This document shows positions 1 through 63,999 of a stretch of DNA of 63,999 bases, one piece after another. Each line of letters starts with the position of its first letter. Position 1 is the first letter of the stretch. Made by a program: the position numbers and the translations under genes. The notes under the pieces were generated by a model, which worked only from the letters and a program-made list of their open reading frames with translations, was not told where the DNA came from and did not search any database. The stretch comes from a virus. The DNA is taken from positions 1 to 63,999 of IMG/VR virus record IMGVR_UViG_3300037882_001089. The stretch is one strand, 5' to 3'.

Positions 1-2
1 AA

Positions 3-161
3 TCAAACTATGTCAAATTAAAGACTAAAGATTTGGTTGAATTTGGTTATACTTCACTTACTGAAAAAGAAGTCGAAGAGCAAGTCGAAAAGATATTAGC
101 AAAGGATAATGATTTGTCAGTAATAGGTATGTTTTGTAAAGACGATTTGGATGTCAAATAG
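3..161 (+). CDS. C-terminal part of a conserved hypothetical protein (runs in from before the window)
   Basis: An open frame enters at the window edge and ends at the TAG at 159-161, giving about 52 residues. It is charged and probably helical, with VEFGYTSLTEKEVEEQ near its start and LSVIGMFCKDDL near its end. I recognise this only as the style of small conserved Bacteroidota accessory proteins and assign no function. Its stop lies a few bases before an attC-like core (168-174), the arrangement seen in integron-type gene cassettes. Confidence 0.6.
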   Translation, partial: SNYVKLKTKDLVEFGYTSLTEKEVEEQVEKILAKDNDLSVIGMFCKDDLDVK

Positions 162-165
162 CATT

Positions 166-232
166 GCACCTAACGGTTTCTGGCTTTGCGAAGGCAAGGG
201 ATTAGAAGCACTAAACTTTAAAATTAGCACAA
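166..232 (+). repeat. Half attC-like site between cassette genes
   Basis: ACCTAAC at 168-174 fits the integron R-double-prime consensus RYYYAAC. It is followed by TGGCTTTGCGAAGGC, which looks like one arm of an attC-type palindrome. No matching GTTAGG-type right core or second arm is found before the next gene at 233, so the site is truncated or degenerate. Confidence 0.4.
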
Positions 233-1111
233 ATGATTGATAGAGATACAAATGTTGAAATAACCGATGAAGCCCTTGCTTTTGCAAAACCAGTGTTAGG
301 CGAAGGGGCGGTTATTGGATGGTGGTCTGGCGGTATTACTTCGGCTGTTGCTTGTCGTTTAGCGATTGAGAAATATCCGAATGTAAGATTAGTTTATATT
401 GAAACAGGAAGCCACCACCCCGATACAATTAGATTTAAAACTGATTGTGAAAAATGGTATGGACAAGAAATTGAAACCATACAAAATAAGAAGTATGAAG
501 ACCACTTAGACGTTGTTTTATCAACTCGCTATGTAAATGGTGCAGGAGGTGCAAGATGCACAAAGGAACTTAAAAAAAATGTTCGTTTTGACTTTGAGAA
601 ATCAACTAAAATAGCTGCACAAGTTTGGGGCTATGAATTTGAAGCAAGTGAAATAAACAGAGCAATTAGAACGCAAGAACAATATGCCTATACAAATCCG
701 CTATTCCCTTTGATTGAAAACAAGCTATCAAAGAATGAATGTGCAGGGATTTTAGCAGGTGCAGGAATTGAAATACCAACTATGTATAAACTTGGTTACA
801 ATAACAACAACTGCATTGGATGTGTAAAAGGAGGTGCAGGATATTGGAATAAAATAAGGGTTGATTTTCCCGAAATATTTAAGCAAATGGCAGAAGCCGA
901 ACGAGAAGTTGGTGCAAGTTGCTTAAAGAATAAAGAAGGAAAAATTTATTTAGATGAATTAGACCCGAAAGCAGGAAACCCAACCGATTTAGTAACTGGT
1001 GAATGTGGCATATTTTGTCAAGTTGAATTTGCTCATATTATGTCAAAACGAACAAATGATATTTTAGAAGGCAAAGTTTCAATTTACGATGAACGTAGCC
1101 CTTTCGCCTAA
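233..1111 (+). CDS. PAPS reductase / adenine nucleotide alpha hydrolase family protein
   Basis: This 292-residue protein has the PP-loop motif WSGGITSA at residues 31-38, which binds ATP or PAPS in the phosphoadenosine phosphosulfate reductase superfamily, followed by YIETGSHHPDT. Two cysteine groups near the C-terminus (CIGC in NNNCIGCVKGG, and CGIFC) could hold an Fe-S cluster or zinc. Members from phages and defence islands include DndC-like and tRNA-thiolation-like enzymes, and the exact substrate cannot be told here. The stop codon TAA lies inside the attC-like core GCCTAAC (1106-1112). This is typical of gene cassettes and suggests the gene travels as one. Confidence 0.85.
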   Translation: MIDRDTNVEITDEALAFAKPVLGEGAVIGWWSGGITSAVACRLAIEKYPNVRLVYIETGSHHPDTIRFKTDCEKWYGQEIETIQNKKYEDHLDVVLSTRYVNGAGGARCTKELKKNVRFDFEKSTKIAAQVWGYEFEASEINRAIRTQEQYAYTNPLFPLIENKLSKNECAGILAGAGIEIPTMYKLGYNNNNCIGCVKGGAGYWNKIRVDFPEIFKQMAEAEREVGASCLKNKEGKIYLDELDPKAGNPTDLVTGECGIFCQVEFAHIMSKRTNDILEGKVSIYDERSPFA

Positions 1112-1236
1112 CGTTATTCAGCTTGTTGCAGGCGTGGAATAGAAGCGTAAACTTTCGGATTAGAAACAAAGATTAAAAAACACGCAAGCGATTGGATAAA
1201 GCCTAAAGCCACGCTTGCTACAAACTGATGTTAGGC
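1106..1236 (+). repeat. attC-like imperfect palindrome (cassette recombination site candidate)
   Basis: GCCTAAC (1106-1112) and GTTAGGC (1230-1236) are perfect inverted cores matching RYYYAAC and GTTRRRY. Inside them, the arms at 1118-1137 and 1209-1228 are complementary at about 17 of 20 positions. The next gene starts two bases after the right core. This geometry is that of an integron attC site, about 131 bases long. Whether it is recombined by an IntI-type enzyme is inference. Confidence 0.65.
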
Positions 1237-1237
1237 G

Positions 1238-1540
1238 ATGTATTTTATTATGAAAACAGTTGGTACTATTGGACACGTTGACCACGGAAAAACAACATTA
1301 ACTGCTGCAATAAAAAGTGTTTTAGAAAAAGAAAAACATAGTGTTTATCAAGATGTTATTGAAGAAGTTTTCGAGTATAAAAATCCTTATGCTTTTTTAA
1401 ATGAAAAGCCAGCACCAAGTAAATCAAGATTAAAAAAATGTGAAAAAGGATTACACGAATTTTCAGAAACAGGATTTTCAGAAAATAATATTAAAAAATG
1501 GGCTTGTATTCATTGCGGAACGTTTATGCACAATCGTTAG
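1238..1540 (+). CDS. Mini-protein with an EF-Tu-type GTP-binding P-loop and a C-terminal Cys/His cluster
   Basis: Residues 8-24 read [17 protein letters not shown], virtually the EF-Tu G1 motif. The protein is only 100 residues, against about 395 for EF-Tu, and no G3 (DCPGH) or G4 (NKxD) motif follows. The C-terminal third has a C-H-C-x2-C-type arrangement (KKCEKGLHE, then [10 protein letters not shown]) that could bind zinc. A second ATG at 1250 starts exactly as EF-Tu-like proteins do and may be the real start. The gene lies between two attC-like cores. Its role is unknown; decoy, inhibitor or sensor of translation GTPases are guesses. Confidence 0.7.
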
Positions 1541-1549
1541 CAATATATC

Positions 1550-1606
1550 GCCTAACATATATATGTAATCATACTTTTTAAACGCCAATAAACACAATAC
1601 TTAACG
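1550..1606 (+). other. Half attC-like core abutting the integrase gene
   Basis: GCCTAAC at 1550-1556 matches the left cassette core, but the sequence up to the integrase start has neither the complementary arm nor a GTTAGG core. This may be where a cassette array was broken by insertion of the integrase-bearing element, so it is a candidate boundary region. No direct repeat of it was found at the right side of the window. Confidence 0.35.
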
Positions 1607-2434
1607 ATGAAAACGTCTGAACACAAACAAAGTTTCATTCAGGAAATGAAACGTAGAGGATATAGAGAAAATAGCATTTTAAATTACAGTAGTTGTATTG
1701 ATGTTTTTTTATCTAAAATAAATAAAGACCATCCTAAAAATATTAACGAACAGAATATTAAGGACTTTTTGACTAATTGCATAAAAGCAAACACTCAAAG
1801 AAATTACCATTCAGCTATAAAATTGTTTTACGATATTTGTTTAAACCAAAAACAAAAATTTAAAAATATCCCTTATACACGAATTGATAAAAATATACCA
1901 ATTATTCTTTCGGTTGATGAGATTCAAAAAATGTTTGATGTATGTGAGAATAAAAAACACCGACTTATTTTAGCCCTACTATACTCTTGTTCTCTACGTG
2001 TTTCAGAATTAATAAATTTGAAGTGGGAAAATGTTGACAGAAGTAGAATGATTATTTATATTTTAAATGCAAAAGGAGGACGAGATAGACAGGTCGGATT
2101 AAACGATACATTAATTAAACTAATGGAAGAATATTACAAATTATTTAAAACTAAAACTTTTATTTTTAGCGGGCAATTTGGAGAACAATATTCCGACAGG
2201 AGCGTAGGACAAGTTGTGAAACAATTAGCAAATAAAGCAGGCATTAATAAAAGAGTTTACACGCATTTAATCAGACATTGTTCGGCTAGTCATTTACTAG
2301 ATAATGGGGTGGATATTAATTTAATTCAACGGATTTTAGGGCATAGTTCTGTTAAAACTACTTCTATATATTTACACACATCTCATGCGACAATTTCAAA
2401 AATACAATCTCCTTTAAATGCTATTAAATTATGA
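1607..2434 (+). CDS. Tyrosine recombinase / integrase (XerD- and IntI-like)
   Basis: The 275-residue protein has an N-terminal SAM-like core-binding domain (about 1-90) and a catalytic domain with R131 (in SCSLRVSEL), K156, H220-x-x-R223 (THLIRH), H246 (LGHSS) and nucleophile Y255 (TTSIYLH). The C-terminus KIQSPLNAIKL resembles the RSPLD-type ending of integron integrases. The roughly 16-residue insertion that marks true IntI between the K and HxxR boxes is missing. It lies next to attC-like sites and in front of the phage early genes. It could integrate the phage, act on cassettes, or resolve replication multimers. Confidence 0.88.
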   Translation: MKTSEHKQSFIQEMKRRGYRENSILNYSSCIDVFLSKINKDHPKNINEQNIKDFLTNCIKANTQRNYHSAIKLFYDICLNQKQKFKNIPYTRIDKNIPIILSVDEIQKMFDVCENKKHRLILALLYSCSLRVSELINLKWENVDRSRMIIYILNAKGGRDRQVGLNDTLIKLMEEYYKLFKTKTFIFSGQFGEQYSDRSVGQVVKQLANKAGINKRVYTHLIRHCSASHLLDNGVDINLIQRILGHSSVKTTSIYLHTSHATISKIQSPLNAIKL

Positions 2435-2456
2435 ATTTTAATTAAATTATTAGATT

Positions 2457-2828
2457 ATGGAAAAGATATTAATAGAGATTTGTAAATTTTACAATACAGA
2501 TAGTAGATTTATATTTCGGGAAAGCAGAAAAATGAAAGTAGTTTATTTGCGACACTTGTTTTTCTATTTGGTTAAATCTACTTATAGAGAGATTCCTTAT
2601 AGAGAGATTCAGGAGTTTTGCTTGAATTATAAAAGATTTAAAGTTGACCACGCAACAATATTACACGCAAAAAAACAAATTCAAAACAGAATTGATACAG
2701 ATGCAGATGTTCGGAGTGACGTACAATACCTTTTAATGAATATTAAAGACGCTCATACAAAATCTATTGTTATTTCAAATGTAGATTTAGTTAGTTATTG
2801 TGATATTCCAAGATTTATTAACAGTTAA
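2457..2828 (+). CDS. DnaA domain IV-like DNA-binding protein
   Basis: The protein is 123 residues long. Residues 5-75 follow the layout of the C-terminal DNA-binding domain of the replication initiator DnaA, with a basic loop (FRESRKMKVVYLRH) and then DHATILHA at 64-71, matching the DnaA signature DHSTVxxA. The AAA+ ATPase part is absent. In DnaA this domain reads DnaA boxes, so a role in origin recognition or in competing with host DnaA is likely. It sits 22 bases after the integrase. Confidence 0.8.
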   Translation: MEKILIEICKFYNTDSRFIFRESRKMKVVYLRHLFFYLVKSTYREIPYREIQEFCLNYKRFKVDHATILHAKKQIQNRIDTDADVRSDVQYLLMNIKDAHTKSIVISNVDLVSYCDIPRFINS

Positions 2829-2838
2829 TTTAAAAAAA

Positions 2839-3327
2839 ATGAAAACATTATTATTATTATTATTTCCGATATTAGTTTCGGCACAATCAGTAAATTTATC
2901 TGAAAACACATCTTATGGTGGTAATTGTGGGAATGGATTTACAACAGAAGTAAATATAAACGGTGATTTAAACTTAAATAATTATATTTTAACTCTACGA
3001 AATGTTAACCTAAATATCTCAGGAAACTTAAATGGTTATGGAGAGATAAATCGTTGCGGTAACTATGACCACTCAACAATATGTGTTTTTGGAGTTATCC
3101 AAAATACAGTAAATTTAAATGGGATTTCTTGTAACAATTTAGATATAAAAGAATTTGATGCTAATAAAGATTTAGGGCATAAATTCACGGTTTATAATAT
3201 TTTAGGACAAGTTATATTAGAAGGCTTTACGACAAAGGAGTTCTTTTATATTTTACCAAAACAAACAATTCTAATTATTAAAATAGAAGGTTTTAAAACA
3301 ATTAAATTATATAAAAACTTAAATTAA
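2839..3327 (+). CDS. Secreted protein with a type IX secretion (T9SS)-like C-terminal domain
   Basis: I start it at the ATG at 2839, which gives a clean signal peptide (MKTLLLLLFPILVSAQ) in 162 residues. An upstream in-frame start would bury the signal. The middle is Asn-rich and beta-like. The last 50 residues (KFTVYNILGQVI, then a short strand pair ending KLYKNLN) resemble the T9SS type A sorting domain of Bacteroidota cargo proteins. A surface-exported phage protein fits lysogenic conversion or superinfection exclusion, but that is inference. It precedes an outer-membrane-like protein with one base between the genes. Confidence 0.65.
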   Translation: MKTLLLLLFPILVSAQSVNLSENTSYGGNCGNGFTTEVNINGDLNLNNYILTLRNVNLNISGNLNGYGEINRCGNYDHSTICVFGVIQNTVNLNGISCNNLDIKEFDANKDLGHKFTVYNILGQVILEGFTTKEFFYILPKQTILIIKIEGFKTIKLYKNLN

Positions 3328-3328
3328 A

Positions 3329-3838
3329 ATGAAAAAAATATTATTGTTAGGAGTTTTACTTATCGGGATGACAGGTAACTCACAAGGAATTAGATTTGGA
3401 GAGAAAGAAAACTTTACCGCTTCTTTGTCGGTTGACCCGATGGCGACTATTAAAGAGAAATCTCCTAACGTAGTGGCTGAAATTGAATTAGTTTCCTATT
3501 GGAAGTATGTAAAGGCAAGTGTACAAGTACTTCCTAGTTTACAAGGAGGATATTTAGATTTAGCTGGAGGACTTGGTTTAAATTTAACAAGTGGTTATTT
3601 TGAACAAATGCGATATTATGGAGGAATTAGATTAGGTGTTATTAAACGTGGATTTACAGAAGATGAAACATATACTTATCCTCTTTTTGGTTTTGAAGGA
3701 GGTATAAACTACAATGTAACCGATAAGTTTTTTATAGGTATAAGAGCCACTTCTGATTATCGAAGCGATTTTAAATACAGCGGAGCAAAACCCTTTTATC
3801 GTAATTCAGGATTTGTTAAATTAGGATTTAATTTTTAG
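3329..3838 (+). CDS. Outer-membrane beta-barrel-like protein
   Basis: A signal peptide (MKKILLLGVLLIGMTGNSQG) is followed by about 150 residues of alternating aromatic/hydrophobic and glycine-rich strands. The protein ends in GFNF, a terminal aromatic residue typical of proteins folded by the BAM complex. At 169 residues it would make a small eight-strand barrel. It lies directly after the T9SS-like secreted protein, so both may alter the host surface. No closer family is recognised. Confidence 0.6.
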   Translation: MKKILLLGVLLIGMTGNSQGIRFGEKENFTASLSVDPMATIKEKSPNVVAEIELVSYWKYVKASVQVLPSLQGGYLDLAGGLGLNLTSGYFEQMRYYGGIRLGVIKRGFTEDETYTYPLFGFEGGINYNVTDKFFIGIRATSDYRSDFKYSGAKPFYRNSGFVKLGFNF

Positions 3839-3841
3839 ATT

Positions 3842-4240
3842 ATGACAAAAAAAGAAAAAATAAAAGAATCTTATGGCGAATATTGGGAATTAATACAGCC
3901 TGATGTTGATGAAAATGGGTGGGTTGCACATTGGAATCATTTTTTAAGAACTGAAATCCAAAATCATTACGAATTAGAAACAATGACTTATGGCGTTGGG
4001 ACTTGTTGGCGACCAAAATCAATTCAAGGCATAGAAAACAACAATGGGTGGGTTAAAATAAACATTTCACTTGACTTACCAACAAAAAATTTAGATTGTT
4101 GGTTTGAAAATAAAGACGGAATGTTTAGAGGTTATTATAATAGAAAGCAAAATTTCTTTTACGATGAAAAATATGAGGTTATAAGACATGAAGTAACCCA
4201 TTATCAAGAAATATTAAAACCTAAACCCTCAATATTTTAA
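3842..4240 (+). CDS. Hypothetical early phage protein
   Basis: This 132-residue acidic protein is rich in Trp, Tyr and Asn. It ends in RHEVTHYQEILKPKPSIF, which resembles the C-terminal THWxPLPxxP-type ending of DUF551-like phage proteins more than a metallopeptidase HExxH site. It starts three bases after the preceding stop, within a compact + strand early operon. Function unknown. Confidence 0.6.
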   Translation: MTKKEKIKESYGEYWELIQPDVDENGWVAHWNHFLRTEIQNHYELETMTYGVGTCWRPKSIQGIENNNGWVKINISLDLPTKNLDCWFENKDGMFRGYYNRKQNFFYDEKYEVIRHEVTHYQEILKPKPSIF

Positions 4241-4243
4241 ACG

Positions 4244-4369
4244 ATGAAACTATCCGAAGAAGAAAGAGAGGAAATGAGAATACTTTTCAGACGAGCAAGT
4301 ATTTTTATATCAATAGCATCATTTTTTATTATTGGGGCTATTTTATACATCATTAAAACTAAGCAATAA
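4244..4369 (+). CDS. Small single-span membrane protein
   Basis: This 41-residue ORF starts three bases after the previous stop. A charged amphipathic N-terminus (MKLSEEEREEMRILFRRA) is followed by one transmembrane segment (ASFFIIGAILYII) and a short KTKQ tail. It fits exactly between its neighbours, which supports it despite the size. Function unknown. Confidence 0.5.
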   Translation: MKLSEEEREEMRILFRRASIFISIASFFIIGAILYIIKTKQ

Positions 4370-4370
4370 A

Positions 4371-4814
4371 ATGAGAACATTAGACGACTTAATTCCATTA
4401 ATTACAAATTGGGCGGAGAAAAAAGATTTATTGAAATACGAAAGTGCAGATAAACAACGTTTAAAACTTGTTGAAGAAGTTGGCGAGTTGGCGAGTGCTA
4501 TTTTAAAGAATGACATTGCCCTACAAAGGGATTCAATTGGAGATTGCTTCGTGGTATTAGTGATTTTATCCAAACAGATAGACTCCAAATTACAAGTAAA
4601 ACCAATGAAGTATCATCAAAGTATTAATCAATGTATTTATGAGATTATTCGGGTAAACTCCTACGATAGTAAAAATACTTATATTTGGGAGCTTTACGCA
4701 ATATGCACTGAACTTGAATTAGATTTAGTAGAATGTGTGAACCTTGCTTGGAATGAAATTAAAGATAGAAAAGGAGTTACAGAGAATGGTACTTTTTTAA
4801 GAGAGCAAAACTAA
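4371..4814 (+). CDS. MazG-like nucleotide pyrophosphohydrolase
   Basis: The ATG at 4371, one base after the previous stop, gives 147 residues. The EExxE motif (LVEEVGELASA, about 34-43) and a following DSIGD (about 54-58) are the magnesium-binding residues of the all-alpha NTP pyrophosphatase (MazG) superfamily. Phage members clean or bias the dNTP pool or lower ppGpp. An upstream in-frame start would overlap the small membrane protein. It may work with the second nucleotide enzyme at 11128. Confidence 0.75.
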   Translation: MRTLDDLIPLITNWAEKKDLLKYESADKQRLKLVEEVGELASAILKNDIALQRDSIGDCFVVLVILSKQIDSKLQVKPMKYHQSINQCIYEIIRVNSYDSKNTYIWELYAICTELELDLVECVNLAWNEIKDRKGVTENGTFLREQN

Positions 4815-4819
4815 TTATT

Positions 4820-4978
4820 ATGAAAGGCAAACTAACATTTTTAAATTGGTTAAAAATACTTACGAAATGTTGTATTTGTAGAACATATCCCAAAGAAAAC
4901 AAATCCTCTTTATGTAAAAGTTGTAAAGGAGTTTTGACGCATAGTTGCAGTAACCATAAAATACATTATTTCAAATGA
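4820..4978 (+). CDS. Small Cys-rich, probably zinc-binding protein
   Basis: The 52-residue ORF carries CCIC (about 17-20) and CKSC (about 32-35), followed by Cys and His residues, a pattern compatible with a zinc ribbon. Its TGA overlaps the ATG of the next gene (ATGA at 4975-4978), which indicates translational coupling. Function unknown. Confidence 0.5.
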   Translation: MKGKLTFLNWLKILTKCCICRTYPKENKSSLCKSCKGVLTHSCSNHKIHYFK

Positions 4979-5214
4979 GAAAATACTTAGACAACAACGA
5001 AGAAGAAGTTTTCGAGAGCGAAGAAGATTTCCTTAAAAACGAAGTTAACACTTTAGAAAATAGAGTTTTTAGATTAAAGAACGAAAAAGACCGCCTCCAA
5101 GATGTTTTAAAGCTATGTAAAGGAGTTTTTGAGAATTTCAATACATTCGGGCATATAACAGAAAAAGAAGCCAAAAACTGCTTAAAAGAAATAGAATCAA
5201 TTAAATATTATTAA
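4975..5214 (+). CDS. Short coiled-coil protein
   Basis: These 79 residues are strongly charged, with a heptad-like helix over about residues 18-52 (NEVNTLENRVFRLKNEKDRL). It is coupled to the preceding Cys-rich ORF by a four-base overlap and followed after one base by an HTH gene. No family recognised; an adaptor or DNA-associated role is possible. Confidence 0.55.
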   Translation: MRKYLDNNEEEVFESEEDFLKNEVNTLENRVFRLKNEKDRLQDVLKLCKGVFENFNTFGHITEKEAKNCLKEIESIKYY

Positions 5215-5215
5215 T

Positions 5216-5515
5216 ATGGGAGAAGATATTCAATCAATCATAGGGAGTTTTATTAAGAATCAAAGGAGTTCTAAAAACTTATCCACAAGAGCATTATCTT
5301 CTTTGGCATTTGGTCACGAAAACTACGCAACAAAGATTTTAAAAATAGAGAAAGGAGTTTTAAAAGGTGTAGAGTTTAATACTTTAGAAAAGATATTTTC
5401 GGGGCTTGATATTAGTTTAAAAAATCTTTTCCTATTATTAGATTTGCACAAAGAGTTTCCTAATGATTTTGATTTAGGAAGCCAAATGAGAAAAATACTA
5501 ACCAATACTAATTAG
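5216..5515 (+). CDS. Helix-turn-helix (XRE-type) regulator
   Basis: The 99-residue protein has a Cro/CI-type layout. Residues 8-60 (GSFIKNQRSSKNLSTRALSS, then FNTLEKIFSGLDIS) fit the five-helix XRE fold with the recognition helix around 30-40. It is a likely early-region transcription regulator and one of three small HTH proteins in the early region (also 7905 and 8495). The target operator is not identified. Confidence 0.65.
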   Translation: MGEDIQSIIGSFIKNQRSSKNLSTRALSSLAFGHENYATKILKIEKGVLKGVEFNTLEKIFSGLDISLKNLFLLLDLHKEFPNDFDLGSQMRKILTNTN

Positions 5516-5517
5516 TT

Positions 5518-5712
5518 ATGAATCGAAATCTAATAGAAGAAACAGAAACTTTTAAAAAGTGTGATTTGTTCCAACAAAGACTAATACTAAAAGCAAAGAA
5601 TGTAGAGATAATGGAACACACCATTAATGTTTACAAGAATACTAACTATCTTAATGAAGCTATTGGAAGTAGAAACTTAGCTATTGTTAAGGAGATTTTA
5701 AAACTAAAATAA
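5518..5712 (+). CDS. Hypothetical small protein of the recombination operon
   Basis: The 64 residues are mostly helical and charged, without a recognised motif. It lies two bases after the HTH gene and two bases before the annealing-protein gene, so it is probably co-translated with the recombination module. Confidence 0.5.
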   Translation: MNRNLIEETETFKKCDLFQQRLILKAKNVEIMEHTINVYKNTNYLNEAIGSRNLAIVKEILKLK

Positions 5713-5714
5713 TT

Positions 5715-6395
5715 ATGGAAAACAACAATAATGAATTAGCATTAATAAGCGCAGATGATTTAAGCTTAGTAGAACAAAATAGCTTAAATGCAAATCAATT
5801 AGCTTTGATTTTAAAGAAAACTCCTAAACAATATGTGCATAATAGACCCGCTAAAGGTGGCGGAACTTGGGAATATGTAACTGGTGGGTATGTAAAAAAG
5901 TGCCTTAATCTTATGTTTGGTTGGGATTGGAGTTTTGAGGTAATTGATGAAAAGATACTTTTTGGAGAAGCTATTGTAAAAGGAAAACTAACTTGTAGGA
6001 GTAATGGTAAGGAGATTGTAAAGATGCAGTTTGGGAACAAGGATATTATGTATAAAAAACAAACTCCAGAAGAAATTAGCAAAGGATTAGAGAGAGTTCC
6101 TTTATCTATCGGGAACGACCTAAAATCCGCAACAACTGACTGCCTTAAAAAATGCGCTTCGGAAATAGGTATTGCTTCTGATATTTATAATAAAGAAGAT
6201 TTTAGAGAAGTGAGAGTTGAAACAGAAAAAGATATTGAACCTATTTTTGAAAAGCTAAAAACTCTATTTGAAAATAAAAAAGATGTAATTCCATCCATTG
6301 ACTTTAAAGAAATTAACGATGCTATTGAATCAGATTTTAATGTTAAGAAAGTTAAAGCATATAAAAGATTCATTGACTATTTAGAAAAACTATAA
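5715..6395 (+). CDS. Rad52/Rad22-type single-strand annealing protein
   Basis: The protein has 226 residues. About residues 25-165 match the Rad52-like phage recombinase layout: GWDWSFEVIDE, a beta strand with GKLTCRSNG, and the signature SIGNDLKSATTDCLKKCASE. Such proteins anneal complementary single strands during recombination-dependent replication and repair. The C-terminal about 60 residues are charged and may bind SSB or the exonuclease partner. The next gene is a PD-(D/E)XK exonuclease, forming a Red-like pair. Confidence 0.85.
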   Translation: MENNNNELALISADDLSLVEQNSLNANQLALILKKTPKQYVHNRPAKGGGTWEYVTGGYVKKCLNLMFGWDWSFEVIDEKILFGEAIVKGKLTCRSNGKEIVKMQFGNKDIMYKKQTPEEISKGLERVPLSIGNDLKSATTDCLKKCASEIGIASDIYNKEDFREVRVETEKDIEPIFEKLKTLFENKKDVIPSIDFKEINDAIESDFNVKKVKAYKRFIDYLEKL

Positions 6396-6396
6396 A

Positions 6397-7275
6397 ATGG
6401 AAGCAGACAAAGTACTATTCAATGCGAGTTCCGCAGGAGCTTTACTAACAGAAAAACAAGGTGCTAAATTTACTGATGTTCAAAAACTAAGAATATTAGA
6501 ATTAGAAAAAGAACGTGATACTGGTTTAAATGCAAATGGTAACAAGGTAAAATGGGAAGGCACAAAGAAGCCTGATGAGTTAGCAGAACTAATAGCAAAA
6601 AGAGATGCTCCACCTGAGTTATCCGATACCGCAAAAGCATTAGTTCGTAAAGTTTGGCTTAGAAATGAAAAGGGAATCTACTCTAATATTAAGTCAAAGT
6701 TTTTAGATAAGGGTATAATGAAAGAAGAAGATTCTATTTCATTAGTTTCAGAAGTTGAAGGAGTTTTGTACGTTAAAAACGAAGAGCGAATTAAGAACGA
6801 ATATTTTTCGGGTGAATGTGATATTGTTAAGGATTTTGAAAATAAAAGATTGATTATTGATACTAAAACCAGTTGGTCAGCAGAAACTTTTATGGACGCA
6901 AAACCTACTTTAGATTACGAGATTCAAGGTCAAATCTATATGGAGTTATGGGATGCAGACGAATTTGAATTAAAATTTGTACTTGTCGATGCACCCGATA
7001 ATTTAGTTCAGCGTGAGAAAGATTTAGCGAAGTGGAAGTATTTTTCAGGAGATATGACCGACGAAGAATTAAATCACATGGAAGAACTTATGTCGCATAT
7101 CTATGAACAGATAGAAAGGAATATGATATATTCTAATAACGAAAGAATTACAAAAGAAGAATGTATTAAAACTTTTTACTTCAAAAGAGATAAGGAGATT
7201 TACGCAAAACTCGTAGAAAAAGTAAAATTAGCAAGACAGTATTACAAAACTCTATCACTAAATCATAAACATTAA
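6397..7275 (+). CDS. PD-(D/E)XK (YqaJ/lambda exonuclease-like) 5'-3' exonuclease
   Basis: In this 292-residue protein the catalytic set is visible: GECD (D142), IIDTK (D155, K157) and a following YEIQGQIYME with the conserved QxxxY of YqaJ-like phage exonucleases. It would resect double-strand ends to single strands for the annealing protein encoded one base upstream. The N-terminal 110 residues are lineage-specific. Confidence 0.83.
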   Translation: MEADKVLFNASSAGALLTEKQGAKFTDVQKLRILELEKERDTGLNANGNKVKWEGTKKPDELAELIAKRDAPPELSDTAKALVRKVWLRNEKGIYSNIKSKFLDKGIMKEEDSISLVSEVEGVLYVKNEERIKNEYFSGECDIVKDFENKRLIIDTKTSWSAETFMDAKPTLDYEIQGQIYMELWDADEFELKFVLVDAPDNLVQREKDLAKWKYFSGDMTDEELNHMEELMSHIYEQIERNMIYSNNERITKEECIKTFYFKRDKEIYAKLVEKVKLARQYYKTLSLNHKH

Positions 7276-7285
7276 AAATATCATT

Positions 7286-7900
7286 ATGGAAGTTAAAATT
7301 TACAGAGAATTAGAGAATGAATCTTTAATTCTAAACGAAACAGATTTAGAGCAATATAACTCTTTAGCTTTAGAGTTAGGAATCGCTACAAAACAAAAAG
7401 CAGAGGCAAATGATTGTCCTGTTGTTTATCCTATTTTAAATGAAGCGATGCAAAGACAATTAAAAGCGTTATGTCCTTCAAGTGAGGTTATAGGTAAATA
7501 CACAAGAAGCACAATTCCTTTAGAAATATTAACTGTTTACAAGTTTTGTAAAGACAATAATATGTTTGATGAAGTAAAAATTTGGTTCGACGATAAACAA
7601 TTAGACCCTTTAGTTATTGGATATAATTGGATGTCAGAAGAAGCAAAAGAAAAAGATTATAGCTGGCAAAAAAATAAATATCTAATTGCCCGTTGGGGAG
7701 ATTGTGCCAAAGAAATTCCTGAACTATTAAATGATGGTTTTGAAAGAATGAAATTACAACTTCAAGAAAAAGCTATTGTTGCACAAGAAAAATGTAATTC
7801 AGTACTAAACAACTTAGATGTTTACACCCGAAAAATAGTAAACGGACAATCGAGTGATATGAATATTGATTTAAGAACTGATGCCGATGGTATTTTCTAA
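7286..7900 (+). CDS. Hypothetical protein of the recombination module
   Basis: This 204-residue protein has no motif I can name. Residues about 55-135 contain a conserved-looking Trp/Tyr-rich stretch (KIWFDDKQLDPLVIGYNWMS). The C-terminal half is helical with heptad-like spacing. It sits between the exonuclease and a small HTH protein, so a role in recombination or replication is likely by context only. Confidence 0.55.
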   Translation: MEVKIYRELENESLILNETDLEQYNSLALELGIATKQKAEANDCPVVYPILNEAMQRQLKALCPSSEVIGKYTRSTIPLEILTVYKFCKDNNMFDEVKIWFDDKQLDPLVIGYNWMSEEAKEKDYSWQKNKYLIARWGDCAKEIPELLNDGFERMKLQLQEKAIVAQEKCNSVLNNLDVYTRKIVNGQSSDMNIDLRTDADGIF

Positions 7901-7904
7901 CAAT

Positions 7905-8111
7905 ATGACACAAACTAATTACACCACTAACCAACTTTTAATTGATTTTTTTGGGAAGTACGACTATACTCAATTAGAGTTCTCAAATATGGTTGGCATA
8001 AGAACAGGAACGCTTCGAGATTATCTCCACAACAAAAAAGAAATAAAGTTTAGTAGATTAGAAGCTATAATAAAATCATTCAATTTAACGTTAACAATTA
8101 AAACTAATTAA
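7905..8111 (+). CDS. Small helix-turn-helix protein
   Basis: I choose the ATG at 7905, four bases after the previous stop; an in-frame ATG at 7881 would overlap the upstream gene. The 68 residues contain an XRE-like HTH (YTQLEFSNMVGIRTGTLRDYL, about 24-44, with a second helix LEAIIKSFNL). Probable regulator. Confidence 0.6.
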   Translation: MTQTNYTTNQLLIDFFGKYDYTQLEFSNMVGIRTGTLRDYLHNKKEIKFSRLEAIIKSFNLTLTIKTN

Positions 8112-8112
8112 T

Positions 8113-8388
8113 ATGGAAGTAACAGGTTCACTAAAACTAATAAAAGAAACAGAGGATATTGGGACATCAGGATTCCAAAAACGAGAAGTTGTAATAACAA
8201 CATCTGAACAATACTCCCAAGACTTACTTATTCAGTTTTCCCAAGATAAATGTAATAAGTTAGACGAGTTTAATATAGGAGATTCTGTAAAAATTTCCAT
8301 TAATTTGAAGGGTCGTGAATGGACTTCCCCACTCGGAGAAACTAAGTACTTCAATACAATTGAGGGGTGGAGAATTGAAAAAGCATAA
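8113..8388 (+). CDS. DUF3127 family OB-fold protein (SSB-like)
   Basis: The 91 residues begin MEVTGSLKLIKE and contain GFQKREVVITTSEQYSQDLLIQF, then GDSVKISINLKGREW and a terminal EGWRIEKA. This is the DUF3127 pattern found in Bacteroidota chromosomes and phages, thought to be an OB-fold related to single-stranded-DNA-binding proteins. Position at the end of the recombination module fits an SSB role. Confidence 0.75.
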   Translation: MEVTGSLKLIKETEDIGTSGFQKREVVITTSEQYSQDLLIQFSQDKCNKLDEFNIGDSVKISINLKGREWTSPLGETKYFNTIEGWRIEKA

Positions 8389-8398
8389 TAAAATATAT

Positions 8399-8428
8399 AA
8401 ACTCCTATTAAATTAGGAGTTTATTTTA
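8399..8428 (+). terminator. Intrinsic terminator after the recombination operon
   Basis: A seven-base-pair stem, ACTCCTA (8401-8407) with TAGGAGT (8414-8420), extended by flanking A-T pairs, is followed by TTATTTT. It ends the operon that runs to the DUF3127 gene. Confidence 0.75.
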
Positions 8429-8444
8429 TAATATACATATACTT

Positions 8445-8477
8445 TTTGTGTAATTATAACTATTTTATATATCTTTG
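8445..8477 (+). promoter_or_regulatory. Bacteroidota-type promoter for the replication operon
   Basis: TTTG at 8445-8448 and TATCTTTG at 8470-8477 are separated by 21 bases, fitting the -33/-7 consensus of primary-sigma promoters in Bacteroidota. It lies directly downstream of a terminator and 17 bases before the HTH gene at 8495. Confidence 0.75.
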
Positions 8478-8494
8478 TAATCAAAATAAAAACT

Positions 8495-8680
8495 ATGGAA
8501 AATCGACTATCTACTTCGGAAAAAGTTAAAATTGAGTTATCAAGAAAAAAAATGAGCCAATTAGAACTTGCCGAGAAATTAAATTTAGACCAAATGACTA
8601 TTAGTCGAAGAATGAACTCCAATGCTTGGAAACCTATTGAGGTTTTCTATATGAAACATTCACTTGGTTTTGACCTTTAA
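8495..8680 (+). CDS. Helix-turn-helix regulator
   Basis: These 61 residues hold an XRE-like HTH: KMSQLELAEKLNLDQMTISRRM is helix-turn-helix 2-3 with the usual Q, A, L and S positions. It is the first gene behind the promoter at 8445-8477, so autoregulation of the replication operon is plausible. No dimer or effector domain is present. Confidence 0.7.
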   Translation: MENRLSTSEKVKIELSRKKMSQLELAEKLNLDQMTISRRMNSNAWKPIEVFYMKHSLGFDL

Positions 8681-8689
8681 ATATTTTTT

Positions 8690-9553
8690 ATGGAAAAATT
8701 AACGTGGTTTAAATTCACTCCCTCCGATTGGGTGATGGGTAAAATTCAAAGATGCCCCGAAATCACCCAAGCAAGATTCATGAGGCTATGTTGTGTTTAC
8801 TGGAACAAAGACTGCGTTCTAACTTTTGAGGAAGCAGATATTGAAGTTGACAAAGAGCATATTGAATTATTGGTATCAAAAAAAATAATTAAAATAGAAA
8901 ACAACTATATTGTAATAGATTTTCTAAAAGAACAATTAGATGAAATAATAGTAACATCTGAAAAAAGAAGAAAAGCAGTACAAAAGAGATGGGATAATAT
9001 ATCTAAAAAAAATACAAGTGTATCAAAAAATAATACAAATGAATTAATTAATAATACAAGTGTAATACAAAATGATACAGATAAGAGTAAGAGTAGAGAA
9101 GATAAAGAAAAGAATATATTAAATAAATCTCTTTTATCAGAAATAAAAATTTCTGAGGATAAAAATTTTTTATTGATAAATGATTTAAAAATTAAAACTT
9201 CGGAAGATTATTTAAAGTATTTTTCTATCGCTATTCAGTTTCAAAAACTATTTATTAAAAACTTGAAAGAAAAAAATTCTCCTACATTTTCACAAGAAAA
9301 AGCAAAATACGCGGATTATGTAACTCCTATTAGGCTTATTTTCGAGAAAGATAAAGCTAACAAAGAGCAATTAATAGAAGCTTATAATTACTTAAACTCA
9401 TCAGAAGGAGAGTTTTGGAAATCTAATATATTAAACACAGCTAAATTAAGAGAGAAACTATCAACCCTAATAGCCAAGAAAAACACTAAGTCTAATTTTG
9501 AAGCAAAAAAAGAGGCTTTAGTTCCTGACCATTCTAAAAGAACAAGATTTTAA
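8690..9553 (+). CDS. Phage replication initiation protein / helicase loader-like
   Basis: In 287 residues, the N-terminal 110 form a winged-helix-like domain (TWFKFTPSDWVMGKIQRCPEI, DUF1376/replisome-organiser style). An Asn/Ser/Lys-rich linker follows (about 105-150), then a helical C-terminal domain. The gene lies two bases before the DnaB helicase gene, a normal place for an initiator or loader. The exact family is uncertain. Confidence 0.65.
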   Translation: MEKLTWFKFTPSDWVMGKIQRCPEITQARFMRLCCVYWNKDCVLTFEEADIEVDKEHIELLVSKKIIKIENNYIVIDFLKEQLDEIIVTSEKRRKAVQKRWDNISKKNTSVSKNNTNELINNTSVIQNDTDKSKSREDKEKNILNKSLLSEIKISEDKNFLLINDLKIKTSEDYLKYFSIAIQFQKLFIKNLKEKNSPTFSQEKAKYADYVTPIRLIFEKDKANKEQLIEAYNYLNSSEGEFWKSNILNTAKLREKLSTLIAKKNTKSNFEAKKEALVPDHSKRTRF

Positions 9554-9555
9554 CA

Positions 9556-11094
9556 ATGGAAACTTATAAACCAACAGCAGTTTCTAAATCTACGATAGTA
9601 AATTTAGACAAAGCAAAGTTGCCACCACAAGCAGTTGATTTAGAGGAGGCGATTTTAGGAGCGATGATGTTAGACAATAACGGCTTGACAGAAGCAATGG
9701 AACTTTTAACAGCGGAAGTTTTCTATAAAGATTGTAATAAACTTATTTTCGAGGCTATTTCAGAGCTTTTCTCTAAAAACAAATCTATTGACTTGTTAAC
9801 TATTTCAAATGAGCTTAAAAGAACCGATAAATTAGCTTTGGTTGGAGGAGATTTTTATTTAATACAACTTACTCAAAAAATATCTTCATCCGCACACATT
9901 GAATACCATTCAAGGATTATTTTACAAAAATGGATTCAAAGAAAATGTATAAGTATTTCATCTGAAATTATTGAGGAGTCATACGAAGAAGATGCTGATG
10001 CTTTACAGCTTTTAGAAAATGCTTATAGAGAGTACGGAGGTATAACGGATTTAATTACTCTTGGAAAAAAAATAGATTTTAGAAAAAGTGTAAGAGATTT
10101 TTTGAATACATCAAGTTCAAAATCAAGAGGAGTTCCTTCGTCATTAACTTCTTTGGATAAAAAACTAAATGGTTATCAAAATTCAGATTTAATTATTTTA
10201 GCGGCAAGACCCGGCATGGGTAAAACTGCGATGGTTTTAAATGAGGTTTTAGAGTGTGGATTAAGAAATATTCCAGTTGCTTTTTTTAGTTTAGAGATGA
10301 GCGAAAAACAAATAATTGGGCGTATGTTAAGCACAATATCAGGAATAGATGTCACTAAAGTAAATCAAATGAATTTAACTCACTCAGAAACTATTTACTT
10401 AAAAAAATGTGCCGATATGCTTTCTGAATTGCCAATTTATATTGATGATACTGGAGGTATTTCCCCAATCGAATTAAAGATTAAAGCAAATAAACTAAAA
10501 AGAGAGAATGGGGTTAAGATGATTGTAGTAGATTATCTGCAATTAATGAAAGTTAAAAACAAGAAAGTTGGAAATCGTGAACAAGAGATTTCAGAAATAT
10601 CGCAATCTCTAAAAAACTTAGCCAAAGAACTTGATGTACCATTAATTGCTTTATCTCAATTATCACGAAGCGTTGAGCAACGAGGAGCAAACAAAAGACC
10701 ATTGCTATCTGATTTAAGAGAATCAGGTTCTATTGAGCAAGATGCGGACGTGGTAATGTTTATCTATCGCCCCGAATATTATAGAATTGAGGAGTGGGAT
10801 GATGATGAACACTCCCCAACATACAATCAAGCAGAAATTGAAGTTGCTAAATATCGTAATGGAGAAACTGGTTTTTGTAGAGTAGGGTGTGAATTGAAAT
10901 ACATGAGATTTATGGACATTGAACATTTAAACTCAGATATTACGGGCAGATATTTTAGAAATGGGAAAGTAGATTTTGAACTCGAAACTAATAACACCGA
11001 AATTCCTAAAATAAATCCTAATGAAGCCTTTGCTCCCGTTGACTTTTCAGAGCCTAAAAATAAATTAGAAGAAGATAATGATATACCATTTTGA
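9556..11094 (+). CDS. dnaB: Replicative DnaB-like helicase
   Basis: This 512-residue protein is the length of bacterial DnaB. The N-terminal DnaB_N domain (about 25-130: PPQAVDLEEAILGAMMLD) precedes the RecA-like ATPase with Walker A ARPGMGKTA (about 217-225), SLEMSEKQ, Walker B VVDYLQLM and the ALSQLSRSVEQR region. It unwinds the fork 5'-3' as a hexamer. It ends in PF after an acidic tail. It is probably loaded by the protein encoded just upstream. Confidence 0.95.
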   Translation: METYKPTAVSKSTIVNLDKAKLPPQAVDLEEAILGAMMLDNNGLTEAMELLTAEVFYKDCNKLIFEAISELFSKNKSIDLLTISNELKRTDKLALVGGDFYLIQLTQKISSSAHIEYHSRIILQKWIQRKCISISSEIIEESYEEDADALQLLENAYREYGGITDLITLGKKIDFRKSVRDFLNTSSSKSRGVPSSLTSLDKKLNGYQNSDLIILAARPGMGKTAMVLNEVLECGLRNIPVAFFSLEMSEKQIIGRMLSTISGIDVTKVNQMNLTHSETIYLKKCADMLSELPIYIDDTGGISPIELKIKANKLKRENGVKMIVVDYLQLMKVKNKKVGNREQEISEISQSLKNLAKELDVPLIALSQLSRSVEQRGANKRPLLSDLRESGSIEQDADVVMFIYRPEYYRIEEWDDDEHSPTYNQAEIEVAKYRNGETGFCRVGCELKYMRFMDIEHLNSDITGRYFRNGKVDFELETNNTEIPKINPNEAFAPVDFSEPKNKLEEDNDIPF

Positions 11095-11127
11095 TAAACA
11101 AATCGAATTAAATAAAGAAACAATACT

Positions 11128-12024
11128 ATGAGTCAAAAAGCGAAAAGATACAATAAAGGGAAAATACGATATGAGTTAATATCCACAATAGCATTACAAG
11201 AATTAGCAAAGGTTTATACTTTAGGAGCGCATAAATATTCTGTTTACAATGATGATTCAGGGAAAGTAGTTTTCGGTAAAGATATTCCTTTCGAGGAAGT
11301 TGGTAATTATCAATTAATAGAAGACGCTTCAAGTAATTGGAAATTAGGACTTAATTGGAAAGAAGCAATGGGTTCTGTAAAAAGACATATTGAGGCATGG
11401 GAATCGGGAGAAGATTTTGATGAATTAGGAACTTTACATTTAGGTAATGCTATGTGGGGATTAGCTACGTTAATAGATTTCTACAAAACTTACCCACAAG
11501 GAGATGACAGACCACATAACTACTTAAAAGAAGTAAAAATAGGATTAGATATTGATGAGGTTATTTGTGATTGGACAGGTGCTTGGTGTGAAAAGTTTGG
11601 CTATGATATTCCTACTAACTGGAATTTCAGTTATGACAATAAAGAGCATTTCGATAGTTTTACAGAGGACGAATTGAATGAATTTTACTTGAATATTCCA
11701 CCAAAGATTAAAGCAGAAGATTTGCCATTTGAACCTCATTGCTACATTACAAGTAGAAGTGTTCCCGAAGAACTAACTAAAAATTGGTTAATGAAACACG
11801 GATTTCCCACTACTCCTGTTTACTCTATTGGATTTGGAGTTTCTAAGGTTGAAGTTGCTTTAAAATCAGGAATAGACTTATTTGTGGACGATAGATTTGA
11901 AAACTTCGTAGAATTAAACAATAATGGTATTTGTTGTTTTCTATTCGATGCTCCACACAATCAAAGATATAATGTTGGATTTAAACGCATTAAAACTCTT
12001 AATGAACTTGTCCAAAAATACTAA
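11128..12024 (+). CDS. Fusion of a dATP/dGTP diphosphohydrolase-like domain and a HAD 5'-nucleotidase-like domain
   Basis: The protein has 298 residues. Residues 5-125 (YNKGKIRYELI, then YTLGAHKY, NWKEAMGSVKRHIEAW and HLGNAMWGLATLIDF) match the dGTP_diPhyd_N/DUF5664 all-alpha pyrophosphohydrolase domain. From 137 on, a HAD domain starts with GLDIDEVICDW (nucleophile D141, D143) and continues with TSRS and DLFVDDR, like 5'(3')-deoxyribonucleotidases. The pair could take dNTP to dNMP to nucleoside in one polypeptide. The first domain is known from 2-aminoadenine phages, but no PurZ is seen here. Confidence 0.8.
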   Translation: MSQKAKRYNKGKIRYELISTIALQELAKVYTLGAHKYSVYNDDSGKVVFGKDIPFEEVGNYQLIEDASSNWKLGLNWKEAMGSVKRHIEAWESGEDFDELGTLHLGNAMWGLATLIDFYKTYPQGDDRPHNYLKEVKIGLDIDEVICDWTGAWCEKFGYDIPTNWNFSYDNKEHFDSFTEDELNEFYLNIPPKIKAEDLPFEPHCYITSRSVPEELTKNWLMKHGFPTTPVYSIGFGVSKVEVALKSGIDLFVDDRFENFVELNNNGICCFLFDAPHNQRYNVGFKRIKTLNELVQKY

Positions 12025-12042
12025 TCTAAAACAATTAGCGTT

Positions 12043-12297
12043 ATGAACTTTAAAGTAGGGGAGAAAGTAGTTTCACTCAGAGATTGGGACGAAGGAACTA
12101 ATAATCCAAAGAAGAATGAGATTGTAACTATACAAGCAATTGAAGAAGAAGATGGTTATTTAACTTTGGCGGAATATCTTTTTGAAGATGGAGAAGAACA
12201 ATGTTTTAATCCTAAATATTTTAGAAAGTTAGATTACGAGTTTGCGGAAAACTTGTTAGCCCAAATAAAACAGGAAGTATTAAGTAATAAAATTTAA
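12043..12297 (+). CDS. Hypothetical small beta protein
   Basis: The 84 residues begin FKVGEKVVSLRDW, with a middle NEIVTIQAIEEEDGYLTLAEY that looks like a small SH3-like barrel seen in many phage accessory proteins. It lies in the same operon as the nucleotide enzyme and the ACP-like gene. Function unknown. Confidence 0.55.
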   Translation: MNFKVGEKVVSLRDWDEGTNNPKKNEIVTIQAIEEEDGYLTLAEYLFEDGEEQCFNPKYFRKLDYEFAENLLAQIKQEVLSNKI

Positions 12298-12304
12298 AGT
12301 AATT

Positions 12305-12556
12305 ATGGAAAACATACTAAATAGAATTGGAGAAGAAACGCTCCCTTCAATAATTGAATATCCTTTTTCAAAAAATACAATAACCGCTATAAATATTTTT
12401 TATAAGCCCGTATTATTTACACAAGGTAAAGAATGGTCTGCAAGAGCAAGTGTTAAATTCACAAAAGGTAATACATCAGGAGAGCAATCTTTTGAAAAAC
12501 CAACATTTGATGAGGTTGTTATTGAAATAAGAAATTTTATCAATTCTTTAAAATAG
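12305..12556 (+). CDS. Hypothetical small protein
   Basis: The 83 residues are mixed alpha/beta (KEWSARASVKFTKGNTSGEQ, ending in an amphipathic helix DEVVIEIRNFINSLK). No family recognised. It is spaced seven bases from both neighbours, which supports it as a real gene. Confidence 0.5.
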   Translation: MENILNRIGEETLPSIIEYPFSKNTITAINIFYKPVLFTQGKEWSARASVKFTKGNTSGEQSFEKPTFDEVVIEIRNFINSLK

Positions 12557-12563
12557 AAAAACT

Positions 12564-12803
12564 ATGAAACTAACAGAACAACAGAAAGAAGAAATAAAAG
12601 AGATTATCTCCGACAAGTATTTAAACGGGGAAACTCCTAATGATACTGACAGATTTGAAGAAGATTTAGGAATGGTAGATTTAGATTTATTAGAATTGGT
12701 AGTAGAATTAGAGCAAGTTTTTGATATTGCTATTCCCGACGAACAATGGAGAGCCACCAAAACTATTAACGATGTATTTCAAATAATAGATAAAACCCTA
12801 TGA
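12564..12803 (+). CDS. Acyl carrier protein-like protein lacking the phosphopantetheine serine
   Basis: The length (79) and layout are those of ACP: an acidic four-helix sequence with FEEDLGMVDLDLLELV (31-46), LEQVFDIAIPDEQW and TINDVFQII. Known ACPs have DSL at the start of helix II, where the serine takes the 4'-phosphopantetheine. Here the aligned residues are V-D39-L, so the serine is replaced by aspartate and the protein should not carry acyl groups. It could be a structural mimic that binds ACP partners. Confidence 0.7.
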   Translation: MKLTEQQKEEIKEIISDKYLNGETPNDTDRFEEDLGMVDLDLLELVVELEQVFDIAIPDEQWRATKTINDVFQIIDKTL

Positions 12804-12806
12804 AAC

Positions 12807-12992
12807 ATGAACAGATACGACAAACAAACCGAATTTGCACAAACTTTAGGATTTAAAACTCCCGCTTTAGCAATTATTTCATTAGGGAAATATAAGTTTA
12901 TGGATGATTTTAAATTGTGGGAACTAAAAAATTATGCACTAACGGTTTTGCGTATATACGAGGTACGCCAAACGATAAATTTCAAATTATAA
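12807..12992 (+). CDS. Hypothetical small protein, C-terminus formed by an attC-like site
   Basis: The first about 44 residues look like an ordinary phage protein (QTEFAQTLGFKTPALAIISL). The last about 18 are read through the attC-like palindrome that begins at 12936, so the original C-terminus may have been replaced when the palindrome-bearing DNA arrived. Function unknown. Confidence 0.45.
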   Translation: MNRYDKQTEFAQTLGFKTPALAIISLGKYKFMDDFKLWELKNYALTVLRIYEVRQTINFKL

Positions 12993-13033
12993 ACAAATGC
13001 TTGTAGGCGTATCTTGTATATACGCTGTTATGC
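12936..13033 (+). repeat. attC-like palindrome inside the phage early region
   Basis: Arms at 12950-12969 and 13006-13025 are complementary at about 18 of 20 positions (sharing GCGTATATAC and GTACGCC/GGCGTAT). Outside the arms are CACTAAC (12937-12943) and GTTATGC (13027-13033). The shape equals the sites at 1106-1236 and 63078-63167. The cores deviate somewhat from RYYYAAC/GTTRRRY. Confidence 0.55.
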
Positions 13034-13051
13034 ACCGTAATTATTATTAAA

Positions 13052-13255
13052 ATGGACGAAAGAAAACAAAAATTAATAGATGCTTTGAAAGTTGAAAGAG
13101 GATATTTTGAAGCAAGAGGACAAAGCACATTAGAACATGATTTTGCAATTGAATACCTTGAAACTGGTAGAACTGATGAAGACACCGATGAATTTGAATT
13201 GCTTGATGCGGTTATGAATGACTTTGATATGGTTTGCTCCGATTATGGTGCATAA
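13052..13255 (+). CDS. Hypothetical cassette-borne acidic protein
   Basis: A 67-residue acidic, helical protein (KQKLIDALKVERGYFEARGQ, then an Asp/Glu-rich tail). It is bracketed by GTTATGC at 13027 and GCATAAC at 13250, and its TAA lies inside that second core, as in integron cassettes. No function assigned. Confidence 0.55.
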   Translation: MDERKQKLIDALKVERGYFEARGQSTLEHDFAIEYLETGRTDEDTDEFELLDAVMNDFDMVCSDYGA

Positions 13256-13290
13256 CGTTCTCGCGCTACACTCAGTAGCGTGCCGAAATG
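13250..13290 (+). repeat. Truncated attC-like site
   Basis: GCATAAC (13250-13256) is the exact complement of the GTTATGC core at 13027-13033. It is followed by a hairpin, GCGCTAC-ACTCA-GTAGCG. I found no right-hand core within the next 100 bases, so the site is partial. Confidence 0.4.
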
Positions 13291-13349
13291 CCAAATTATC
13301 GGAGTTTGCCCGAAAAATGCAAGCACAAAACAATAATAACCAAAGCCAA

Positions 13350-13406
13350 ATGAAGCTATTGATTGTAGTAGCTGTTATATTCTCGGCTTTTTTACTAACA
13401 AATTAA
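13350..13406 (+). CDS. Possible 18-residue membrane peptide
   Basis: MKLLIVVAVIFSAFLLTN is a single hydrophobic helix encoded between the cassette gene and the Cys-rich gene, ending four bases before the next start. It may be a micro-peptide or chance; only its position and hydrophobicity support it. Confidence 0.25.
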   Translation: MKLLIVVAVIFSAFLLTN

Positions 13407-13410
13407 ACAA

Positions 13411-13650
13411 ATGATTATGAGCAAACAAAAAGGATTTTGCGATGTATGCGGAACTGAAATCGAAGTTAATATGTGTTGTAGCGGTCACGAATGCGGATGT
13501 ATGGGGTTGCCAACTGAACCGCCTATCTGTTCTGAAAAATGTTATGATACATTTATGAGCCAAGAATATCAAGATGATAAAAAAGCTAAAAGTGAATTTG
13601 TATTCTTTAATCCAAAAAATAAAATAAATGACAATAGATACATTAAATAA
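13411..13650 (+). CDS. Cys-rich zinc-ribbon-like protein
   Basis: The 79 residues have CDVC (about 10-13), then CCSGHECGC and CSEKC, eight or nine cysteines in all, suggesting one or two zinc sites. A second in-frame ATG at 13417 could be the true start. This protein type occurs in Bacteroidota mobile elements; its role is unknown. Confidence 0.6.
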   Translation: MIMSKQKGFCDVCGTEIEVNMCCSGHECGCMGLPTEPPICSEKCYDTFMSQEYQDDKKAKSEFVFFNPKNKINDNRYIK

Positions 13651-13828
13651 AGCTAACGCTATTAAAAAAACTATTGATAAATTAGAGATTGAACACTCTA
13701 AAATATCCAAGTTTTACAGCAAAAAAGAACCCTTAACAAAGGAAGAACTTGAAGAATTATTTCAAATCGCAATGTTAAACACCACTTATGCGACAAGTAG
13801 ATTTAAAGACGAACTAAAAGCGTTATAA
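13628..13828 (+). CDS. Hypothetical helical protein
   Basis: The 66 residues are almost all helix (KKTIDKLEIEHSKISKFYSK). The start overlaps the end of the Cys-rich gene by 23 bases, suggesting coupled translation. Function unknown. Confidence 0.5.
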   Translation: MTIDTLNKANAIKKTIDKLEIEHSKISKFYSKKEPLTKEELEELFQIAMLNTTYATSRFKDELKAL

Positions 13829-13837
13829 AAATAGCCA

Positions 13838-13881
13838 GAGTTACTTTCACCAGAAAGTTGCTCGAAGCTGGAATATAACTC
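13838..13881 (+). other. Structured intergenic segment
   Basis: GAGTTA (13838-13843) pairs with TAACTC (13876-13881) and encloses the hairpin CTTTC-ACCA-GAAAG. It occupies most of the 98-base gap before the gene at 13927. It could be a leader RNA or a degraded cassette palindrome; no terminator U-tract follows. Confidence 0.3.
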
Positions 13882-13926
13882 GTCGCTTTACGTAACTAAT
13901 GTGGTAAAACTAATAAAACAACGCTT

Positions 13927-14202
13927 ATGAACACTATAATTATTGAGCCACATTTTACCACATTGCATTTTTTAAAAGGATTTGAATATAAAGGTAGAAT
14001 GTTTGGTTTTAAAAATAAGAAACTATACAGACTTCCTTATATTTATAAGCACAGATGTTACCCTCTTAAAGAAATAGTTTTTAGAGATAATCATTTTAGA
14101 GTTTGTAGGGATAAATTAAGTTGGAATGTTATTTCTCCAAAAATAGAAAATATTGATATTATTGTTAAATTACCTGAAAAACATTCAGACATACCATTTT
14201 AA
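13927..14202 (+). CDS. Hypothetical early protein
   Basis: A 91-residue basic protein rich in aromatic residues and ending HSDIPF. The ending IPF is shared with the DnaB-like helicase (NDIPF) and resembles the acidic/aromatic tails that bind SSB-type partners. No domain recognised. Confidence 0.5.
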   Translation: MNTIIIEPHFTTLHFLKGFEYKGRMFGFKNKKLYRLPYIYKHRCYPLKEIVFRDNHFRVCRDKLSWNVISPKIENIDIIVKLPEKHSDIPF

Positions 14203-14204
14203 TT

Positions 14205-14612
14205 ATGAAAGAATACATCCCAAAGAAGTGTAAAAACAAAGAGTGCGATAAAAATGCTTTTAGTAGTTTAGTTCCATATTGTAGCCAGTCGTGTAAAAAT
14301 AAGGTCAAAACTCCTAATTTGAAGCTAAAACCTTTATATAAGATTCCTAAAGTAAGTAAGAAAAGGCAAGTGGAAAATTTACAATACTTAGTTTTGAGGA
14401 CAGAATTTTTAGCAAAAAAAGAAAATCAAATTTGCCCTATAACAAATAAGCCAACAACGGACATACATCATCAAAAAGGCAGAATTGGTAAATTACTATT
14501 AGATACAAGATTTTGGATTGCCTTATCAAGAGAAGGACATAAATTTGTCGAGGAAAATCCCGAATGGGCGAAAGAAAATGGTTATTCATTAAATAGATTA
14601 TCCAATGATTAA
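14205..14612 (+). CDS. HNH-type nuclease-like protein
   Basis: The 135-residue protein has an N-terminal zinc knuckle (CKNKEC and CSQSC, about 9-30), and later CPIT, then TTDIHHQKGR (H88, H89), then SREGHKFVEENPEWAKENG. This is the Cys/His and HH pattern of phage HNH proteins. It precedes the RusA gene, so Holliday-junction or flap processing is possible. Confidence 0.7.
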   Translation: MKEYIPKKCKNKECDKNAFSSLVPYCSQSCKNKVKTPNLKLKPLYKIPKVSKKRQVENLQYLVLRTEFLAKKENQICPITNKPTTDIHHQKGRIGKLLLDTRFWIALSREGHKFVEENPEWAKENGYSLNRLSND

Positions 14613-14937
14613 AATAGATTTGAAACCGCTTTCCGTAAATCAGGCTTGGAAAGGGAAAAGATTTAAAACAGATGCTTATAAAATATTTGAAAAGCAATTA
14701 TTGTTATTGCTCCCTAAAAACTACTTAATTCCCGAACCACCATTTGAAATACATTTAGAGTTTGGATTTAGTTCCGCAAATTCAGATTGGGACAATGGAA
14801 TTAAACAGTTTGTAGATGTTTTAGCGAAGAAATACGGTTTTAACGACAGATATATTAAAAAAGGAGTTGTTGTTGTGAAAGACGTTAAAAAAGGCGAAGA
14901 ATATATTAAATTTAATCTAATAACATTAATAAAATGA
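14605..14937 (+). CDS. rusA: RusA-like Holliday junction resolvase
   Basis: The 110 residues follow the RusA family closely: LSVNQAWKGKRFKT at the start, then FGFSSANSDWDNGIKQFVD with the acidic catalytic residues D61, D63 and D71, and KYGFNDRYI (D81). RusA resolves four-way junctions made during recombination and replication. It overlaps the HNH gene by eight bases. Confidence 0.88.
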   Translation: MIKIDLKPLSVNQAWKGKRFKTDAYKIFEKQLLLLLPKNYLIPEPPFEIHLEFGFSSANSDWDNGIKQFVDVLAKKYGFNDRYIKKGVVVVKDVKKGEEYIKFNLITLIK

Positions 14938-15083
14938 TTTACAAAGGCTATACAATAATCCCAAATAATACTGGTTATGTAGTTTATGATTTTTTTAGGG
15001 AAGATGATGAACTAATAAGTGGGAACGGAGAAACTATCGAAGATTGCAAAAAACAAATAGACGAAATTTTAGAAAACAATTAA
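14934..15083 (+). CDS. Hypothetical 49-residue protein
   Basis: Its ATG overlaps the TGA of rusA (ATGA at 14934-14937). The sequence (MIYKGYTIIPNNTGYVVYDF, ending DCKKQIDEILENN) has the Y-x-I/V beta-hairpin then helix layout common in small phage proteins. Function unknown. Confidence 0.5.
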   Translation: MIYKGYTIIPNNTGYVVYDFFREDDELISGNGETIEDCKKQIDEILENN

Positions 15084-15094
15084 AACTTAATATT

Positions 15095-15274
15095 ATGAAA
15101 AATTTAGAAAAATTCCTTGAATTTGCCTATCCAATATTTAAGTTATTATTAATGATGTTTTTAATGATAACAAATCAATGGACAATTACTTTAATTATGC
15201 TATTCTTATTTGTTTTAGCTACTTTTTGTACTGACTTAATAGTAAGAGCGATTAAAAACCCTAAAAACAAATAA
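15095..15274 (+). CDS. Small two-span membrane protein
   Basis: I start at the ATG at 15095, after the previous stop; an earlier in-frame ATG at 15044 lies inside the upstream gene. The 59 residues include two hydrophobic helices (FKLLLMMFLMI and WTITLIMLFLFVLATF) and a basic tail. Function unknown; early location argues against a holin. Confidence 0.5.
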   Translation: MKNLEKFLEFAYPIFKLLLMMFLMITNQWTITLIMLFLFVLATFCTDLIVRAIKNPKNK

Positions 15275-15276
15275 AT

Positions 15277-15483
15277 ATGAAAGCAATTGTAACTATCAGC
15301 AGAAAGAACTATGAAAACTACTTAACAATACATAATTTAACTCCCAAAGAAGCTAAATGGGTAGCTGTTTTAAGAGATGTAAAAGATACTGAGTTTTCCT
15401 CAGTAGAGTTTATTAGTGGATTTGAAAACGTAACAGATTTTGTAATATCTAAAATCAAAGTAAGAGATGAAGAGGAGCAATAA
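15277..15483 (+). CDS. Hypothetical small protein
   Basis: The 68 residues have an N-terminal beta strand (KAIVTISRK) and a charged C-terminal helix. It begins two bases after the membrane protein and overlaps the next gene by 17 bases. No family recognised. Confidence 0.5.
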   Translation: MKAIVTISRKNYENYLTIHNLTPKEAKWVAVLRDVKDTEFSSVEFISGFENVTDFVISKIKVRDEEEQ

Positions 15484-15853
15484 AATAGATGCCTTACTAC
15501 TTCAATTAAGTAGCGGACAAATGGAGAATGATAAAGTTAAGTTATTACATACTTTGAGTTTTGCGGACTTAACTTTAGCACAAATAGTTTCTATGGGTTG
15601 GAAAATCCAAACAGCATCAGGAAGATTAGCAGATTTAGAGGAAATGGGGTTAGTTAGAAAAACTTATAACCCCAATAGTAAATATTCTACTTACAGTTTC
15701 GTTAAAACTTCCGAAGAACAAAAAGAACTTCGGGAGGACATACAAAGAGAAAAACTACTAAAATACTTCTCTAAAGGATGTGAGTTAAATTACATCATTT
15801 TCAACGACAAAAATAACACTTGGGAATTTAATATGAGTTTAATTAAATTTTAG
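15467..15853 (+). CDS. Winged-helix-like protein
   Basis: In 128 residues, about 25-75 (KLLHTLSFADLTLAQIVSMG, then ASGRLADLEEMGLVRKTY) read as a winged helix with a wing ending in YSTYSFV. The C-terminal 40 residues are a charged helix plus strands. Probably DNA-binding; target unknown. Confidence 0.55.
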   Translation: MKRSNKIDALLLQLSSGQMENDKVKLLHTLSFADLTLAQIVSMGWKIQTASGRLADLEEMGLVRKTYNPNSKYSTYSFVKTSEEQKELREDIQREKLLKYFSKGCELNYIIFNDKNNTWEFNMSLIKF

Positions 15854-15856
15854 ATT

Positions 15857-16210
15857 ATGGATATAGATGATTTTTTCAATATTAAAGAAGAAAAATACGA
15901 ACCTACAAATATGTCTAAAGATGAATTTGTTGATAAAACAAGAAAACTTTTAAAACATCTTGATAGGCATTATACTGAAAATTGGCGTTCCCGCCCATTA
16001 AAAGAAGAAGAATTTCCAAACGAAAACATTTGTGATAAATGTACGGGTTGCGGAATTTTCAAATTAAAAAATGAAGAAGCGGAATGTACAAAAGATTACG
16101 AAGAAGGAGAGTGTTATCACAGATATTTTGATGCAGAAGAATTTGGATTAGAAGTTGAAACTTGTTTCGATGATATTTACGAACTTTTATTTGTAGATAA
16201 TGTTGAGTAA
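15857..16210 (+). CDS. Acidic protein with a Cys cluster
   Basis: The 117-residue acidic protein carries ICDKCTGCGIF (about 59-69), a C-x2-C-x2-C group, with two more cysteines further on, possibly a zinc site. Function unknown. Confidence 0.5.
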   Translation: MDIDDFFNIKEEKYEPTNMSKDEFVDKTRKLLKHLDRHYTENWRSRPLKEEEFPNENICDKCTGCGIFKLKNEEAECTKDYEEGECYHRYFDAEEFGLEVETCFDDIYELLFVDNVE

Positions 16211-16234
16211 TAAATCTCATAAAAACTAGTAACA

Positions 16235-16426
16235 ATGAAAAGAACAGCAATGGAGAAAATAACTCCAACAAAGGAACTAAAAGAGTACTATCAAAAAGTA
16301 ATAGACTTCTGTAAAACTAATAACGTGCCATTCAAAAAACTCCACCCAGTAGGCTTATCAGTAGATTTGAGGGATATTCCTAAAGATAAAGTAGAGGAAT
16401 GGATTAGTGTCGTTAGTAAAAACTAA
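16235..16426 (+). CDS. Hypothetical small protein, paralogue of the one at 16513
   Basis: The 63 residues contain LHPVGLSVDLRDIPKDKVEEW, which lines up with FLDGGIAIDIDDIPSEYKEEV of the gene at 16513. The two look like a tandem duplication. An ATG at 16250 is an alternative start. Function unknown. Confidence 0.45.
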   Translation: MKRTAMEKITPTKELKEYYQKVIDFCKTNNVPFKKLHPVGLSVDLRDIPKDKVEEWISVVSKN

Positions 16427-16430
16427 TCCT

Positions 16431-16505
16431 ATGAAAACTCCTTATTACTCTTATCGTTACGGTAAATGGTATCTTGTAGGATATATAACCGAAGAATCTA
16501 AATAA
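16431..16505 (+). CDS. Very small protein (24 residues)
   Basis: MKTPYYSYRYGKWYLVGYI is Tyr-rich, and the reading frame ends in TAA at 16503. It fills the gap between two paralogous genes, four bases after the first. Support is positional only. Confidence 0.35.
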   Translation: MKTPYYSYRYGKWYLVGYITEESK

Positions 16506-16512
16506 ACTAATT

Positions 16513-16659
16513 ATGAGCGAGAAACTAATAAACTACCTAAAACTACATTCAATACCGTTTGTATTTTTAGATGGAGGAATAGCAATTGATATAGATGACA
16601 TTCCAAGCGAATACAAAGAAGAAGTAAATAACCTTTTTAACGAAAAAAATAATGAGTAA
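16513..16659 (+). CDS. Hypothetical small protein, paralogue of the one at 16235
   Basis: The 48 residues share the motif (G-hydrophobic-D-hydrophobic-x-DIP, then a charged helix) with the gene at 16235. The end overlaps the start of the next gene by eight bases. Function unknown. Confidence 0.45.
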   Translation: MSEKLINYLKLHSIPFVFLDGGIAIDIDDIPSEYKEEVNNLFNEKNNE

Positions 16660-17191
16660 ATTATCAAAAAAGCAAAAAAACTTTCTCAAAACTATTGAGA
16701 ACAAAAAATATCGTAAAGAACAAAAGATTCAGTTTAAACTACAAAACGAATTTGATGGTTTTATGGAGCAACACCCAATGAACGGAGTTATGTACACGAT
16801 TAAACAATCCAACGAAAACTCACTAACAAAAGAAAAGCTAAATGAACTTACTAATCCCGAAAAAACTAAAAATTATGATAAAGTTTTAGAAAAAGTATTT
16901 TCAATGATTGATGCTTCAAAAGTAAACGAAATAGAGGTAGTTAGTCCTATTGACCTTTCAAAAAAAGTTAACGACCAAGAAAGAAATCAAAAACTATTTA
17001 ACTATATAAGCAATGAATTTGGAGTTTCATGTACAGATGATAACCTCCAAGAAATAGAAGATATAGTTAGAGAGATGTTTGAAAAAGATTACGAAGAAAT
17101 AGAGTTTTTAAAACAAAAACTTGCCTTTTATGAAAAAGTCCAATCCAATATGATACGTTTTTATAAAACAAGTACTAATTACAATAAATAG
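16652..17191 (+). CDS. Hypothetical helical protein, last gene of the early operon
   Basis: The 179-residue protein has a strongly basic N-terminus (KLSKKQKNFLKTIENKKYRK) and helices with coiled-coil character. It ends just before a strong terminator. No family recognised. Confidence 0.5.
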   Translation: MSKLSKKQKNFLKTIENKKYRKEQKIQFKLQNEFDGFMEQHPMNGVMYTIKQSNENSLTKEKLNELTNPEKTKNYDKVLEKVFSMIDASKVNEIEVVSPIDLSKKVNDQERNQKLFNYISNEFGVSCTDDNLQEIEDIVREMFEKDYEEIEFLKQKLAFYEKVQSNMIRFYKTSTNYNK

Positions 17192-17198
17192 TTTAATC

Positions 17199-17230
17199 AA
17201 AAAGCCTCGACTAATAATCGAGGCTTTTTT
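17199..17230. terminator. Bidirectional terminator between early and late regions
   Basis: The stem AAAGCCTCGA (17201-17210) pairs with TCGAGGCTTT across the loop CTAATAA. T-runs lie on both sides, so it can end the + strand early operon and the - strand operon whose last gene stops at 17231. Confidence 0.85.
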
Positions 17231-20200
17231 TTATTTCAAATCACTTTCCTTTATTCCAAATTCCTTTTTTTGGAGTTCAATAGTTTTCTTCATTTCCAAA
17301 ACTCCTTTACGAATCTCAGTAGTATCAACATCTTTGAAATCTAACTTACTCCCATCGGGGAAATAATAAGGAAGACCTTTTTTATTTTGCTCTATTAAGT
17401 ATTTAAAATCATTCATTTGGGTAATTAGAGTTTTGATAGCTTTAATTTTCCCTTCTCTTTCTTTTTCTTCAATAGGGGTTAAGCCTTTCTCCATTCTTTC
17501 CTTTTGCTTTTTCTCTACTTTCTTCAACGCTTCTTTTTCTTCGTCTTTTAGTTTTAGCGTTAAATCTCCTTTCCAATTATCATTTATAGCTTTAGCAGTT
17601 TTTATAAAACCTTTATCCATAAACGCTTGTCCAAATCCTTCGGGTTTAGAGTAATAAACTGGTTCACGACCTTGTAAACCTACGTTTAAATCATAAACAT
17701 CCCTTAACGCTCTCCAAGAAAAAGGAGCTGATAACGAGCTTCCTAATAATTTTCCTGATTCAGTAGAGAATTTTTCTCCATCTCCAATAGCTTTAACAGT
17801 TTTTAGAATGTTATCTTGATAATCTACTTTCATTCCAAATTGGTCAACAAAAAACTTACCTAAATCATCTTTTTCTGTCATTAAATAAGTAACAAATGTA
17901 GGTGTCATTTTTTTAATATACTTTTTAGCCCATTTGTTTTCTTCTTTTTCCGACCAAACTCTTAATTTATCAATAGCATCTTCTTCATCATCTCCATTAG
18001 TAGTTAATGCCATTGCTAATGTTCCACTAATCATTAATCCACTTAATGTTCTCATTGCGGAGGCTTGTGTGTTTCTTCTTCTGTATAAAGATTCTTTATA
18101 ATTATTTCTACCACTTACTGTTGATAAATCTAATTCATTTCCTTTACCTACCATTAAATTATAAACTAAATTTAAAGGGACTCCTACTTTTTCGGATTGA
18201 AGTACAACCCAATTTGAACCACCGCCTAAGAATGGAGCAATAATTCCTTTATAACCAGTACCTAAAATAATCCAAAATGAAGCCTTACCATATTGTTCTT
18301 CTTTTATCGCTTTTTCTGTTTCGTGGGAAATCATTGCATTTATTAGATTTACACCTTTTGTAACCATATTGTTAGCTTCGTGTCCAATACTTAATCCTGC
18401 GGATTTATATGAAGCGTCAAATGCTTGTTCTATTTGTTCCATAGTCATACGACCATCACTTGCTAAATTTTGTTTAACAAGTCCCATAGCAAATCTATGA
18501 ATAGCATCTTTGTTGTCTTTTAGTACTTTTTCTCCTTCTTGTTGGGAGTTTATTTCATCAATTATGCTTTTTGCAGTAACCAATGCTTTTTCAAAAATAT
18601 CCCCTGTTAATTGTTCGTTTAAATATTGTTGAGCTTCATCTTTTGTCATTCCGCCATTAGGGTTCTTCTCTAAAGGTAAAGTTAATGTATCAATAATATT
18701 TTCTATAAAAATGGAAGATGTTAAAGATGCTTTAGTTTGGCTATCTTGTGCCTCTAAAAAGGCACGTAATGTAACCACAGAAACTACTATATTAGCAATT
18801 TCGCTATCTACTTTACCATTAAGCCAATCCTCAAAACGAGTATGAGAAATTAAACTTGAACCAGTTTCCCCATAAAATAATCCCACTTGTTTTACAATAT
18901 CATTATAAACAGCATCTTTATCTTTTTGTATTTGTTTTCTTAATTCGGGAGTTACTTTCCCACTTGCTTGAATTTTTTGATAAAGCATTTGTAGTTTACC
19001 TGATGTGTAGTTTTCAAGCAATGTTGCAATTCCTCCTAACATCGCTTTTAAAGATAATCCTTGATAGTCTTTAAATAAACTAATTAATCTAAATCCTTTT
19101 CCTCCACTAATGGTACTTACTTCCGATATTAGTTTTTTAATGTTATGACTAATTTGTGAAGCCTGACTCTCCATCGCAACTTTTGACAAAGGTTTCCCAT
19201 TAGGGTCTTTGTAGTTATACAATTCCGATAATGCTCTTACAAGTTTTTCAAGTTTAACAAATGATTCTTGTTTTAAACTACTCAAACCAATTACTTTATT
19301 TAAAACTTCTGAATATTTACCTTCATTATTTTCAAATAATCCAAAATTATAAAGTTCGGCTAATGTTTTAGATTCAGCCTTTCTATATACTCTTTCTTTG
19401 ATTAATCCCTTTCTCTCTAACTCCTTAATCCCTTTTTCAATTACTGATGCGCTTAATTCCTTAAACTCCTCAATAATATCAGCAGTCATTGATTCTATTT
19501 CTTTATCCGAGTATTTACCTTGCTCTTTTAAAGTATCAATAATGGTTTGCTCAATTCCTTTTTTACCCGCTAATTTCTTCCAATCGAAGCGTTTTACTTT
19601 CTCTCCTTTATATGTTACTTCACGATAAAATCCTGCATCTATTAATGCTTGTTTTACAATTGATTTTACAGATGTATCAATAGGTTTTTCATCTGTAACA
19701 AATCCTTCTTTTTTAAAATGGTCTGTAATATCTTTTCTAAATTTAGATTCATTACTCCATTCTTTACCATAAAGTTCTTTTATTTTTTTTACTCCTTTAT
19801 CTAAAGCATCAGCAATATTTAATCCACCTTTGATAGCATTCTCAATTGTTGTAATTCCAGCATCGATAATTGCAATAGGAATACCCGAAGTAGCATCATA
19901 AGTATTACTTCTTAAAGTAGATTTTAATTTAGATAATGAGTTTAGTATTTTATCTGCTTTCTTTCTTCTTGTTTCAGATAATGATTTATAATAATTATCA
20001 ATTTCTTTTTGAACTCCCTCGTCAATTAGTTTCTGAATCTCCTTATCGCTTTTAATAAAACCATCACGAATATCATCTTCTTCATTCATTTTATCAATAG
20101 AAGTTTCTACAATCTTCTCAACTTCTGATTTAGCCTCTTGTTGTTTTGAAGTGTATAGGTCATTTCTATAAGTTTCAATATCAATTCCTAATCTAATAGC

Positions 20201-23200
20201 ATTATTTAACGCTCTTAATCTACCAGTTCTAATTGTCAATGAACCAATACGTAAGTTTTCTTGGGAACGTGCCGTAACAAATTCTTGCAGTTTCTTTTCG
20301 CCTACATTAGTCGGGTCATTCTTAACTCGAATATCCATTTCATTTTCTAAAGTAGCTAAAATTATCCCTTTTTCAAGTCCATTTAAATCAGACGCTTCAA
20401 TAAAATCTAATAACTCCTCTACATATTTATCACCAAATTTCTCTTTAGCATCATTAACAATATCTATTCCGTGTTGTCTTAGTAAATCATCTCCTTTTAC
20501 ATCATATTCTTGGGCGTTAGTAGGCGTACCATATTCTCTTTCGATAGTTTCCCCACTTAAATATTTATTAATTACCCCGCTTTCAGGAATAGCTTTTATT
20601 TTATCTCTTAATTTAGTAGATTGGCTATCTGAAATAGGTTTTTTCTTAACCACTTCTTCTTTTTTAGTTTCTTTTGGCTCTTCAAGAGTTTTAAAGTGTT
20701 TTTCCGCCACTTCTTTCTCTGTAAAGTCAAAATCATAGCCTTTCTTATTTAAGTGGCTTATAACTTGTCTAATCGCTTCTTGAACTTCAATTCCTGCTCC
20801 AATTAATTGTTTTGCGCTATTAGCTACAAAATCTATTAAATCATCTTGTGATAATCCTTGTTTTTTTGAGCCTTTTGTATGTTCAGGAGTTTTAGGCAAT
20901 AAGTCTTTTAAAGCATTTGCAAGTTCATCGATATTTACATTTACTGCTTGTTTTCTTTCGGCAACTCTTTCTTTTCTTGATTTTTCTGATGTTGTAATAG
21001 TTTGCTTATCATCAATTCTCTTTGAAATTTGCTCAGTTTCTTTGTTTCCATATTGTTGTTTTTCAAATTCTTTATAATCTTCGTAGTATTCTATTAGTTC
21101 ATTATCTGTCATTTGGTCAAAAAATCCAAATCCTGCATCTTTTCTGTTTTTTTGCTCAATTGCTTTTAATAAAAACTCATTGCTCGCATTAAGCCCAGTA
21201 AGAGAAGTGAATTTTTCTTTTAATGCAGTAATAGCATTGCTTTTCTTGATTTGTTCTTCTGTAAGATTATCTTTTGCTTTTGCTTTATAAGATTTTAGCC
21301 CATCGGGATTTTCAGATATAAAATCAGCAATGTCATTAGGGGTAATTTCAACGCCTCCAATTTCAGATAATTCTTGTGCTAAATCATCAATCTCTCTACC
21401 GCTTTCGTTATCAAAATATGATTTTGTCTTATTGGTTTTGTTGTTTTTATCTCCAAATCTATCAAATCCACTTTCTTTAATTGGAGATAGCCCATCTGCT
21501 ATTATTTGTTTTTTATAATCTACTTTCTCCTCGTCATTCATAGAAGAAACATCTTCTATCTCTGCATAATGGATTGCTTCTGCAATTTCGGCGGGGTTAT
21601 TAGATTTTTTGGCTACTTCATTTTCCCAATCTTGTTGCTCAAAATCAGGATTATCAATAGCTCTTTCCCCAATAGTCAAATCGGTGTTATCAGCGTGTTT
21701 TCTTAAAACTGCTCGCTCAGTAGGTTTAGAAACTACTTCGCCTTTAGAATTTGTAACTTCTAATCTACCATTCTTATTCTCAACATTAAACGCTTGCCCT
21801 TTCTCCGAAACTTTATATTTCTTTACTTCAACATCTGTTTTACCTTCTCCAATTGTAGCGGAGGGCTGTACTGCTTCAACTTGTTGTTGCTGTAAATCTG
21901 CGTTATCTCCAATTGAAACATCTCCATTAGGTACAATATCTCCTTTCTGTTTTGCTTCATCTCTTTTGGCTTTAATTTCAGAATTAATGTTGCTATATTT
22001 TTCAGCTATTACTTTATTCAAGATTTTTTCTTCTTCCGACATAGCACTTTCTATATCAGGATTAGAGTACAAATCTTTCTTAATTTTAACTAATTCATCA
22101 ACACTCTTTTCGTTATAATCATTTTCTAATTTTTGAATAGGTGTTATTTCCTTTTGTTCTGAATTTGTTGGTTCTTGTACTTCGGCTTTTGGTTCAACTT
22201 TTGATTTTGCTTCTGCATTTGCACTTTCAATTTCTGCATCTTTCTGTTGTTTTAAATAGATTTTATTAGCTCTTTCGGTTATTTGCTCGTTGTCAATTTT
22301 AATATTTTTAGTTCCATCAGGATTTAACTCTTGAATTAATTGATTTGAGGCTTCTCTCTTAATTTTGTCTTGCTCTTTTAACGGCAAAGATTCTACGGGA
22401 GAAGTATTCCCATTAATAATATTTGTGTTAGTATTTTGTAAATCTAAATACTCTGATTTTAATCCTTGTAATAATATCTTTTTAGAAGCATCATCTAATT
22501 CAGTATCATCTTTAATTTCAATAGATTCTCTTTGTAATTCAGATAATCTCTTACTGTTGTTGTAAACAATCTCTATTTGATTTAAGGGCATTTTGCCTAA
22601 TTTATCAATAGTTTTATTTATAATACTAGAACTTTCTTTTGTAGCTAAGTCTATTTGCTCTTTGACAACTTTTTTAGTAGTTTCAGATATATTTACATCT
22701 TCTAACTTATCTAAAAGAGCAGTTATTTTTTTAGCATTTGCGTCTAATTGTCTTGATTCAGCTTTATCAGAAAAACTCTTAACTGCTGATAAAGCAACAT
22801 GAGGCATTGCTCCAACACTTCCTATCATTCCAGTAAGTAAGGCGGTATCTTTTAATGTTTTTATACTGTTATCAAAATACCCAACATTTTCTTCTCCTTG
22901 AATATCTTTTTTAACTACATTTTGAACTACATTATTTATTAACTCGGTACTTACTTCTTTTTTAGTATCTCTTACAATATTTTTAGCAATAGATTCAGAA
23001 GTATTTTTTATAGCAGTTTCAGCTAATTCTTTTGAAGTAGCTTCTTTCATTGCTGATTTCCAAATATTAGCTGAACCTCTTAATGTTTTAATAGTAGGTA
23101 GTTCCGAAAATATCGCTTCTGATAGACCACTAACGAATGGAGCTAACGCCATTTGCTGAGGCGTGTAGTTAGTTTTGCCACTTTTGTTAGATTGTGTCAT

Positions 23201-24547
23201 CTCAGAATATTTACTCCCCGAAGCCTCCAATCCCAATGCACCAATCCCAATACCACCTGCGCCAATTTGAGCAAAAGTACCTGCCTGATTTGCCAACAAA
23301 TCTGTTGAATATTGAAAGAAATTTTTAAATGAAACATCTTCACTATCAGGTCTAAAATCTTCTTTCTTTTTTTGTAAAAACTCTCTTGCTTTTTGTATTC
23401 CTTCTTGTTTATACTCCTCTTTAGCTCCTAAATAAGTATTAGCAATATAATTAGCTCCTGAGTATAAATCTACTCCTGCATTTGCTAAAGATAAAGATGC
23501 TCTAGCTCCGAAGTTTTCTAAAGCATTATAATTTCTTTTAAAAGCATTAAATTCATCTTTTGCAGTTCCTAAATCAGTATTATCTTGTTTTGTAAATGCT
23601 TTATAATCTTCTTTTAAATATTTCCCTACTTTTTGAATTTCACTTTGAGCAAATAGTTTATCTTCTTGTGTGATATTTGGATTTTCTAAATCATCTTGTA
23701 ACTCTTGAAAGTACTTCTCATTTAGGCTAATTCTATTGGTAATATCTTTTTTCTTTTTTGATAAAGTTGTAAATCTATCTTCCGCATCAATTTTAAGTGC
23801 TGATTTAGTTTTAGAATCTACTGAACCTAAATAATCATTAATTTTTTGTTGCTTCTTTTCTAAATTAGTTTTATCTAAATAGATTTTGTCAGCCAAACTA
23901 TTAACATCCTCAGATTTAATATTTTTTACGCCTTGTTCTCTTAATTGTATTTTAGCTTGTTTTTTTTCATCGAATAAAGGGTCTTTCTCCAATATTAATT
24001 CTTTTGGAGTAGTTTGCTCATCTGTCATACTAAAAACAAATTCACTTGCTTTATTTACAACATCTTTCCCAATAGCTTTAACATTATTCCAAACTCCTTC
24101 TTGTTCTTTTTTAGACTTTAAATCATTTTCAGATTCAATTCTTTCTTGTTCATTTAGCTTAGTAGCTTCCCTCCACTTCATAACCTCTTGTCTTTGAAAC
24201 TCCTTACGCTTTGCTACATTTTCAGGTTTATTAATAGCCTCTTGTAGTGTTTTATTAATTTTAGGTAATGGTTGTTTAGGCGTAGTAGTTTTTACGCCAT
24301 CAGGAAACATTTTAAAGTCTTTGCTAATTTTCTCTACACCATCCGAAGAACCAACTTTTGTTCCCGAAACCGATTTTTGTTTTGGAGAAATAGGTTCGGA
24401 AGCATCTTTTTTTTTTACAGGAACTTCATTACCGAATTTAGCGGTAAAATCTCTTGCTAATAATTCAATTTCTTCATTACTACCTCCATTAGCTAATAAT
24501 TCTTTAATATTAGCGTCTAATTGTTCTCTTCTTTTAGGTTGTAACAT
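17231..24547 (-). CDS. Giant internal virion / large polyvalent protein (2438 residues)
   Basis: This is one seventh of the phage coding capacity and the last gene of its operon. The N-terminal third is charged and helical. Short hydrophobic Gly/Ala-rich stretches occur around residues 430-450 (AQIGAGGIGIGALGL) and in the last 400 residues (FWIILGTGYKGIIAPFL, SGLMISGTLAMAL). The centre is a long repetitive coiled-coil-like region. Such giant proteins in short-tailed phages are carried in the head and ejected with the DNA. I see no DxDGD-type RNA polymerase motif. The domain content needs profile searches; the ejection role is inferred. Confidence 0.7.
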   Translation of the reverse strand: MLQPKRREQLDANIKELLANGGSNEEIELLARDFTAKFGNEVPVKKKDASEPISPKQKSVSGTKVGSSDGVEKISKDFKMFPDGVKTTTPKQPLPKINKTLQEAINKPENVAKRKEFQRQEVMKWREATKLNEQERIESENDLKSKKEQEGVWNNVKAIGKDVVNKASEFVFSMTDEQTTPKELILEKDPLFDEKKQAKIQLREQGVKNIKSEDVNSLADKIYLDKTNLEKKQQKINDYLGSVDSKTKSALKIDAEDRFTTLSKKKKDITNRISLNEKYFQELQDDLENPNITQEDKLFAQSEIQKVGKYLKEDYKAFTKQDNTDLGTAKDEFNAFKRNYNALENFGARASLSLANAGVDLYSGANYIANTYLGAKEEYKQEGIQKAREFLQKKKEDFRPDSEDVSFKNFFQYSTDLLANQAGTFAQIGAGGIGIGALGLEASGSKYSEMTQSNKSGKTNYTPQQMALAPFVSGLSEAIFSELPTIKTLRGSANIWKSAMKEATSKELAETAIKNTSESIAKNIVRDTKKEVSTELINNVVQNVVKKDIQGEENVGYFDNSIKTLKDTALLTGMIGSVGAMPHVALSAVKSFSDKAESRQLDANAKKITALLDKLEDVNISETTKKVVKEQIDLATKESSSIINKTIDKLGKMPLNQIEIVYNNSKRLSELQRESIEIKDDTELDDASKKILLQGLKSEYLDLQNTNTNIINGNTSPVESLPLKEQDKIKREASNQLIQELNPDGTKNIKIDNEQITERANKIYLKQQKDAEIESANAEAKSKVEPKAEVQEPTNSEQKEITPIQKLENDYNEKSVDELVKIKKDLYSNPDIESAMSEEEKILNKVIAEKYSNINSEIKAKRDEAKQKGDIVPNGDVSIGDNADLQQQQVEAVQPSATIGEGKTDVEVKKYKVSEKGQAFNVENKNGRLEVTNSKGEVVSKPTERAVLRKHADNTDLTIGERAIDNPDFEQQDWENEVAKKSNNPAEIAEAIHYAEIEDVSSMNDEEKVDYKKQIIADGLSPIKESGFDRFGDKNNKTNKTKSYFDNESGREIDDLAQELSEIGGVEITPNDIADFISENPDGLKSYKAKAKDNLTEEQIKKSNAITALKEKFTSLTGLNASNEFLLKAIEQKNRKDAGFGFFDQMTDNELIEYYEDYKEFEKQQYGNKETEQISKRIDDKQTITTSEKSRKERVAERKQAVNVNIDELANALKDLLPKTPEHTKGSKKQGLSQDDLIDFVANSAKQLIGAGIEVQEAIRQVISHLNKKGYDFDFTEKEVAEKHFKTLEEPKETKKEEVVKKKPISDSQSTKLRDKIKAIPESGVINKYLSGETIEREYGTPTNAQEYDVKGDDLLRQHGIDIVNDAKEKFGDKYVEELLDFIEASDLNGLEKGIILATLENEMDIRVKNDPTNVGEKKLQEFVTARSQENLRIGSLTIRTGRLRALNNAIRLGIDIETYRNDLYTSKQQEAKSEVEKIVETSIDKMNEEDDIRDGFIKSDKEIQKLIDEGVQKEIDNYYKSLSETRRKKADKILNSLSKLKSTLRSNTYDATSGIPIAIIDAGITTIENAIKGGLNIADALDKGVKKIKELYGKEWSNESKFRKDITDHFKKEGFVTDEKPIDTSVKSIVKQALIDAGFYREVTYKGEKVKRFDWKKLAGKKGIEQTIIDTLKEQGKYSDKEIESMTADIIEEFKELSASVIEKGIKELERKGLIKERVYRKAESKTLAELYNFGLFENNEGKYSEVLNKVIGLSSLKQESFVKLEKLVRALSELYNYKDPNGKPLSKVAMESQASQISHNIKKLISEVSTISGGKGFRLISLFKDYQGLSLKAMLGGIATLLENYTSGKLQMLYQKIQASGKVTPELRKQIQKDKDAVYNDIVKQVGLFYGETGSSLISHTRFEDWLNGKVDSEIANIVVSVVTLRAFLEAQDSQTKASLTSSIFIENIIDTLTLPLEKNPNGGMTKDEAQQYLNEQLTGDIFEKALVTAKSIIDEINSQQEGEKVLKDNKDAIHRFAMGLVKQNLASDGRMTMEQIEQAFDASYKSAGLSIGHEANNMVTKGVNLINAMISHETEKAIKEEQYGKASFWIILGTGYKGIIAPFLGGGSNWVVLQSEKVGVPLNLVYNLMVGKGNELDLSTVSGRNNYKESLYRRRNTQASAMRTLSGLMISGTLAMALTTNGDDEEDAIDKLRVWSEKEENKWAKKYIKKMTPTFVTYLMTEKDDLGKFFVDQFGMKVDYQDNILKTVKAIGDGEKFSTESGKLLGSSLSAPFSWRALRDVYDLNVGLQGREPVYYSKPEGFGQAFMDKGFIKTAKAINDNWKGDLTLKLKDEEKEALKKVEKKQKERMEKGLTPIEEKEREGKIKAIKTLITQMNDFKYLIEQNKKGLPYYFPDGSKLDFKDVDTTEIRKGVLEMKKTIELQKKEFGIKESDLK

Positions 24548-24556
24548 ATATTTTTA

Positions 24557-25756
24557 TTATTTATAAATAATTTTACCATTTTCATCTACTCCTGCATAAA
24601 CTCCTTTTGTCTTTGGTTGTTTTTTTGTAATAGTAGTTGTTTTTGTTGGAATTTTTTTACCGTAAGGAGTAACTGTTTCTCCTTCTTTTACTGTAACTGT
24701 TTCTTTATTAAGTTCACGCTCTTTTTGGTTGTACACTCTATCTGCATTATTTTGGTCATTTAACTCTTTTAGTTTTTGTAGTCTAATTCTTTCGGCTTCA
24801 TAATCAGGTTTTTCAGAGCGAGGTATTCTACCAACTAAATCTGCTTTTACTTTTTCTTTAATTTCAAAAAGTTCTCTTGGTGTATAATCTGATAAACTAT
24901 CTTTAGGTTCTTGACCCATTAATAATGACATTTGATAAACTTGATTATAGTTTTTAGTAACATCATTAGCCATATTCTCAGCCATTTGTTCAGCACCTTT
25001 GAATGTTTTTATGATTTTACCATCTTTAAACTCTTCGGATTGAACTTTTCCTAACGAATCTTCAAATGTTTCAATCAATGATTTAGAACCTTTTTTTCCA
25101 CTCTCTCCGTTGTAGTTAAAAGATGGTACTGGCTTCATTTCATCAAGTAATTTCTGTGGTGGAACTTGGTTTTTTAAAATATTGGTTACTTTACCATTAT
25201 CATCTGTTTCGTATATTGTAAATAAAGGATTCCCTTTTTCATCAGGAGTGTAAACGTATTCTCCTTTTTGTACTTTATCAAGAATAGAAGCTCTTTTTAG
25301 CGCACTATGTTCATTATAATCACCTTCTAAAACTCCTTTTTCTAAATTAGCTGTAAAATCAGATATGGTTTTGGGAAGTTGTGCTAAACCTAATAATGAG
25401 TTTTTGGCATTTTCTCTTTCATCAAGGAATTTTCTATCCCCAGTTGCAGTATAATTTGCATTTGCGTCTGCATATTTCTTTTTAAACTCAAATGCAGATA
25501 AAGTCGTTGGGTTATCAATTTTATCCATTCCTATTTTTAATATAGGATGTTCTTTCTCAAATTTATCTAATGCCTCTAATTCTTTTGCCCTTTGTGATTG
25601 TATATTAGATTCGTTTTCAGCTTTCTTTTCCTCCGCCAATCTTTGTTCTTGACGATATTTAAAAGCATTATCCTCTAATCTAGTAATAGCTTGACCTAGA
25701 TAGTTTTGTGTTGGACTTAATGTAGCGTAACCGCCCCCTTTTCTCCCTATTGCCAT
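24557..25756 (-). CDS. Internal virion protein candidate
   Basis: The 399-residue protein has a glycine-rich start (AIGRKGGGYATLSP), a long charged helix (about 30-70) and a basic Thr/Lys-rich end. It lies between a gp14-like small internal protein and the giant protein, ten bases from the latter. An ejection-protein role is inferred from position. Confidence 0.55.
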   Translation of the reverse strand: MAIGRKGGGYATLSPTQNYLGQAITRLEDNAFKYRQEQRLAEEKKAENESNIQSQRAKELEALDKFEKEHPILKIGMDKIDNPTTLSAFEFKKKYADANANYTATGDRKFLDERENAKNSLLGLAQLPKTISDFTANLEKGVLEGDYNEHSALKRASILDKVQKGEYVYTPDEKGNPLFTIYETDDNGKVTNILKNQVPPQKLLDEMKPVPSFNYNGESGKKGSKSLIETFEDSLGKVQSEEFKDGKIIKTFKGAEQMAENMANDVTKNYNQVYQMSLLMGQEPKDSLSDYTPRELFEIKEKVKADLVGRIPRSEKPDYEAERIRLQKLKELNDQNNADRVYNQKERELNKETVTVKEGETVTPYGKKIPTKTTTITKKQPKTKGVYAGVDENGKIIYK

Positions 25757-25774
25757 AATTGGTCTATATATATA

Positions 25775-26344
25775 TTACTTACCGTTTTTAGCTTTTTCGT
25801 AATCAATTTTTTGTTGAGTTGTCATTTTACGAGTTTTTCTCCATTCAGAAACAGATTGCCCTGCCGAGCCTAAACTTTGAAGAGAATTAGCAATTCCTTG
25901 CTGTTTAGCTTCGTTTGCAGAATTAATTTGTGAAGATAATGCAGAAACATCTTGTTGATATTTTTGTTCATCTATTCCTTGTATTCTGCGTTCATCCTCA
26001 GCTTTTAATCTTTCAATTTCTTGTTGTTGGTCGTCAAGATTTTTAGCATTCTCCATAGCAATTAAATCATTGTTAGCTTGAACCGCCCCAATACCTCCAA
26101 TAATTGCCCTTGCACCACCTCCTCGCAAAGCATCAACCGCAGTAGCGGATGTTCTTCCAGCTTCTTGCGTTCTTAAATCAGCTCCTAAAGTAGAAACTTT
26201 TAGATTCTCAGCTACGTTAGTAGCTTGTGGAGATTCTAAATTATTTAATGCTCGTTCTGCTTTTTTCTGTTTATTAGCACTATTGATAGCAGAATAAGCA
26301 GATACTCCTGCGCCTACCAATGCTGTTGCTGTCATAACACCCAA
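25775..26344 (-). CDS. Internal virion protein, Ala/Ser-rich (gp14-like)
   Basis: In 189 residues, the N-terminal segment (TATALVGAGVSAYSAINSANK) is membrane-active-looking, then Ala/Gln-rich helices follow, ending WRKTRKMTTQQKIDYE. This layout is typical of the small internal virion proteins of podoviruses that line the ejection channel. It is the first gene behind the promoter at 26373-26401. Confidence 0.6.
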   Translation of the reverse strand: MGVMTATALVGAGVSAYSAINSANKQKKAERALNNLESPQATNVAENLKVSTLGADLRTQEAGRTSATAVDALRGGGARAIIGGIGAVQANNDLIAMENAKNLDDQQQEIERLKAEDERRIQGIDEQKYQQDVSALSSQINSANEAKQQGIANSLQSLGSAGQSVSEWRKTRKMTTQQKIDYEKAKNGK

Positions 26345-26372
26345 TATATTGTTATTTAGGGATTAATAACAA

Positions 26373-26401
26373 CAAAGATAAAAAATAAACGACAACAAAC
26401 G
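26373..26401 (-). promoter_or_regulatory. Late promoter with repeated upstream element
   Basis: On the - strand, TATCTTTG (26380 to 26373) is the -7 box, preceded at 15 bases by TTTG inside TTTGTTGTC. The sequence 26373-26399 is identical to 53155-53181, another late-operon promoter. The core GACAACAAA also occurs at 37.8 and 58.9 kb. Confidence 0.75.
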
Positions 26402-26465
26402 AATATAGTAATGTATTATTTTTAAATTTGCAATTACAACTGTTTTAATTACAATTAAATATAAT

Positions 26466-26870
26466 ATGAAAGCACGTAATTTAATAGAATCTGATTATGA
26501 GGATTTAGTAGAATATTGGAAATGGAATCGCTTTCCGCCACCTCCAAAAGAAGTATTGCCGAATAACGCTAAGGGCGGAATGATGGTTGTAGATGAATTT
26601 GGTAATAATATTTGTGGAGGGTTCTTTTACGAAACTAATTCAGTGCTTGGATGGATTGAATTTATTGTAGCTTCACCACTTATTAAAGATAGAAAAGTAA
26701 GAAAAGAGGGTCAAGTATTTTTAATAAAATCATTATGTGAAAAAGCTAGAAAAAAAGGGTACTTAGCAATTTTCGCATCAATAAAAGTTGAGAGTTTAAT
26801 TCAAAGATATATTGAAGCGGGATTTTCTAAAGATGACTTAAAATCTACTGAATTAATTATTAGATTATAA
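26466..26870 (+). CDS. GNAT family acetyltransferase-like protein
   Basis: The 134 residues follow the GNAT fold: a DYEDLVEYWKW start, a central beta strand with GWIEFIVASPLI, then RKVRKEGQVFLIKSLCEKARKKG for the acyl-CoA loop and helix, and a final RYIEAGF strand. Substrate unknown. It is the only + strand protein gene inside the late region and is divergent from the internal virion operon. A TAAATTTG at 26423-26430 may be its -7 box. Its 3' end overlaps the convergent oxygenase gene by six bases. Confidence 0.65.
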   Translation: MKARNLIESDYEDLVEYWKWNRFPPPPKEVLPNNAKGGMMVVDEFGNNICGGFFYETNSVLGWIEFIVASPLIKDRKVRKEGQVFLIKSLCEKARKKGYLAIFASIKVESLIQRYIEAGFSKDDLKSTELIIRL

Positions 26871-27413
26871 ACGTTTATAAAAGGAGGCGAGTACAATTCT
26901 GACTCCTTTTTTTATTCTATTAGGACTTTTTGCGTGAAAATGGTTCGCATTGTATTTTAATAATCTATTAGGCTTAGATTTAACGTAATCTGTTTCTTGC
27001 CACTTAGATAAATCATTACTGTCCTCTAATAATAATCTATTGTATTCTTCTTCGGAAACACACTCTGATAATTCTTTTCCGTGTAAATGATGGTCGAAGA
27101 AAGAAGTTCCATTTGTACTCACGCCTTTAGGGTTGTTTATGTATAGTACACTAGCTAACGAAACTCTTTCTCCCATTATTATATTGTCTGCGTGGATTCG
27201 GGCATTTTCATCAAAACCATCATAAGCACTTCTAATAAAACTAAAAACTCTTTTATACCCATCCATTTCTAAATAAGGATAAATATTTTCGGGGATTTCT
27301 ATTACTGAAAACTGCTTATCTCCAGCAGTAACAATTGAGAACTCATTTGTTTCGCAATAATTTTGTAATTCTAAAAATACATCTTTTGGTAAAAAATCAT
27401 CTACAATCTCCAT
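26865..27413 (-). CDS. 2-oxoglutarate/Fe(II)-dependent oxygenase-like protein
   Basis: In 182 residues the facial triad is visible: RIHAD (H74, D76) and NHFHAKSPN (H160). KKGVRIVL (R172) follows as the 2-oxoglutarate-binding arginine. This is the pattern of phage prolyl-hydroxylase-like proteins. The substrate could be a virion or host protein. It is last in the tail operon, 27 bases after the 1343-residue tail gene. Confidence 0.75.
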   Translation of the reverse strand: MEIVDDFLPKDVFLELQNYCETNEFSIVTAGDKQFSVIEIPENIYPYLEMDGYKRVFSFIRSAYDGFDENARIHADNIIMGERVSLASVLYINNPKGVSTNGTSFFDHHLHGKELSECVSEEEYNRLLLEDSNDLSKWQETDYVKSKPNRLLKYNANHFHAKSPNRIKKGVRIVLASFYKRL

Positions 27414-27440
27414 ATTTATAATTTTATTATATTTAATTAT

Positions 27441-30400
27441 TTATTCAAAAGATTTTTGTGCTTCTGAATTAACTGCAAATACACTTGCTTTTGAGTTTTT
27501 AGATAGTGTCATTTCAACTTCCATTGCATATCCTAATAAATTATTATTTTCTATGCTTTGTGGTTTTGAGCAAATTACAAAATCTCCGCTTACTATATTT
27601 AATACTGAGTTTAAAGTTAAAGAGTTAGTATTTTTAGAAAGTACTGAACCTACTAATTCTAAATCAGCATTTCTAATTTCATCACCGACATTTACAATTC
27701 CATTTAAATCAAAATCAAAATTCAAAGTTAAACCACTAATTGTACAGTTTCCTATTCCTTGATTCGCACCTATAATTGCTGTATCAATAACATCATTGTC
27801 AGTTCTTACGTAAGCATAGAAAACACCTTCTTTTTTTTCGTAATCTTCTTTGTTTATATAGCCTTCATTTATATCTGTTTTTAGTTTTGTTTGCCAAGCA
27901 TCAGTCCCTTCAATAGATAATGTTTTAAAGTTCTTACGTGTAGATGAACCTTCATTAATTGCGAATTTAAATTTACTTGGGTACTCAATACCAAAAAATG
28001 TATTATAATTATCTAACAATCCATTTTTAGACTGATTACACTTGTAAACATTACCATTTTTAAACGCTATTAATTCATTGTTAATACGTATCATATCATC
28101 AGGATTGAATTTTATTCTACCTAACCAACCATCATCAGAATCAGAATAAATCCAAGTCTGATATTCTGTATTATTATACTTTATGTTTAATATAAAATAA
28201 TCATTAAATTGGTCATACTGCCCTATGATATTATTAATAGTGTTTTCTTTAAACAATTTACGGAAATAGTTTTTCATTCCTTGTGTTGTAATCTCAAAAA
28301 TACCATTATTAGATAGTTTACAAACAGTTCCTCCTTTTACATCTGTAAAGTATCTATTGATAGCTTCAAAGTCAAAACTTTCAGGATGTGTGCTAATACC
28401 ATTTTCTTCTTGATATGTATTTTGCTTACCTAAAACATCTTCAATAGATACTAAATTAGTAGAACCATCAACATTTGATAATAAATCTTTACCGTAATAA
28501 ACAATACTTACTTTATCTTCTTGATAAACTTCTAAATCAGTATCTTTTCCTCTTATTTTAATAATAGAACCATATGATTTTTCAATATCATCTTTAAAAT
28601 TAGCTTTAGATAAGTTAAATTCATTTAATCTATTAATATTTGTAGTAGAATTATAAACTCCTGAATATGTAATATCAGCATATCTATCTACTTGTCTATA
28701 CTCATCTTCACTTACTGCGGTAGGGCAAAAATCAATAGCTAATGTTTTTTCATTAAAAGCATCTCTAATTTGAAAACTTTCAACTCCATTTCCTTGACAA
28801 AAACAATTATATGTATCTACTAATAAATGCTCTTCCATTTCATGTTCCCCATCTATTACATCATAAATTTCAGGAGTTTCATAAAAAATATCATTATCTA
28901 TTTCTTTAGCAGTTTTCTCAAATATAAAAAGATTAGAAACCGTTCTAATTGTTGCTGTTACATAAACTCTACCATATCTTGAAGCACTTCCACTACCAGT
29001 ACCACTTTCAGTTCCTTGAACTACTAAATACAAAAATCCAGCAGGGTCAGGAGAAACTAAAATAATTAATCCTGTAGTTGGATTTACAATAGGTATTCCT
29101 CTTACAAGTGTAACAAGATATGTTTTGGTAGGATGTGATGTTGACTGAAAACCTAACGGATTTATTTGTGCATAGAAAAAATCAAAAAAATTAGCATAAT
29201 TCTGTTGCGCAGTATATGTTCTATTAAATAAAATTCTAGGGTCTTCATTTTTATAATCACTTCTAAAACTTAGATTGATTTGTGAACCTTGCGGGAAAGG
29301 CTTATCAATTTTAACTCCTAAAGCATCTAATTCTGAGAAATCTCCAGTAAAAGATGTTGGATAACCATTTGTTGTTTCTGCGTATCCTGAATATTGTGAA
29401 AATTCATTATTTGAATATTCCATTTCAAAATCTAATGCTTTTATTTTAGCATATAGACCAGCAGGTTCAGGTATTGCGGAAGGATTCGTTGTTATAAAAT
29501 TTATAGGTTGTTGTTTTACATCTAACACCTTTACTTTTATAGGATTGGGTAAAAACCCAGTACCATCACTTTTAACAATTAAAATATCCCCATCTTGAAC
29601 TTTATTTTTATTTTCACCATCTAGTTTTATCCAACGATAAATCCCATCAACAAAGAATATATTTATAGGGATTGTTTCATAAAGTCCCTGATTTATTTTA
29701 ATACCAAATTTGTAAGTTTTAGCCCAAGTAGGCGGTTTTTGTGTTAGTGGTATATTTACTTGTATTTGATTCTGAGTTATTGCATTTTCATTAGGGATAA
29801 ACAATGTATTATTTGTACTTGTTAAGGCAGTAGTTTTTCTACCTTGTAAATCTCTATAAATCATACAAATCTCATAACTTCTTAAAGATTTTAAAGAAGT
29901 AGCAACTGACACACTATTATAACTTGCGCTTGATAAATCATTGTAAAAATAATCTCTTACAAATGTATTTGGGTCAGGAGTTTCGTCAATTTCATATTTT
30001 ATAACTGGGAAAGTAATAATAATATCGGTTCCAATATTAGATATTTCAAATCCTTTTAAAACTATATAAGGAGGTAAATAATCAACAGGTGGATTTACTC
30101 CTCCATTGTTTTCAAAATAAATTGTTAGTAAATCTAATTGGTCTTGAATTGTAGAGTTAGTAATTAAGTCTGTTAAATCGGTATAATCTTCAAATAAAGT
30201 AAACTTAAATTCATAGTCAAAATCTAATAATCTCTCATTACTTTTTAATTTGAAGTTAAATATAATTGAATTACCATTTTTAAAAGATAATCCACTAGCG
30301 TCAATAATTATCTGTCCTTTTGGTAAAGTTATTGGAACAGCATCAAAAGTATAATTAATAGAATTTTGGTCAACATCTAAAAAAGTAGTTTCAATTTCAT

Positions 30401-31472
30401 TAGACACTAAGGCTAATGTGTAATCCATTATTACTTTGTTACCATTTTTATCTATTAGATTTTTACCTTCTTTATAATTTGCAAAAGCAACTCTGTTTCC
30501 TATTGGAGATTGAGCTAAAGCTATCTCAGGAACATTATCAAAACTCCTAAAATATTGGTCAGCAGGAAGAATACCATATACCTTAGAATTATTAAATTCT
30601 AAAGTTTGTATTGTATCATCCGCCCAACCCTCATCTTCTTTTATAAAAGTATCTACTTTATAGATATTTGTTTCGTTAGAAAACTTAAACAACAAGTCTA
30701 TTGCTACAACTTCTCTTAATCCAGTATTAAATGAAATATTTACAGAATTAAAACTATTTAACATCCCTAAATTTTCAAATGTTTCAAAATCTAAGTTATA
30801 TGCTTTTGGTTCAAAAAAATACTTACTCCAACTAGAAATAGCAGAATAATAACCATCTTTATATTTAAATCTTGTAGCAAAGCAAATTATTTTATTTTCT
30901 AAGTAGTTTGCTTGTGCATTTTCGGTAGAAATAATAGGTGTTAAAGTAGGAGAATATATAGGAGGAGCTTTTATTAGCATAATCTCTTCTGCTGTAAACC
31001 CATCAATACCCCAAGTTTTCATTCTCTCAATATTACCTATTCTTGGAGGATTTGTGTCACCACTCCATTGAATTAAGTTTCCATTTCCTTCGGGGTCAAT
31101 ATAAATATCAATATTAGTGATTCGCTCACCTGATTTAAGATTTAATCGAGTTCCTGTTGTTGATTGTAGGACTACAACATTATCATTTGTGATAATATCA
31201 TATTCCATTAAATAATCATAATTAGTAGCTTTAACAAAATAGTAAACTTTATTGTTAGCTGAATCTTTCCCAGTACCATAACTAATACCTCCCAAAAACT
31301 CATTATCTACCGTAAGAACAGTTCCTAATACATTATTACCTACCCCAATATTAGAGCCGTTTGCTACTGTAACTAAGAAGTTTTCGGCATCAATAAGAGT
31401 TCCGTTCTCTAAGAAACGATAATCATAATCAGTATTTAAAATACCTTTTTGGAAAGTGTTTTTAATCTTCAT
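27441..31472 (-). CDS. Large tail hub / stabilisation-like protein (1343 residues)
   Basis: The start (KIKNTFQKGILNTDYDYRFL, then LIDAENFLV and GSNIGVGNN) is the typical N-terminus of the big tail proteins of crAss-like and related podoviruses that follow the ring proteins. The rest is beta-rich, as expected for a tail tube or hub. It is adjacent to the 284-residue gene with no gap. Assignment rests on N-terminal style, size and position. Confidence 0.65.
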   Translation of the reverse strand: MKIKNTFQKGILNTDYDYRFLENGTLIDAENFLVTVANGSNIGVGNNVLGTVLTVDNEFLGGISYGTGKDSANNKVYYFVKATNYDYLMEYDIITNDNVVVLQSTTGTRLNLKSGERITNIDIYIDPEGNGNLIQWSGDTNPPRIGNIERMKTWGIDGFTAEEIMLIKAPPIYSPTLTPIISTENAQANYLENKIICFATRFKYKDGYYSAISSWSKYFFEPKAYNLDFETFENLGMLNSFNSVNISFNTGLREVVAIDLLFKFSNETNIYKVDTFIKEDEGWADDTIQTLEFNNSKVYGILPADQYFRSFDNVPEIALAQSPIGNRVAFANYKEGKNLIDKNGNKVIMDYTLALVSNEIETTFLDVDQNSINYTFDAVPITLPKGQIIIDASGLSFKNGNSIIFNFKLKSNERLLDFDYEFKFTLFEDYTDLTDLITNSTIQDQLDLLTIYFENNGGVNPPVDYLPPYIVLKGFEISNIGTDIIITFPVIKYEIDETPDPNTFVRDYFYNDLSSASYNSVSVATSLKSLRSYEICMIYRDLQGRKTTALTSTNNTLFIPNENAITQNQIQVNIPLTQKPPTWAKTYKFGIKINQGLYETIPINIFFVDGIYRWIKLDGENKNKVQDGDILIVKSDGTGFLPNPIKVKVLDVKQQPINFITTNPSAIPEPAGLYAKIKALDFEMEYSNNEFSQYSGYAETTNGYPTSFTGDFSELDALGVKIDKPFPQGSQINLSFRSDYKNEDPRILFNRTYTAQQNYANFFDFFYAQINPLGFQSTSHPTKTYLVTLVRGIPIVNPTTGLIILVSPDPAGFLYLVVQGTESGTGSGSASRYGRVYVTATIRTVSNLFIFEKTAKEIDNDIFYETPEIYDVIDGEHEMEEHLLVDTYNCFCQGNGVESFQIRDAFNEKTLAIDFCPTAVSEDEYRQVDRYADITYSGVYNSTTNINRLNEFNLSKANFKDDIEKSYGSIIKIRGKDTDLEVYQEDKVSIVYYGKDLLSNVDGSTNLVSIEDVLGKQNTYQEENGISTHPESFDFEAINRYFTDVKGGTVCKLSNNGIFEITTQGMKNYFRKLFKENTINNIIGQYDQFNDYFILNIKYNNTEYQTWIYSDSDDGWLGRIKFNPDDMIRINNELIAFKNGNVYKCNQSKNGLLDNYNTFFGIEYPSKFKFAINEGSSTRKNFKTLSIEGTDAWQTKLKTDINEGYINKEDYEKKEGVFYAYVRTDNDVIDTAIIGANQGIGNCTISGLTLNFDFDLNGIVNVGDEIRNADLELVGSVLSKNTNSLTLNSVLNIVSGDFVICSKPQSIENNNLLGYAMEVEMTLSKNSKASVFAVNSEAQKSFE

Positions 31473-32327
31473 TTATCTCAACCAATTTTTACGACTATTC
31501 AACAAAAACATTACGTCCTCAAATCTAACATTCATTAGTTTTATAGTCGCATTTTTATAAGCAGTATCATACTCTTTTTTAGCTCTATTCACAACGTATT
31601 CTTGTCGGTTATCACTATTACTTAGTAAGTTCCATTTACACCAATTATACAATGCTATTTCAGCTAATTTATTTATCCTAATATCACTATCACTTGCGTG
31701 TTCTAATCCATCGGATATAAACTCCAACATAATTACTTTACTTAGCGCATCAGAACTAAAATGAAATCCCGCACTTGTAACATTAAAATAACCATTCGCG
31801 TTTTGTGTGGCATCTAAACTAAAATTAGTAGTTTCATTACAAAAACAATTTGGGTCAAACTCATAACTAATAACTCCTCTTCCTTGACTTTCTAATTCAG
31901 CATTCATTGTAGAGCCTTCTAAGATAAATCCATCTTGGTCAAATAAAATATTAGCATCTTGGTCTTGAAGATAGGCAGGATAAACATTCAAATCTCTATT
32001 TATAGCCATTGGCATTAACTTACCCGATATTGGGTGAACATAACTAACTCTTACCCAATTAACATAATTAGGCGGATATATAGCGGTTAATGTATCATTT
32101 AGTTCTAATTCACATCCTTTAACTTCTTGAAGATTACCGTAATTAAATTGTTGAATACCTTTCTTCATCCAATAAACAACTTTTCTACGAGGCACTTGCC
32201 CTAATAGTGTGCCATCCCCTATGTAATTATCCATAAAGTTATTAACGAGATTAACTAATGTTTCATATTTATAAGAACCATGATTGGCTTCGTTTTCGTA
32301 ATAATCTATCGGTATTAAACTTGCCAT
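31473..32327 (-). CDS. Ring / connector-type tail protein
   Basis: A 284-residue protein with SLIPIDYYENEANHGSYKYE at the start and a central acidic beta region. It follows a 243-residue protein of similar type and precedes the tail hub. In crAss-like phages a pair of such proteins forms the collar rings below the portal. Assigned by context. Confidence 0.55.
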   Translation of the reverse strand: MASLIPIDYYENEANHGSYKYETLVNLVNNFMDNYIGDGTLLGQVPRRKVVYWMKKGIQQFNYGNLQEVKGCELELNDTLTAIYPPNYVNWVRVSYVHPISGKLMPMAINRDLNVYPAYLQDQDANILFDQDGFILEGSTMNAELESQGRGVISYEFDPNCFCNETTNFSLDATQNANGYFNVTSAGFHFSSDALSKVIMLEFISDGLEHASDSDIRINKLAEIALYNWCKWNLLSNSDNRQEYVVNRAKKEYDTAYKNATIKLMNVRFEDVMFLLNSRKNWLR

Positions 32328-32330
32328 TTA

Positions 32331-33062
32331 TTATGATTGTTTTTGCGTTAAATTAACTTCTTGTTGTGCTGAGGCTTCTGTTACTTGTGCTTCTCTTAAT
32401 GCTAATCCAGCATAACTACATACTTTCACTATAAATTTCTCATAAAGGGAAATATGTAAATCTACGTGTTGTAAATCAGTAGCCGAAGCATTAAACATTG
32501 GATTACCACCGACATTTACATAAGTCCATTTCGGAGATTTAGGTTTTCTCAAATAAAGTAACTCTACGTAATAACCACTTGGATTATCGGGATAAACTTT
32601 AAAGTCATCTTCTATTCTATATCCTATTGGGAAGTCTAAAGTAGGAGGATTAACATTTGAATTAATAGTTTTATTCAAATCAGTTTTAAGCATTAATTCA
32701 ACATCAACTCTTTTTCCCGAAGATGTATGAACTAATGATGTGCTTATTGCTCTATATAAATCAGTTCCAGTATAACTCCAAAGTTTAGTAGTATTATTGT
32801 AAGTAAAATTTGATGGTGTAGAAAATTGAGAATATAAATCTATTTGCTCCTCACGTATTTTTTTTAAATCAGCATATTGGGAGTTTGTAAGATGATTGTT
32901 CTTTTTGATAGAATCTCTCGCGTCCAAATAAAAAAGCTCCTCAAAAATAGACATCTGAGCCAATTGAGCATAGGAATTAAATTCTTCGGGGCTTAAATAT
33001 CCATAGTTGTTCTTAGCTAATAAAAACAATACAGTATTTCGGCACTCATTAATGTTTATCAT
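32331..33062 (-). CDS. Ring / connector-type tail protein
   Basis: The 243-residue protein starts with an N-terminal helical part (NECRNTVLFLLAKNNYGYLS, FNSYAQLAQMSIFEELFY), the style of gp4/tail-adaptor proteins, and a C-terminal helix-rich tail. It is the first gene of the tail operon, transcribed from a promoter near 33080-33087. Confidence 0.6.
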   Translation of the reverse strand: MININECRNTVLFLLAKNNYGYLSPEEFNSYAQLAQMSIFEELFYLDARDSIKKNNHLTNSQYADLKKIREEQIDLYSQFSTPSNFTYNNTTKLWSYTGTDLYRAISTSLVHTSSGKRVDVELMLKTDLNKTINSNVNPPTLDFPIGYRIEDDFKVYPDNPSGYYVELLYLRKPKSPKWTYVNVGGNPMFNASATDLQHVDLHISLYEKFIVKVCSYAGLALREAQVTEASAQQEVNLTQKQS

Positions 33063-33079
33063 AAGTACTTAATTTACAA

Positions 33080-33105
33080 CAAAGATAAAAAATAACAACT
33101 AAAAA
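33080..33105 (-). promoter_or_regulatory. Promoter for the tail operon
   Basis: On the - strand TATCTTTG (33087 to 33080) is the -7 box, 17 bases before the start at 33062. The upstream part resembles, but does not fully match, the repeated late promoter at 26373 and 53155. The similarity breaks after TTATTTTTTATCTTTG. Confidence 0.6.
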
Positions 33106-33126
33106 TTCACTTTATATAAAATATAT

Positions 33127-33156
33127 TTTGTAGTTAAATATTTATTACTATATTTG
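33127..33156 (+). promoter_or_regulatory. Promoter of the tRNA operon
   Basis: TTTG (33127-33130) and TATATTTG (33149-33156) are 18 bases apart, a good Bacteroidota promoter. Transcription would start within a few bases of the leader ATG at 33161, so the leader ORF is probably translated leaderless. The promoter is divergent from the tail operon. Confidence 0.75.
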
Positions 33157-33160
33157 CTCT

Positions 33161-33232
33161 ATGAATACTAAGAAATTACATACTCTACGTCCTGAGCAAC
33201 CGAAATTATATTTGGGAGGAATTGGCGTATAA
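33161..33232 (+). CDS. Leader peptide of the tRNA operon (23 residues)
   Basis: The ORF starts four bases after the -7 box and ends in TAA at 33230. Codons 7-14 are CAT ACT CTA CGT CCT GAG, then CAA CCG, i.e. HTLRPEQP. Six of these eight codons begin with C, and they call for His, Leu, Arg, Pro and Gln, exactly the five tRNAs encoded downstream. Codons 18-19 carry GGGAGG (33214-33219), which can pair with the terminator's left arm. It is most likely an attenuator leader rather than a functional peptide. Confidence 0.6.
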   Translation: MNTKKLHTLRPEQPKLYLGGIGV

Positions 33233-33287
33233 AGTATTTTATAATATAAAAACGTAAACCTCTCAGAAATGGGAGGTTTTTTTATTT
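33211..33287 (+). promoter_or_regulatory. Attenuator: terminator with alternative antiterminator pairing
   Basis: The terminator pairs AAACCTCTC (33256-33264) with GGGAGGTTT (33271-33279), nine pairs with one G-T, followed by a run of seven T ending right before tRNA-Pro. Alternatively TTTGGGAGG (33211-33219), inside the leader ORF, pairs with CCTCTCAGA (33259-33267), nine pairs with two G-T, which removes the terminator's left arm. A ribosome stalled on codons 7-14 leaves 33211-33219 mostly or wholly free, while one reaching the stop covers it. This is the logic of amino-acid operon attenuation. Confidence 0.6.
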
Positions 33288-33364
33288 CTAGTTACTAGGG
33301 CAGATGGATGAACCCGCCTCACTTGGAATGAGGAGATTCGCTGATTCGATTTCAGCTAACTAGA
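33288..33364 (+). tRNA. tRNA-Pro (anticodon UGG)
   Basis: The acceptor CTAGTTA pairs with TAACTAG with discriminator A. The D-stem is GGG/CCC. The anticodon stem CCTCA/TGAGG carries loop CTTGGAA (anticodon TGG). The T-arm is GCTGA-TTCGATT-TCAGC. CCA is not encoded. Position 37 is A, whereas bacterial tRNA-Pro normally has the m1G37 made by TrmD. Confidence 0.9.
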
Positions 33365-33378
33365 CGAGCAGACTGTTA

Positions 33379-33420
33379 CTAATTCATAGGACGTGGTGTA
33401 TAATACGAACGTAGAATTAG
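33379..33420 (+). other. Inverted repeat between tRNA genes, possible tRNA remnant
   Basis: CTAATTC (33379-33385) and GAATTAG (33414-33420) form a perfect seven-pair acceptor-like stem around 28 bases that include GTAT-A-ATAC. It sits exactly in the spacer between tRNA-Pro and tRNA-Gln. It could be a collapsed sixth tRNA or a processing signal. Confidence 0.35.
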
Positions 33421-33424
33421 ATAT

Positions 33425-33496
33425 TAGAGTATCGTATAACGGTTATTACATCTGACTTTGACTCAGATAATGGAAGTTCGATTCTTTCTACTCTAA
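33425..33496 (+). tRNA. tRNA-Gln (anticodon UUG)
   Basis: Acceptor TAGAGTA/TACTCTA with discriminator A. The anticodon stem TCTGA/TCAGA has loop CTTTGAC (anticodon TTG). The T-arm is GGAAG-TTCGATT-CTTTC. The D-stem is short (GTA/TAC). CCA is not encoded. Confidence 0.88.
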
Positions 33497-33497
33497 C

Positions 33498-33571
33498 TGT
33501 GTTGTTAGCATAATTGGAATAATGTGCCTAACTGTGAATTAGGAGGATAGGGTTCGAGTCCCTGCAACACC
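33498..33571 (+). tRNA. tRNA-His (anticodon GUG)
   Basis: Acceptor GTGTTGT/GCAACAC with C at the discriminator position. Anticodon stem CCTAA/TTAGG with loop CTGTGAA (anticodon GTG). T-arm around TTCGAGT with stem AGGG/CCCT. The base before position 1 is T rather than the G-1 expected for His identity; host Thg1/RNase P processing may matter. Confidence 0.85.
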
Positions 33572-33576
33572 CAAAT

Positions 33577-33650
33577 GCCTCGTTACGCTAAATGGAAGTG
33601 CGGTCACACTTAGAATGTGATGGTTGTAGATTCGACTTCTACACGAGGTA
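33577..33650 (+). tRNA. tRNA with anticodon UAG (Leu, CUN codons), short variable loop
   Basis: Acceptor GCCTCGT/ACGAGGT with discriminator A, as leucine tRNAs need. D-stem CGC/GCG. Anticodon stem TCACA/TGTGA with loop CTTAGAA (anticodon TAG). T-arm GTAGA-TTCGACT-TCTAC. The variable loop is only about five bases, whereas bacterial tRNA-Leu has a long variable arm. Position 37 is A instead of the usual m1G37. Confidence 0.85.
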
Positions 33651-33656
33651 CTAAAT

Positions 33657-33728
33657 TTTCTTATAGTTTAATGGATAAAACATCAGATTACGACTCTGAT
33701 AATCTCCGTTCGAGTCGGGGTAAGAAAA
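33657..33728 (+). tRNA. tRNA-Arg (anticodon ACG)
   Basis: Acceptor TTTCTTA/TAAGAAA is perfect with discriminator A. Anticodon stem TCAGA/TCTGA with loop TTACGAC (anticodon ACG, to be read as ICG after TadA editing). T-arm CTCCG-TTCGAGT-CGGGG. It is the last tRNA before the terminator at 33734. Confidence 0.9.
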
Positions 33729-33731
33729 CTA

Positions 33732-33768
33732 AAAAAGCCTACCAAAACTAATTGGTAGGCTTTTAAAT
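33732..33768. terminator. Bidirectional terminator after the tRNA operon
   Basis: AAAAGCCTACCAA pairs with TTGGTAGGCTTTT across AACTAA, with T-rich flanks on both strands. It ends the + strand tRNA operon and the - strand gene that stops at 33783. Confidence 0.88.
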
Positions 33769-33782
33769 TTATTATTTAGTTT

Positions 33783-34802
33783 TTAATTCAAACTATTTGC
33801 TAAATACTCGTAGAAACTTCTACCATCTCCCGTTTGAAGATACTTACAAATAACATCAATCTCATTGCTATTTCGGTCAACTTCTATTAAAAGTTCTTTG
33901 TTAGCGTTGTAGAATCGATAGTTTTTGTAAATCAACAATCCTCTTGAAATAGCTGATTTAGCAATTCCTTTTACTTTAGTATCGGGATTCTCGCAAAGTT
34001 CAATGTATTCTTTAGGGTTTGAATCCGCATACAAGAACATTTCTTCCTCAATTTGGTCAATTCCCCACGCTTCTACATAACTCGGACAAACTAAACTTGC
34101 AATAGCTCTATTAATAGTATTTCCTACTGAATCTACTAACATATTAGCTTTGTTTTTTAGTTTTTTATCCGCAACAAATTTTCTTGAAGATTCTGTTGGG
34201 TCATATTCTTTAAAAATAATCCCATTATGAGGATGTATCGTTAGGAATTTTTGCAATACAACATCATTTGCCCCAACTTTTAACATCCCATTTTTAAAGA
34301 TAATATGCTTTACTAATACAGACCCTAATTCTTTACTTTGATTTTCAACAAAGAAAGACGGTTGATTTGAAGCAAATCTCAAAGTATGAACAGTTTTTCT
34401 TGCTTTATTAGTATATTGCAAGTTCATGTGTTCTGAATGTTGATGAGCAATAGAATATGAGATTGGTTTTGAGCCATCGCATAATACATATTGTCTGTCT
34501 TTCATTTCCCAATTTTTAAACTCAGGAATATCATCATCAATATCTTGTTCTAATCTATGTTGTGGTATTTGTTGTACAATAGGTTTTACAAGTTGTTGAG
34601 TTTGTTTAGATAGAGCTTCTTCTATAAGACGTTGCACTTCCGATAACGATACAGTTGGCTCTTTATCTTTAGGAGTTTCGATAGTTTCATCTACTACTTC
34701 TGTATTTTTAGGATTAGCTTTTTCTTGCTCTGCAAGAGCTTTTGCTTCTCTTTTTTCTCTGTGCATCTTAGCTAAAGGATGCTCTTTTTCTACTTCTGCC
34801 AT
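33783..34802 (-). CDS. Virion-associated protein of unknown function downstream of the capsid gene
   Basis: The 339-residue protein has a charged N-terminal 90 residues with a helix EVQRLIEEALSKQTQQLVKP. A mixed domain follows (NWEMKDRQYVLCDGSKPISY, then VLQKFLTIHPHNGIIFKEYD). It is separated from the major capsid gene by a terminator but shares a 26-base 5' leader with the scaffold gene. Probably a head or connector component; not recognised. Confidence 0.5.
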   Translation of the reverse strand: MAEVEKEHPLAKMHREKREAKALAEQEKANPKNTEVVDETIETPKDKEPTVSLSEVQRLIEEALSKQTQQLVKPIVQQIPQHRLEQDIDDDIPEFKNWEMKDRQYVLCDGSKPISYSIAHQHSEHMNLQYTNKARKTVHTLRFASNQPSFFVENQSKELGSVLVKHIIFKNGMLKVGANDVVLQKFLTIHPHNGIIFKEYDPTESSRKFVADKKLKNKANMLVDSVGNTINRAIASLVCPSYVEAWGIDQIEEEMFLYADSNPKEYIELCENPDTKVKGIAKSAISRGLLIYKNYRFYNANKELLIEVDRNSNEIDVICKYLQTGDGRSFYEYLANSLN

Positions 34803-34828
34803 TTTTATTTGATTTAATTTGAATGAAT
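34803..34828 (-). repeat. 26-base leader repeat, copy 1
   Basis: The 26 bases immediately upstream of this start are identical to 37358-37383 upstream of the scaffold gene. They read as an A/T-rich ribosome-binding leader on the - strand, ending in AAATCAAATAAAA before ATG. It probably sets high translation of structural genes. Confidence 0.6.
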
Positions 34829-34856
34829 AAAAAGGTAGGGAGTTTTTCTCCCTACC
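34826..34856 (-). terminator. Intrinsic terminator after the major capsid gene
   Basis: On the - strand GGTAGGGAG-AAAAA-CTCCCTACC is followed by TTTTTATT. The nine-pair perfect stem lies 14 bases after the capsid stop and just before the leader of the 34802 gene. It probably separates very high capsid expression from downstream genes. Confidence 0.85.
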
Positions 34857-34869
34857 CTAACTTTAATTA

Positions 34870-36204
34870 TTATGCTCCTTGAAACAATAAGGTGTTATTA
34901 CGCCCAATGATAACAAGTGCTTGTTCTGATTGAAACTCAGTACGAACTTCATCTTTATTAGATGTTCCTTTCGCCCAATCAAACTGTGCCATTTCGTAGT
35001 CACGGTTCATAGCTCCATAAGCTCTATTTCTAACGTGAATCATAGGTTTAACCGAAGTTTCCCCCATTAATGGGTCTGTAACTGATTGAGAAGCAGAAGG
35101 CACAATGAATCCGTTTACTTTTCTAACACCTACAACACTTCCCTGAGCAGTTGGCTCGTTTAAGTAACGTAATGCTGAATAAGCAAACTCATAACCTCCT
35201 AAAGAATATCCTTTGAAAGATAAATCTAAAGCCATTTTATCGTTATTATCAAACATACCGTAAGATAATCCTACTGTGTTTGTAGATGCCAATAAACGGT
35301 CTTGTGCAAAACAAAGTGCAGTTGTTCCATAAACTACGTTATCTTTCAATTGACCTTGTTTTTCAAATCTATCAACGATAGACTCTAAATCAGTAATTGT
35401 AGATGGAAGACCTGTGAAAATATTTCCTTCTCTCATTACGTCTAAAGCTCCTTGTTTTCCTTTGTAACCAGCAGTCAACAAATCTCCCGCCCAATTTTTA
35501 GAGTTAAAGTTTGCAGATTCTCTTGCATTTCTAAATCTACGTTCAGCGTTTTCTTTGTTAACGTAAAACCAGCAATATCCAACTTCTCCAGTAGATTCGT
35601 TAGTAGCTTTTAACCAAGAGATTTGAGTCATATTGGTACGGTTTTCTTTAACCATCTCCTTAACGATTGCACCTCTTGTAGTATATTGTTGGTATTTAGT
35701 GTTAAGAGATTCTTGCATACCTTCTGTTCCTTTTCCGAACTCATTGAAGTCTGCAAAAACTACTAAATCAACTAAAGGTAAAGCTGTAAATCCTGCTGAA
35801 TCTCCACATACTGCTGTAAAAGTAGTACTTGTAGTTGCTGAAATACGACCTTGACGAACTGTCGCTCCATCTAAACTTCTAATGAAAACAATTTCTCCAA
35901 CTCTGAAAGTATGGTCTGCGGATGTAAATACATCAGCTAAACGTGTTACTCCCTCAGCAAGTTGAGTTAATCTTTCTTCTTCTGTCCATGTAATAACGTC
36001 AGATGCGTATGGAATTTTACGACCAGTTGCTTCAAACCAACCATCAATCATTTGGCTTCCGTATCTTCCGTGAAGTTTCTTGTCCAAATCAGGTAATTGG
36101 TGAGTTAAATAGGTCATATCCGCTAAATCCATATAGTTCTGCGGAGTTGGTACTTTTGTTGCGGAAGGTACATATCTTACCGCTGGTGAAACTGCTAATG
36201 CCAT
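34870..36204 (-). CDS. Major capsid protein
   Basis: A 444-residue protein placed after portal and scaffold genes and before a strong terminator, as capsid genes are. Features include the N-terminal segment (YMDLADMTYLTHQLPDLDKK), a long alpha region with FEATGRKIPYASDVITW, a Val/Phe-rich P-domain-like middle, and a C-terminal RNRAYGAMNRDYEMAQFDWA. HK97-fold is assumed. Codon usage is visibly more GC-rich than in its neighbours, consistent with high expression. Confidence 0.8.
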   Translation of the reverse strand: MALAVSPAVRYVPSATKVPTPQNYMDLADMTYLTHQLPDLDKKLHGRYGSQMIDGWFEATGRKIPYASDVITWTEEERLTQLAEGVTRLADVFTSADHTFRVGEIVFIRSLDGATVRQGRISATTSTTFTAVCGDSAGFTALPLVDLVVFADFNEFGKGTEGMQESLNTKYQQYTTRGAIVKEMVKENRTNMTQISWLKATNESTGEVGYCWFYVNKENAERRFRNARESANFNSKNWAGDLLTAGYKGKQGALDVMREGNIFTGLPSTITDLESIVDRFEKQGQLKDNVVYGTTALCFAQDRLLASTNTVGLSYGMFDNNDKMALDLSFKGYSLGGYEFAYSALRYLNEPTAQGSVVGVRKVNGFIVPSASQSVTDPLMGETSVKPMIHVRNRAYGAMNRDYEMAQFDWAKGTSNKDEVRTEFQSEQALVIIGRNNTLLFQGA

Positions 36205-36247
36205 TATTTTCTTGTTTTTTTATGTTAATATTAGTTTACAAGAAATC

Positions 36248-37357
36248 TTATCCTTTTTCTACATCATAGACTACTCCAGTACCTCGATTATCATTAAGTT
36301 GTCGCAAATTATCAGGTTGAATGTTTTTAGCTATTTTATCGTCGAGTTCAAGTTGTTTAGCCATTCCTCGTGCGTATGCTTTATTTAATTCAGCTTCGTG
36401 ATTTGCACCCATGTAAAGAAATTTATGAAACCCAATTGGGTCTTTTAAAACTCCTTGCTCATCAAAGTACTTTTTCGTAAAATTATCAGTTGATAATTGC
36501 ATATTCTTAGTTTCTTCTAAATTGTTAGGTTTAAATGAAACTTCCTCAAAACCTATTTCTTCATTGCCTAATTTAACTTTGAAACCTTCAAAGCCTTTAT
36601 TAAATAAATTTTCAGTTTTGCTTTCGTAATCTGCTCTTTTCAGTAAATAATCTTTCTCAATTTCTTGTTCGTTTAAATCTAATTCTTCAATTTTCTTTAA
36701 AGCCTCTCTATACTTAGAAGGAATAAAATCGTCAGAACCTCCAACGGAATTAAACTCCTCTTTACGTTTAGCGAAAAACTCATCAGCTAATTTAGAATCA
36801 GTTTTCGTATTAATGCCTCTATCCAAAATTTCATTTTCGTCATCTTCGGGGTCAAGACCTTCTGTGTTATATTTTTTATCGTAGATTCTCTGAACCTCTT
36901 TATCAGATAAACTTGGATTAGATAGTCGTATAAATGATTTTAATTTCACATCTACTTCTTCTGTTGTCCAATCTTTTTGAGTTTCTAAGTAATCATTGTA
37001 ATTTGTATTTCCAGTTTTTTCAATGAACTCATTAAATTTCTCCATTTGTGGAGCATATTTCTTTTGTTCTTTTGGAGTAAGTAATTCCTTTAAATCTTCT
37101 ACCGAAACTCCTTTTTGTTTAGCAATATGTTCTAATGCTAAATCCTCGTTTAATTCAGTATATTCATAATCATCCTCTTGTTCAGATTCCAATTCTTTTT
37201 TTTCAACTACTTCTTCTTCTATCTCCTCTTGTTGAACTTCTTGCTCAGAAACAATCTCTTTTTGTTCAACAACATTATCTATTTCTTCTTCGTCAAAACT
37301 AAAAGCTACTCTTGTAACTTCCGAATCTTGTTCTAAGTTTTCGTTTTCTTCTGTCAT
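36248..37357 (-). CDS. Capsid scaffolding protein
   Basis: The 369-residue protein is very acidic at the N-terminus (many E in 30-75) and helical throughout. Its C-terminal part (QLSTDNFTKKYFDEQGVLKD, then GFHKFLYMGANHEAELNKAY) looks like the conserved core-binding end. Position directly upstream of the capsid gene and composition support a scaffold. Confidence 0.7.
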   Translation of the reverse strand: MTEENENLEQDSEVTRVAFSFDEEEIDNVVEQKEIVSEQEVQQEEIEEEVVEKKELESEQEDDYEYTELNEDLALEHIAKQKGVSVEDLKELLTPKEQKKYAPQMEKFNEFIEKTGNTNYNDYLETQKDWTTEEVDVKLKSFIRLSNPSLSDKEVQRIYDKKYNTEGLDPEDDENEILDRGINTKTDSKLADEFFAKRKEEFNSVGGSDDFIPSKYREALKKIEELDLNEQEIEKDYLLKRADYESKTENLFNKGFEGFKVKLGNEEIGFEEVSFKPNNLEETKNMQLSTDNFTKKYFDEQGVLKDPIGFHKFLYMGANHEAELNKAYARGMAKQLELDDKIAKNIQPDNLRQLNDNRGTGVVYDVEKG

Positions 37358-37383
37358 TTTTATTTGATTTAATTTGAATGAAT
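37358..37383 (-). repeat. 26-base leader repeat, copy 2
   Basis: Identical to 34803-34828 and directly 5' of the scaffold start codon. A weaker version with TTTGATTTAATT precedes the gene at 47787. Confidence 0.6.
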
Positions 37384-37397
37384 TATTTTATTATAAT

Positions 37398-37742
37398 CTA
37401 CTTATTATACCTTTTATTAGTAGAATTGTATTTACGCATTTTATTAGTTTGATTTGCAGATGGCATATTATCTTCTTTTACAAAATCCCTATCCGTATTA
37501 ACATTTATACCTTTAGCGGGGTCTTTATAATAGATATAAGAGCCTCTTTCTCCTTTTGCGTTTTCAACTCCTTTTTGCACATACTTTACATCAGCTTTTA
37601 AATCTGATAAATTTCTATTTTCGACACCTTTTGTATCAATAATAGCTGTTTTTGAAAGTTTTGCAACTTCTTCTTTTGGTTTTTCTGATAATGGTTTTTT
37701 TATTTTTACCATTACTTTTTTTGGTTTATCTTTATCAGCCAT
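37398..37742 (-). CDS. Small basic structural-region protein
   Basis: The 114 residues are Lys/Asn-rich at both ends (KPKKVMVKIKKPLSEKPKEE; TNKMRKYNSTNKRYNK) and probably disordered. It lies between portal and scaffold and may bind DNA or help portal assembly. It has its own promoter. Confidence 0.5.
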   Translation of the reverse strand: MADKDKPKKVMVKIKKPLSEKPKEEVAKLSKTAIIDTKGVENRNLSDLKADVKYVQKGVENAKGERGSYIYYKDPAKGINVNTDRDFVKEDNMPSANQTNKMRKYNSTNKRYNK

Positions 37743-37762
37743 AGCTATTTATGTGTTTAAAT

Positions 37763-37800
37763 TATTACAAATGTAAAAAAAATTATCCGTTTGTTGTCGT
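37763..37800 (-). promoter_or_regulatory. Promoter with the GACAACAAA element
   Basis: On the - strand CGACAACAAACGGATAAT is followed by a T-run and TACATTTG as the -7 box, about 30 bases before the gene at 37742. The same CGACAACAAACGGATAAT occurs upstream of the - strand operon at 58.9 kb, and a related GGATAATTTTTACATTTG precedes groEL. Confidence 0.65.
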
Positions 37801-37816
37801 TTGTACGCGCATTTTT

Positions 37817-40255
37817 TTATTCTTCATCTTCCATTTCAAATATTTGGTCAACTTCTGCATTAGCTTTGAAATTAATTGGCTCTTTACCTTTTGCTCGTTG
37901 GTCTGTTATTTGGGAATGAATATTTCCTTGTTCTAAAATATTTTCTTTTTTGTTTTTTTCGATAGTTTCTAATTTTTTAACTGACCCATCATTAATTACA
38001 TATTGAAGTTCAATTGCATTTTTACCTTTTAATTCCTCAGTTAATCTACTTTCTTGACCTTGTGTTTGTTCTTTAGCAATTAAACCTTCATTTATATTTT
38101 TGTATTTAATTGCATCTGCGTCCATTTGCATTTGTATAGTTTGTTGTTTAAACTTTTCTGCTTCTTGACTTGCTCTAATATTTTCATCTGATTGCATTTT
38201 AAACTTATTAGCTTCGGCTTCTTCTTTTTTCTTCTCTCCTTTTTTAATTAAAATTCCTAAATACTGAATTGCTAAATCTAATATTTTAATATCTCTAACC
38301 TTATATTTATCAGTTAATGAAATATATCCTGCTTCAACCACCATAGACAAATCTTTATTTAATTCAGCTCTTTCCTCATCATCTAATTCCAATGTTAAGA
38401 ATATAGCAAAATCACTTAAATGTAAGTCTTTAATAGAGTCTAAATCAGAAACGGCAGTTGCTCCAATCTTTCTGATTAAATCTTCTCTTAGACTTGGGTA
38501 ATATTTTAAAATATCCGAAATTCTATAACTTACCGCTTCCGCAGTTTTTAAATGTAAATACCCTGCTCCATCTAAAATATGTCTTGTTGCTACATTTGAA
38601 TTTAAGGCGGCTAATTTTTGAATCCCCACCAAACTATCTTTATCAGGAGTTGTTGCATCAGAAGCCTTGTTCAAGCCTATTACATCGGTTAATTGAGTTA
38701 AATAATAATTGCTTTCATTTCTTAATGCGGTTAGCTTGTTTATACTGTCACCAGTTCTTATTTCTGTAAATGGTTTTTGAGCATTGTTAAAATCTCCATT
38801 ATTACCATAACTTCTATAAAAGAACGAACCTTTTTGTAGGTACATATTAAATTGTTCTTGTGGGGAATTAGCTTTCCCATCCCCTAAATCAATTTCGGCA
38901 ATAGCGTCTAAATCTACCGCAATACCATCAGGCGTAATTCCTTGTATAATTTGTTCTGCTTTTAACTCACATACATTTCTTAAATCCTCAATTGGTATCA
39001 TTAATGATACGCAAGAGATTATTTTACCGTTGTACATTTGCGGTGCAACGATGTTAATTGTGTCGCATACTTTTTGTTTATTAGATTTTGGGCGAGCCAT
39101 TGATTTAGCAACTTCCCATTTTAATAAAATCTGAGTACCCAAAACCATACATCCTTCAAACAAAACTTCTTCTACAATTGAAGCTCTTTCGTATTTATCT
39201 TTTTTATTCTTTTTACTTTCGTCAAAAAACTCATTGGCATTAGAAATTAATATTCCGCCATCTGATTTTTCTTTCATTTTCTTTGCTCTCTCTCTTGTAG
39301 TTTTAAAAGTAAAGAATAATAAGTTTACAGTTCCTTTTAAAGTTCTATTATTTAAAGCCTCAGTTGTTCCTTGATAGTTTCTCCAAATCTCCGCAGAATT
39401 AGCAATAGCTTCTTTTTCTTCGGAAGTTAAATTTGGATATTGTACATAAATATCACTTAGTAAAGTGTTTTTTACATATCCTTTATAAAAACAATCTCTA
39501 AAATAAGGGTCTTTAGTATTAGAATAAACAATGTCTAACGGGTCAATTCTATCTATTGTTATTCCTTTTGCGCTATGGAAGTTATTAGTAGTACAAGCAA
39601 TCCCTAATTCTACTAAATCTCTTTTAACTTCTCTATCAACGGTAAGCTCGTAAGTATTTTCTTCCATTACAGAAGCAATAGCTAATTCATTTGATAAACA
39701 GTTTGAAGGCTTCCACTCCATTTGTAAATGAATATTTAACTCATCTTTATTCTCAGGCAAATCTTCTGTTGGCATTGACCCAATATCAATCCCTTGTGTT
39801 TGTTTTACCAAGTCTATAATCTCCTTAGAGTTCATATCCTCTTCAATTCTTTTTCTATATGATTGGAAGGCTTGTTGAGATATTGGGTCAATTGCTTTTG
39901 CTCCAATAGTGGCTTTTCTACCACACATCCCATTAACTAATAGATTTACAAGTTTAGGTACGGTTGTAAGTGGTTTTTTGCTTAAATTTAATAAAGATAC
40001 ATCACCATTAGTTCCCAATTTGGGATAATACTTCTTCATATCTATATTCCCAATAGCATAATTTCTTCTTTCCAAGAAATCTAATTGCGAAGTATAAAAT
40101 CTACAAGAACCATTAGAACCTTTATAAAACCAATCTGAGTATATAGCATTCCCAACTGCTCTACCATAATCCATACTTTCCTTTATTGCAAAAGAATCAT
40201 TTTGACTTGGGTACTTAGCTACTGCCGAAATTTTAAATGGCGATTTATCTGTCAT
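37817..40255 (-). CDS. Portal protein
   Basis: The 812-residue protein lies between TerL and scaffold genes. The N-terminal part (GRAVGNAIYSDWFYKG, LLNLSKKPLTTVPKLVNLLVNGM) and the helical C-terminal crown region fit the long portals of crAss-like phages. The last 120 residues are a charged Gln/Glu/Lys coiled-coil-like barrel extension. Confidence 0.75.
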   Translation of the reverse strand: MTDKSPFKISAVAKYPSQNDSFAIKESMDYGRAVGNAIYSDWFYKGSNGSCRFYTSQLDFLERRNYAIGNIDMKKYYPKLGTNGDVSLLNLSKKPLTTVPKLVNLLVNGMCGRKATIGAKAIDPISQQAFQSYRKRIEEDMNSKEIIDLVKQTQGIDIGSMPTEDLPENKDELNIHLQMEWKPSNCLSNELAIASVMEENTYELTVDREVKRDLVELGIACTTNNFHSAKGITIDRIDPLDIVYSNTKDPYFRDCFYKGYVKNTLLSDIYVQYPNLTSEEKEAIANSAEIWRNYQGTTEALNNRTLKGTVNLLFFTFKTTRERAKKMKEKSDGGILISNANEFFDESKKNKKDKYERASIVEEVLFEGCMVLGTQILLKWEVAKSMARPKSNKQKVCDTINIVAPQMYNGKIISCVSLMIPIEDLRNVCELKAEQIIQGITPDGIAVDLDAIAEIDLGDGKANSPQEQFNMYLQKGSFFYRSYGNNGDFNNAQKPFTEIRTGDSINKLTALRNESNYYLTQLTDVIGLNKASDATTPDKDSLVGIQKLAALNSNVATRHILDGAGYLHLKTAEAVSYRISDILKYYPSLREDLIRKIGATAVSDLDSIKDLHLSDFAIFLTLELDDEERAELNKDLSMVVEAGYISLTDKYKVRDIKILDLAIQYLGILIKKGEKKKEEAEANKFKMQSDENIRASQEAEKFKQQTIQMQMDADAIKYKNINEGLIAKEQTQGQESRLTEELKGKNAIELQYVINDGSVKKLETIEKNKKENILEQGNIHSQITDQRAKGKEPINFKANAEVDQIFEMEDEE

Positions 40256-40258
40256 AAT

Positions 40259-42916
40259 CTATGTATATCTTTGTAATTTTAATACTAATGGTTTTCTTTC
40301 TTGTTCTTTTGGGGCGTATGATTTTCTGTTTAATCCCATTAAAGCATATCCTGATGCAATTGTAATATCAAATTTTTCACGTTTTGCAATGTTGAATTTA
40401 GCCCAATCTTTCAATGTTCTATCAAATGGCATACTACCTATTTCTCCTTCTTCTCGTATAGCTATGGAGCTTTGTCCTTGACTATATTTACCAACATATT
40501 TTAAAATATATGATTCTATTCCAGTTGCGTGTGAAGTTATAACATCTTTTGAAGACGATGGTATTCCTCCTAATAATTTTTCAGTATCAGATAGTTTATT
40601 AGTTGGCTTATCAGGTCTTGTTATAGAAAATCCTCTATATCCTCTGTTTTTAAAATGATATAACATTCTCGTTTTGTTATTCTCTATTAAAATAGGCATA
40701 CCAAAAAACACACAAGCCATTAAAGCATCCTCATAAAATATTTCTGCTTCTTCGGGTCTTGTTAAATATTCTAAAAAGAAATAGTTACTAGGGGCATTTC
40801 TAATAGTAGTTCCTGTAACACCTGATAATGCACCTCTTGAACCACCTGAATGTTCTTGACCATTTTCTGTATTTTCTAATACACTATCATTGGTAGAATC
40901 CATATCATAGTTATCCGCTCCTAAACACCCTAAATCGTCGTTTAAAGGATGAAAACTCATTCCTCCAAATTGATTACGTCTAAACTCAATATTATTAGTT
41001 TTTACATCAACTCCATCAGGAATCCAAGATAATAAAAACCTACCATTAGTCATAGGATTCCAAAGTACTTTTGTGTCTTTTATTCCATTCTCCCAACTAA
41101 AATTACCTCTTACCAAATTATTTTTAATATCGTAATCTTGATTATAATCTATTTGGTCATTTAACTTTTGTTGGTCAAATGCTGAATCTACCGCTTCATC
41201 TCTAAAAGCATCTTGTTTTGTAATTGGGTCTAAACGTCTTGCGTTCCAATAATATTTATCCCCTAATGCTTTTGCTGAGGCAAACTCATTTTCTAAAAAT
41301 TGTAAAGAACCCTGTGTTTGTTTTATTCCTTGTGCATTATAAAATGATTCACCTTTAGGTACAGTTGTATGGCAAACCCCATATTTATCTGTATAATCCT
41401 CCATATTTTGATGTGCTGGTAAAAAATAGGAATATAAACCAGTTGTTGTTCTGTCATTAGCGTTTCTTTTTAATACATTTGAACCTTTTTCTAATGTTTC
41501 AAATTCTTTACCACCTTTATCTTTTGGGTTTAAAGTAGAACCAATAAATGCCTTTCCTACAACTCTACCCCCTTGAACCATTGTTGGTTTGACGTTACTC
41601 CAATGGTCAACATAATTATTTGGTCTTTCCCATTTACCAGCTTCATCTCCTAAATACATTTTCATCGCAACAGAGTCATACGCAAGTGTAGATGTAGCTC
41701 TATAATCTATTAATGTATTTAAATAGTCATTAGTAGAAGTGTCTTTTATTTTTTTATTTGCCTTTGTATTGTCGGATGGTTTTCCAAAAAACATTTTCTT
41801 AATATCATCTATCTTTCCTTTTACTACTGGTTGAAAGAAAAATGGTAAATTCTGAATAATATATGAGTATTTTGTAAATGCCACAATAGCATCATCACCA
41901 GTTTTAGAAGTTATACCGTATTTTTTATTTTTTGTGCTTGTGGAGTCATCTACAATATGGTCAAGTGCCATTTCAGTAAAACCAGTTCTACGACCTTTTG
42001 TAAAAAAGAATCCTACACTTCTCGGGTCAACTAAACACGCTTTTGCAAAATAATACATATTTGCTTGTGCCATACGGAACTCTTTATACCCTCCAGTTTC
42101 AATCATTTCATTCCACATTAACCCCATGTAATGTGCTGGAGTCAAATAAACTGCCTCCCCATTATTCATAAACCAAAGTCCTTCACGACGACGACGAAAC
42201 TCCTCTACAATATAATCTGTAAATGCTTCTTCTGTTTCAGGAGTCAATCCATTTGGTGGTTCAGGTCTTATCCAATATTGTTGCTCTTTAGGTTTTCTAT
42301 GGAATAAAATTTCTGTGTTTTTTGGTTTTTTAGGAAGCATTATGTTTAAACCATCTAATGTAATAACTTTTCCTTTTGTTCCTTTAGGACAAATCATTAC
42401 ACTATTAGTTTCCTCATCATACCATTCCTTATGATAGTTTTTTAATGGTAAAAACTCTTGATTAGCAAATTTCTCAGGAAATCCTCTCTTGAAATCACGC
42501 TCATTTAAGTCAAACTTATCTACTTCTAATTGAAGTTTTAACTCTTTATTTCCAGCATCAATATCGGTAATAGCTTTTAGAATAATTGGCTTACTTCTAA
42601 TTGCAGAACCATATTTTTCAGGGTCTAATTCCGAAAAATCAATTTTCTTTTTTAAAGCATTTCTAAGAACACTTACAGAAGATTCTCCCGCAGTAACTAA
42701 TCTTTCAATATAGCCTTTTAATTTTTCGTGACTTGGGGAATTTGGAGAGTTTTGCCACGAAACTAATAACTGTTTTATAGCTGTAAAAGAATCAATACGA
42801 GATTTAACAAGATTAGTCAGTTTCTCATCATCGACGTTTAAAACGTCAACTGTCAAAATCATCCCTTCAAGAGCGTTCTGAATTGATACTTCTATTTCTT
42901 CTGATAATCCAATCAT
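40259..42916 (-). CDS. terL: Terminase large subunit
   Basis: The 885-residue protein has a long N-terminal extension of about 250 residues. The ATPase then shows VGFFFTKGRRTGFTEMA (about 301-317), a deviant Walker A in which the usual GK(S/T) lysine is Phe, and MYLGDEAGKWERP as Walker B with its acidic pair. The C-terminal nuclease part has CLGADNYDMDST and later a DRTLKDW segment. It packages DNA into heads. It is followed three bases later by the portal gene. Confidence 0.85.
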   Translation of the reverse strand: MIGLSEEIEVSIQNALEGMILTVDVLNVDDEKLTNLVKSRIDSFTAIKQLLVSWQNSPNSPSHEKLKGYIERLVTAGESSVSVLRNALKKKIDFSELDPEKYGSAIRSKPIILKAITDIDAGNKELKLQLEVDKFDLNERDFKRGFPEKFANQEFLPLKNYHKEWYDEETNSVMICPKGTKGKVITLDGLNIMLPKKPKNTEILFHRKPKEQQYWIRPEPPNGLTPETEEAFTDYIVEEFRRRREGLWFMNNGEAVYLTPAHYMGLMWNEMIETGGYKEFRMAQANMYYFAKACLVDPRSVGFFFTKGRRTGFTEMALDHIVDDSTSTKNKKYGITSKTGDDAIVAFTKYSYIIQNLPFFFQPVVKGKIDDIKKMFFGKPSDNTKANKKIKDTSTNDYLNTLIDYRATSTLAYDSVAMKMYLGDEAGKWERPNNYVDHWSNVKPTMVQGGRVVGKAFIGSTLNPKDKGGKEFETLEKGSNVLKRNANDRTTTGLYSYFLPAHQNMEDYTDKYGVCHTTVPKGESFYNAQGIKQTQGSLQFLENEFASAKALGDKYYWNARRLDPITKQDAFRDEAVDSAFDQQKLNDQIDYNQDYDIKNNLVRGNFSWENGIKDTKVLWNPMTNGRFLLSWIPDGVDVKTNNIEFRRNQFGGMSFHPLNDDLGCLGADNYDMDSTNDSVLENTENGQEHSGGSRGALSGVTGTTIRNAPSNYFFLEYLTRPEEAEIFYEDALMACVFFGMPILIENNKTRMLYHFKNRGYRGFSITRPDKPTNKLSDTEKLLGGIPSSSKDVITSHATGIESYILKYVGKYSQGQSSIAIREEGEIGSMPFDRTLKDWAKFNIAKREKFDITIASGYALMGLNRKSYAPKEQERKPLVLKLQRYT

Positions 42917-43477
42917 TTATTCTAATTTACATAAAATGTTCCTGTTTCTCATTCTGTACGAAACTTCTCCGTTTATATCGAATGGGTATTCAGAATCTTT
43001 TTTAAATGCTATTTTATCTCCTTTGAAAACATTATTTCTATTAAGAGTTTTGTTGTCATACTTTACTATTCCTACGTGCTGAACTTCGGTTTTTCCAATC
43101 CACTTCTTTTCTTCAAAGATAGGCTCTACAAAACAAAAATCATCTACTCCCAAAAACTCATTATCTTTAATAATCAAAAATACTAATTCAACTGCACATT
43201 GATACAAGTTATCTTTAATATGGAAATCACTTTTTCTTGTTAATCCTTTCCCATCAAAGTAATCTCTAAATACATTATGCTGAACTACTACTTTATCTCC
43301 TTTTTGAATAATTCCTTCATAATCTAACGGAATCTCCTCAACAACACCTACTCTATTTACATTTTCTGCATACTCAATAGAGGTATTAATTACTAAATCT
43401 TTTCCATTTACTTCTTTAGTAGTTTTGAAGTTTTCTCCACCATAAGGACTTATTACAAACTTAGTAGGGAATCTCAT
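42917..43477 (-). CDS. Head-region protein of unknown function with a GroES-like stretch
   Basis: The 186-residue protein contains NRVGVVEEIPLDYEGIIQKG then DKVVVQHNVFRDY. This resembles the barrel strands of co-chaperonin Cpn10 (glycine, then a GD-K-V-V-V-x-H strand), but no mobile loop is obvious. It is directly in front of terL. It may be a capsid assembly factor, or the resemblance may be chance. Confidence 0.4.
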   Translation of the reverse strand: MRFPTKFVISPYGGENFKTTKEVNGKDLVINTSIEYAENVNRVGVVEEIPLDYEGIIQKGDKVVVQHNVFRDYFDGKGLTRKSDFHIKDNLYQCAVELVFLIIKDNEFLGVDDFCFVEPIFEEKKWIGKTEVQHVGIVKYDNKTLNRNNVFKGDKIAFKKDSEYPFDINGEVSYRMRNRNILCKLE

Positions 43478-43480
43478 AAT

Positions 43481-43717
43481 CTAATCAATAAAATATTCAA
43501 TAGTAATTCTATCGCTTTTTGGAATCTTTTTCCACTCTTGCGAAATCTCTCCATTTGCAATATATAAAATATAATGATTCTCTGTTTCTGCAATATCACA
43601 TATCGTTCTTAATTGAGATTTACCACCAATAGGCAATCTCCTTTCTTGATTAACATAATAAACAAAAGGCTCTCTATTGAATATGGTTTCTGTTATTTGT
43701 CTGATTCTTTTGTCCAT
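43481..43717 (-). CDS. Hypothetical small protein
   Basis: The 78 residues are mixed alpha/beta (RRLPIGGKSQLRTICDIAET, then EWKKIPKSDRITIEYFID). It is tightly packed, two and three bases from its neighbours, in the structural operon. Function unknown. Confidence 0.5.
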   Translation of the reverse strand: MDKRIRQITETIFNREPFVYYVNQERRLPIGGKSQLRTICDIAETENHYILYIANGEISQEWKKIPKSDRITIEYFID

Positions 43718-43719
43718 AA

Positions 43720-45723
43720 TTAAATTATATCTAATTTATCAAAATAAGCTGTTCCAGTTGTTCCACCACCAACTCCAGTAGCCGTAAAAATCAATCCTAC
43801 TGTATTTGCGGAAGCTCCAATTAAAGTAAAGTCAGTATCCCCAATATTTAAAATCTCATAATCTTCTCCAACTACAAATGCCCCAGTTGTGATAGTAGTT
43901 CTTTTAATATATTTACATCCTTTAAATAATCCTGCCGTTATAGCTACTTCTTTATTAATGTAAGTAGTTAATGTTTCAACTATTTGTGAATTTATAATAT
44001 TCGTAGTGTTTGGTATTAATACTATTTGAGCACTATCAATATTACCATTTATGTAGTTATTTATTAATTTTAAGTTAGTCCATACAACAGAAATTGATTT
44101 TAACACTTCTTCATAAACAGTCATTCCTAATGCACTATTATTTATTAATATAACGGAAGATTGTGTAGTATCATCATTTGTTATGAAATTTTTAGAATAA
44201 CCTTTAATAATTGAATTTTGAATTGTTAAATTACCAGTATTTGAAATAGTAATAAAATCATCCACAGCATTTGAAATATCTACAATTCCACCATCTAAAT
44301 AACTCTGAATAAGACCATTTACTATATTTAAATAACCTCCTGAAATTATTAATGGTTTTATTGTAGTGTCAAAAGAATTAATATTATCACTGAATTGTAT
44401 TAATACATTATCTCCACTATTGGCATTAATAATACTATTTAAACCACATGTAATTAAATTACTGTTTTTTGTATAAATAGAAGCATTGTCAATTAGATTT
44501 ATATTAGCAACATTCATATCATTGAAATATCCTGCTAAATTTTCTTTATTACACTCAATTAAAGTTCTATTGACATCTGTTGCTTCTAAAGTACTATGAA
44601 GATTACAACTTACTGTAATTTGTTTACCTCTTGATAAATTTGCAGATTGTTGAGTTCCTCTGTTTTTAATACCTCTTTTTTTGCATGAGAATCCACCGCT
44701 ACCTTTTAATGCTATTCTAACTAAATCATTAATTGCAAAAGGAGTCATACCAATAGGAAGTGTTGCATCTGCATCAACATCTAAAAGATAATTACCCGTA
44801 GATGGATTACTTTGTATAAAAACATCTGTATCTACTGTTAAGTTATGTATAGCTAATGAACCTGTAAAAATATTAACATCTTTTAATACTTTTATAGTAT
44901 ATCCTGAATACTGTGGTACAATGTTAGTACCTGTACCAATATAAGCTATAACTGCATTTTGTAAATTTTTAAATGGTTTTATTACCGTTCCTAATTCTTC
45001 ATCATCTGTGTAGTCACTATTAACAATGAATTGTAAAACTTCTGATGATGCAGGATTACTTATTACTATTTCATTGTCGATTATTGAAATATTATGGTCA
45101 GGAGAAGAAATAGTGTAAAATTCTTGTAGTTTAGATATTGAATTAAATCCTTTATAAATTAAAGTTCCATTACCTAAATTAGTTTGAGCCTTTTGTTCTA
45201 TTAATATTTTACCTGTTTCAACATCAACAATTACTTCTTTTGAGATATTTAATCCAGTAGATTCTAAAGAATAATGTTCTTCCCTTCCTGTTACAGAATT
45301 TAATCCTTTAAAAGTGCTTATTCCTCCAGCCAAATTAACTCCTACTAAATCTAACGCAATAAAATCACTTTCTAAAATATCATCTTCGGTAAGTCCTATT
45401 GTTACATTTTGTAGTTTTAATAGGTATTTATCCCCATTAATGTTAAATACTGCAATCTCATATTGTAATATGATAACATTAGGGTCTAATTGATTTGCTA
45501 CTTCGTGTGGTGTAGTTAATATTCCTTCGTAGTTTATTTCAATTATTTTAAGAGTTCCTCCAAGTTCAGGATTTAATCCTTGTAAAATATAATCTCTTAA
45601 ATCTGAAATTTGATAGCTTTTGGTAAACTTTTTGTTAGTATCACCATCAGTACCTCCCAAATAATCATTATCTGAAATATTATTATCGTTAGGATATGCT
45701 ATCTTATTTGATTGCTTTGTCAT
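43720..45723 (-). CDS. Tail spike / receptor-binding protein with beta-helix-like middle
   Basis: The protein has 667 residues. The N-terminal 50 (QSNKIAYPNDNNISDNDYLG, then GDTNKKFTKSYQISDL) form a virion-anchor domain shared with the protein at 51265-52560. The middle is Asn/Ile/Ser-rich with repeated short strands as in right-handed beta-helices. The end has YEILNIGDTDFTLIGASANT, a module common in phage tail fibres. It likely recognises the host surface. Confidence 0.7.
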   Translation of the reverse strand: MTKQSNKIAYPNDNNISDNDYLGGTDGDTNKKFTKSYQISDLRDYILQGLNPELGGTLKIIEINYEGILTTPHEVANQLDPNVIILQYEIAVFNINGDKYLLKLQNVTIGLTEDDILESDFIALDLVGVNLAGGISTFKGLNSVTGREEHYSLESTGLNISKEVIVDVETGKILIEQKAQTNLGNGTLIYKGFNSISKLQEFYTISSPDHNISIIDNEIVISNPASSEVLQFIVNSDYTDDEELGTVIKPFKNLQNAVIAYIGTGTNIVPQYSGYTIKVLKDVNIFTGSLAIHNLTVDTDVFIQSNPSTGNYLLDVDADATLPIGMTPFAINDLVRIALKGSGGFSCKKRGIKNRGTQQSANLSRGKQITVSCNLHSTLEATDVNRTLIECNKENLAGYFNDMNVANINLIDNASIYTKNSNLITCGLNSIINANSGDNVLIQFSDNINSFDTTIKPLIISGGYLNIVNGLIQSYLDGGIVDISNAVDDFITISNTGNLTIQNSIIKGYSKNFITNDDTTQSSVILINNSALGMTVYEEVLKSISVVWTNLKLINNYINGNIDSAQIVLIPNTTNIINSQIVETLTTYINKEVAITAGLFKGCKYIKRTTITTGAFVVGEDYEILNIGDTDFTLIGASANTVGLIFTATGVGGGTTGTAYFDKLDII

Positions 45724-45726
45724 CTT

Positions 45727-46449
45727 TTACTTTATTACATTTTGGTATATTGCACTACTAATTAATGCGCTAATACCGATTATCAAAAATGTTTTTTTTC
45801 TCTTTTCTTTTTGTAATTGTTTTTGAGTATATTTTATTATTTCTTCGTTGTTTTTGTTTTGGATGTCTTTCTCCGAAACTATTGATACAAATACTTCTTT
45901 TTGTTTTTCTAAGTTCCCAATTATAGAATCTTTCTGAACTACAATTTTATCTGTATTTTCTAATATTTTGTTAGTAGTTTTCAATTCTACTTCCAATCCG
46001 TCTTTTTCTACTAACTCAATTATATTTTTCTTTGCAATAGTGTCGGATAGGCAAACTCCTTTCTCCGTTAAATTAACACCTTCTTTATCTTTATATCTAT
46101 CTACATAGTACTTTGAAATATCAGTAGGCTTAAATCTTTTAACCAATTCAACGTTGTTTTTAGTTTTCTCATTTGATATTGCGATTTGCGATTTATACTT
46201 TTCGTTAATAGTTTTTAATCTACTAACGCTATCTTTTATCTTGTTATTAGTGTTTTCTAAACTATTAATTTTCTTGTAATAATCAACAACTTTTTTTTTA
46301 GAAATATTATTCTCTTTTTTTAAGGAATTATTTGCTAATCTTAAATCCGAATTACTATTACATTGCATCAAAACTACTAAACCTAAAACTCCAATAATAA
46401 TATACAGTTTGTTTCTATTTAAAAAACTAATAATATCTAAATTTACCAT
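45727..46449 (-). CDS. Membrane-anchored coiled-coil protein, spanin-like
   Basis: The 240 residues have an N-terminal transmembrane segment (KLYIIIGVLGLVVLMQC). A long coiled-coil (about 40-215) follows, then a second hydrophobic segment near the C-terminus (TFLIIGISALISSAIY). Phage spanins connect inner and outer membranes at lysis, and a tail-plus-TM form could do so. A structural chaperone is an alternative. Confidence 0.5.
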   Translation of the reverse strand: MVNLDIISFLNRNKLYIIIGVLGLVVLMQCNSNSDLRLANNSLKKENNISKKKVVDYYKKINSLENTNNKIKDSVSRLKTINEKYKSQIAISNEKTKNNVELVKRFKPTDISKYYVDRYKDKEGVNLTEKGVCLSDTIAKKNIIELVEKDGLEVELKTTNKILENTDKIVVQKDSIIGNLEKQKEVFVSIVSEKDIQNKNNEEIIKYTQKQLQKEKRKKTFLIIGISALISSAIYQNVIK

Positions 46450-46527
46450 AACTAACTAAATTTTACTAAATTATACTACAAAAATAAGTATTTTATCAAT
46501 AGATTCTTATATTATTATATATACATT

Positions 46528-47787
46528 TTAATTTAATTTCTTATAGTTTAAAAAATAGTCCGTATGACTAATTTCATTTTCAAATTTAGGGATAACTTGA
46601 ATAGAATATCCAGAATAACAATCCCCAAAATTATGCTGTACCCAACTTGATGGAGGCGCAAAACTCATGAAATTACGATAATCAAAAGTATTGCATTTGT
46701 TATATCCTATTTGATGTAAATCACCTTTTTCTACATGAATGTATTTTGATTCAATATTGTAAAATCTTATATAATCGTTAATGTAATTAATCGTTTTATC
46801 ATCTAATTTTAGAGGTAATCCTTTAAACATTTGTTTTGTGTCTTTTCCATGAGTTAATATGAAACAATGCTCTCCATAAACTCTATGTTCTAAAAAACCA
46901 GTTAATGTTTCAACCTCAATAATATCAGTAGAATAAATTATGTTTATAATCTTCTTTACTGCTAAATTTATAGTATGTCCAAAATCACCTGAATGGTTAT
47001 CGTTTGTTACTTTTCGTAAAATTATTTTATTAGCTATGTCATTTTCTACTAATGACTTAATCATTTTCACTTTAACATCAATGCACGTTTCAAAAACTTC
47101 TGCATTAGTCATATTTTGTGATAGTTCGTGTCCTCCTCTTGTTGTTAATCCATTCCAACCATCTTGTTCATCACCTAAATTATCTAGTAAAAGCAAATCA
47201 AATTTCCCATGAGTATTAAATTCCTTTACAACACTTGTAAATACTTTTTCGTATGAATTAGAGTATATTTCTGCGCTATATTCATATTTAAAAAGTCCGT
47301 TATTATTTGGATTTGGTTCTAATCCTACGTGGTCGTCCGAAATGGTCACTTTAATAGCTTTTAAGTTGCCTTCGTGTTGATTAGGATAAAATATATAATT
47401 TTTATTATTAAATTTGTTCAAAACATTTTCAATAGCAATTTCAATATTTTGAATTATATTCTTTTGTTCTTCTAAAACATAATCAGGATTTTTAATAAAA
47501 GCATTGCCTAATTTTTTACCATTTTCATCTCTGAACTCGTGCCATAAATGTTTTACACTTGTATAAGGTACGTCTATTTTATTAGCTGAATTAAAAATCC
47601 CTTCGTGAGTATCTGTTATTCTTTTTTCATTTCGCCTTATATATTCTCCTAATGCTTTTACATCAGGATTAGAATGACCTCCTTTATCGGATTTTAAAAG
47701 GAATCTTGCTATTCCGTTGTAATCTAAATCTTTATTTAGATTTTCCAATATTTGGCTATCTAAATAACTCCACTTTGATTTACTCAT
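46528..47787 (-). CDS. Calcineurin-like metallophosphoesterase
   Basis: The 419-residue protein shows the metallophosphoesterase motifs in order: SDDHVG, then LLLDNLGDEQDG, NDNHSGD, LTHGKD and a late GDLHQIG. The N-terminal 130 residues are a helix-rich domain with an HTH-like look (NKDLDYNGIARFLLKSDKGG). Placement among tail and lysis genes is unusual; DNA processing or cell-wall/teichoic-like phosphodiester cleavage are both open. Confidence 0.75.
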   Translation of the reverse strand: MSKSKWSYLDSQILENLNKDLDYNGIARFLLKSDKGGHSNPDVKALGEYIRRNEKRITDTHEGIFNSANKIDVPYTSVKHLWHEFRDENGKKLGNAFIKNPDYVLEEQKNIIQNIEIAIENVLNKFNNKNYIFYPNQHEGNLKAIKVTISDDHVGLEPNPNNNGLFKYEYSAEIYSNSYEKVFTSVVKEFNTHGKFDLLLLDNLGDEQDGWNGLTTRGGHELSQNMTNAEVFETCIDVKVKMIKSLVENDIANKIILRKVTNDNHSGDFGHTINLAVKKIINIIYSTDIIEVETLTGFLEHRVYGEHCFILTHGKDTKQMFKGLPLKLDDKTINYINDYIRFYNIESKYIHVEKGDLHQIGYNKCNTFDYRNFMSFAPPSSWVQHNFGDCYSGYSIQVIPKFENEISHTDYFLNYKKLN

Positions 47788-47814
47788 AATTGATTTGATT
47801 TAATTAGATTTAAT

Positions 47815-48042
47815 TTAAGTTATTTCTAAAACTTCACTTCTTTTGTACTCTATTACTTCTCTGATAATAGCGCAATCCTCGTACATTTCTTCATCGAGGA
47901 AAACTCTTAAATGAGATTCTAAATCTTGCATACTCTCTCGGTAACACCAAATAGCAAATTCTCGCTCATCGTAGAATTGTTCCCTATACCATATAGGGTT
48001 AAACATATCTTCATAGGCTTTGGCGAGTCTTGACATTATCAT
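47815..48042 (-). CDS. Hypothetical small helical protein
   Basis: The 75 residues are helical, acidic and rich in Glu/Arg pairs (ESHLRVFLDEEMYEDCAIIR). Its start overlaps the endolysin stop (ATGA); an in-frame ATG at 48036 is possible. Function unknown. Confidence 0.5.
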   Translation of the reverse strand: MIMSRLAKAYEDMFNPIWYREQFYDEREFAIWCYRESMQDLESHLRVFLDEEMYEDCAIIREVIEYKRSEVLEIT

Positions 48043-48632
48043 TTAATTAATAGTTTTGCTTTCCATTTATTAACGCATTTTTTACGATGTTCGTATCCAT
48101 TAGCATCACATTTTTTTTGAGTTACTCTTCCAATGTTAATAATATCGCTAATAGAATCTAAATCATCTTTATCAGCATATTGGTTTAATTTATTGTTCTT
48201 CCAATATTCTAATGCTGAGATTATTGAATTTGCTTCTTCTAATATTAAGTCGGGATTTCCTACAAAATCTATTTTAGTATCTTTTGATAGTTTTAAATAT
48301 CCGTTTCTAAAAGTTTGCTGTATAAGACCTCCACCCCTAAAAAAATAACCGTCGCCACTTGCTTCATCTCCATTACCACCTCTGTTTGCATAAACATAAT
48401 TAGCGCATTTAATAGGGTTTTTTAAGTATTGCGAAACAAACTCATTTGATTTACCTTTAAATGGTGTGTAGAAAGTATCTCGTAAACTTTTAATAGTTTT
48501 ATAGTATAATCCTTCACGAACAGATTTTAATCCGCTTTCCGCATCTATTTGCCCCATAAAATGAGCTATTCGTAAAGGAGTATTTACGTAATAACCATTG
48601 AATAACGTCTTGTATTTTTCGTATAACTCCAT
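48039..48632 (-). CDS. Endolysin, glycoside hydrolase family 19 (chitinase-like lysozyme)
   Basis: The 197-residue protein has RIAHFMGQIDAESGLKSVRE with the catalytic glutamates E32 and E40, then NRGGNGDEASGDGYFFRGGG, a GH19 hallmark. Phage GH19 enzymes cut peptidoglycan. It lacks a signal peptide, so it needs a holin; the next two genes upstream encode small membrane proteins. Confidence 0.87.
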   Translation of the reverse strand: MELYEKYKTLFNGYYVNTPLRIAHFMGQIDAESGLKSVREGLYYKTIKSLRDTFYTPFKGKSNEFVSQYLKNPIKCANYVYANRGGNGDEASGDGYFFRGGGLIQQTFRNGYLKLSKDTKIDFVGNPDLILEEANSIISALEYWKNNKLNQYADKDDLDSISDIINIGRVTQKKCDANGYEHRKKCVNKWKAKLLIK

Positions 48633-48835
48633 TATTCTTTACCTTTATTTTTCTCCATTAAATACCAACGTCTAATTAAATAAGATACATATATTAGCAT
48701 ACCTAAAAATTTACCTCCTTCGGAAATATCCGTTAAGTCGTATGCAGTAAAAAATCCTAAACTAATTAAAGAAAATTTTGTATCTAAAATTAGATTTAAC
48801 TTATGGAAAATTGTATGAACCATATTATTCTTCAT
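48632..48835 (-). CDS. Small membrane protein, holin candidate
   Basis: The 67 residues include hydrophobic helices (LISLGFFTAYDL and FLGMLIYVSYLIRRWYLM) and a Lys/Glu tail. It overlaps the endolysin start by one base and the next upstream gene by eleven bases. This is the classic position of a holin. Confidence 0.55.
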   Translation of the reverse strand: MKNNMVHTIFHKLNLILDTKFSLISLGFFTAYDLTDISEGGKFLGMLIYVSYLIRRWYLMEKNKGKE

Positions 48836-49070
48836 CTTTATTAGAATTATTAATTTTTTTAGAAGCAGTATCTAAAATCCATTTTACATCTTTAAATATA
48901 AGCGCAACTGATAAAACTAATACAAATAACTCCACAAGTGGGTTTTCTATTTGATTATTTAAGTATTTATACAATTGATAGCCCAAAGCAATTCTCCCTA
49001 TCCATGTGATGATAAGTCCCGAAAACTGCTTACTATTAATATAACTAAGTATTCTATTTTTAATGCTCAT
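48825..49070 (-). CDS. Small membrane protein, holin candidate
   Basis: The 81 residues have two hydrophobic segments (FSGLIITWIGRIALGYQL and VELFVLVLSVALIF) and a charged C-terminus (KKINNSNKDEE), a normal class II holin layout. One of the two adjacent membrane proteins may be the antiholin. Confidence 0.6.
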   Translation of the reverse strand: MSIKNRILSYINSKQFSGLIITWIGRIALGYQLYKYLNNQIENPLVELFVLVLSVALIFKDVKWILDTASKKINNSNKDEE

Positions 49071-49083
49071 AAGTAGTGGTATT

Positions 49084-49401
49084 TTATATGTTATTATTTA
49101 TTGATTTTTTACAATGTTCTTTATCTATTTTGTCTAATATCCAACAAAGACTTTTTCCTATTTTTGAAAGAGTTTTATCTCTTTGATTCTTACCCAACAC
49201 GCTTGATATTGTTTCTAACTGCCCGAACTTATATCCATCTTTTGTTATAAGAGTTTTATTCCAAAGTGTTCTAAATTCTCTATTAGCAAAAATATCTATG
49301 TTTACAGCGGTGCTTCTGAAATACCCTTTCTTAAAAACTACAAAATAATTGATTATAGTCAATGGTAGAAGCAGTATATATGCTATTAAAAATAAAACCA
49401 T
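49084..49401 (-). CDS. Membrane-anchored protein of the lysis region
   Basis: In 105 residues, an N-terminal transmembrane helix (LFLIAYILLLPLTIINYFVVF) is followed by a soluble basic domain. This type is frequent in Bacteroidota phages close to lysis genes. It could be a spanin subunit. Function not established. Confidence 0.5.
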   Translation of the reverse strand: MVLFLIAYILLLPLTIINYFVVFKKGYFRSTAVNIDIFANREFRTLWNKTLITKDGYKFGQLETISSVLGKNQRDKTLSKIGKSLCWILDKIDKEHCKKSINNNI

Positions 49402-49751
49402 TATTCCCAGTCAGTATAAAGAGTTCCATAATTCTGTCCACTTTCAGATTGAATTTGTAAATCTGTAAATTCATTCATTCTTTGTAATAATGCTTCCATT
49501 AAACTAATAGTATCTAGTGGTTGTAATATCATTTCAATTGCTGAAATTATATCCCAAGTAAAAAACTCTGAAAATTTATCTAATACGATAATTTCTTCTT
49601 GTTCATCCTTGTAATAGTAGAATCCATTTACCGTAATATTTGCTTCATTAATTATTAACTCAACAACCTTTAGGTAAATAATAAATTCTACAATTGGCTT
49701 GCCTCTTTTGTCTAAAATTGGAAATGGCGTTTTAGTTTGTTTTGTTATCAT
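49401..49751 (-). CDS. Hypothetical structural-region protein
   Basis: I take the ATG at 49751 (116 residues), because the longer frame to 49790 overlaps the upstream gene. It contains PFPILDKRGKPIVEFIIYLK and an acidic C-terminus. It may be a tail-fibre chaperone for the large adhesin encoded just upstream; that is only positional inference. Confidence 0.45.
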   Translation of the reverse strand: MITKQTKTPFPILDKRGKPIVEFIIYLKVVELIINEANITVNGFYYYKDEQEEIIVLDKFSEFFTWDIISAIEMILQPLDTISLMEALLQRMNEFTDLQIQSESGQNYGTLYTDWE

Positions 49752-49762
49752 CTTTTTAATTA

Positions 49763-51262
49763 TTAAATTCCACCATCTGTTATTGTCCAATTATTTGGAG
49801 CACCTGTTAATATTGCTCTTCCTGCTGTAGAAGCTGCTGTTCTTTTTGCTGTACCAAATGTTATTACAATGCTCGGTTTAACACTTGGTAATGCTGACCA
49901 TCCATTATAAATAGCATCTAAATTTGTTGTAGAAAATGTTGCTGGAGTTTTACCTGACATAAAAAATGAAAAATTAAGTACATTTCTAACGTCCCACGCC
50001 CCAATGTTTTGATTAAATGCTGTTGCGTTTTGGAACATTTGCGCCATATTTGTTGCTGAAATTGTATTCCATGAACCAATTGTAGAGCTGCTACCATTGT
50101 TAAAAGCGGATGCCCCTAAGAACATTAATGTAAAGTTTGTTACATTAGTTGTAATAAATGAACCTATGTTTTGATTGAACGCTGTATTAGATAAGAACAT
50201 TGCGCTCATATCTGTACAATTAGTAGTATTCCAACTACTTAGTGACTGATTGAATGGACACGCTCTAAACATCCCATTCATTTTTGTAATTCTATTTACA
50301 TTCCAAGTATTTACAGGTTGATTAAAAGATGAGGCGTTAAAGAACATATTACCACAATCAATGCTACCTGTAGATTTGAAAACCCAATTTCCAATAGCAG
50401 AACTTCCTCCATTGTTAAATGCAGTAGCTCCATTAAACATGTTAACAAAATTTATTACATTTCCAATATTCCAAGTTCCAATGTTTTGATTAAATGCTGT
50501 TGCACCAATAAACATGAAACTCATTGATGTTACATTAGAGGTGTTCCAATTACCAATAGGTTGATTAAATGATGGTGCTGATTGGAAAACATTTTCCATA
50601 TTAGTAACACTAATTGTATTCCAATTATTTATTGTGTTAGAACCACCATTATTGAAAGCTGTACAACTTGCAAATAAAGAACCCATTGTTGTTACATTTC
50701 CAACATTCCAAGCTCCAATATTTGAATTAAATAAAGTACTTGATGTAAAAACAGCGTTCATAGAATTAATTACAGAAGTATTCCACTCGTTAATTCTATT
50801 TATTGTAGTAATAGCATTACACGCTCTAAATGCTGAAGTGAAATTTGTTGTTACAGATAAGTCTAATACATCTTTAACAGTTGTTAATGTTAAATTATTA
50901 CACCCATAGAAGTAACTACCTTCATTTGTACCTAATCTTAATGCACCCCATTCTGTAATCGTAAGTATTTTTAATCTATCTCCTGAGTTTACAAATGCAA
51001 ATCCTGTACAAACTCCTTTTATTTTAATAGTGTAAGTACCTGCTACAGCATATGTGTGAGTTACTGCCACTTGATTCCAAGTAGTAATTACAGAAGAACT
51101 ACCATCACCCCAATCAACTGTCATATTGTATGTACCTGTTGAAATTAATGGTAATTTTACTTGCGTAGAAGTACTTGAACCCGCAGATGTATTAGAGGTA
51201 TTCCACGTAGAAACAAACTGTTTACGTGTTTTTCCATATTCATAAAATAAAACTGGATTCAT
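49763..51262 (-). CDS. Tail fibre/adhesin with PKD-like and BspA (DUF285) repeats
   Basis: The 499-residue protein begins with a PKD-like fold (TVDWGDGSSSVITTW, THTYAVAGTYTIKI). Seven or more repeats of about 20-30 residues follow, with the core W-N-(T/I)-x-x-(V/I)-x-x-(M/F)-x-x-M-F-x-x-x-x-x-F-N, i.e. BspA/DUF285 leucine-rich-like repeats. These are usually cell-surface proteins of Bacteroidota or mycoplasmas. In a tail operon it most likely binds the receptor. Confidence 0.75.
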   Translation of the reverse strand: MNPVLFYEYGKTRKQFVSTWNTSNTSAGSSTSTQVKLPLISTGTYNMTVDWGDGSSSVITTWNQVAVTHTYAVAGTYTIKIKGVCTGFAFVNSGDRLKILTITEWGALRLGTNEGSYFYGCNNLTLTTVKDVLDLSVTTNFTSAFRACNAITTINRINEWNTSVINSMNAVFTSSTLFNSNIGAWNVGNVTTMGSLFASCTAFNNGGSNTINNWNTISVTNMENVFQSAPSFNQPIGNWNTSNVTSMSFMFIGATAFNQNIGTWNIGNVINFVNMFNGATAFNNGGSSAIGNWVFKSTGSIDCGNMFFNASSFNQPVNTWNVNRITKMNGMFRACPFNQSLSSWNTTNCTDMSAMFLSNTAFNQNIGSFITTNVTNFTLMFLGASAFNNGSSSTIGSWNTISATNMAQMFQNATAFNQNIGAWDVRNVLNFSFFMSGKTPATFSTTNLDAIYNGWSALPSVKPSIVITFGTAKRTAASTAGRAILTGAPNNWTITDGGI

Positions 51263-51264
51263 AA

Positions 51265-52560
51265 CTACGCATTTGAAATTCTTAAATAATCTGTTGTTCC
51301 TACTGAAGAAATAGTTGCTGTACTACCAACTGCTCCATTTAAAACTGCTGTTCCGTCCACTTGTATTAAAGTTCTACCTGAACCTTGTAAAAAGGTTATT
51401 GATGATGCTCCATGTTTTACATAAGACGCAACAAATCCATCAGTTGCATTTACTGTGTAATTTATAGCTGTAGCTCCATTTGCTATTACTACATTTCTAC
51501 CTTTTTGACTAATTCCACCAGACGTTGTTGTGGTATCTATTGAAACGGCAGTTATGATAGTAATTTGAGGAGTATCTAGTTTATCTAATTCAGCTTGTGT
51601 AGCTGTAGATATAGGTTTATCTAAATCACTTGTATTATCAACATTACCTAATCCAACTTGTGATTTTGTAACATTATGAGGGTTAGCGAAATTTGTTAAA
51701 TGACTTAATAAATTTGCTCCATTTGTAGAAACCCAATTATAAGCCGAATCATAGTTACTTTTCAATGCTATTGTAAAAGCTTCAGTAATTAAATCTAAAG
51801 TACTTTTATTTGAATGTGTATGCGAATCATTAACAGCATTTGTAGTATCTAAATTAGGCACATTTGATAGACCTATATCGCTTTTAGTAGTTCCATGCGG
51901 ATTTGTACCATCGTCTAAAGTTAATTCAGAGTGGTTTTCTATAAATGTGTTTGGTAAATTATCAAACTTATCTTTTTCAATTTGAGTTAAATGAATATAA
52001 TCCCCATCATTTAATCCTTGAAGATTATTATGGATAGTTTCTCCTTCTGATTTTAGATTAAAAACTGTATAACTTAATATATGTTGTAAAACTTTATTTT
52101 CGGGGAAGAATACCTCTGAAACATTTAATTTATAGTAGTTTGAAAATACTTCAATAGATGTAATTCTAAAAAAGAAAACAGAATTTAGGTTTACGTCTTG
52201 TTTTTGGGAAATGATTACATCGAAAGGATTTGTTGCCGAAATACTATCTATAAACTCAGTAACGTCTTTTTTCTTATTAGTTAGTTTTGAAAATATAAAA
52301 TGAGTGATATTATTTGGGTCAATCTCATTATCATTAGAATAGAAATAACCGTTTTTAGGAGTAGGACTTGGAGCAATATGATTATAGAAATTGTAATCAA
52401 AATTTCTAACTCCATTTGTAATATTAAAATGCCCTGACAAATCCTCTACTTTAAAACTAACTGTTTTATTAGCATTATCAACATCAGTTCCTACTAAATA
52501 ATCTAAACCGTTTATTTCAGTATCAGGTATATAAACTATTTGATTAGATATTTTTGTCAT
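51265..52560 (-). CDS. Tail fibre with shared N-terminal anchor domain
   Basis: The 431-residue protein starts MTKISNQIVYIPDTEINGLD then YLVGTD, which aligns with the N-terminus of the spike at 43720-45723. This suggests two fibres docking on the same baseplate site. The central part has repeated SQVGLGNVDNTSDLDKPIS-type segments common in fibre shafts; the C-terminus is a small beta tip. Confidence 0.7.
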   Translation of the reverse strand: MTKISNQIVYIPDTEINGLDYLVGTDVDNANKTVSFKVEDLSGHFNITNGVRNFDYNFYNHIAPSPTPKNGYFYSNDNEIDPNNITHFIFSKLTNKKKDVTEFIDSISATNPFDVIISQKQDVNLNSVFFFRITSIEVFSNYYKLNVSEVFFPENKVLQHILSYTVFNLKSEGETIHNNLQGLNDGDYIHLTQIEKDKFDNLPNTFIENHSELTLDDGTNPHGTTKSDIGLSNVPNLDTTNAVNDSHTHSNKSTLDLITEAFTIALKSNYDSAYNWVSTNGANLLSHLTNFANPHNVTKSQVGLGNVDNTSDLDKPISTATQAELDKLDTPQITIITAVSIDTTTTSGGISQKGRNVVIANGATAINYTVNATDGFVASYVKHGASSITFLQGSGRTLIQVDGTAVLNGAVGSTATISSVGTTDYLRISNA

Positions 52561-52579
52561 TTAATGCGTAATTAAAATT

Positions 52580-53125
52580 TTAGATAATTGTAGTTATTGA
52601 TTGACTTACCCAACCAGTTGCGGTTTTTAAATACACCAAATCTCCTAAAATAATACTCTCGCAGAAAACTCTAAATCCAATTTCAGCATCAGGATAAGCA
52701 GAATTTAAGTTAGCAACGGTTAAAGCTACTGTTGTAGCATTAGAAACCGCCCCTCTATTATCTACATAAGTAACATCTGCTTTTAACTCATCAGATAAAA
52801 TTATTGGATTATCGGGGTCTGTGTTATCTAAATTTACTCCCGTTACTGATTGTATTCCTAAATTTAAAGTAGGAACAAGTGGCGAAATTAACGCTGATAG
52901 TAAATCATACGCATCTAATAAATCTGTCGGAGCAACGCCATCTATTAATCCAAAATCATTAAACTGGAAATGTTTTACAAAACGACCTGCTTCTTTTAGA
53001 TGTAGGGTTACTCCTAATTCAATGCTTGGTATTTTAAATGTAAATATTTGAGGCTCGTAAACTCCTGATTCTGTATCTAAAGTAACAATTAATTGATTGC
53101 TAACTACCGTAAAATCGTATGCCAT
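52580..53125 (-). CDS. Tail/fibre-associated structural protein
   Basis: The 181 residues are beta-rich, ending in LVYLKTATGWVSQSITTII, a motif common in phage fibre-adaptor proteins. It is the first gene of the - strand structural operon, 29 bases downstream of the -7 box at 53155-53162. Confidence 0.5.
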   Translation of the reverse strand: MAYDFTVVSNQLIVTLDTESGVYEPQIFTFKIPSIELGVTLHLKEAGRFVKHFQFNDFGLIDGVAPTDLLDAYDLLSALISPLVPTLNLGIQSVTGVNLDNTDPDNPIILSDELKADVTYVDNRGAVSNATTVALTVANLNSAYPDAEIGFRVFCESIILGDLVYLKTATGWVSQSITTII

Positions 53126-53154
53126 AATATATTATATTAATCATTTGATACTGA

Positions 53155-53181
53155 CAAAGATAAAAAATAAACGACAACAAA
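53155..53181 (-). promoter_or_regulatory. Late promoter repeat, copy 2
   Basis: These 27 bases are identical to 26373-26399. On the - strand they supply TATCTTTG as -7 and TTTGTTGTC upstream for the fibre operon. The element also lies about 25 bases upstream of the + strand groEL -7 box, so one regulator site could serve both directions. Confidence 0.75.
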
Positions 53182-53205
53182 TACCTTTTTAATAAGGATA
53201 ATTTT

Positions 53206-53213
53206 TACATTTG
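53206..53213 (+). promoter_or_regulatory. -7 box of the groEL-groES promoter
   Basis: TACATTTG fits TAnnTTTG. GGATAATTTTT directly upstream is shared with the promoter at 37.8 kb. Transcription would start near 53219, which rules out a GTG start at 53213 and supports the ATG at 53243. Confidence 0.65.
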
Positions 53214-53242
53214 TGATACAAATTAATTTAATTAAATATTTT

Positions 53243-54832
53243 ATGGATAATTCTATTATTAGGGAGATTATTTCTGATGAGTATATGAAAAATAGATTTC
53301 TTTCTGCACTTGAAAAAGCTGAGAAAGTTGTAGGAGATACAGTTGGTTTTAGGGGAGGGTTTAATGTTATTGAAAAGTTTGGTGGAATGCCTGACTTAAC
53401 AAAAGATGGTTGGTCGTGCTTAAAAGAGCTTTATTTTGATGACCCCGTTGAAGCACTTGCTTTAGAGATTGTAAAAGAAGCTACCAAGAAAACGTTTGAA
53501 AATGTAGGAGATAATACTTCATCGACTACAATATTAGTTTACTCATTTTTTAAAAACTCCTTACTTGCATTAAAAAACGGAAAGTCATCTATTGATATTC
53601 AAAGAGAGTTAGAAGAATCAGTAAACAAAATTGTTAATTATATAGATGAAATTTCAATTCCTGTTACAGATAAACTACTTTATGATGTAGCAAGAACTTC
53701 CGCTAATGACGACCATAATATTGCGAAAATAGTTTCGGAGGCTTTTGAAAAAGCTGGAGAGTTTGGTATTGTTTCCCATAAAAGAAGTATGACTGATGAA
53801 ACATTTATTGAACACGTAGAAGGTAATCCTATTGAAAGCGGATATACTCATGATTCATTTATTAATGTTCCCGAAACTCAAAGTGTTATTTTTGATAATC
53901 CATTAGTTTTGGTATCAATGATTAACTTCCAAACTGCTAACGAGATTATCCCTTTCTTGGAATACGCAAGTAAAGAAGCAAAACCACTTGTAATTATTTC
54001 AGAAATGAGCCACGATATTAAATCATTAATAGTTACCAACGTACAAAATCATAATTACCCATTCTGTATTGTTAAACCTCCATACTTAGGGAAGAAAGGT
54101 CGTGAAACAATGTTAGATTTGGCATTAATTTTAGAGTGTCAATTATTAGAGGGCATTTCTCGTGTAAACTACGAAGGAAAAGAAGAATTATACTTAGGTT
54201 CTTGTCAAAGAATGGAAGTTGGGAAAAAATATTCTACCATAATTCCTAACTCAAAAGACAACGAAAAAGTATTAGGTAAAATTGCTGAACTTAACTCACA
54301 AATCAAACATCTTAAAAAAGATTTTGAGAAAAACTACTTACGTGAAAGAATAGCCAAGTTATCAGGAGGTATTTCTACTATTATGGTAGGAGGGGTAACC
54401 CCAAGTGAAACAGAAGAAAGATTAGCTCGTGTAGATGATGCGGTTTGTGCTGTTCGTTCCGCAAAAGAAGAAGGGGTTGTTGCGGGTGGAGGAACTGCTT
54501 TAGTAAGTGCATTAGATTTGAAGTTAGACGAAATTACAAGAAAATCTATTTCCGCTCCATATTTGAAAATTCTTTCTAACGCTCACATAGACGTATCAAT
54601 TCCTTTTTGGACTCATTTAAGAGATGCTTTAAAAGGTAGAAAGAGTAAGGAGTTTTACGCAGAACAATATCCTATGGGATATAACGTTAAAACTTATGAA
54701 GTAGTAAACTTATTAGATTCAGGAATAGTAGATACCGCAAAAGGAGTAAAAAACTCTTTAATCAATGCTGTTTCCGCTTCAAATAATCTACTAAGAACAA
54801 ATAATTGTATAACCTTTAAAAGACATAACTAA
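53243..54832 (+). CDS. groEL: Phage-encoded chaperonin GroEL
   Basis: The 529-residue protein has chaperonin landmarks: FRGGFNVIEKFGGMPDLTKD, the ATP-binding GDNTSSTTILV (GDGTTTAT in bacteria, Asp kept), ARVDDAVCAVRSAKEEGVVA and GGGTAL. The apical domain is divergent and the C-terminal GGM tail is missing. It probably folds capsid or fibre proteins. It is followed by groES with a one-base overlap. The start at 53243 is chosen because the promoter box lies at 53206-53213. Confidence 0.92.
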   Translation: MDNSIIREIISDEYMKNRFLSALEKAEKVVGDTVGFRGGFNVIEKFGGMPDLTKDGWSCLKELYFDDPVEALALEIVKEATKKTFENVGDNTSSTTILVYSFFKNSLLALKNGKSSIDIQRELEESVNKIVNYIDEISIPVTDKLLYDVARTSANDDHNIAKIVSEAFEKAGEFGIVSHKRSMTDETFIEHVEGNPIESGYTHDSFINVPETQSVIFDNPLVLVSMINFQTANEIIPFLEYASKEAKPLVIISEMSHDIKSLIVTNVQNHNYPFCIVKPPYLGKKGRETMLDLALILECQLLEGISRVNYEGKEELYLGSCQRMEVGKKYSTIIPNSKDNEKVLGKIAELNSQIKHLKKDFEKNYLRERIAKLSGGISTIMVGGVTPSETEERLARVDDAVCAVRSAKEEGVVAGGGTALVSALDLKLDEITRKSISAPYLKILSNAHIDVSIPFWTHLRDALKGRKSKEFYAEQYPMGYNVKTYEVVNLLDSGIVDTAKGVKNSLINAVSASNNLLRTNNCITFKRHN

Positions 54833-55128
54833 TGGAAAATAAATTTAAAGGTCAAGCATTAAATCTAATTATAGTAGTAAAAGAGCTATTGGTAGAGAAC
54901 AAAACTACTAACGGAATAGATTTAAGCGGAATAGTAGATGTAAACGAAAAACAGAAAACTGGAGAGATAGTTTCTGTGGGATTAGATTGTCCGAAGAAAT
55001 CGGACGGAACACAAGCGTTGTCAATCGGTCAAGAAATAGTTTACGATAAATACAAAACTACTAAATTCACACAAGATGGAGTTGAGTACACAATGGTAGA
55101 TTATCGAGATTGTTGCTTGTTATACTAA
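54832..55128 (+). CDS. groES: Phage-encoded co-chaperonin GroES
   Basis: The 98 residues have the Cpn10 order: NLIIVVKELLVENKTTNGID with the mobile loop, then QKTGEIVSVGLDCP, IGQEIVYDKYKTTKF and VDYRDCCLLY as the last strands (bacterial: D-I-L-A). Gene order groEL-groES is reversed from the usual bacterial groES-groEL. Confidence 0.85.
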   Translation: MENKFKGQALNLIIVVKELLVENKTTNGIDLSGIVDVNEKQKTGEIVSVGLDCPKKSDGTQALSIGQEIVYDKYKTTKFTQDGVEYTMVDYRDCCLLY

Positions 55129-55134
55129 AAAATT

Positions 55135-55163
55135 AACCCTCGTTATTAGCGAGGGTTTTTTAT
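55135..55163. terminator. Terminator between convergent groES and the 55163 gene
   Basis: AACCCTCG (55135-55142) pairs with CGAGGGTT (55150-55157), followed by TTTTTATT. The A-run on the other side lets it work on the - strand too. Confidence 0.85.
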
Positions 55164-55417
55164 TATTCATAATAACATTCTAATATTTTTATCCATTTAG
55201 TTTCTAAATTAAAACTTTCAATTACTTGTTCTTTAGTGTGTACATATTTTAACGGTAAATATTTTCTTTCGGATTGTCTTAAAATATCTTTTTTATATGT
55301 ATTGTTTAAATCAAATATTTTAGTTTCATTTACTCCTATACAATGGTTTTCATCATAAAATATTTTAAATCTATGACCTCTTTCCCATAAATCTAATAAA
55401 TAAGTTAAGCAATTCAT
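55163..55417 (-). CDS. Hypothetical small protein
   Basis: The 84 residues are basic and aromatic-rich (MNCLTYLLDLWERGHRFKIF, then KYVHTKEQVIESFNL). It is the last gene of the - strand accessory operon. No family recognised. Confidence 0.5.
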   Translation of the reverse strand: MNCLTYLLDLWERGHRFKIFYDENHCIGVNETKIFDLNNTYKKDILRQSERKYLPLKYVHTKEQVIESFNLETKWIKILECYYE

Positions 55418-55418
55418 G

Positions 55419-56198
55419 TTATTCGTCTTTAATGTCTTGAATAGATTGTTGTTTTTTATCTCCTACTAAATATGCTTCAATCTCTCGATTCATTTCCTCT
55501 AAAAACACTAATGTTTCTTTAGGGCATAGTTTTAATTCAGGTTGTTTAGTTTTGAATTTATTTAGTTTTGCTAAATACACGTAAATATCGGAAATTAACC
55601 TATTACATTTTCTACTTACCTTAAATAAATTAGTAGTGTATTCAGTTTTTATGCCTTTAGCGTCAGTTCTATATCCTTGTATTGGTGTAATATATCCTTC
55701 CGCTTTAAATCTTTTGAAATATCCGTTAGAAGTATTAGCTACCATAATACAAGCGTTATTAAATCTATCTACGTTAAAAACTGCATTATCGTTAAGCAAA
55801 AATAACACCTCTAAGTCTAATCTACTAATCCCAAATTTTGTAGTATAGAAATTAATAACAACACCTGAATATTTCATAAAGTTAAAATGTCTTTCAAATA
55901 CTTCAACTTCAAGTCTATTAGCTTCTTTTATTTGTTTTGCGCGCTTTACTTTATTTTCCTTACGTGACCAAATAGAAACTTTTTTAGTCTTTAAAAACCT
56001 TTCAATTTGTTCTTCACTAAGTAGTTTCTTTCCTCGAACTCTATTCTCCCAAGCCTTTAAAGATTCTCCTTCTTTAACTTTTCTCATTCGGGCATTACGC
56101 TCCTTTTGTTGGTTGGATAATTTAGTTTTAGCATTTTTTCTAGGAGTTTTCTTCTTACGTTTCATTCCCCAAAGACGTTTCTTTTTATTTTCTTCCAT
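55419..56198 (-). CDS. Basic protein with a MarR-like winged-helix core
   Basis: The 259-residue protein has a very basic N-terminal 60 residues (KKKRLWGMKRKKKTPRKNAK). About 110-185 read as a winged helix (FGISRLDLEVLFLLNDNAVF, then GYFKRFKAEGYITPIQ). It may bind nucleic acid, as a late regulator or DNA-associated protein. The GACAACAAA element is one possible target, without evidence. Confidence 0.5.
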   Translation of the reverse strand: MEENKKKRLWGMKRKKKTPRKNAKTKLSNQQKERNARMRKVKEGESLKAWENRVRGKKLLSEEQIERFLKTKKVSIWSRKENKVKRAKQIKEANRLEVEVFERHFNFMKYSGVVINFYTTKFGISRLDLEVLFLLNDNAVFNVDRFNNACIMVANTSNGYFKRFKAEGYITPIQGYRTDAKGIKTEYTTNLFKVSRKCNRLISDIYVYLAKLNKFKTKQPELKLCPKETLVFLEEMNREIEAYLVGDKKQQSIQDIKDE

Positions 56199-56348
56199 TT
56201 AATTAGATTTAAAAAAAACTTGGTTTACTTTGAACTCCAAGAAAGTCAGCAATATCTTAAATTGTAGGCATCATGAAAAACTACCTTAACTAACCTACTT
56301 TGAATCACTCTTTAAGACAATCAACTATTTATGCAGAAATAGACCTTT

Positions 56349-56480
56349 CTATAAGTTAAGGCTTCGTTTTATAATGTTTCGTTGCACGGTATTTACTCGT
56401 TCAGAGTTTATACCTCTCAATTCGTAAAACTTCTGAATACGTGCTATTCTTTGTCTTGGACTTTGTTTAGATTTTGTCAT
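56349..56480 (-). CDS. Small basic protein (43 residues)
   Basis: The ORF starts at the ATG ending at 56480, two bases after the upstream gene's stop. It reads TKSKQSPRQRIARIQKFYEL and ends KRSLNL. It is basic, helical and contains no recognised motif. Confidence 0.45.
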   Translation of the reverse strand: MTKSKQSPRQRIARIQKFYELRGINSERVNTVQRNIIKRSLNL

Positions 56481-56482
56481 AA

Positions 56483-56734
56483 CTAATTATCCTCAAAATT
56501 TTTTCTAAGAATCGTATCAATTTTATTACTCATATCAGTAAAATAAGTAGTTTTTTGGACGGTTGTTGTGTGAGCTAAAGTATTCGTTAGTTCTTCGCAA
56601 AAACCAGTTAAATCTTCTTTATACTTCTTCATTATTGGAGTATCAGGTTCTAAATCATCTAAATTATCTAACAATAACATACTGAGTGTTGCTAATTTGT
56701 GCATTAGCACTTTTTTTCTTTTAGAATTAATCAT
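56483..56734 (-). CDS. Hypothetical helical protein
   Basis: The 83 residues are all-helical-looking (KRKKVLMHKLATLSMLLLDN, with acidic later parts). It is three bases from its upstream neighbour. Function unknown. Confidence 0.5.
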   Translation of the reverse strand: MINSKRKKVLMHKLATLSMLLLDNLDDLEPDTPIMKKYKEDLTGFCEELTNTLAHTTTVQKTTYFTDMSNKIDTILRKNFEDN

Positions 56735-56737
56735 AAT

Positions 56738-57001
56738 TTAGTTCATAAAATCGTTAAATGAAAATAAGTTTTTTAGTTTTTCTTTCAAAACTTCATAGGA
56801 ATCTGTACAAATAAACTCGTCAGCTCCCGAATAAATAAAAGAATACTTACCAGCATCTTCTGTACATGGGGAAATAGCACATATAGAGTAGAAAGTCATC
56901 TTTTTTACTGTATAATTTGCTAAAGGAGTGTCAATATTAAGTTCACTTGCTTTAGCGGTATCTTCTGTATGAAATAGGATGTTAAGTTCGATTGGCTTCA
57001 T
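56738..57001 (-). CDS. Hypothetical small protein
   Basis: The 87-residue protein begins KPIELNILFHTEDTAKASEL and has a middle MTFYSICAISPC, an alpha/beta pattern without a recognised family. It is packed in the - strand accessory operon. Confidence 0.45.
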   Translation of the reverse strand: MKPIELNILFHTEDTAKASELNIDTPLANYTVKKMTFYSICAISPCTEDAGKYSFIYSGADEFICTDSYEVLKEKLKNLFSFNDFMN

Positions 57002-57007
57002 AGATTA

Positions 57008-57241
57008 TTAGTTTTTTAGAAATAGTAGAATAGCGGGAATAATTGTAAAGTAAAAATCTACAATATCAAAATCATTCCCATCTTGAATACCATCTCTAAT
57101 TTCCTTTGCTAATGCTATTGCAAAAACAACACCAAACGAGTACAAAGGGTTTAGAAAAAAACTACTTACGTAATAAGTTAAAAAACCAACCAAAAAATGT
57201 AGTAATCTATCTTGTCTGAATATTTCAAGTATCTTTTTCAT
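57008..57241 (-). CDS. Small membrane protein
   Basis: The 77 residues include RLLHFLVGFLTYYVSSFFL, GVVFAIALAKEIRDG and FTIIPAILLFL, i.e. two or three membrane helices with the H-F/KE-D pattern of DUF2279/YfiM-like phage proteins. It could help lysis or exclusion. The start overlaps the preceding stop by one base. Confidence 0.55.
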   Translation of the reverse strand: MKKILEIFRQDRLLHFLVGFLTYYVSSFFLNPLYSFGVVFAIALAKEIRDGIQDGNDFDIVDFYFTIIPAILLFLKN

Positions 57242-57396
57242 TATTCATTACTTTTTAAAACGGTTATTTCAATATCATCTCCAAACAATACTAAACTTTC
57301 TTTATGAAATAATTTTATTTTATTTGAAATCTCATCTTTTTCTTTTTCTGAAATTTCAAGAAAAGGAAATTTAATTATTAATTTAACTTTTTCCAT
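57241..57396 (-). CDS. Hypothetical 51-residue protein
   Basis: The ORF begins at the ATG ending at 57396 (MEKVKLIIKFPFLEISEKEK, ending LKSNE) and overlaps the next gene by one base (TAATG). It may be a small alpha/beta protein. Support is by tight packing only. Confidence 0.45.
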   Translation of the reverse strand: MEKVKLIIKFPFLEISEKEKDEISNKIKLFHKESLVLFGDDIEITVLKSNE

Positions 57397-57412
57397 TTTA
57401 TATATAGTTTAA

Positions 57413-57889
57413 TTAGTTTACGCATATTGTATTATTAGAATAGTTTATCGATACATTACCCAACTTTTTTAAAGCATTTTGCCCTAATAAAAGAGGTGCA
57501 TCAGCATTTGGTGAAACTGCAAATTCAACATTTTTTAATAGGTACTTGCCTATTACAAGTTTTCGGATAACAATTCTTCGACATTTAACTTCACTACCAT
57601 CTGCTAATGAATATATTTTATCATCTAAAAAATCAGCCTTAGTTATCAATCCATTTTTATACAAAGTCATAGCTACATAAGCAGGTATAACACACTCACT
57701 TGCACCAGTATCTAATATAAAAGGAAGTTTGATAACGCTTCCAATATTTACTCCAACTTCAAAAGTACCTCCAAGTGCTTTTAGATAAATAGGATTTTTA
57801 CAAACTGAATTATAACCTTTTAACTTACTGTTTTGGGCGAAACTTCCAACAGAAAACAATACAACGAATAACAAAACAACTTTTCTCAT
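57413..57889 (-). CDS. Secreted retropepsin-like aspartic protease
   Basis: In 158 residues, a signal peptide (RKVVLLFVVLFSVGSFAQ) is followed by a single-lobe aspartyl protease: FILDTGASECVIP with D60-T-G-A, then flap-like strands, and LLLGQNALKKLG as the second signature. One lobe means it must dimerise. Bacterial relatives are periplasmic or membrane proteases. A phage gene for one is uncommon; virion maturation is unlikely given the signal peptide, so envelope processing during infection or lysogeny is favoured. Confidence 0.8.
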   Translation of the reverse strand: MRKVVLLFVVLFSVGSFAQNSKLKGYNSVCKNPIYLKALGGTFEVGVNIGSVIKLPFILDTGASECVIPAYVAMTLYKNGLITKADFLDDKIYSLADGSEVKCRRIVIRKLVIGKYLLKNVEFAVSPNADAPLLLGQNALKKLGNVSINYSNNTICVN

Positions 57890-57896
57890 ATCCTAT

Positions 57897-58298
57897 TTAT
57901 TTAAATGTTTCTAAATACTTTTCAACTTCTTCCAAACTATTCCATTGGTAAATAAATAGTTTACTTGATATTACTTTTGTTGTGTAAAAAAACTCTCCAC
58001 TTGAATAAACTCCTAACTTAACTAAAACCTTGTCTTTCGGAAGGGTAAAAACCCTATTGTAATTATTAGTTTCTACAACTTCCTCTTTCTCGATAATTTC
58101 CTCTACAATATCAGGAGCAATAACAACATCTTCTTTTGCCTCTTTCTCCTTTTTTTGTCGCTCAATTGAACCCCAATCAAACTCATACTCCCGCAAAATC
58201 TCAAAAACTCGAATCTTTATTTCATCCTTTTTGCTTAGCGGAACTCTAAAATTAACCATTGTAGTGTCCTCACCATAAAGCGTCTTGCGTAAACTCAT
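57897..58298 (-). CDS. Hypothetical protein with ribbon-helix-helix-like N-terminus
   Basis: The 133-residue protein begins SLRKTLYGEDTTMVNFRVPL then SKKDEIKIRVFEILREYEFD, similar to a short beta strand followed by two helices. A Glu/Val-rich linker (about 60-80) leads to a small C-terminal beta domain. Not assigned. Confidence 0.45.
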   Translation of the reverse strand: MSLRKTLYGEDTTMVNFRVPLSKKDEIKIRVFEILREYEFDWGSIERQKKEKEAKEDVVIAPDIVEEIIEKEEVVETNNYNRVFTLPKDKVLVKLGVYSSGEFFYTTKVISSKLFIYQWNSLEEVEKYLETFK

Positions 58299-58600
58299 TA
58301 CTTATTTTTAACTTTTAATAAAAACTTCTCCAACTCATCTATTCTAATCTCCAAATTAGCAATCTTATAGTTGTCAAGAGTCGTACTCATTTTAACTTGG
58401 CTTTGCATCTTTAGTTTTGACTTTAACTCATTAATCCTGTCCTTAATCATTATCTCTATAACAACCAATGAAGTATTAAGCATTACGCCATTTTCGTGAA
58501 CAGTTCTATAATCATACTGAACAGATTTGATACCTCCGCATTTAGCACAAGCACCTAAACTATCTACTCCACTACCTTTACAATTACAAACATTCCACAT
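58298..58600 (-). CDS. Cys-rich protein with coiled-coil C-terminus
   Basis: The ATG at 58600 gives 100 residues beginning MWNVCNCKGSG, then CAKCGGI, a possible zinc site, and a C-terminal coiled coil. A longer frame to 58645 would run into the tRNA-like sequence and is not used. It is the first gene of the operon behind the 58.9-kb promoter. Confidence 0.5.
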   Translation of the reverse strand: MWNVCNCKGSGVDSLGACAKCGGIKSVQYDYRTVHENGVMLNTSLVVIEIMIKDRINELKSKLKMQSQVKMSTTLDNYKIANLEIRIDELEKFLLKVKNK

Positions 58601-58617
58601 AATAAAACATTTTAGAG

Positions 58618-58731
58618 AAGGATGAAGGACTCGAACCCTCATCATAGGATAAAACTCCTATATTCTAACCAAGCGGGTTCATACGAACCTCCGAACTAAT
58701 CCCTCTGCCAATCTAACTCCCGAATCATCCC
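58618..58731 (-). tRNA. tRNA-like sequence, probably degenerate
   Basis: The - strand has a convincing T-arm (GAGGG-TTCGAGT-CCTTC) and outer pairing of GGGATGA (58731 to 58725) with TCATCCT (58625 to 58619). A strong hairpin, ATAGGA-GTTTTA-TCCTAT, lies between, but no normal seven-base anticodon loop can be placed. At about 114 bases it is too long for a standard tRNA. It may be a decayed or composite tRNA lying in the 5' leader of the operon. Confidence 0.35.
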
Positions 58732-58839
58732 AAACCAACCAAAACTGAGTACACGAAAGAAAGACGACAATCTTAATTAATGTCCGTTATTAAACGCAAT
58801 CCTTGTCATATTGCCCGAAATAACAATCATTACCAAAAC

Positions 58840-59727
58840 TGTAAGACAAATTTAATACAAAATAAACTAACTAACTAATTTTGTAAGACAAATTTACACA
58901 CATCCCTAATATTATCCGTTTGTTGTCGGATAATATCACCAAATCTCATAACAAATAACGACAATTCCGCCTCATAACAAGCCGTCATACAGCTCCAAAT
59001 CTACTAAACCAACTAATCCTCCACTAACCATCAGATAGCCTAAAATAAGAGAGCTATGTTCTTGTAGGAGGCTGCTACTGTGTATATGGGATCTGTCGTC
59101 TAAAAGGGAAACGTAATTTTTTGCATGGGTGGGTCTTGGATTTGGATTTGGATTTGGAAACGGTTTGACTTTTGCCTATTGCGTTATGCTTGTCTGCGTG
59201 TATAGCTTATTTTATAGTTATTAGTTTGGGCGGTTGTTCTGTTTAACGTTTTACTGTTTGGCGTTGGTTTGGTTCTCGTGGATTGTGTTTTCATTGCATT
59301 GAAATTGTCTTACAAATTGCGAATAAACTAATTACAATCACTCTTATATATAGTATCATTCCGTTAATAGTTTCGTTCTTGTCTTACAATTTTGCTATAT
59401 CCAGTATTTCGGGCAAATCTAACAACTCCCTATTTAAAGGACTTCCCACGCTTTTGGTCTCACTTTTACACACGGTGGAGACAAACTAATTAAAACTATC
59501 TATTTGTCCCGTATAAACTCATAATACACTAATTGCCAATCTACTGAATATCAACACGTTAACAATTTGTCTTACATTTTGCAATCGTGTCTTAGCCCTT
59601 TGATAGCAGGTATTCCCACGCTTTTACTGGCGTTCCCGAAGCATCCATTTACATAAGTAGCGTATTTTGTCTTACAATTTCATCAATATAAACTAATAAT
59701 GCCTTAATTCTGTCTTACAAATTAGCG
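58840..59727. repeat. Iteron-like array of a TGTCTTACA motif; candidate origin or partition site
   Basis: Seven copies of (T)TGTCTTACA, mostly extended by AATTT on one or both sides, start near 58840, 58882 (both inverted), 59302, 59379, 59564, 59665 and 59709, plus a degenerate GTGTCTTAGC at 59587. TTCCCACGCTTTT occurs twice (59443 and 59613). No gene of plausible quality is present. Arrays like this bind replication initiators or partition proteins. The phage's DnaA domain IV-like protein is one candidate partner. Confidence 0.6.
58889..58936 (-). promoter_or_regulatory. Promoter/operator for the - strand accessory operon
   Basis: On the - strand the element CGACAACAAACGGATAAT precedes TAAATTTG (58896 to 58889), a -7 box. 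The operator here is itself palindromic: ATTATCCG (58911-58918) and CGGATAAT (58927-58934) flank TTTGTTGT. The -7 box overlaps an iteron copy (58882-58895), so initiation and transcription may compete. Confidence 0.55.
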
Positions 59728-59749
59728 TTTTGAAGCCGTTTTAATTTTA

Positions 59750-60180
59750 ACGAGGTCAATGGTGGTGCGGTGTGCAGTCACATAGGCTACATTTTATCGT
59801 TGTTATATTTTAGTGTTAGAATTGTGTTTACTGGTGTTATTGTTTGTTTAGTGTGTTAATGGTTCAATATTAGTAGTTTATTTGAGGGGCGTTTTGTCTA
59901 TTTTGGGGGCTTATTTGTTGTATTGTGTGGGTTTGTTCCGTATATGCTTTTATATTGGCTTATATGCGCTTTATTTGATTGAGTAGTTTTGTTATAATTT
60001 ATGTATTTTATTATCCTATTGTTTTATATTGGTTTTATTGGGTGGTTTCTGTTCTATTGGGTTTGTTGTTTGTTATTAGATTTTCCGCTTTGTATTATGT
60101 AATTTCTTACAATTATTATTTTGGGGCGATATTTTTATGCTTTGTGAAGCCTTTCTATTACTGATAAAATGAAAATAGTT
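59750..60180. other. Gene-free, extremely G/T-rich stretch
   Basis: The + strand is nearly devoid of C and rich in runs such as GTTTGTT and GGGGGC, a much stronger strand skew than anywhere else in the window. It directly follows the iteron-like array. A TTG-initiated frame here is hydrophobic only because of the T bias. This could be an unwinding or leading-strand region of the origin. Confidence 0.5.
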
Positions 60181-60201
60181 TAAAAATAATTGCTTTTTTT
60201 C

Positions 60202-60232
60202 TTGTGTAGTTAATATTACATACATATCTTTG
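60202..60232 (+). promoter_or_regulatory. Promoter of the right-hand early operon
   Basis: TTG (60202-60204) and TATCTTTG (60225-60232) are 20 bases apart, a good Bacteroidota promoter. It fires rightward out of the origin-like region toward the genes from 60669 on. Confidence 0.7.
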
Positions 60233-60668
60233 ACATATCAAACTGAAACAAGTAACACACTTATAAGGTTTGAAGTTCTTAAATCCTATTGAATTAAATG
60301 TTATTAGTTTATGCGGTTTCCGTTGGTTCGGGCAAAAACTTAAAATACTAATACTTTAATAATACTTTTATAGGTAACTTCTTTGACATAATGAGTAACA
60401 GGCGAGTTTTATACTTTTTCTTTTATGCGGTGGTAAAAAATAACCCACTTAAATGACAATATAAATAAAAGTATCAATTAACTAAATAAATGAGTTTATT
60501 ACTTTTGGCGCAATTCCATAAAAAATATATAATAAATAGTGCTATTACTATCTTAATAGTGGGAAACTGAAAACGAATAAACATTTATAACTTGAAATAT
60601 TAGTTTTGTTTATTGGGTTTTATTTTGGGGTCGAGTTCCAACAGTTTACAAATTTAAAATCTATTTAT
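60233..60668 (+). other. Long untranslated leader with a repeated module
   Basis: No convincing ORF occurs in 436 bases. A module with CTTTGACATA, then AGTAACA, then TTATGCGGT appears twice (from 60228, 60250 and 60309; and from 60381, 60393 and 60422). Small hairpins such as ACTAT-CTTA-ATAGT near 60546 follow. It may hold a second promoter and a structured RNA or small RNA. Confidence 0.4.
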
Positions 60669-60827
60669 ATGTATTATTCTAAACAGTCTTATTTAGGCGT
60701 TATTATTATTTGTGATGATAAAAACAACATTATTTGTCGTGTTAATTTTAGCGACTATGACACAGACGACGAAGCAATTAAATCAGCTGATTTTTTAACC
60801 GATAAACTAAACAATATTAATCTTTAA
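60669..60827 (+). CDS. Hypothetical 52-residue protein
   Basis: I start at ATG 60669, since the frame upstream is non-coding leader. The sequence (MYYSKQSYLGVIIICDDKNN, ending FLTDKLNNINL) is alpha/beta and acidic. It is the first gene behind the promoter at 60202-60232. Confidence 0.5.
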   Translation: MYYSKQSYLGVIIICDDKNNIICRVNFSDYDTDDEAIKSADFLTDKLNNINL

Positions 60828-60838
60828 ATCTTATTATT

Positions 60839-60979
60839 ATGTCAAATTTATATTACGTGGGAGATTCTCCCGAAAGAGTTAAAATACTGGAAGTAAAAAC
60901 TTGCGGAATTTGCAAAACTATAAACAGACAAGGAGAAATAAGTTTTAATTTTATTGGCAACCTTAAAAAGGTTTACTAA
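60839..60979 (+). CDS. Hypothetical 46-residue protein
   Basis: ATG at 60839, TAA at 60977. MSNLYYVGDSPERVKILEVK then CGICK suggests a tiny beta protein with a metal-binding knuckle. Placed 11 bases after the preceding stop. Confidence 0.45.
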   Translation: MSNLYYVGDSPERVKILEVKTCGICKTINRQGEISFNFIGNLKKVY

Positions 60980-60993
60980 TTCAATAATAAAAA

Positions 60994-61032
60994 GCCGTTC
61001 ATTAAGTTGTAGTTATTCGATTAACAAACGGC
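60994..61032 (+). other. Hairpin between small genes
   Basis: GCCGTT (60994-60999) pairs with AACGGC (61027-61032), with a GTT/AAC inner pairing. No U-tract follows, so it is not a simple terminator. It may be a leader structure for the gene at 61054. Confidence 0.35.
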
Positions 61033-61053
61033 ACTAACTTAAATAATTACGAT

Positions 61054-61281
61054 ATGAAACCAATTGTCACACTCGGAGCGAATCAATATAGCATTGAAAC
61101 AGAAAACAAAATAGTATTTCAAAGTTATGATACTATTGTTTGTGAGATTACAAATTTTGAGAATGGCAACGAGCCAGTTATTAGAATTACTGAGAACCAA
61201 CCACAAAGCAAAACAACGGCAAAATATTTGAACGCATTTTTAAAATTGCACGTTGGGATAGACAATTACAAAAACCTTTAA
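61054..61281 (+). CDS. Conserved hypothetical protein of Bacteroidota elements
   Basis: The 75 residues begin MKPIVTLGANQYSIETENKI then VFQSYDTIV and end with KTTAKYLNAFL. I know this TLGANQYSIET/FQSY pattern only as a conserved hypothetical of Bacteroidota phages and plasmids. Function unknown. Confidence 0.55.
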   Translation: MKPIVTLGANQYSIETENKIVFQSYDTIVCEITNFENGNEPVIRITENQPQSKTTAKYLNAFLKLHVGIDNYKNL

Positions 61282-61293
61282 AACATTTCAAAT

Positions 61294-61542
61294 ATGAAAA
61301 CTTACAACGAAAACACAACTTTAGCAAATTTTGACGCTTGGAGCGGAGCGGTAGATACTAAAAATAGAATTTTAGAAGAAAACAAAGGCGACGAGTTCGA
61401 TAATTTAATCGAGGAATTATATAGCGATGGATTAAGCGAAACACAATTAAATGATATTCTTTGGTTTGAAGAAGAATGGATTTTTGAAATGTTAGGAATT
61501 TCGGACGAAGAAGAAAGCGACGACGACGAAGAAGAAAACTAA
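61294..61542 (+). CDS. Conserved acidic hypothetical protein
   Basis: The 82 residues contain ANFDAWSGAVDTKNRILEEN then LYSDGLSETQLNDILWFEEE, and a tail of nearly only Asp/Glu. The F-x-x-W-S-G-A and S-E-T-Q-L-N-D motifs recur in Bacteroidota mobile elements. The acidic tail suggests DNA mimicry or protein binding; unproven. Confidence 0.55.
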   Translation: MKTYNENTTLANFDAWSGAVDTKNRILEENKGDEFDNLIEELYSDGLSETQLNDILWFEEEWIFEMLGISDEEESDDDEEEN

Positions 61543-61555
61543 TAACATTTATACA

Positions 61556-61608
61556 TTCCTTTGCTACTATTGTTTAGTAGTTTTATCGGAGCGAAACCGA
61601 CAAAGGAA
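61556..61608 (+). ncRNA. Predicted three-way-junction RNA
   Basis: P1: TTCCTTTG (61556-61563) with CAAAGGAA (61601-61608), eight perfect pairs. P2: CTACTA (61564-61569) with TAGTAG (61575-61580), loop TTGTT. P3: TCGG (61586-61589) with CCGA (61597-61600), loop AGCGAAA. Only J2/3 (TTTTA) is unpaired. It lies in the 96-base gap before the gene at 61639. It could be a riboswitch-like leader or processed RNA; it matches no class I know. Confidence 0.5.
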
Positions 61609-61638
61609 ACTAAAAAATACTAACTAAATTTTTATTAT

Positions 61639-61986
61639 ATGAAGCCAATTTGTAGGGAATGCAAAGGAAGTTGTGAACCTTCTAAGGCAATAGTTAATTA
61701 TCATAACATTCAAACACAAGATTTAAACAAGGAGTTTGAAACAGTTATAAAAGATTGCTTAAAATGCGAAGATTGCGGGCATAGTTTTATTATAGGAAAT
61801 AATGATTTTGATTTATTCGAGCAATACGATACGCTCCCACAAGAAGTAAAAGATATTATTAACGAGTTTTCAGAAAATGACAACACTTATGAGAGTTGTG
61901 CGGAACTGGTTAAAAAATTAGAATCAGTAGGTTACACTTGTGACTATCATTTAGACGCCGAACCGTTTAACCTTAAAAAATTATAG
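61639..61986 (+). CDS. Zinc-binding hypothetical protein
   Basis: The 115 residues have CRECKGSC (about 5-12) and CLKCEDCGH (about 40-48), probably one zinc ribbon, followed by an acidic helical part and LESVGYTCDYHLDAEPFNL. This resembles small phage zinc-finger proteins; function unknown. Confidence 0.55.
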   Translation: MKPICRECKGSCEPSKAIVNYHNIQTQDLNKEFETVIKDCLKCEDCGHSFIIGNNDFDLFEQYDTLPQEVKDIINEFSENDNTYESCAELVKKLESVGYTCDYHLDAEPFNLKKL

Positions 61987-61988
61987 CT

Positions 61989-62108
61989 ATGGCAACAAAG
62001 AAAAAACAAAACCCATTAAATAGACGTTGTTCTATTTGGGAGCAGGAATACAACCTTAAAAAGTTAGCAAAGGAGAGTTTAGAGAAACTAAAAAATCAAA
62101 AAAGATGA
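61989..62108 (+). CDS. Small basic protein (39 residues)
   Basis: MATKKKQNPLNRRCSIWEQE, ending LKNQKR; basic and helical. It starts two bases after the previous stop and overlaps the next ORF by four bases (ATGA). Confidence 0.45.
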   Translation: MATKKKQNPLNRRCSIWEQEYNLKKLAKESLEKLKNQKR

Positions 62109-62176
62109 AAGCACCACAATTAGAAATACTTTGGAATGATGCTCAAAATTTGTCTTTAAATAACACAGAAAATTAA
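62105..62176 (+). CDS. Very small ORF (23 residues), coupled to the previous gene
   Basis: ATGA overlap at 62105-62108 and the sequence MKAPQLEILWNDAQNLSLNN. It ends six bases before the next start. Only the overlap and spacing support it. Confidence 0.3.
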   Translation: MKAPQLEILWNDAQNLSLNNTEN

Positions 62177-62182
62177 ATCATT

Positions 62183-62434
62183 ATGAAAAAATCAATCTTT
62201 ACAATAATACTAACACTTTTTTCGTTAGTAGTTTTCAGCCAAGAAGTTTACAACCTTGATAACGTAAAACACGAGCCAAAAACAGAAATTCAGTTAATCG
62301 GGAAATCTACAAAAACAAAAGATAAAGCAATTTATAAAGGAATAGAGTACCCAGTTTACAAAAGTGTTAACGATAAGTTATTCATAATCTACTTAAACTC
62401 AAAAAATAACTACTCAAAAAAGTATATTAAGTAG
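62183..62434 (+). CDS. Small secreted protein
   Basis: A signal peptide (KKSIFTIILTLFSLVVFSQE) plus about 62 residues of small beta protein (GIEYPVYKSVNDKLFIIYLN). This is the second secreted early-type protein, after the pair at 2839-3838. Function unknown. Confidence 0.55.
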   Translation: MKKSIFTIILTLFSLVVFSQEVYNLDNVKHEPKTEIQLIGKSTKTKDKAIYKGIEYPVYKSVNDKLFIIYLNSKNNYSKKYIK

Positions 62435-62440
62435 TTTTCA

Positions 62441-62500
62441 TGCTATTGTATGGTATCTCCGAAATAATAAGGAGCGTGAGTTCGATTCTGCCAATAGCAC
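62441..62500 (+). tRNA. tRNA-like remnant (about 60 bases)
   Basis: TGCTATT (62441-62447) pairs with AATAGCA (62493-62499). A CTCC/GGAG stem and a T-loop-like GTTCGATTC lie inside. The D-arm is mostly gone and the T-stem is poor. A decayed tRNA is likely. tRNA 3' parts are also common attachment sites, so a role as an att remnant is possible. Confidence 0.4.
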
Positions 62501-62552
62501 AAAAAAAGTAGTAATACGTTCATACGATTTTGGTTGGTTAGTTATTTTTTTT

Positions 62553-62582
62553 AATTGGGTTGACTACTCCCAATTTTTTTAT
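62553..62582 (+). terminator. Intrinsic terminator
   Basis: AATTGGG (62553-62559) pairs with CCCAATT (62569-62575), followed by TTTTT. It ends the operon starting at 60202-60232 after the tRNA-like remnant. Confidence 0.75.
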
Positions 62583-62595
62583 TAATTATTAGTTT

Positions 62596-62679
62596 ATGAA
62601 AGACTTTAAAAAACTTGAATTTATAGTTATTGCATTGATAACTGTATTAGTATTAATTTTAAATATTTATGATTTATGA
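62596..62679 (+). CDS. Small single-span membrane peptide (27 residues)
   Basis: MKDFKKLEFIVIALITVLVL with a short polar end. Its TGA overlaps the ATG of the next gene (ATGA at 62676-62679), which supports it. Confidence 0.45.
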   Translation: MKDFKKLEFIVIALITVLVLILNIYDL

Positions 62680-63056
62680 AAGAGTTTGAAAATGATTATA
62701 TAGAACCTACTTTTTATCGAAAAGAATCTACTTTTAATAAAGCAGAAAAAACAGTTTCAGAACTATTTACACAACCAAGAATTAAATTTTATCGTAGAGT
62801 TATAACATTTAGGAGATTAGCTAACCAATTATTAAGAATCCCCCAAAGATTAGAAATAATAAAACTCCCCGAAAGAGTTAGAGTATTGAAAGATTTTATC
62901 CCAACTAAAGGAGTGAAAAAAAAAGAACTTAAACCCATTATTCATATCAAAAATACTTTATCCAAAAATATAGTAACAGAGCATAGAAAGTTTAAAAACA
63001 AAACTATTATTTCTGTAAAAACAGATATTGAAAGTAGATTCCTGAAAAAAATATAA
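62676..63056 (+). CDS. Basic hypothetical protein
   Basis: The 126 residues are rich in Lys/Arg (about one quarter), with FYRRVITFRRLANQLLRIPQ. It is last before the attC-like site at 63078. Possibly nucleic-acid-binding; no family recognised. Confidence 0.5.
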   Translation: MKEFENDYIEPTFYRKESTFNKAEKTVSELFTQPRIKFYRRVITFRRLANQLLRIPQRLEIIKLPERVRVLKDFIPTKGVKKKELKPIIHIKNTLSKNIVTEHRKFKNKTIISVKTDIESRFLKKI

Positions 63057-63077
63057 CCGATTGCACTTGCGCATTTT

Positions 63078-63167
63078 GCTTAACGGAAAAGCTTGTAGCT
63101 GTATGCCAAGATAGAACGTAAATAGAAAGAAAATGCCTCTGCATATAGCTACAAGCGTATGTTAGGG
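63078..63167 (+). repeat. attC-like palindrome, right side of the window
   Basis: GCTTAAC (63078-63084) and GTTAGGG (63161-63167) lie outside arms 63091-63107 and 63140-63156, which are complementary at about 15 of 17 positions (GCTTGTAGCT / AGCTACAAGC). Size about 90 bases. The same architecture occurs at 1106-1236 and 12936-13033. Confidence 0.6.
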
Positions 63168-63208
63168 ATATACCACGAATTACTAATCAATTAAAATATT
63201 AAAAAAAA

Positions 63209-63526
63209 ATGGAAATAAAATTTAGAGCATATCACAAAGAAAATAAGAAAATGTATGAGGTGTTTTCTTTTTGTGATGAATTTGTAAAAATCGTAGTAGG
63301 AATTGGTTCTGTTATTAAATTACCAAGAACTGAATTTGAACCTTTAATGCAAAAATGGAATCCTTCAAATGGATTGGAAGTTTATACAGGAGATTTATTT
63401 ACTGCCGTTTGCTCTCCAAGTGGTTCTAATAAAAAAATAGAACGTATTTGTAAAATTGATTTTGATGGAAGAGGAATGAATGTAGCGGTTTGGTATAAAA
63501 AACAATCGGCTTTACGTTCGGCGTAG
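63209..63526 (+). CDS. YopX-like phage protein
   Basis: The first residues MEIKFRAYHKENKKMYEVFS match the YopX family start (KFRAWDxxxKKM). It has 105 residues, a little short of the family's usual 130 or so. The last about ten residues (KKQSALRSA) are encoded in the palindrome at 63509-63561, so the C-terminus may be truncated. YopX proteins occur in phages and cassettes; function unknown. Confidence 0.65.
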   Translation: MEIKFRAYHKENKKMYEVFSFCDEFVKIVVGIGSVIKLPRTEFEPLMQKWNPSNGLEVYTGDLFTAVCSPSGSNKKIERICKIDFDGRGMNVAVWYKKQSALRSA

Positions 63527-63561
63527 AAAATTCGATAGAATTTTCGCAGTAAAACTAAAGC
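63509..63561 (+). repeat. Long imperfect hairpin after the YopX-like gene
   Basis: GCTTTA (63509) pairs with TAAAGC (63556-63561), and the inner GAAAATTC (63526-63533) with GAATTTTC (63538-63545) across GATA. It overlaps the end of the YopX-like gene. It may be another cassette palindrome without the AAC/GTT cores. Confidence 0.45.
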
Positions 63562-63607
63562 ATACAACCACATTATAATTTTAAATTATTAACTAAATAC
63601 AAAAAAA

Positions 63608-63999
63608 ATGGATTTATTAAAATAGTTATTCGGAAAAAAGAAAGCTGAAAATCAACCAACAAAAGAGACTGTAATCCTTAAATCTCAAAATTTTAGGCAT
63701 TTACCAAAGTATCAATCTGATTCAAAACGTTACGAAGAAAGCGAAAGAATAAAACGTGAAGACGAAAATAGAAGAAGATGTTTTGATGACACTATAATAA
63801 CTGCACAAATGATTATTGCATCAAGTAATAATGGTGATTCTTCTACTTCTAATAATCATGATTCAAATACTTCAGATAATTCTAGTAGTGGATTTGATGG
63901 AGGGTTTGGAGGCGGAGGATACAGCGGCGGTGGTTCTGGTGGAAGTTGGGAAGATAATTCATCAAGCAGTTCAAGTTATGATTCTGGAAGTTCTTCAGG
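63608..63999 (+). pseudogene. Gene with an in-frame TAG at codon 6, continuing past the window
   Basis: After MDLLK, a TAG (63623-63625) interrupts a frame that then stays open to the window end (LFGKKKAENQPTKETVIL, later an Arg/Glu-rich part and a Gly/Ser-rich tail). MDLLK-x-LFGKKK is the usual start of small Bacteroidota LFGKKK-type proteins, so the TAG probably replaced a Lys or Arg codon. Internal starts such as the ATG at 63797 would lose most of the conserved part. Readthrough is possible, but TAG is a normal stop elsewhere in the window. Confidence 0.6.

Follow-up and report, generated by a model that had tools for sequence, protein, structure and literature searches.

Leader peptides that match the downstream tRNAs: a candidate self-sensing attenuator of tRNA operons in Bacteroidota phages

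The leaders of the trp, his, phe, thr and ilv operons are ribosome-mediated attenuators of amino-acid operons. In T-box riboswitches, it is the state of a tRNA that triggers transcription read-through. The purpose of the tRNA genes carried by phages has been debated for decades. Defences that cut tRNAs, and phage tRNAs as a countermeasure to them, are documented (PMC10264068, PMC11555353, PMC12409363). Short ORFs reminiscent of attenuators occur in 5' untranslated regions of Bacteroides thetaiotaomicron (PMC7366714). The present analysis concerns a phage tRNA operon whose anatomy, codon matching, covariation and folding point to a ribosome-mediated transcription attenuator through which the operon would sense its own products. 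The probability of this reading is put at roughly 90%.

The window, that is, the whole stretch of 63,999 bases that was analysed, is an IMG/VR virus record and resembles Flavobacterium elemovirus phages. The major capsid protein shares 34-35% identity with those of Flavobacterium elemoviruses, and the structural genes have matches among head-and-packaging PHROGs. A rightward tRNA unit lies between two leftward structural genes (Table 1). The initial annotation of the locus had described a promoter, a 23-codon ORF, a terminator and a Pro-Gln-His-Leu-Arg tRNA operon, all of which were found at the positions it gave; the pairing that it drew between a segment of the ORF and the terminator arm is exactly as described. 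The promoter agrees with the Bacteroidota consensus TTTG/TAnnTTTG, the second box of which lies at -12 to -5 (PMC7366714, PMC9723704). The terminator stem (33256-33279) has 10 bp and a folding energy of -12.6 kcal/mol, and its T tract occupies 33277-33283. Elsewhere in the window, positions 53213-54832 encode a chaperonin of the Cpn60 family with a GTG start; Maribacter phage Panino also has a groEL gene (L038 993-2603), close to one of its tRNA operons. The gene at 49763-51262 encodes a protein containing four stretches of DUF285 repeats; this family was described from Mycoplasma. On the minus strand, a tRNA-Ser(gct) gene that stands alone (58615-58705) has no evident leader, like the other single-tRNA loci seen.

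Table 1. Features of the tRNA unit, in positions of the window
Feature	Position	Strand	Basis or remark
Promoter: TTTG, 18 bp (N18), TATATTTG	TTTG 33127-33130; TATATTTG 33149-33156	+	Bacteroidota sigma-A type TTTG/TAnnTTTG; sequence
Predicted transcription start, A of ATG	33161	+	sigma-A box at -12 to -5 (PMC9723704)
Leader ORF, 23 codons, MNTKKLHTLRPEQPKLYLGGIGV	33161-33232	+	sequence; frame-specific codon match in 53 leaders
Control codons 7-14, His Thr Leu Arg Pro Glu Gln Pro (CAT ACT CTA CGT CCT GAG CAA CCG)	33179-33202	+	
Possible protector hairpin 1:2, CCGAA/TTTGG	33200-33215	+	fold of 33198-33222, -3.4 kcal/mol; weak
Segment 2, TTTGGGAGG, predicted antiterminator 5' strand within the ORF	33211-33219	+	pairs with 33259-33267
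Segment 3, terminator 5' arm, common to terminator and antiterminator	33256-33267	+	
Intrinsic terminator, AAACCTCTCA GAAA TGGGAGGTTT, T tract	33256-33284	+	between leader and first tRNA
tRNA-Pro(tgg)	33288-33365	+	
Inter-tRNA element, 59 nt	33366-33424	+	position of tRNA-Glu in other operons of the class
tRNA-Gln(ttg)	33425-33497	+	
tRNA-His(gtg)	33498-33572	+	
tRNA-Leu(tag)	33577-33651	+	
tRNA-Arg(acg)	33657-33729	+	
Bidirectional terminator of the operon and of the facing 339-aa gene	33733-33764	.	

All five tRNA families of the operon are represented in leader codons 7-14, and only Thr and Glu are extra, a statement of the initial annotation that the sequence confirms. With the codon usage of the window, eight random codons would contain all five families with a probability of about 5e-6, and 22 codons with a probability of 0.0023. 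A chance of 0.2% over 22 codons, in a long window that offers many places, is what coincidence has in its favour; however, the same match is found in dozens of other operons, and this comparison refutes coincidence, the probability of which is negligible. Two features of the leader speak against an attenuator: the codons Thr8 (ACT, 33182-33184) and Glu12 (GAG, 33194-33196) have no cognate tRNA in the window operon, and most tRNAs are represented by single codons, without runs of the his/trp type. The two unmatched codons may reflect a recent loss, as in many related operons the tRNA after tRNA-Pro is tRNA-Glu. The 59-nt gap after tRNA-Pro was considered as a degenerate tRNA-Glu and this was rejected, there being no recognisable tRNA in it. 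The same element is 78% identical between the window and Tenacibaculum phage Gundel_1 (L017 4052-4111) and is partly present in phage phi4:1 (L034, about 511-533), with a hairpin CTAATTC/GAATTAG.

A BLAST match of the tRNA region of the window led to Gundel_1 (Pachyviridae), which carries two tRNA operons; both come with their own promoter, short ORF and terminator. The first leader, MKTKLYSYSCFSSWFKNRAG, precedes Trp, Phe and two Ser tRNAs called by ARAGORN and Tyr and Cys tRNAs recognised by eye, while the second, MKTNNLHIQQNNLPVFLEGFLYM, precedes Pro, Gln, a CAU tRNA, Asn and Leu. The second leader and its tRNAs are separated by an HNH gene. This leader (L017 3281-3349) contains an ATA codon, which suggests that the CAU tRNA (4190-4263), annotated as Met, may be a tRNA-Ile2 reading AUA. 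Three operons each, with one matching leader per operon, are found in Cellulophaga phage phi4:1 (Lightbulbvirus), in Calle_1 and phi38:1 (Pervagoviridae) and in Maribacter phage Panino. The operon types in these phages are, broadly, Pro-Glu-Gln-His-Leu-Leu-Arg(acg), Ala-Lys-Ile-Gly-Met-Asp-Thr-Val-Arg(tct) and Tyr-Ser-Ser-Cys-Asn-Trp-Phe. Dozens more leaders were obtained from IMG/VR by pattern scans, which account for most of the leaders retrieved. The scan patterns fix the promoter, the start codon (ATGAA), the T-run and TTCGA and leave the control codons free; one of them also fixes the first few codons. Leaders from these scans include MKMLLCHISMSLSHSM before Cys, Met, His, Ser, Leu, Leu and Ser, MKTLISNFNFDNDKP before Asp, Asn and Phe, and MNKVFRHTWFTCQPTQP before Pro, Thr, Phe, Gln, His, Arg, Trp and Cys. 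Detector false positives (L063, MIQRG..; L064, MCLNH..; the second ORF in L036) were removed by hand. The design recurs in many Bacteroidota viruses, including unrelated flavophages, with very different tRNA sets, and apart from the cognate codons and the triplets of segment 2, the leader peptides have almost nothing in common.

A further set of loci was retrieved solely via the neighbouring 243-aa structural protein, independently of any leader pattern. Close relatives of the major capsid protein carry no tRNAs at this site, and neither do most relatives of the 243-aa protein, L005 being an exception. Wherever a locus of the 243-aa protein carries an operon of at least 3 tRNAs, a leader was present in every case seen. 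L005 has a Tyr-Leu-Ser-Ser-Leu operon with the leader SLYLSLSLSLSS, and L041 a Tyr-Phe-Leu-Ser-Ser-Cys-Leu operon with a leader containing SLYLSFCYS. L030 and L126 have two operons each, with one fitting leader per operon; L133 is a partial exception, with Cys in the leader where Arg would be expected. At this one site, the leader codons differ between relatives in step with the tRNAs of their operons.

The match between codons and anticodons was quantified in 53 distinct leaders by comparing codons 3-17 with the codons readable by the anticodons of the operon. The tRNAs were called with ARAGORN at a relaxed threshold, and the Calle_A leader was left out because its terminator had been missed by the scan. 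Since the leaders are related by descent, the permutation and Fisher values overstate independence and their nominal significance is too strong; with this reservation, 97.0% of operon tRNAs have a codon in frame 0 of their own leader, compared with 47.4% when leaders and operons are re-paired (sd 4.1; z = 12), and the highest coverage in 20,000 such permutations was 64.2%. Precision behaves similarly, with 62.8% of codons cognate versus 29.0% after re-pairing (z 13). Frames +1 and +2 of the 53 leaders show no excess of cognate codons. Every operon tRNA is covered in 45 of the 53 leaders, and 37 different anticodon sets occur among 52 leaders. The association holds tRNA by tRNA for most tRNAs tested. 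A Trp codon is found in 15/17 leaders with tRNA-Trp and in 0/35 without it; the corresponding counts are 22/22 and 1/30 for Arg(CGN), 22/23 and 2/29 for Pro, and 19/19 and 4/33 for Tyr. At the level of individual codons, the leader Arg codons of acg operons are CGN in 21/22 cases, compared with 26% CGN in the genes of the window, while the split tests for Leu are suggestive only and those for Ser and Ile uninformative. The covariation of leader codons with tRNA content, which the initial annotation had proposed to look for, is present across the set. Its placement of the control codons at 7-14 also holds beyond the window: the cognate fraction is 68-91% at codons 7-14 and falls to a background of about 18% from codon 18. 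The matching codons end just before the segment that is complementary to the leader's own terminator arm.

This segment 2 lies at about nt 45-62 of the ORF in most leaders and is complementary to the 5' arm of the leader's own terminator. Its pairing energy with its own terminator arm averages -12.5 kcal/mol, versus -8.3 kcal/mol when re-paired (z -13.8). Segments 2 and 3 covary, the pairing being kept while the sequences are very different between phages, as would be expected from the alternative pairing put forward in the initial annotation. A different view of the unit is that the leader (33161-33284) makes a small RNA or short peptide of independent function, that the terminator is simply the usual 3' end of this transcript, and that the tRNAs are reached by modest read-through or from another promoter. 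The promoter and terminator do bracket a 120-nt unit, and the C-terminal end of the peptide looks conserved in one class (..GGTGV). However, the peptides otherwise change with the tRNA set of the operon, and the complement to each leader's own terminator arm would be left unexplained. Independent function is very improbable and appears largely refuted by the covariation. Still less probable is direct sensing of tRNA by the RNA, in the manner of a T-box, or by a protein-bound leader, with the ORF unused. The tRNAs of the operon would be the obvious ligand; however, only one frame of an ATG ORF shows the codon match, which stops at the point where the leading edge of a ribosome would meet segment 2, and no T-box or other cis-regulatory Rfam family reaches threshold. 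In the Rfam search, only tRNAs scored above threshold, and the T-box covariance model gave no match up to E = 1. Sub-threshold matches to Phe_leader and SpF10 were dismissed as chance-level.

The switch expected of an attenuator was modelled by co-transcriptional folding, in which the RNA was exposed to the terminator loop and the leading edge of the ribosome was placed 12 nt past the start of the A-site codon, an approximate mask. Across the leader set, the predicted probability of antiterminator pairing is 0.94-0.98 with a stall at codons 6-13 and 0.15 with the ribosome at the stop codon. Folding with a ribosome mask had been suggested in the initial annotation, and its outcome agrees with the attenuator: stalls at codons 6-14 give the antiterminator and release at the stop gives the terminator. 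For the window leader, the predicted change from antiterminator to terminator occurs once the ribosome moves from codon 15 to codon 16, immediately past Pro14, the last of the control codons. The antiterminator domain of the window is predicted at -15.0 kcal/mol before the 3' arm of the terminator exists, and the terminator at -12.6 kcal/mol, so the two are of similar strength. When the ribosome is absent, the fold favours antitermination on average (mean 0.70), and there is no general 1:2 protector hairpin, which counts against the attenuator; the role of the possible hairpin in the window as a protector is uncertain. Because read-through is favoured without a ribosome, the off state seems to need translation. 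From the results for stalled and terminating ribosomes, the sign of regulation should be that tRNA shortage leads to read-through.

The proposed mechanism can be outlined as follows. Transcription would begin at the AUG of the short ORF, with a ribosome trailing the RNA polymerase. Codons from about 7 to 14 would be decoded by tRNAs encoded downstream. If any of those tRNAs were scarce, whether depleted, cleaved or uncharged, the ribosome would stall at the control codons and leave segment 2 free to pair with segment 3, and the polymerase would enter the tRNA genes. If the tRNAs were plentiful, the ribosome would reach the stop codon and cover segment 2, the terminator would form and the operon would be off. 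Codons for the whole set would act as an OR gate, in which a shortage of one tRNA switches on all of them. The sign and size of this regulation, translation of the leader, termination and induction by tRNA shortage are predictions from sequence. The initial annotation had read the locus in the same way, with stalling at scarce tRNAs leading to read-through, and the comparative tests and folding support that reading of a regulation that is itself deduced.

The trigger is most likely the loss of host tRNAs during infection or through tRNA-cutting defences. The same anatomy could respond mainly to amino-acid starvation, that is, to uncharged tRNA as in his and trp. Lack of charged tRNA would stall the ribosome equally, and anatomy cannot separate the two signals. 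However, switching on these genes increases tRNA rather than amino acids, and every leader combines codons for many amino acids. Starvation as the main signal is therefore considered rather unlikely, and tRNA loss is favoured because extra tRNA would be of no help if only amino acids were short.

The start of the leader has a feature of its own. In a published map of transcription start sites in Flavobacterium psychrophilum, the sigma-A box is located at -12 to -5, and about 5.5% of mRNAs are leaderless (PMC9723704). In the two commonest classes, almost every leader has 4 nt between the box and the ATG; many of these leaders were found with scan patterns that required this spacing. The same 4 nt occur in leaders found without that constraint, namely those of the window, L005, Gundel_1, phi4:1 A, and Panino A and C. 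Leaders of the Ala-Lys-Ile type have a short untranslated stretch before the ATG. Taken together, the box position and the 4-nt spacing place +1 on the A of the window ATG, so the leader mRNA should be leaderless and the leader would be translated from a leaderless start.

The distribution of the design has limits. The tRNA cluster of crAss001 (>20 tRNAs; L198 1530-5800), whose host belongs to the same phylum, has no cognate leader, and thus the device is not general in Bacteroidota phages. The tRNA cluster of T4 has no such leader either. One pattern, run against 84,980 bacterial and archaeal species genomes, gave 15 matches, of which 2 were real cases, one on a Lacinutrix contig of phage-like character and one on the chromosome of a Spirosoma. 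Similar operons were also seen in three more Spirosoma genomes, for example with MNLLSQYQFKRTFCYQQ before Cys-Lys-Phe-Tyr-Trp-Arg-Gln. In all, four Spirosoma genomes (L111-L114, L203-L205) have chromosomal tRNA operons with what looks like a cognate leader of this type, and the flanking Spirosoma genes tested are not phage structural genes. The operon at L205 adjoins a large helicase with a PLD-like nuclease domain. It is probable that these leaders form a widespread class of self-sensing attenuators in Bacteroidota phages and some chromosomal tRNA operons. Leaderless leaders would spell the anticodon repertoire, and depletion of any member would release the whole set, as an inducible countermeasure to, for example, anticodon-nuclease defence.

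If this is true, phages draw on their tRNAs when needed and not solely as a standing correction of codon usage, and the codons of a leader list the tRNAs whose supply the phage treats as insecure. The leader would then combine several inputs in an attenuator whose feedback loop is closed, and phages facing tRNA-depleting defences could be found from sequence alone. The predictions are simple and separable, and cultured phages, among them Cellulophaga phi38:1 and phi4:1, are suited to testing them.

The initial annotation knew of no described phage tRNA operon under such control, and no earlier description of phage tRNAs with attenuation or leader peptides was found in the open-licence PubMed Central full texts searched; an unseen one is possible. 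The work on tRNA-cutting defences (PMC10264068, PMC11555353, PMC12409363) likely concerns the same setting, in which phage tRNAs replace depleted host tRNAs, but it treats the tRNAs themselves; the searched text of PMC10264068 mentions no attenuation, leader, promoter or terminator. The short ORFs of B. thetaiotaomicron (PMC7366714) are candidate leader peptides from the same phylum, but they lie upstream of protein genes and have no link to tRNAs. As in T-box systems, the state of tRNA would lead to read-through; unlike in T-box systems, sensing is predicted to occur through the codons of a translated frame. The likeness to attenuators of the trp/his type extends to a leader ORF with control codons, an intrinsic terminator, a mutually exclusive antiterminator and stalling that would lead to read-through. 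Folding also gives the geometry of these attenuators, in that a stall frees segment 2 and a ribosome at the stop codon covers it. Their 1:2 protector hairpin has no consistent counterpart here, the one in the window being weak. In contrast to the trp/his type, the leaders described here mix 3-10 amino acids without long runs, have a predicted leaderless start and are borne by phages. Moreover, the operon consists of tRNAs only, with no genes for amino-acid biosynthesis, transport or charging, and the sensor is the product. What appears to be new is an attenuation that is of the trp/his kind by its anatomy, in an operon that makes the very tRNAs that would be sensed.
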